Source: Paracoccaceae bacterium
GTDB lineage: Bacteria; Pseudomonadota; Alphaproteobacteria; Rhodobacterales; Rhodobacteraceae
Length of the DNA stretch: 11,718 nt
Reading direction: 5' to 3'
NCBI GenBank assembly: GCA_003512825.1
Contig: DOOI01000081.1
Location: 1-11,718, forward strand
Part shown: piece after piece, positions 1 to 11,718 of the stretch
Layout of the letters: every line of letters starts with the position of its first letter
Position numbering within the stretch: the first letter of the stretch is position 1
Made by a program: the position numbers and the translations under genes
The notes under the pieces: model-generated
What the model was told of the DNA's origin: nothing
The model's database searches: none
What the model saw: the letters and a program-made list of their open reading frames with translations, nothing else

Positions 1-303
1 ATCAAAGGCTGGATGGGCCGCGCGGATCAAACGGCTAAGATTAAAGGTATGTTCGTGCGTCCTGAACAGGTCGCGCAACTGGTTGCCAAGCATGCGGAAA
101 TCCTGCGCGCACGGGTGATCGCAGGCCGCGATGGCGAGATGGACACGATGACAGTGAAGATCGAGGCCGCAAGTGGAGATGCAGCGCGATATGCAAAATC
201 AGTTGCGGATGTGTTGAAGCTGAAGGGCAATATCGAAGTGGTCGCTCCGGGTAGTCTGCCGAACGATGGAAAAGTGATCGAAGATACCCGAAGCTACGGC
301 TGA
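1..303 (+). CDS. Phenylacetate-CoA ligase-family AMP-forming ligase, C-terminal fragment
   Basis: This is the last 100 codons of a gene that begins before the window; the frame is open from base 1 and stops at TGA 301-303. The visible part is the small mobile C-terminal domain of PaaK-type adenylate-forming ligases. It opens with GWMGRADQTAKIKGMFV, the hinge region where the family has a conserved Asp followed by a K-x-KG-M-x-V stretch, and continues with an alternating beta/alpha region that closes over the active site in the thioester step. By family, such enzymes activate an aromatic or other carboxylic acid with ATP and join it to CoA in the cytoplasm. The substrate cannot be judged from this fragment, since the acid pocket lies in the missing N-terminal domain. 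It converges on the hydrolase at 316-1119, with 12 bases between the stop codons and no convincing terminator. Confidence 0.85.
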   Translation: MKGWMGRADQTAKIKGMFVRPEQVAQLVAKHAEILRARVIAGRDGEMDTMTVKIEAASGDAARYAKSVADVLKLKGNIEVVAPGSLPNDGKVIEDTRSYG

Positions 304-315
304 TAGGGGCTAAAG

Positions 316-1119
316 CTACCCCAAAAGTCGTGAGAGCATTGCGCTTTCCGGGTCTTCCAAAGGCTCGATCACATCAAAATGGTGGCGTCCCGGTGCGATA
401 ACTTCGGGCACTCCCCAAGCCTCTGCAAGCCAGCGAGACTGATCAAGAAAGGCGGGACGCTCTTCTGCGCCGACCCAGAGCGTGACGGGTACGGGAAGGC
501 GCGTTTGCATCAAGACGGGGCTTTCTGCCGCGGCACTGGTATCATCCAATTTAAAGTCTTCGTTCATCGAGGTTCGCAAGAGCGGGCGCAGGTCCGTTAC
601 CGGGGAAATGGGCAAGACATGGGTCAGGCGGGCTGCGACGGACGATGCAAGAAGCGCTGGTTCCAGCATGCGGGCCACGAGATGACCGCCTGCGGAATGA
701 CCAGCAAGCGCTATGGGGCCAGACACCATTTGTGACGCAGTTGTAATGGCACTGGCCACTTGCTGGGTGATGTCGGCTATGCGAACTGTCGGGCAAAGAT
801 CATAGGACGGCATTGCCACGGCCCAACTGCGCGCCGTTGCGCCGGAAGCAAGGTGTGAGAAGTCGGAGCGGTTGAACCGTAGCCAATAACCACCATGCAC
901 GATGACCACCAAGCCCTTAGGGCTGTGGTTGGGCAAAAAGAGATCAAACTGCTGACGTGCGGACGGGCCGTAGGTGATATTCAAATCCGCCAGACCCTGC
1001 TCGAGCATGCCTTCGCGATACGCAGCGGCTTTGGCCTGCCATTTTGCCGGGTAGTCCATACCGCCCGGAATATAAGCCGCGTTTGCATAGGCGTTATCAA
1101 GACTTGTATCTGGCATCAT
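316..1119 (-). CDS. Alpha/beta hydrolase, arylformamidase (kynurenine formamidase)-like
   Basis: A 267-residue alpha/beta hydrolase with no signal peptide, so cytoplasmic. The oxyanion-hole motif HGGYW is at residues 75-79. The nucleophile elbow GHSAGG is at 140-145, with Ser142 as nucleophile. An acidic GAEE segment lies near 217-220, and HHFDV near 246-250 supplies the catalytic His. HGGYW with GHSAGGH and HFDVIEP is the pattern of the AFMID/BNA7 formamidase group, which hydrolyses N-formylkynurenine to kynurenine, but many relatives are esterases of unknown substrate. The frame stays open upstream to a TTG-type start at 1191. I chose ATG 1119 because GAGGAAG lies about 8 bases before it and the extra 24 residues look non-native; ATG 1116 is an alternative. 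It is divergent from gabD across about 90 bases. No kynurenine-pathway gene is nearby, so the substrate is an inference. Confidence 0.82.
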   Translation of the reverse strand: MMPDTSLDNAYANAAYIPGGMDYPAKWQAKAAAYREGMLEQGLADLNITYGPSARQQFDLFLPNHSPKGLVVIVHGGYWLRFNRSDFSHLASGATARSWAVAMPSYDLCPTVRIADITQQVASAITTASQMVSGPIALAGHSAGGHLVARMLEPALLASSVAARLTHVLPISPVTDLRPLLRTSMNEDFKLDDTSAAAESPVLMQTRLPVPVTLWVGAEERPAFLDQSRWLAEAWGVPEVIAPGRHHFDVIEPLEDPESAMLSRLLG

Positions 1120-1209
1120 GTTTTGCTTCCTCGCGGCTCTAGACAAGGCTATCCCGAGGTGCTTTGCCTTGACTAGAGTGCCAAGAGTCAAGAATTGGGA
1201 GAAATCGCC

Positions 1210-2688
1210 GTGTTGGACATGAAAACAGATCTGAAATCGCTGCTCAAAGACCCGAGTCTTCTGGCAACGCTGTCATATGGCAACGGCCAATGGATTGCGG
1301 GGGAGGCACAGAAGACCTTCGCCGTGACGAACCCTGCACGTGGAGATGTGATTGCCGAGGTTGCGGATCTCACACGTGCTCAGGTGGGCACTGTGATCGA
1401 CGCGGCCTATAAGGCCCAAAAGGAGTGGGCCCAATGGACGGGCAAGGAGCGCGCAAATGTGCTTCGCAAATGGTACGATCTAATGATGGCGCATGCCGAT
1501 GATCTGGCCACGATCCTGACGGCAGAGCAAGGCAAGCCTTTGGCAGAAGCCAAGGGAGAGATTGTTTACGGCGCCTCCTTTATCGAGTTCTTCGCAGAAG
1601 AGGCGAAACGAATTTATGGCGAGACGATTCCGGGCCATCAGCGCGACAAGCGGATCACGGTAATCAAGCAGCCGATTGGAGTTGCTGCGTCGATTACGCC
1701 GTGGAATTTCCCGAACGCGATGATCACGCGCAAAGCAGCGCCTGCCCTTGCTGCGGGCTGTTCCTTCGTTGGACGTCCTGCGGCAGAAACGCCGCTATCC
1801 GCCTTGGTGATGGGCGTCTTGGCGGAGCGTGCCGGCATTCCGGCTGGTGTCTTCAATATTGTCACGTCGTCTCGCTCGTCTGAGATCGGCAAGGAATTCT
1901 GCGAGAACCCAAAGGTTCGCAAGTTGACCTTCACGGGCTCGACCGAAGTCGGCCGTATTCTGTTGCGGCAAGCGGCCGAGCAGGTGATGAAATGCTCGAT
2001 GGAATTGGGCGGCAATGCACCATTTATCGTGTTTGATGATGCCGATCTGGATGCGGCGGTCGAAGGCGCGATCATGTGCAAGTTCCGCAATAACGGGCAG
2101 ACATGCGTCTGTGCAAACCGGATCTATGTCCAAGCCGGGGTCTATGATCTCTTCGCTGAAAAGCTTGCAAAGCGGGTAGGCGCGATGAAGGTCGGGGATG
2201 GTTTGGCGGAAGGCACGTTGCTTGGCCCTCTGATCAACGCTGATGCGATTGTGAAGGTGCAAGAGCATGTTGCCGATGCTGTTGCGAAGGGCGCAAAGGT
2301 TATTCTGGGCGGCACGCCGCATCAGGGGCCGGGCAACTTCTTGGCCCCGACAATCGTGACAGGTGCGACGCGCGAAATGGCGTTTTCGACGGAAGAGACC
2401 TTCGGACCGCTCGCGCCATTGTTCAAATTCGAAAGTGTCGATGAGGTGATTGAACTGGCCAATGACACGATATTTGGCTTGGCCTCTTACTTTTACGCCA
2501 AGGATCTGAGCCGGGTCTACAAGGTCGCGGAAGCGCTTGAATATGGCATTGTAGGCGTCAATACCGGGATTATCTCGACGGAAGTCGCGCCGTTTGGCGG
2601 CGTCAAACAATCCGGCCTTGGCCGTGAAGGCAGCCATCACGGCATCGAAGACTTCCTAGAGATGAAATATATCTGCATGAGCGTGTAA
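1210..2688 (+). CDS. gabD: NAD(P)-dependent succinate-semialdehyde dehydrogenase
   Basis: A 492-residue aldehyde dehydrogenase oxidising succinate semialdehyde to succinate, the last step of GABA breakdown. Visible motifs, numbered from GTG 1210: ITPWNFP (162-168); the cofactor loop FTGSTEVG (241-248); the general base Glu265 in MELGGN; the catalytic Cys299 in NNGQTCVCANR; and the C-terminal GGVKQSGLGREGSHHG that marks the GabD branch. The cofactor segment reads VGRPAAETP, with Arg where many ALDHs have Lys (KPxxxTP); I recall this in roseobacter GabDs, so it is not taken as damage. GTG 1210 was chosen because GGGAG ends 8 bases before it and it gives the family N-terminus MLDMKTDL. TTG 1195, TTG 1213 and ATG 1219 are also in frame. 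It is followed by a strong bidirectional hairpin. No GABA aminotransferase adjoins it, so it may serve general semialdehyde oxidation. Confidence 0.93.
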   Translation: MLDMKTDLKSLLKDPSLLATLSYGNGQWIAGEAQKTFAVTNPARGDVIAEVADLTRAQVGTVIDAAYKAQKEWAQWTGKERANVLRKWYDLMMAHADDLATILTAEQGKPLAEAKGEIVYGASFIEFFAEEAKRIYGETIPGHQRDKRITVIKQPIGVAASITPWNFPNAMITRKAAPALAAGCSFVGRPAAETPLSALVMGVLAERAGIPAGVFNIVTSSRSSEIGKEFCENPKVRKLTFTGSTEVGRILLRQAAEQVMKCSMELGGNAPFIVFDDADLDAAVEGAIMCKFRNNGQTCVCANRIYVQAGVYDLFAEKLAKRVGAMKVGDGLAEGTLLGPLINADAIVKVQEHVADAVAKGAKVILGGTPHQGPGNFLAPTIVTGATREMAFSTEETFGPLAPLFKFESVDEVIELANDTIFGLASYFYAKDLSRVYKVAEALEYGIVGVNTGIISTEVAPFGGVKQSGLGREGSHHGIEDFLEMKYICMSV

Positions 2689-2710
2689 GCTAGGTCAGCA
2701 AAAAATTTAC

Positions 2711-2739
2711 CACCGCCGTCCTCAAAGAGGGCGGCGGTG
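2711..2739. terminator. Bidirectional intrinsic terminator between gabD and the aminotransferase
   Basis: A 13-bp stem, CACCGCCGTCCTC against GAGGGCGGCGGTG, closes on an AAA loop and contains one G-U pair. TTTATTT follows on the plus strand. On the minus strand the hairpin is followed by GTAAATTTTTT. It lies 22 bases after the gabD stop and 19 bases before the stop of the convergent aminotransferase, so it can end both transcripts. Confidence 0.9.
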
Positions 2740-2758
2740 TTTATTTGGAAAACAGTCG

Positions 2759-3964
2759 TCAGGCGGTGAGCAAGAGCCCCAGCCGCCGCATGCCCTCTTC
2801 GATTTGTGTTTCATTTGGTGAAGAGAAGTTTAGCCGAAGCGTATTTCTCCCGCTGCCATCGGGGAAGAAAGCGGAACCCGGGACAAAGGCAATATTCTGG
2901 GTCTCCAGTGCGGTTGCGAGCAAGTCCGCGCCGTCATGGCCCTTTGGCAAGGTCATCCAAACAAACATACCGCCTTCTGGTTTGGTCCAGCTTACTCCGG
3001 GGGGCATGTAGCGTTGCAAAGCGTCCAGCATGGTATCACGGCGTTTTGCATAATGGGCGCGGAGTTTGGGTAAATGCGTGTCTAGGCTGGTCTCGGCAAT
3101 TTCGGCGACAACGGCTTGATTGAGGGTGGCGCTGTGCAGGTCTCCCGCTTGCTTGATCAAGACGAGTTGCGAAATGACTGGCTGTGCGGCACAGACCCAA
3201 CCCACACGCAGACCCGGAGCGAGCGTTTTAGAGAAGCTGCCGCAATAGACGGTCCGGCACGCTTCGATGGACCCTTTGCGTGCTATCTCTAACGCGAGAA
3301 TGGGGAGCACGTCGTCTCCATCAAACCGCAATGCGTAGTAGGCGCTATCTTCTAGAATGGCGATATCGAGTGCGTCAGCTTGGTCGATCAGGGCCTCTCG
3401 CTGCGCTTTTGTGAGGGTCATGCCGGTGGGGTTGGAAAAATCCGGGGTCACATAGGAAAATTTCAACCGTCCACCTGCTGCAGTTGCCGCCTCTGCCAAG
3501 GTTGCAGGGCTTCGGTTGTCCGACGGATCGAGCCGATCGTAGTGCGGTTCATAGGCGTTGAACGCGCCAAGTGCGCCCAGATAAGTGGGCCAGCCGACAA
3601 GCGCGGTATCATTTGGCGACAAGAAGAGCTTTCCCAGATAATCGAGCGCTTGCTGCGAGCCCGAGGTGATCAGGATATTTTCCTCGGAACACGGCGCGCC
3701 TATTTTGGTCATGTAAGCGGCGATCCATGCGCGCAGCCGCGGATTTCCCTCAGAGGTCGAGTATTGCAGCGATTGCCCTACGGCGTCGTCGGCCAAGGCC
3801 CGCGCAGTCGCGGCTCGAAATGCCTCGGCTGGGAAAAGAGCAGGATCGGGAATACCACCGGCGAAAGAAAGAATTCCAGGTCTGTTCAGCAGCTTAAGGA
3901 GTTCACGAATTTCCGAAGCCTTCATGCGGCCTGCGCGTGAAGCAAAAAGAGTCTTGAGCGACAT
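2759..3964 (-). CDS. PLP-dependent aminotransferase, class I/II (2-aminoadipate/aromatic type)
   Basis: A 401-residue fold-type I aminotransferase. In order: an N-terminal substrate-lid segment with SFAGGIPDP (33-41); YSTSEGNPRLR (68-78); the cofactor-phosphate and ring-stacking region ITSGSQQALD (99-108); SNPTG (177-181) with the conserved Asn; the acidic-Tyr segment LEDSAYY (204-210); the Schiff-base lysine Lys246 in SFSKTLAPGLRVGW; and Arg377 in TLRLNFS, which should bind the substrate carboxylate. SFAGGIPDP plus SFSKTLAPGLR is the pattern of the LysN/kynurenine-aminotransferase/MocR-aminotransferase branch, which accepts 2-aminoadipate, aromatic or branched-chain amino acids; the actual substrate is open. 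There is no N-terminal helix-turn-helix, so it is an enzyme and not a MocR regulator. The start is well fixed by GGAGGAGG five bases before ATG 3964. It is divergent from the L,D-transpeptidase across 173 bases. Confidence 0.88.
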   Translation of the reverse strand: MSLKTLFASRAGRMKASEIRELLKLLNRPGILSFAGGIPDPALFPAEAFRAATARALADDAVGQSLQYSTSEGNPRLRAWIAAYMTKIGAPCSEENILITSGSQQALDYLGKLFLSPNDTALVGWPTYLGALGAFNAYEPHYDRLDPSDNRSPATLAEAATAAGGRLKFSYVTPDFSNPTGMTLTKAQREALIDQADALDIAILEDSAYYALRFDGDDVLPILALEIARKGSIEACRTVYCGSFSKTLAPGLRVGWVCAAQPVISQLVLIKQAGDLHSATLNQAVVAEIAETSLDTHLPKLRAHYAKRRDTMLDALQRYMPPGVSWTKPEGGMFVWMTLPKGHDGADLLATALETQNIAFVPGSAFFPDGSGRNTLRLNFSSPNETQIEEGMRRLGLLLTA

Positions 3965-4137
3965 GGGGCCTCCTCCAAGAGATGAGACAGGTCACATCGT
4001 TTGGAAATTAAAGTCAATATTGCTGACATAAATCGTGATGTGGCGGCTTCTTGAGTGAGGGATTCCGGACTTTGAGGCGCAGGTGATCTGTTCCAGACTT
4101 TCTGACATTAGAAACAAGATTTTTTGGAGAAAATCAG

Positions 4138-4566
4138 ATGCCACGTCTGTATTTTTTGGTGATTGGGCTCTTGGTGCTTTGCCTGTTGCCCGCTCTTTCT
4201 ATTGCCGCGCCGCTTGTTGCGAAGGTCGATATTTCAACACAAACCATGACTGTCTATCTAGATGGTGCTCCTGCCTATAGCTGGCCTGTGTCCACGGCGA
4301 GGAAAGGCAAGATCACACCAGTGGGCACGTTTCGCGGGCAGGCGCTGTCGCGTCACCATCGGTCCAGTCTCTATAATAATGCGCCAATGCCCTATGCGAT
4401 TTTTTTCCGCGGTAATTACGCGATCCATGGCACCCATCAGATCAGCCGTTTGGGCCGGCCTGCAAGTGCCGGATGCGTTCGCCTTCATCCCGATCATGCG
4501 GCGGTGCTGTTTGACCTTACGCGTCGGGTGGGCACGCAAAATCTAAAGGTGGTGATCCAGTGCTAG
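4138..4566 (+). CDS. Small secreted L,D-transpeptidase (YkuD/ErfK family)
   Basis: A 142-residue protein made of a signal peptide and little more than one YkuD domain. The hydrophobic core runs over residues 5-22 and cleavage is likely near Ala23/Ala24. The YkuD domain starts with VDISTQTMTVYLDG and shows TPVGTF (60-65), the catalytic HGT (97-99) and SAGCVRL (110-116) with nucleophile Cys113. Such enzymes form 3-3 peptidoglycan cross-links or attach proteins to peptidoglycan in the periplasm, using tetrapeptide donors. The domain ends 29 residues after the catalytic Cys, at a C-terminal Cys, and no LysM or other wall-binding domain is present, so it is near the family minimum. GGAGA lies 7 bases before ATG 4138. 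Its stop shares CTAG with the stop of dacB on the opposite strand, which makes D,D-carboxypeptidases; those enzymes produce the substrate that L,D-transpeptidases use. Confidence 0.9.
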   Translation: MPRLYFLVIGLLVLCLLPALSIAAPLVAKVDISTQTMTVYLDGAPAYSWPVSTARKGKITPVGTFRGQALSRHHRSSLYNNAPMPYAIFFRGNYAIHGTHQISRLGRPASAGCVRLHPDHAAVLFDLTRRVGTQNLKVVIQC

Positions 4567-6059
4567 GCCGAATACGCCACAGCCCAATGTTCCAAAAGCG
4601 CTTGTTGAAGGCGCTTTGCTTTCTTGTTCCAAGCTGCCGCGCCGGGCGGGTTTTCGCGCTCTTCGGTCTTGATTTTGCGCCGGGCGGCGGCGTCTATGGA
4701 AAAGATCGCAAACACCAGACGCTTGCCTTGCGCTGTCGTGGCAAAGCCAGACAATGTTGAGGTGAAGTTCAATGTCCCCGTCTTTGCAATAACTTGCAGT
4801 GGATGGGCCTTGTTCACCTTACCGCGCTCGTCTCGGAGTGGGATGTCCTTCAATAAAGCTGTGAGCCCAAATCGCTCGGCGGCGATCATGGCAGAGACCA
4901 TCCCTGATGTTGTGATGTGCGAGGCATCGCCTAGGCCGGAATGATCGACAAACTTCGGATTTCGCATGCCAAGCTGCTGCTCTGCCCATGCCTGCATGCC
5001 CGCCGCTGAGGCGGCGATTGAAGTGACTGCGGTGCCAGATGCTTTGGTCGCGGCTAAACCAACCATTTCAGCGGTCAGATTGGTTGAGTGTTTCAGCATG
5101 TCGCGGAGGATTTCCGTCAATGGTTCGGAAGCCCGACGAACCAATACGGGGCCCGATGGGGCGGTCGTTGCGCGTTGTTCTTTTTCGAGAGTGATCCCTT
5201 GGGCGCGCGCGAGAACACGGAGGACCTCGCCCGCGTAGAGGTCGGGCGCCCGGACCGGCAACCAGCGAGACCCGCCCTGTCCCAAGGCTTCGCGCGAAAC
5301 TGTCCAACTGTCGATACCACTGGAGTCCTTATAGGTATACACAGGCAAACTGCGGCTTACGATGGCCATCCGCGCGATCCGCACTTCTGGCCTTAAGGTG
5401 TCAGACCGGGCGTCCATTGAGGTAGCCCATTGATTTCCTTGCTTCTTCCATTCGAAATGGACGCGGTTAAAATTGAGCGCGAGTCCACAAATCGCGGGGT
5501 TGTAGCCGACGTGGTCGGGTTGATTGCGGTCAATTTCCGTGATGAAGGGCAACGCCCCTCCCCATACAAAAAAACCCCCGCTGACGTGTCGCAGACCTGT
5601 TTCTTTTAGGCGGCGGACCATATCCGCCAACGCATCAGTGTCGAGTGTGGGATCACCGCCCCCTGCGAGAATAAGGTCACCTTTGAGCGTGTCGCCTTCA
5701 AGCGTGCCGCGCGCGATGATATGTGTTTCAAACCGACGTGCCGGACCAAGCCGCGCCAAAGCATATGCCGCAGTGATGGATTTCATGACCGAGGCTGGAG
5801 GCAATCCTCCAATTTCATCTTTAATTTCAAGAATTTGACCAGAGGCCGGATCAGCGACAGCATAGGCTGTTCGCCCGGTCAGGCCAGACGATTGCACCAA
5901 TTGCTCTGCCGTTTTGGTGGCGCGGGGCGGCTGGGCTGTGGGCCGTGAGCCGCGATCCACTGGGCGGAGCGATTGAGCTGGCGCATTGGCACATGCGGGC
6001 GCGGCCAGAAACATGGCGGCAGAACTCAAGAAATGGCGACGCGACAAGGGCTTGATCAT
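4563..6059 (-). CDS. dacB: D-alanyl-D-alanine carboxypeptidase/endopeptidase (PBP4, peptidase S13), Tat-exported
   Basis: A 498-residue class C penicillin-binding protein. The three serine-enzyme motifs are all present: SVMK (90-93, nucleophile Ser90), STN (325-327) and KTG (426-428). The roughly 230 residues between the first two match the extra domains inserted in the S13/PBP4 family; E. coli PBP4 has 477 residues. It removes the terminal D-Ala of pentapeptides and can cut D-Ala-mDAP cross-bridges in the periplasm. The N-terminus MIKPLSRRHFLSSAAMF carries S-R-R-x-F-L, a twin-arginine export motif, followed by a hydrophobic stretch and a likely ANA cleavage site near residue 26; APAC is a poor lipobox. 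The start has only a weak ribosome site (CTAGG, about 11 bases upstream). It lies 68 bases downstream of nadD on the same strand and is probably co-transcribed. Its 3' end overlaps the L,D-transpeptidase by 4 bases. Confidence 0.92.
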   Translation of the reverse strand: MIKPLSRRHFLSSAAMFLAAPACANAPAQSLRPVDRGSRPTAQPPRATKTAEQLVQSSGLTGRTAYAVADPASGQILEIKDEIGGLPPASVMKSITAAYALARLGPARRFETHIIARGTLEGDTLKGDLILAGGGDPTLDTDALADMVRRLKETGLRHVSGGFFVWGGALPFITEIDRNQPDHVGYNPAICGLALNFNRVHFEWKKQGNQWATSMDARSDTLRPEVRIARMAIVSRSLPVYTYKDSSGIDSWTVSREALGQGGSRWLPVRAPDLYAGEVLRVLARAQGITLEKEQRATTAPSGPVLVRRASEPLTEILRDMLKHSTNLTAEMVGLAATKASGTAVTSIAASAAGMQAWAEQQLGMRNPKFVDHSGLGDASHITTSGMVSAMIAAERFGLTALLKDIPLRDERGKVNKAHPLQVIAKTGTLNFTSTLSGFATTAQGKRLVFAIFSIDAAARRKIKTEERENPPGAAAWNKKAKRLQQALLEHWAVAYSA

Positions 6060-6127
6060 GATTTTCAGCCTAGAGCCTTCTGCACGGAAAGGGCAAGAGG
6101 GGCGAAATCACTTCTGCTTTTGGGCGA

Positions 6128-6727
6128 TCAAACGGGCCATTTCCCGGCCTTCCGGAGCTGTGAAGACGAGCTCTTGGACATGGGAATATCGGCAAAACAC
6201 CAAGCTGGCGCCTTGATTTTCCTCAAGGCATTTTTGTTTTTTACAAATGATTTCATGAGGATGCGTGATGAACGGGAGAGCCGCGCGGGGAGGCGCTGGC
6301 CGGGGCGGGCGAGGATGGCGAGGGGGGTGGACTGTGCGATTGATCGCCAGTCGTGCCATTTATCGAACTGCACGAGATTATCCGCACCCATAAGCCAGAT
6401 AAACCGGACCCCTGGATAGTGCCGCCGCAACGCGTGCAAACTGGCGGCTGTGTAGCGCGTGCCAAGGCGCGACTCGATATCCGTGACCACAACGCGCGGG
6501 TCGCGCATCACCTGATGTGCCCGCTCCATTCGTTGCTCAAGGGCTGCCGGGCCCTTTTCTTTCAAGGGGTTACCGGGAGAGACCAGCCACCAAACCCGGT
6601 CCAGACCAAACCGCTTTATGGCTTCTTGGGTGATGAGGACATGGCCGTCATGGGCCGGATCAAACGACCCTCCCAAGAGGCCAATCACTTGACCCTTCGC
6701 CGCAATTGGAAAACCAAACCGCATCAT
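6128..6727 (-). CDS. nadD: Nicotinate-nucleotide adenylyltransferase
   Basis: A 199-residue nucleotidyltransferase that joins nicotinate mononucleotide and ATP to give deamido-NAD, an essential cytoplasmic step of NAD synthesis. The family motif GGSFDPAHDGH is at residues 19-29 (the HxGH ATP-binding site), WWLVSPGNP at 46-54, WLMGADN at 111-117, and the C-terminal SSSSQLR (186-192) is the degenerate ISSTxIR motif that binds phosphate. The stretch 151-172 (SRSSRILMKSFVKNKN and on) is Lys-rich and its DNA is AT-rich, unlike the rest of the protein. Two adjacent ATGs (6727, 6724) could start it; AGG lies 8 bases before the first. It is not next to rsfS/rlmH, where it often sits in other bacteria, but heads a probable nadD-dacB unit. 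Confidence 0.93.
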   Translation of the reverse strand: MMRFGFPIAAKGQVIGLLGGSFDPAHDGHVLITQEAIKRFGLDRVWWLVSPGNPLKEKGPAALEQRMERAHQVMRDPRVVVTDIESRLGTRYTAASLHALRRHYPGVRFIWLMGADNLVQFDKWHDWRSIAQSTPLAILARPGQRLPARLSRSSRILMKSFVKNKNALRKIKAPAWCFADIPMSKSSSSQLRKAGKWPV

Positions 6728-6817
6728 TTCTCTTGCCTACCCCGAAGCATCGAGCCCGCCAAGGGGGGCAAATTTCGGATTTTGGAACGTATGATTTGCG
6801 TATGGGTGGCGTCTGGT

Positions 6818-6833
6818 TTGCGTCATGACGCAA
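6818..6833. promoter_or_regulatory. 16-bp perfect palindrome upstream of nadD (candidate operator)
   Basis: TTGCGTCATGACGCAA is its own reverse complement over all 16 bases. It sits inside a looser outer inverted pair, CTGGTT (6813-6818) and AACCAG (6838-6843). It lies about 90 bases before the nadD start and about 115 bases after the tpa stop, where a promoter for nadD-dacB would be expected. The symmetry suggests a dimeric regulator site. I do not recognise the regulator, and no -35/-10 pair beside it is good enough to call. Confidence 0.4.
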
Positions 6834-6904
6834 TCCCAACCAGCGGGTCGGTTTTGTTGCGGCGCCTGTGCGCTGCGGAAACAGACTTTGAGCCGGGAGA
6901 GAGG

Positions 6905-6933
6905 GCATGGGGGGCGCACACCGCCCCCCATGC
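6905..6933 (-). terminator. Strong hairpin after tpa, probable transcription stop without a U-tract
   Basis: A perfect 12-bp stem (GCATGGGGGGCG against CGCCCCCCATGC) with a 5-base loop begins 17 bases beyond the tpa stop codon. The sequence that follows on the minus strand is CCTCTCTCCC, not a T-run, so it is not a classical intrinsic terminator. It may end the tpa transcript, protect its 3' end, or both, and would separate tpa from nadD. Confidence 0.55.
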
Positions 6934-6949
6934 AAGCGCTTTGCTTGGT

Positions 6950-8341
6950 TCAGCCAAACACGCGGGTCAATGCGCCGTCCACGGCAGAGATGATTTGGTT
7001 GATGTCATCTTTTGTGGCGATCAGCGCGGGCGAGAAGCACAGCGTGTTGTTGAGACCGGGCAGCGAGCGGTTGGTCGCGCCGATGATCACGCCTTGCTCC
7101 ATGCAGTCTTTGACCACGGCTTGCACCCGGCTTTCGTCCATGGCTTCGCGCGTGTCGCGATCTTTGACCAATTCCGCACCAAGGAACAGGCCCTTGCCGC
7201 GGGCTTGGCCGATTACCTTGTGCTTGTCCGACAGCGCGTTCAGCTGATCGAGCATATAATCGCCCATTGCGGTGCAATTGCCCAAGAGATTTTCATCTTC
7301 GATGATCCGCATATTTTCGATGGCTGCTGCGGGGCCTGCGGTGCAGCCGCCGAAGGTGGAGATGTCGCGGAAGTAGTTCATTGGGTCCGACGCGTCGTCC
7401 TTGAACATGTTGAACACCTCTTCCGTGGTCACGAGGCAGGCGATGGCCGCATAGCCAGACGCCACGCCTTTGGCCATGGTCACCATGTCGGGCTTGATGC
7501 CGTAATGCTGGTAACCAAACCATGTGCCGGTGCGGCCGACGCCGCAGACGACTTCGTCGATATGCAACAAGATGTCATATTTCTTGCAGATTTCCTGCAC
7601 CCGGTCCCAATAGCCTTTGGGGGGCACAATCACGCCGCCGCCTGCGGTAACGGGCTCAAGGCAGAGGCCGCCGACGGTGTCGGGGCCTTCGGCGAGGATC
7701 ACTTGCTCGATCTGATTGGCCGCCCATTCGCCGTAGTTGTCCAAATCGGCGCCCGGTTGTTGGAAGGCGCGGTATTCGAGGCAATGGGGAACGCGCACGA
7801 AGCCGGGCGTGAACGGCCCATACTGCGCGTTGCGCTCATCCTGACCGCCAGCCGAGAGGCAGCCGATGGTGGTGCCGTGATAGTCGCGCTCACGGTACAG
7901 AACTTTGTGCTTTTTGCCGCCATAGCGTTTGTGGGCAATTTGGCGGATCATCTTGAAGGCCTTCTCATTGGCCTCCGATCCGGAGTTGGTGTAATAGACG
8001 CGCGACAGGCCGGGCATTTTCTCGATCAGTTTTTCGGAGAAAATAGCGCCGGGGATCGAGCCTGCGGAGCCTGCGAAGTAGCACAGTTTCAGCAGCTGAT
8101 CTCGCACGGCATTGGCGATGCTTTCGCGGCCATAGCCCACGTTGACCGTCCAGACGCCACCGGAGACGGCATCGAGATGTTCTTTGCCTTTCTGGTCCCA
8201 GACACGCATGCCTTTGCCTTCGACGATGATGCGGGGATCAACCGTTTCATAGGGCTTGTGCTGTGAGAGGTGGTGCCAGACGTGGGCGCGGTCTGCGTCC
8301 ACGACGGCTTGGATGTCATTGTCGAATTTTCCGTCCATCAT
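6950..8341 (-). CDS. tpa: Taurine:pyruvate aminotransferase
   Basis: A 463-residue class III (omega) aminotransferase. It moves the amino group of taurine to pyruvate, giving sulfoacetaldehyde and L-alanine, the entry step of taurine dissimilation. Numbering from ATG 8341: the Tpa-like N-terminus DADRAHVWHHLSQHKP; SGGVWTVNVGYG (60-71); TNSGSEANEKAF (118-129); RDYHGTT (152-158); HIDEVVCGVGRTG (260-272) with the cofactor Asp262; and the Schiff-base Lys291 in TMAKGVASGY. The sequence agrees closely with what I remember of roseobacter and Bilophila Tpa, and the divergent tauABC supports it. The frame is open to ATG 8374, but GGAG stands 6 bases before ATG 8341 and the family N-terminus is MDGKFDND-like, so 8341 (or 8338) is preferred. 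A CTGGCCCTAT direct repeat about 100 bases upstream suggests TauR activation. Other beta-alanine:pyruvate-type activity is possible but less likely. Confidence 0.93.
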   Translation of the reverse strand: MMDGKFDNDIQAVVDADRAHVWHHLSQHKPYETVDPRIIVEGKGMRVWDQKGKEHLDAVSGGVWTVNVGYGRESIANAVRDQLLKLCYFAGSAGSIPGAIFSEKLIEKMPGLSRVYYTNSGSEANEKAFKMIRQIAHKRYGGKKHKVLYRERDYHGTTIGCLSAGGQDERNAQYGPFTPGFVRVPHCLEYRAFQQPGADLDNYGEWAANQIEQVILAEGPDTVGGLCLEPVTAGGGVIVPPKGYWDRVQEICKKYDILLHIDEVVCGVGRTGTWFGYQHYGIKPDMVTMAKGVASGYAAIACLVTTEEVFNMFKDDASDPMNYFRDISTFGGCTAGPAAAIENMRIIEDENLLGNCTAMGDYMLDQLNALSDKHKVIGQARGKGLFLGAELVKDRDTREAMDESRVQAVVKDCMEQGVIIGATNRSLPGLNNTLCFSPALIATKDDINQIISAVDGALTRVFG

Positions 8342-8735
8342 GGGGTGCTCCAAGTTTAGGGTGCCGCGAGGCATGCGGGAAAGCCCCGCTCGGGAACGGG
8401 GATGTCTGGAAACTATCTCATGCCGAAAGCTGTGAGAAAATAGGGCCAGCCGCTCTATGCTTATAGGGCCAGACGGTGGCGCTTGAGGTGGTGAAAACCG
8501 TGGGATGAAAGGCTAAGCCCTTCTGGGAAAGCCGAAAGTTTCTTTTAGTGATGCTGAAAAGAGTGGCTGGGCTAGGGAATATCGCAGGCATGAAGGCAGA
8601 AAAACATTGAAGGGAATCACGATTTCCCGTCCGAATAGGAAGGACTGGGTGGCATCGGGCTGCCCGTCGTTACGCAACGTGAGCACCGCGACCCGGCAAA
8701 GAGGCGCGGGCTCTGCGTCAACAGGGAGACGACAG
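8342..8735. promoter_or_regulatory. Divergent tpa/tauABC control region
   Basis: These 394 bases separate the starts of tpa and tauA and hold no credible gene; the reading frames that cross it are extensions or shadows. It contains the CTGGCCCTAT direct repeat (8440-8472). It also has a small hairpin, CCCCG/CGGGG (8384-8401), in the expected tpa leader. An inverted pair GGGAA/TTCCC (8612-8628) lies about 110 bases before tauA. On the minus strand TTTTCT and GATAGT, 17 bases apart and just downstream of the repeat, are a weak candidate promoter, as expected if an activator is needed. I see no strong promoter for tauA. Confidence 0.6.
8440..8472 (-). promoter_or_regulatory. Direct repeat CTGGCCCTAT x2, probable TauR (MocR-type) binding site
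   Basis: Read on the minus strand, CTGGCCCTAT occurs twice in the same orientation (8463-8472 and 8440-8449), start to start 23 bases apart, about two helical turns. From memory, the R. capsulatus tpa promoter has direct repeats CTGGACYTAA bound by TauR, a GntR/MocR-family activator; each copy here agrees at 8 of 10 positions. The repeat ends about 100 bases upstream of tpa and would sit just behind or over its -35 region. It could also serve tauABC in the other direction. The TauR gene itself is not in the window. Confidence 0.65.
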
Positions 8736-9737
8736 ATGAACATTCGTACAAAATTGATGTCGGCGGTCGCGAGCACCGCGATGCTTGCGGGCACTTCGGC
8801 CATGGCAATGGACGAAATCACGGTTGGCTATTTCCTCGAGTGGCCGATGCCTTTCCAAGCAGCAAAAGTAGCGGGCACTTATGACGCAGAGATGGGCGTC
8901 AAGGTGAACTGGCGTGCGTTCGACACAGGCACCGCAATGTCGGCTGCAATGGCGTCGGGCGATGTGCACCTTTCGGTAAGCCAAGGCGTGCCGCCGTTCG
9001 TGGTGGCGACGTCGGCTGGTCAGGATTTGCAGATCGTCGATGTGGCGGTGTCTTACTCGGATAACGACAACTGCGTTGTTGCGTCTGGTCTTGAGATCAC
9101 CAAGGACAATGCTGCCGAATTGGCGGGCAAGAAGGTTGCCGTGCCGTTGGGCACAGCCGCGCATTACGGTTTCCTCAAGCAGATGTCGCATTTTGGTGTG
9201 GACGTGGGCGCGATGGAAGTTGTGAACATGGCCCCGCCTGAAGGGGCTGCTGCGATTGCACAGGGTGCGGTTGATATGTTCTGCGGTTGGGGCGGTTCGC
9301 TGCGTCGTGCCAAGGAGCATGGCAATGTGCTGCTGACGGGTGCAGAGAAAGAAGAGCTTGGCATTTTGGTGTTTGACGTGACGACGGCGCCTGCGGGCTT
9401 TGCGGCGGAGAACCCCGATCTGTTGGCCAAGTTCCTCAAGGTGACAGCAGATGCCAACGCAACATGGAATGCCGGTGGTGACGCCGCCAAGGCGATGATC
9501 CCGGTCATTGCAAAAGACGCAGGCATGGATGAGCAAGGCACTGCCGATACGATGGCGACCTTCATCTTCCCGTCGGTGGAAGATCAGCTGGGTGCCAAGT
9601 GGCTTGGTGGCGGCGCGCAAGCGTTCATGCAGGGTGTGGCACAGGTGTTTGTGGATGCGGGATCGATCCCGTCCAAGCTCGACAGCTATGATGCGGCTGT
9701 GAACCTCGGCCCGCTGAAAGCGTCTAGCGGAATGTAA
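8736..9737 (+). CDS. tauA: Taurine ABC transporter, periplasmic binding protein
   Basis: A 333-residue exported solute-binding protein of the TauA/SsuA/NitT class. The signal peptide covers residues 1-24, with basic residues at 4 and 6, a hydrophobic core, and a SAMA cleavage site before MDE. The mature protein starts ITVGYFLEWPMPFQAAK, typical of taurine binders, and continues with SQGVPPFVVA (82-91) and GKKVAVPLGTAAHYGF (131-146), where the binding cleft is formed. It should capture taurine in the periplasm and deliver it to TauC. The frame is open upstream to 8607, but GGGAG seven bases before ATG 8736 and the signal peptide beginning there fix the start. It is followed by a hairpin and then tauB, 98 bases on. 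Aliphatic sulfonate binding is the alternative; the divergent tpa argues for taurine. Confidence 0.92.
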   Translation: MNIRTKLMSAVASTAMLAGTSAMAMDEITVGYFLEWPMPFQAAKVAGTYDAEMGVKVNWRAFDTGTAMSAAMASGDVHLSVSQGVPPFVVATSAGQDLQIVDVAVSYSDNDNCVVASGLEITKDNAAELAGKKVAVPLGTAAHYGFLKQMSHFGVDVGAMEVVNMAPPEGAAAIAQGAVDMFCGWGGSLRRAKEHGNVLLTGAEKEELGILVFDVTTAPAGFAAENPDLLAKFLKVTADANATWNAGGDAAKAMIPVIAKDAGMDEQGTADTMATFIFPSVEDQLGAKWLGGGAQAFMQGVAQVFVDAGSIPSKLDSYDAAVNLGPLKASSGM

Positions 9738-9744
9738 TGCAGAT

Positions 9745-9775
9745 GCGGGGGGCCTGATTGTTTGGGCCCTCCCGC
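9745..9775 (+). terminator. Intercistronic hairpin between tauA and tauB (partial terminator or mRNA stabiliser)
   Basis: GCGGGGGGCC (9745-9754) can pair with GGCCCTCCCGC (9765-9775), giving ten base pairs with a single bulged T and a loop of about 10 bases. It begins 8 bases after the tauA stop. No T-run follows, so full termination is unlikely. Such hairpins behind binding-protein genes often leave more binding protein than ATPase and permease. That role is inferred here. Confidence 0.55.
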
Positions 9776-9835
9776 TATCGATCATTTCTGAAGAGCACGA
9801 AAAGGGGGCCGGAGTGCCTCTGGTAAGGGGCGGGT

Positions 9836-10645
9836 ATGGCTTTCCTTGAGATAGATCGTTTGTCGATGCGGTTTGACCTGCCGAATGGTGCGTCAGTTCA
9901 AGCATTGAAGGACGTGAGCCTGACGTTGAAGTCGGGAGAATTGCTGAGTGTGCTGGGGCCATCGGGCTGTGGCAAGACGACGTTGCTGAACATCGTGGCG
10001 GGTTTTTTGGCGCCGACCGAGGGGCAGATCCGGCTGAATGGACAGCGGGTGATTGGGCCAGCACGGGAACGTGGGATGGTGTTTCAGCAAGGCGCGCTTT
10101 TTGAATGGATGAGCGTGCGCGACAACGTGAGCTTTGGGCCACGGATGAAGGGACAACGAGAGGCGGAATGGAAGGGCACGGTGGATCACCTGCTCAATGT
10201 CGTGGGCCTGCGCGATTTCAAGGAAAAGGCGGTTTATGAGCTGTCTGGTGGGATGCAGCAGCGCGTGGCCTTGGCGCGGTGTCTGGCCAATGATCCGGAT
10301 GTGATCTTGATGGATGAACCGCTGGGGGCGCTGGACGCGTTGACCCGCGAGAAGATGCAGGGGCTGGTGCTCAAGCTGTGGAAAGAGACGGGCAAGACGA
10401 TCATCTTGATCACCCACTCTGTCGAAGAAGCGCTGTTGCTGGGGGAGCGGTTGATTGTGATGGCACCGCGTCCGGGGCGGATACATAAGGAATATCGTTT
10501 GCCCTTTGCCGATATGGGCGTGAGCCGCGATTTGCGGAGCGTCAAGAAGGAAGCGGAGTTTGGGGAGCGCCGGGAAGAGATTCTGGGCATGATTTGGGAC
10601 ATGGAAGAAGAGATCATGGGCCGCACAGAAGGAGCTGACGCATGA
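9836..10645 (+). CDS. tauB: Taurine ABC transporter, ATP-binding protein
   Basis: A 269-residue ABC ATPase of the TauB/SsuB/NrtD class that powers taurine import from the cytoplasmic face. All nucleotide-site motifs are present: Walker A GPSGCGKT (41-48), the Q-loop in MVFQQGALFEW (81-91), signature LSGGMQQR (136-143), Walker B VILMDEP (156-162) followed by LGALDALTR, and the switch His194 in LITHSVEEA. Residues from about 225 on form a short charged tail. AAGGGG lies 5 bases before ATG 9836. Its TGA stop overlaps the tauC ATG in ATGA, a layout that usually couples translation of the two subunits. Confidence 0.94.
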   Translation: MAFLEIDRLSMRFDLPNGASVQALKDVSLTLKSGELLSVLGPSGCGKTTLLNIVAGFLAPTEGQIRLNGQRVIGPARERGMVFQQGALFEWMSVRDNVSFGPRMKGQREAEWKGTVDHLLNVVGLRDFKEKAVYELSGGMQQRVALARCLANDPDVILMDEPLGALDALTREKMQGLVLKLWKETGKTIILITHSVEEALLLGERLIVMAPRPGRIHKEYRLPFADMGVSRDLRSVKKEAEFGERREEILGMIWDMEEEIMGRTEGADA

Positions 10646-11718
10646 TCCCTTTTGCAGCTTATGTTTTCATCTTTGTGACCTCCTTCTTCATCGTCCGGGT
10701 GGGCCTGAAGAAGATGTTCGAGAAGCATGACTTCACCTCGCTCAAGACTGTGACGTTTGGTGATGAGAGCGCGGTGCGGCCGGATCGGGTGGCAAGTGTC
10801 GTGTCGATCTTGACCATTTTCGTGATCTGGGGAGCATTTACCGGCTCAAAATGGTTGCCGGTCCATATGCCCGGCCCATTTTTGGGCGATACGGAATTTA
10901 CCTATACTGTCGAAGATGGAACCGGCGCGCGCGATGAGGCGCAAGTCAAAGTGCGGGTTTTCAAGGTGGGCGATACGGTGGAAGACCGTGGAGTGGAGCC
11001 GGGCGAAGGATTTGCCAAGGATGACGTGCTCTCGGTAGGGGCGATGCGCTCTAAGTTATTGATCTGGGACGGTAATGACGACCTCAAGCGCAAAGACGGC
11101 GCAAAGGTGGTGGCAATCGAAGGTCAACCCGTTGCGCCGGGTGTCAAGGTGGATGTGGCAAACGGCACGGTGACGGTAACCGAAAAAGGCACCCTGAATT
11201 TCGCCCCGCAAAAGGGCATGCAGATGGAGGCCATCTGGCTGCCGCCGCCCGAAGCTGTTTTGGCGCGTGTGGGAGAGATCGCGCGCGAGGGCTATCAGAA
11301 CTTCACATTGTGGCAGCATCTGGGGTGGTCGCTTTACCGGGTGGTTCTGGGCTTTGTACTTGGGTCTTTGGTAGGGATTCCTTTGGGCTATGCGATGGGT
11401 CTGTCGGACTGGTTCCGGGGTTGGTTTGATCCGATTGTGGAATTCATGCGCCCTGTTCCGCCTTTGGCGCTGATCCCCTTGGTGATTATTTGGGCCGGGA
11501 TTGGAGAAAGCGGAAAGATCATTCTGCTGTTCCTTGCAGCGCTGTGGATCATGGTGATTGCCGCACGATCTGGTGTTTCGGGGGTGCGGATTTCAAAGGT
11601 CCATGCTGCCTATTCGTTGGGCGCGTCGAAGTGGCAGGTGCTGCGGCATGTGATCATTCCGAATTCGCTGCCCGATATCTTTACCGGAGCACGGGTGGCG
11701 ATGGGCGTTTGCTGGGGC
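10642..11718 (+). CDS. tauC: Taurine ABC transporter permease with extra helix and periplasmic insertion, 3' end missing
   Basis: The first 359 codons of a permease that runs off the right edge. AAGGAG lies 7 bases before ATG 10642. The core from LWQHLGWSLYRVVLGF (223-238) onward is canonical TauC: RPVPPLALIPLVIIW (270-284), then the EAA loop AAYSLGASKWQVL (322-334) that docks on TauB. The part before it is unusual. E. coli TauC has one helix, then LPPP, within about 60 residues; here LPPP is at 200-203. There is an extra hydrophobic helix at about 4-22, the expected first core helix at about 51-68, then an insertion of about 117 residues (81-197) before LPPP. The insertion has no hydrophobic segment and contains FTYTVEDGTGARDEAQVKV and NGTVTVTEKGTLNFAP, which resemble cadherin-like/tandem Ig repeats. 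With a cytoplasmic EAA loop and standard core topology, it should face the periplasm. Confidence 0.9.
   Translation, partial: MIPFAAYVFIFVTSFFIVRVGLKKMFEKHDFTSLKTVTFGDESAVRPDRVASVVSILTIFVIWGAFTGSKWLPVHMPGPFLGDTEFTYTVEDGTGARDEAQVKVRVFKVGDTVEDRGVEPGEGFAKDDVLSVGAMRSKLLIWDGNDDLKRKDGAKVVAIEGQPVAPGVKVDVANGTVTVTEKGTLNFAPQKGMQMEAIWLPPPEAVLARVGEIAREGYQNFTLWQHLGWSLYRVVLGFVLGSLVGIPLGYAMGLSDWFRGWFDPIVEFMRPVPPLALIPLVIIWAGIGESGKIILLFLAALWIMVIAARSGVSGVRISKVHAAYSLGASKWQVLRHVIIPNSLPDIFTGARVAMGVCWG

Follow-up and report, generated by a model that had tools for sequence, protein, structure and literature searches.

The TauC permease encoded in the DNA analysed here (11,718 nucleotides from a Paracoccaceae bacterium, hereafter the window) carries, between its first core helix and the WLPPP motif, an additional domain which, judged by its sequence, is one circularly permuted period of the Big_9 Ig/cadherin-like repeat. 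A domain in this permease loop is known already from MalF, where the Ig-like P2 domain separates core helices 1 and 2; no description of the TauC insert was found in the full-text literature searched. The insert form is the standard TauC of roseobacters, Ruegeria pomeroyi included.

The tauC product is assigned by its sequence to the TauC-type permeases of taurine importers. Its best NCBIfam match is the TauC model (169.1 bits, cut-off 342, with a query short by about 62 C-terminal residues), and BPD_transp_1 is matched with an E-value of 2.9e-19 and 70 bits against a cut-off of 26.4. The TauA- and TauB-type neighbours (Table 1) have the TauA and TauB models as their best matches, both below the curated equivalog cut-offs. 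The TauA, TauB and TauC of the window all fall below the curated NCBIfam cut-offs, the TauC query being incomplete. TauA has a signal-like start, and the lipobox cysteine is absent by eye. Gene order indicates that the aminotransferase is probably a taurine-pyruvate aminotransferase, although no family match names it. The annotated order in R. pomeroyi is tpa-tauA-tauB-tauC (SPO0673-0676), SPO0674 being tauA and SPO0676 tauC in that annotation (PMC4334477). According to the tabulated mutant data for R. pomeroyi DSS-3, the growth density of the SPO0676 mutant on taurine is 92.8% lower and drawdown is 49.1% less, while the SPO0674 mutant shows a density 91.8% lower on taurine and no significant change in drawdown (PMC10130141 Table 1). 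This phenotype comes from DSS-3; the insert form was read in another R. pomeroyi strain, SZCCDBG043 (L276). For marine prokaryotes, taurine is described as a major source of carbon and energy (PMC6647121).

Table 1. Features of the window and of the tauC product, with positions in the window; residue numbers are those of TauC.
Feature	Position	Strand	Basis or remark
Aminotransferase	6950..8374	-	Precedes tauA
tauA, taurine-type binding protein	8736..9737	+	taurine_ABC_bnd 163.8 bits, cut-off 304
tauB, ATPase	9836..10645	+	4-base overlap with tauC; TauB model 280.8 bits, cut-off 357
tauC, taurine-type ABC importer permease	10642..11718	+	Truncated by the window end; 359 of about 421 residues
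Extra N-terminal helix, residues 2-26	10645..10719	+	AlphaFold2 helix; hydropathy
KTVTFGDESA motif, cytoplasmic, residues 35-44	10744..10773	+	Column identity
Core transmembrane helix 1, residues 49-67	10786..10842	+	AlphaFold2; CmpB/NrtB alignment
Inserted domain, by sequence a circularly permuted Big_9 (bacterial Ig/cadherin-like), residues 78-192	10873..11217	+	
Insert strands, residues 82-91 and 97-107, matching the canonical repeat at its C-terminal end (Big_9 profile 64-88)	10885..10962	+	
Linker between the former C- and N-termini of the repeat, residues 108-127	10963..11022	+	
Remainder of the insert, residues 128-192, corresponding to the N-terminal two thirds of the canonical repeat	11023..11217	+	
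WLPPP and the next amphipathic helix, residues 199-216, where the ordinary permease resumes	11236..11289	+	TauC profile; AlphaFold2

The tauC reading frame is open from 10642 through the end of the window (359 residues). A run of 274 N follows directly on the contig, inside tauC (L001 2578-2851, G000:C173). Because of this gap, P0002 (421 aa), which is 99% identical across all 359 window residues, was used as the full-length protein. Both flanks of the N run have the same 22 bases, and given this identity the gap may be an overlap left unmerged, with no sequence missing.

Insert-free relatives retaining both flanks delimit the insert between '...AFTGSKWLPVHMP' and 'MQMEAIWLPPP'. The first-pass annotation had described an insertion of about 117 residues at positions 81-197; the insertion itself stands, while its bounds and length are revised to 78-192 and 115 residues. 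Its location in a loop predicted to be periplasmic, between core helix 1 and WLPPP, had been correctly recognized, as had an additional N-terminal membrane helix, then placed at residues 4-22 and modelled here by AlphaFold2 at 2-26. The 19-residue hydropathy of this helix peaks at 2.08 at residue 4. Taking as criterion 19 residues at a hydropathy of at least 1.6 ahead of the FGD motif, a hydrophobic N-terminal stretch is present in all 102 insert-form loci read (from 90 genomes), 98 being recognized by script and the other four, in which the start is misplaced, by eye just upstream. The extra helix also occurs in 27 of 27 insert-free proteins of 308 residues, and the script found it in none of the 53 rows scored among 54 rows of short-form TauC.

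The KTVTFGDESA motif has a mean column identity of 0.97 versus 0.87 for the transport core (64 rows) and is kept in varied form by short-form relatives; residues 28-43 are modelled at pLDDT <50 in full-length TauC (AlphaFold2). It may be a binding site for TauB or for a regulator. Beyond the insert, the NCBIfam TauC profile matches from residue 195 onward. E. coli TauC (NCBIfam PRK10160, 275 positions) shares the permease core from LPPP and has TauA/TauB-type partner genes; its model covers only residues 195-358 of the window TauC, and we take the E. coli protein to have neither the insert nor the extra helix. The CmpB and NrtB permeases (9ua0, 9u9z, 8wm8) are without insert, and their chains of 248-265 residues align over residues 39-419 of the TauC model, starting at residues 39-50.

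The identity of the insert was approached through the Big_9 family. The last 25 positions of the Pfam model match TauC residues 80-104, and in some relatives the first part of the model matches downstream of this C-terminal-end match. Scores of 30.7 and 34.5 bits on the insert exceed the gathering cut-off of 23.6, and Big_9 is matched by 76 of the 84 scanned inserts at E<=0.01. The whole profile is not matched from N- to C-terminus, its end coming first, and a long single-stretch repeat match is obtained only once the insert is rotated. The rotation was quantified with a canonical-phase repeat model built from 82 whole repeats of repeat-protein loci and applied to 91 non-identical inserts at 22 rotation points. 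In natural order the inserts score a median of 17.3 bits over 30 of the 95 model positions, versus 32.5 bits over 88 of 95 positions when rotated at residue 113. The score curve is highest between residues 107 and 125, and shuffled inserts give a median of -1.3 and a maximum of 7.6 bits. The training repeats themselves score a median of 91.2 bits, so that the inserts must be well diverged. With a cut at residue 113, 83 of the 91 inserts score above 5 bits in each half, and the first half maps downstream of the second in every one of these 83. Long repeat proteins are also matched by the insert profile, at least positions 18-121 of its 137 being covered in 15 of 21 such matches.

The best rotation points lie in the linker (residues 108-127), which in the models is free of strands and helices of at least 3-4 residues. 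Inspection by eye places the two ends of the insert, 'GPFLGDTEF' and 'NFAPQKG', within one and the same loop of the repeat, 'YTPxxxFxGTDSF', so that the insert would correspond to one period of a tandem array taken out of phase. It belongs to the same sequence family as Big_9 (PF17963), Cadherin_5 (PF17892) and tandem-95 adhesin-like repeats and differs from the proteins that carry them in being a single permuted copy inside a membrane transporter. The ends of an Ig-like repeat normally lie at opposite poles; those of the permuted repeat would lie side by side, an arrangement suited to insertion into a loop. The anatomy of the insert given here is very probably correct.

Modelled alone with AlphaFold2 (84 rows), the insert is an eight-strand beta domain with a pLDDT of 87.1 and a pTM of 0.78, and full-length TauC (64 rows) reaches a mean pLDDT of 82.9 and a pTM of 0.70. 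A beta domain is predicted with confidence. Order-dependent fold searches with the domain alone gave no convincing relative and did not confirm an Ig fold, an outcome that the circular permutation can explain. In a profile search of solved structures, the best matches were a KIAA0319-like protein (E 0.012), an RTX protein (0.031) and a cadherin-domain protein (0.034); the best stretch of all three is the first hairpin, and they are leads only.

A family search profile built from ten inserts matches 141 of 295 sampled family genomes at E<=1e-15, in single copy apart from one genome in which tauC is split over two contigs. An assembly or frameshift artefact as the source of the insert is ruled out by these matches. 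Among the best 120 of 5,080 protein matches, 119 are 421-422 aa long and one is 391 aa. The core is matched at E<=1e-30 in 158 family genomes, 141 of which have the insert. The other 17 comprise G597, with two TauC pieces at contig starts, G651, with an insert-free relative, and 15 genomes taken as having ordinary TauC from E-values between 1e-31 and 1e-52; six of these (L134, L167-L171) were read and are without insert. Wherever the upstream part is assembled, family genomes with a TauC core at least 74% identical have the insert, and no clear loss within the insert clade was seen in the family core search. Of 385 class genomes, five have the insert in TauC: three belong to the family (that of the window among them) and two to other families (G359, G404). 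A further 14 class genomes match at E<=1e-5 in frames of 447 to 8,907 residues, and two of these long-frame loci are tandem repeats by eye. Among the best 80 of 577 named-genome relatives, carriers include Ruegeria pomeroyi, Roseobacter, Sulfitobacter, Tateyamaria, Litoreibacter and Loktanella. The insert is thus not unusual for this gene in its own group, and the earlier question of how widespread it is among roseobacter TauC proteins has a clear answer: it is common to them. The first-pass annotation had allowed that this might prove to be the standard, already described form of the protein. Standard it is, from its distribution; a description was not found in the full-text literature searched, which left subscription papers mostly outside its scope.

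Four forms of TauC can be distinguished among the relatives. Form i is a short TauC with KTVxFGD and without extra helix or insert, found for example in Pseudovibrio, Afifella and Marinomonas. Form ii consists of two proteins of 291 residues (P0150, P0153) with the loop 'AFTGSxWxxIHAPxSWQMxPIWLPPPE', neither of which has the extra helix. Form iii comprises 27 proteins of exactly 308 residues (P0123-P0149; P0140 is labelled Alkalilacustris) with helix and loop and without the domain, and form iv is the insert form. Insert-free relatives with the same flanks account for 30 proteins (P0123-P0151, P0153) in a separate listing of 120. The extra helix and both insert flanks are present, and the domain absent, in L269, L282 and P0123-P0149, which offer a natural comparison for a deletion.

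In a midpoint-rooted tree of 82 selected rows, based on the last 225 residues and thus excluding the insert, the insert form is one clade of 51 rows (99/98). Beyond the midpoint root lie the short forms (11 rows, 99/95); between them and the insert clade, forms ii and iii make up an unresolved fork. Other trees agree, with insert clades of 71 rows (100/97) and, in a quick tree, of 64 rows (96). The trees support a single origin of the insert form, with the simpler relatives outside. The likely order of gains is loop, then helix, then domain; because the fork between forms ii and iii is unresolved, the first two could have been gained in reverse order. The position of the 308-residue relatives outside the insert clade (99/98) speaks against their origin by secondary loss. 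A single early loss that preceded the spread of this clade is possible; the grouping of the 308-residue proteins among themselves is weak (75/12, with 20 insert-free rows used). Three short-form TauC in metagenome bins labelled Desulfobacula, Nitrospirales and Spirochaetia (L207, L222, L241) are placed among alphaproteobacterial forms, by either gene transfer or wrong binning.

A second group of long permeases was encountered in five of the 385 class genomes (G231, G321, G237, G141, G246), which have TauC-like frames of about 640-650 residues (L189-L193). Read by eye, these proteins have a hydrophobic stretch at the N-terminus, a long insert in the same position ahead of LPKP, and a second insert after LPKP. 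TauA- and TauB-type genes adjoin tauC at the three of the five loci that were checked. Their insert is longer than that of roseobacters and has no detectable likeness to it: the roseobacter insert profile failed to match any of the five (best E 0.43, negative score), the canonical repeat model found nothing in them, and Pfam, run on three, recognized the permease and otherwise only sub-cut-off matches (best E 0.0016). They form a separate clade (100/100) with insert-free forms in between; the placement of this long branch is unsure. With silent profiles and separate clades, a common origin of the two inserts is not favoured, and the longer one is read here as an independent event at the same place.

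It is proposed that a single period of a tandem Ig/cadherin-like (Big_9) array was captured by an ordinary taurine permease, in the first periplasmic loop of the latter. The captured piece would begin and end within one loop of the canonical repeat, which would account for the circular permutation of the domain. In a TauC2 dimer, one domain would stand on the periplasmic face of each TauC, where it may help the soluble TauA to dock on, or stay near, the translocation pathway, and the extra helix may brace the domain-bearing loop. This explanation as a whole seems reasonably probable; its docking component, taken separately, is put forward more tentatively and draws on analogy and on pairwise divergence. 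The insert, like MalF P2, lies between permease core helices 1 and 2, in TauC according to the models, so that the earlier statement that soluble domains are rare at this place in permeases of this class overlooks a known case. To judge from the titles of cited references, MalF P2 interacts with MalE. MalF differs in being one of two unlike permease chains, giving one P2 per transporter, whereas TauC is expected to be a homodimer with two domains, and the two domains are assumed to be of independent origin.

Divergence was compared across 59 genomes, each represented by one insert-form locus with long flanks; 57 gave complete TauA, TauB and TauC (the remaining 43 of the 102 insert-form loci had short flanks or were not used in this test). 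With the core and TauB removed, the divergence of the insert follows that of TauA with a partial r of 0.213, a value reached in 2 of 999 permutations. The corresponding value for TauB is -0.044 (751 of 999 permutations as high) and that for the core of the same TauC is 0.439 (0 of 999). Together with the MalF P2 analogy, this lends weak support to the early idea that the insertion bears on TauA docking. The closer tracking of the core than of TauA (0.439 versus 0.213) would also be expected if the domain were a structural brace for the TauC dimer or the first periplasmic loop that makes no contact with TauA. The position of the domain, directly between helix 1 and the LPPP helix, fits such a role, as do the helix-bearing relatives without the domain, which suggest that the domain postdates the helix. 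However, core and insert are one polypeptide and linkage alone predicts that they track each other; moreover, conservation is much higher in the core than in the insert (mean column identity 0.87 versus 0.56), and the separate TauA signal is left unexplained. A purely structural brace therefore appears rather unlikely.

Sequence conservation within the insert bears on whether the domain is a passenger that was picked up by chance and is tolerated as harmless. The persistence of the insert-free relatives with the same flanks speaks for this, and among the stretches compared only the first helix (column identity 0.41) varies more than the insert. Nevertheless, dN/dS of the insert is 0.02-0.26 in six of the seven pairs compared (one was not computable), rough values given that synonymous sites are near saturation, and the sequences thus indicate purifying selection. 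Among the columns of 84 inserts with short flanks, seven are invariant and 18 nearly so, and the absence of clear losses within the clade at a core identity of at least 74% also argues against a passenger, which is improbable. The G+C content of the insert (0.574) is close to that of the core (0.575). In eight loci (L080, L084, L085, L088, L089, L091, L092, L093) the insert is 12-16 residues longer, an additional mid-domain stretch such as 'DFDPNxRDxxGNLxQ' extending one loop.

Big_9/cadherin-like repeats are found in adhesins and often bind calcium, which in such proteins is usually held at an inter-repeat site. A sensor or attachment module for calcium, peptidoglycan or another envelope component, in the manner of these relatives, would agree with the Asn-Asp pair of the 'LANDxD' motif, retained in at least 90% of 84 inserts, and with a median net charge of -9 (n=103), but a single domain is without the inter-repeat site and the operon shows nothing indicating another partner, which makes such a module very unlikely.

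Returning to docking on TauA as the preferred role, it is conceivable, as a more speculative generalization, that importers of the TauC/MalF type have a hot spot between core helices 1 and 2, a loop that would repeatedly have acquired unrelated periplasmic domains together with an extra N-terminal helix, for the capture or retention of the binding protein. Roseobacters would have done so by way of an out-of-phase adhesin-type period, from the outset a circular permutant with ends that fit a loop, and their surviving relatives would show the steps in order. The permutation is a clear natural example of a repeat array supplying a domain whose ends meet, and the helix-bearing, domain-free relatives are a ready comparison for the function of the domain. 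The insert sits in the ordinary taurine permease of roseobacters, and the literature searched states no role for it. If it docks TauA, it would represent a second, probably independent, device of the MalF P2 type.
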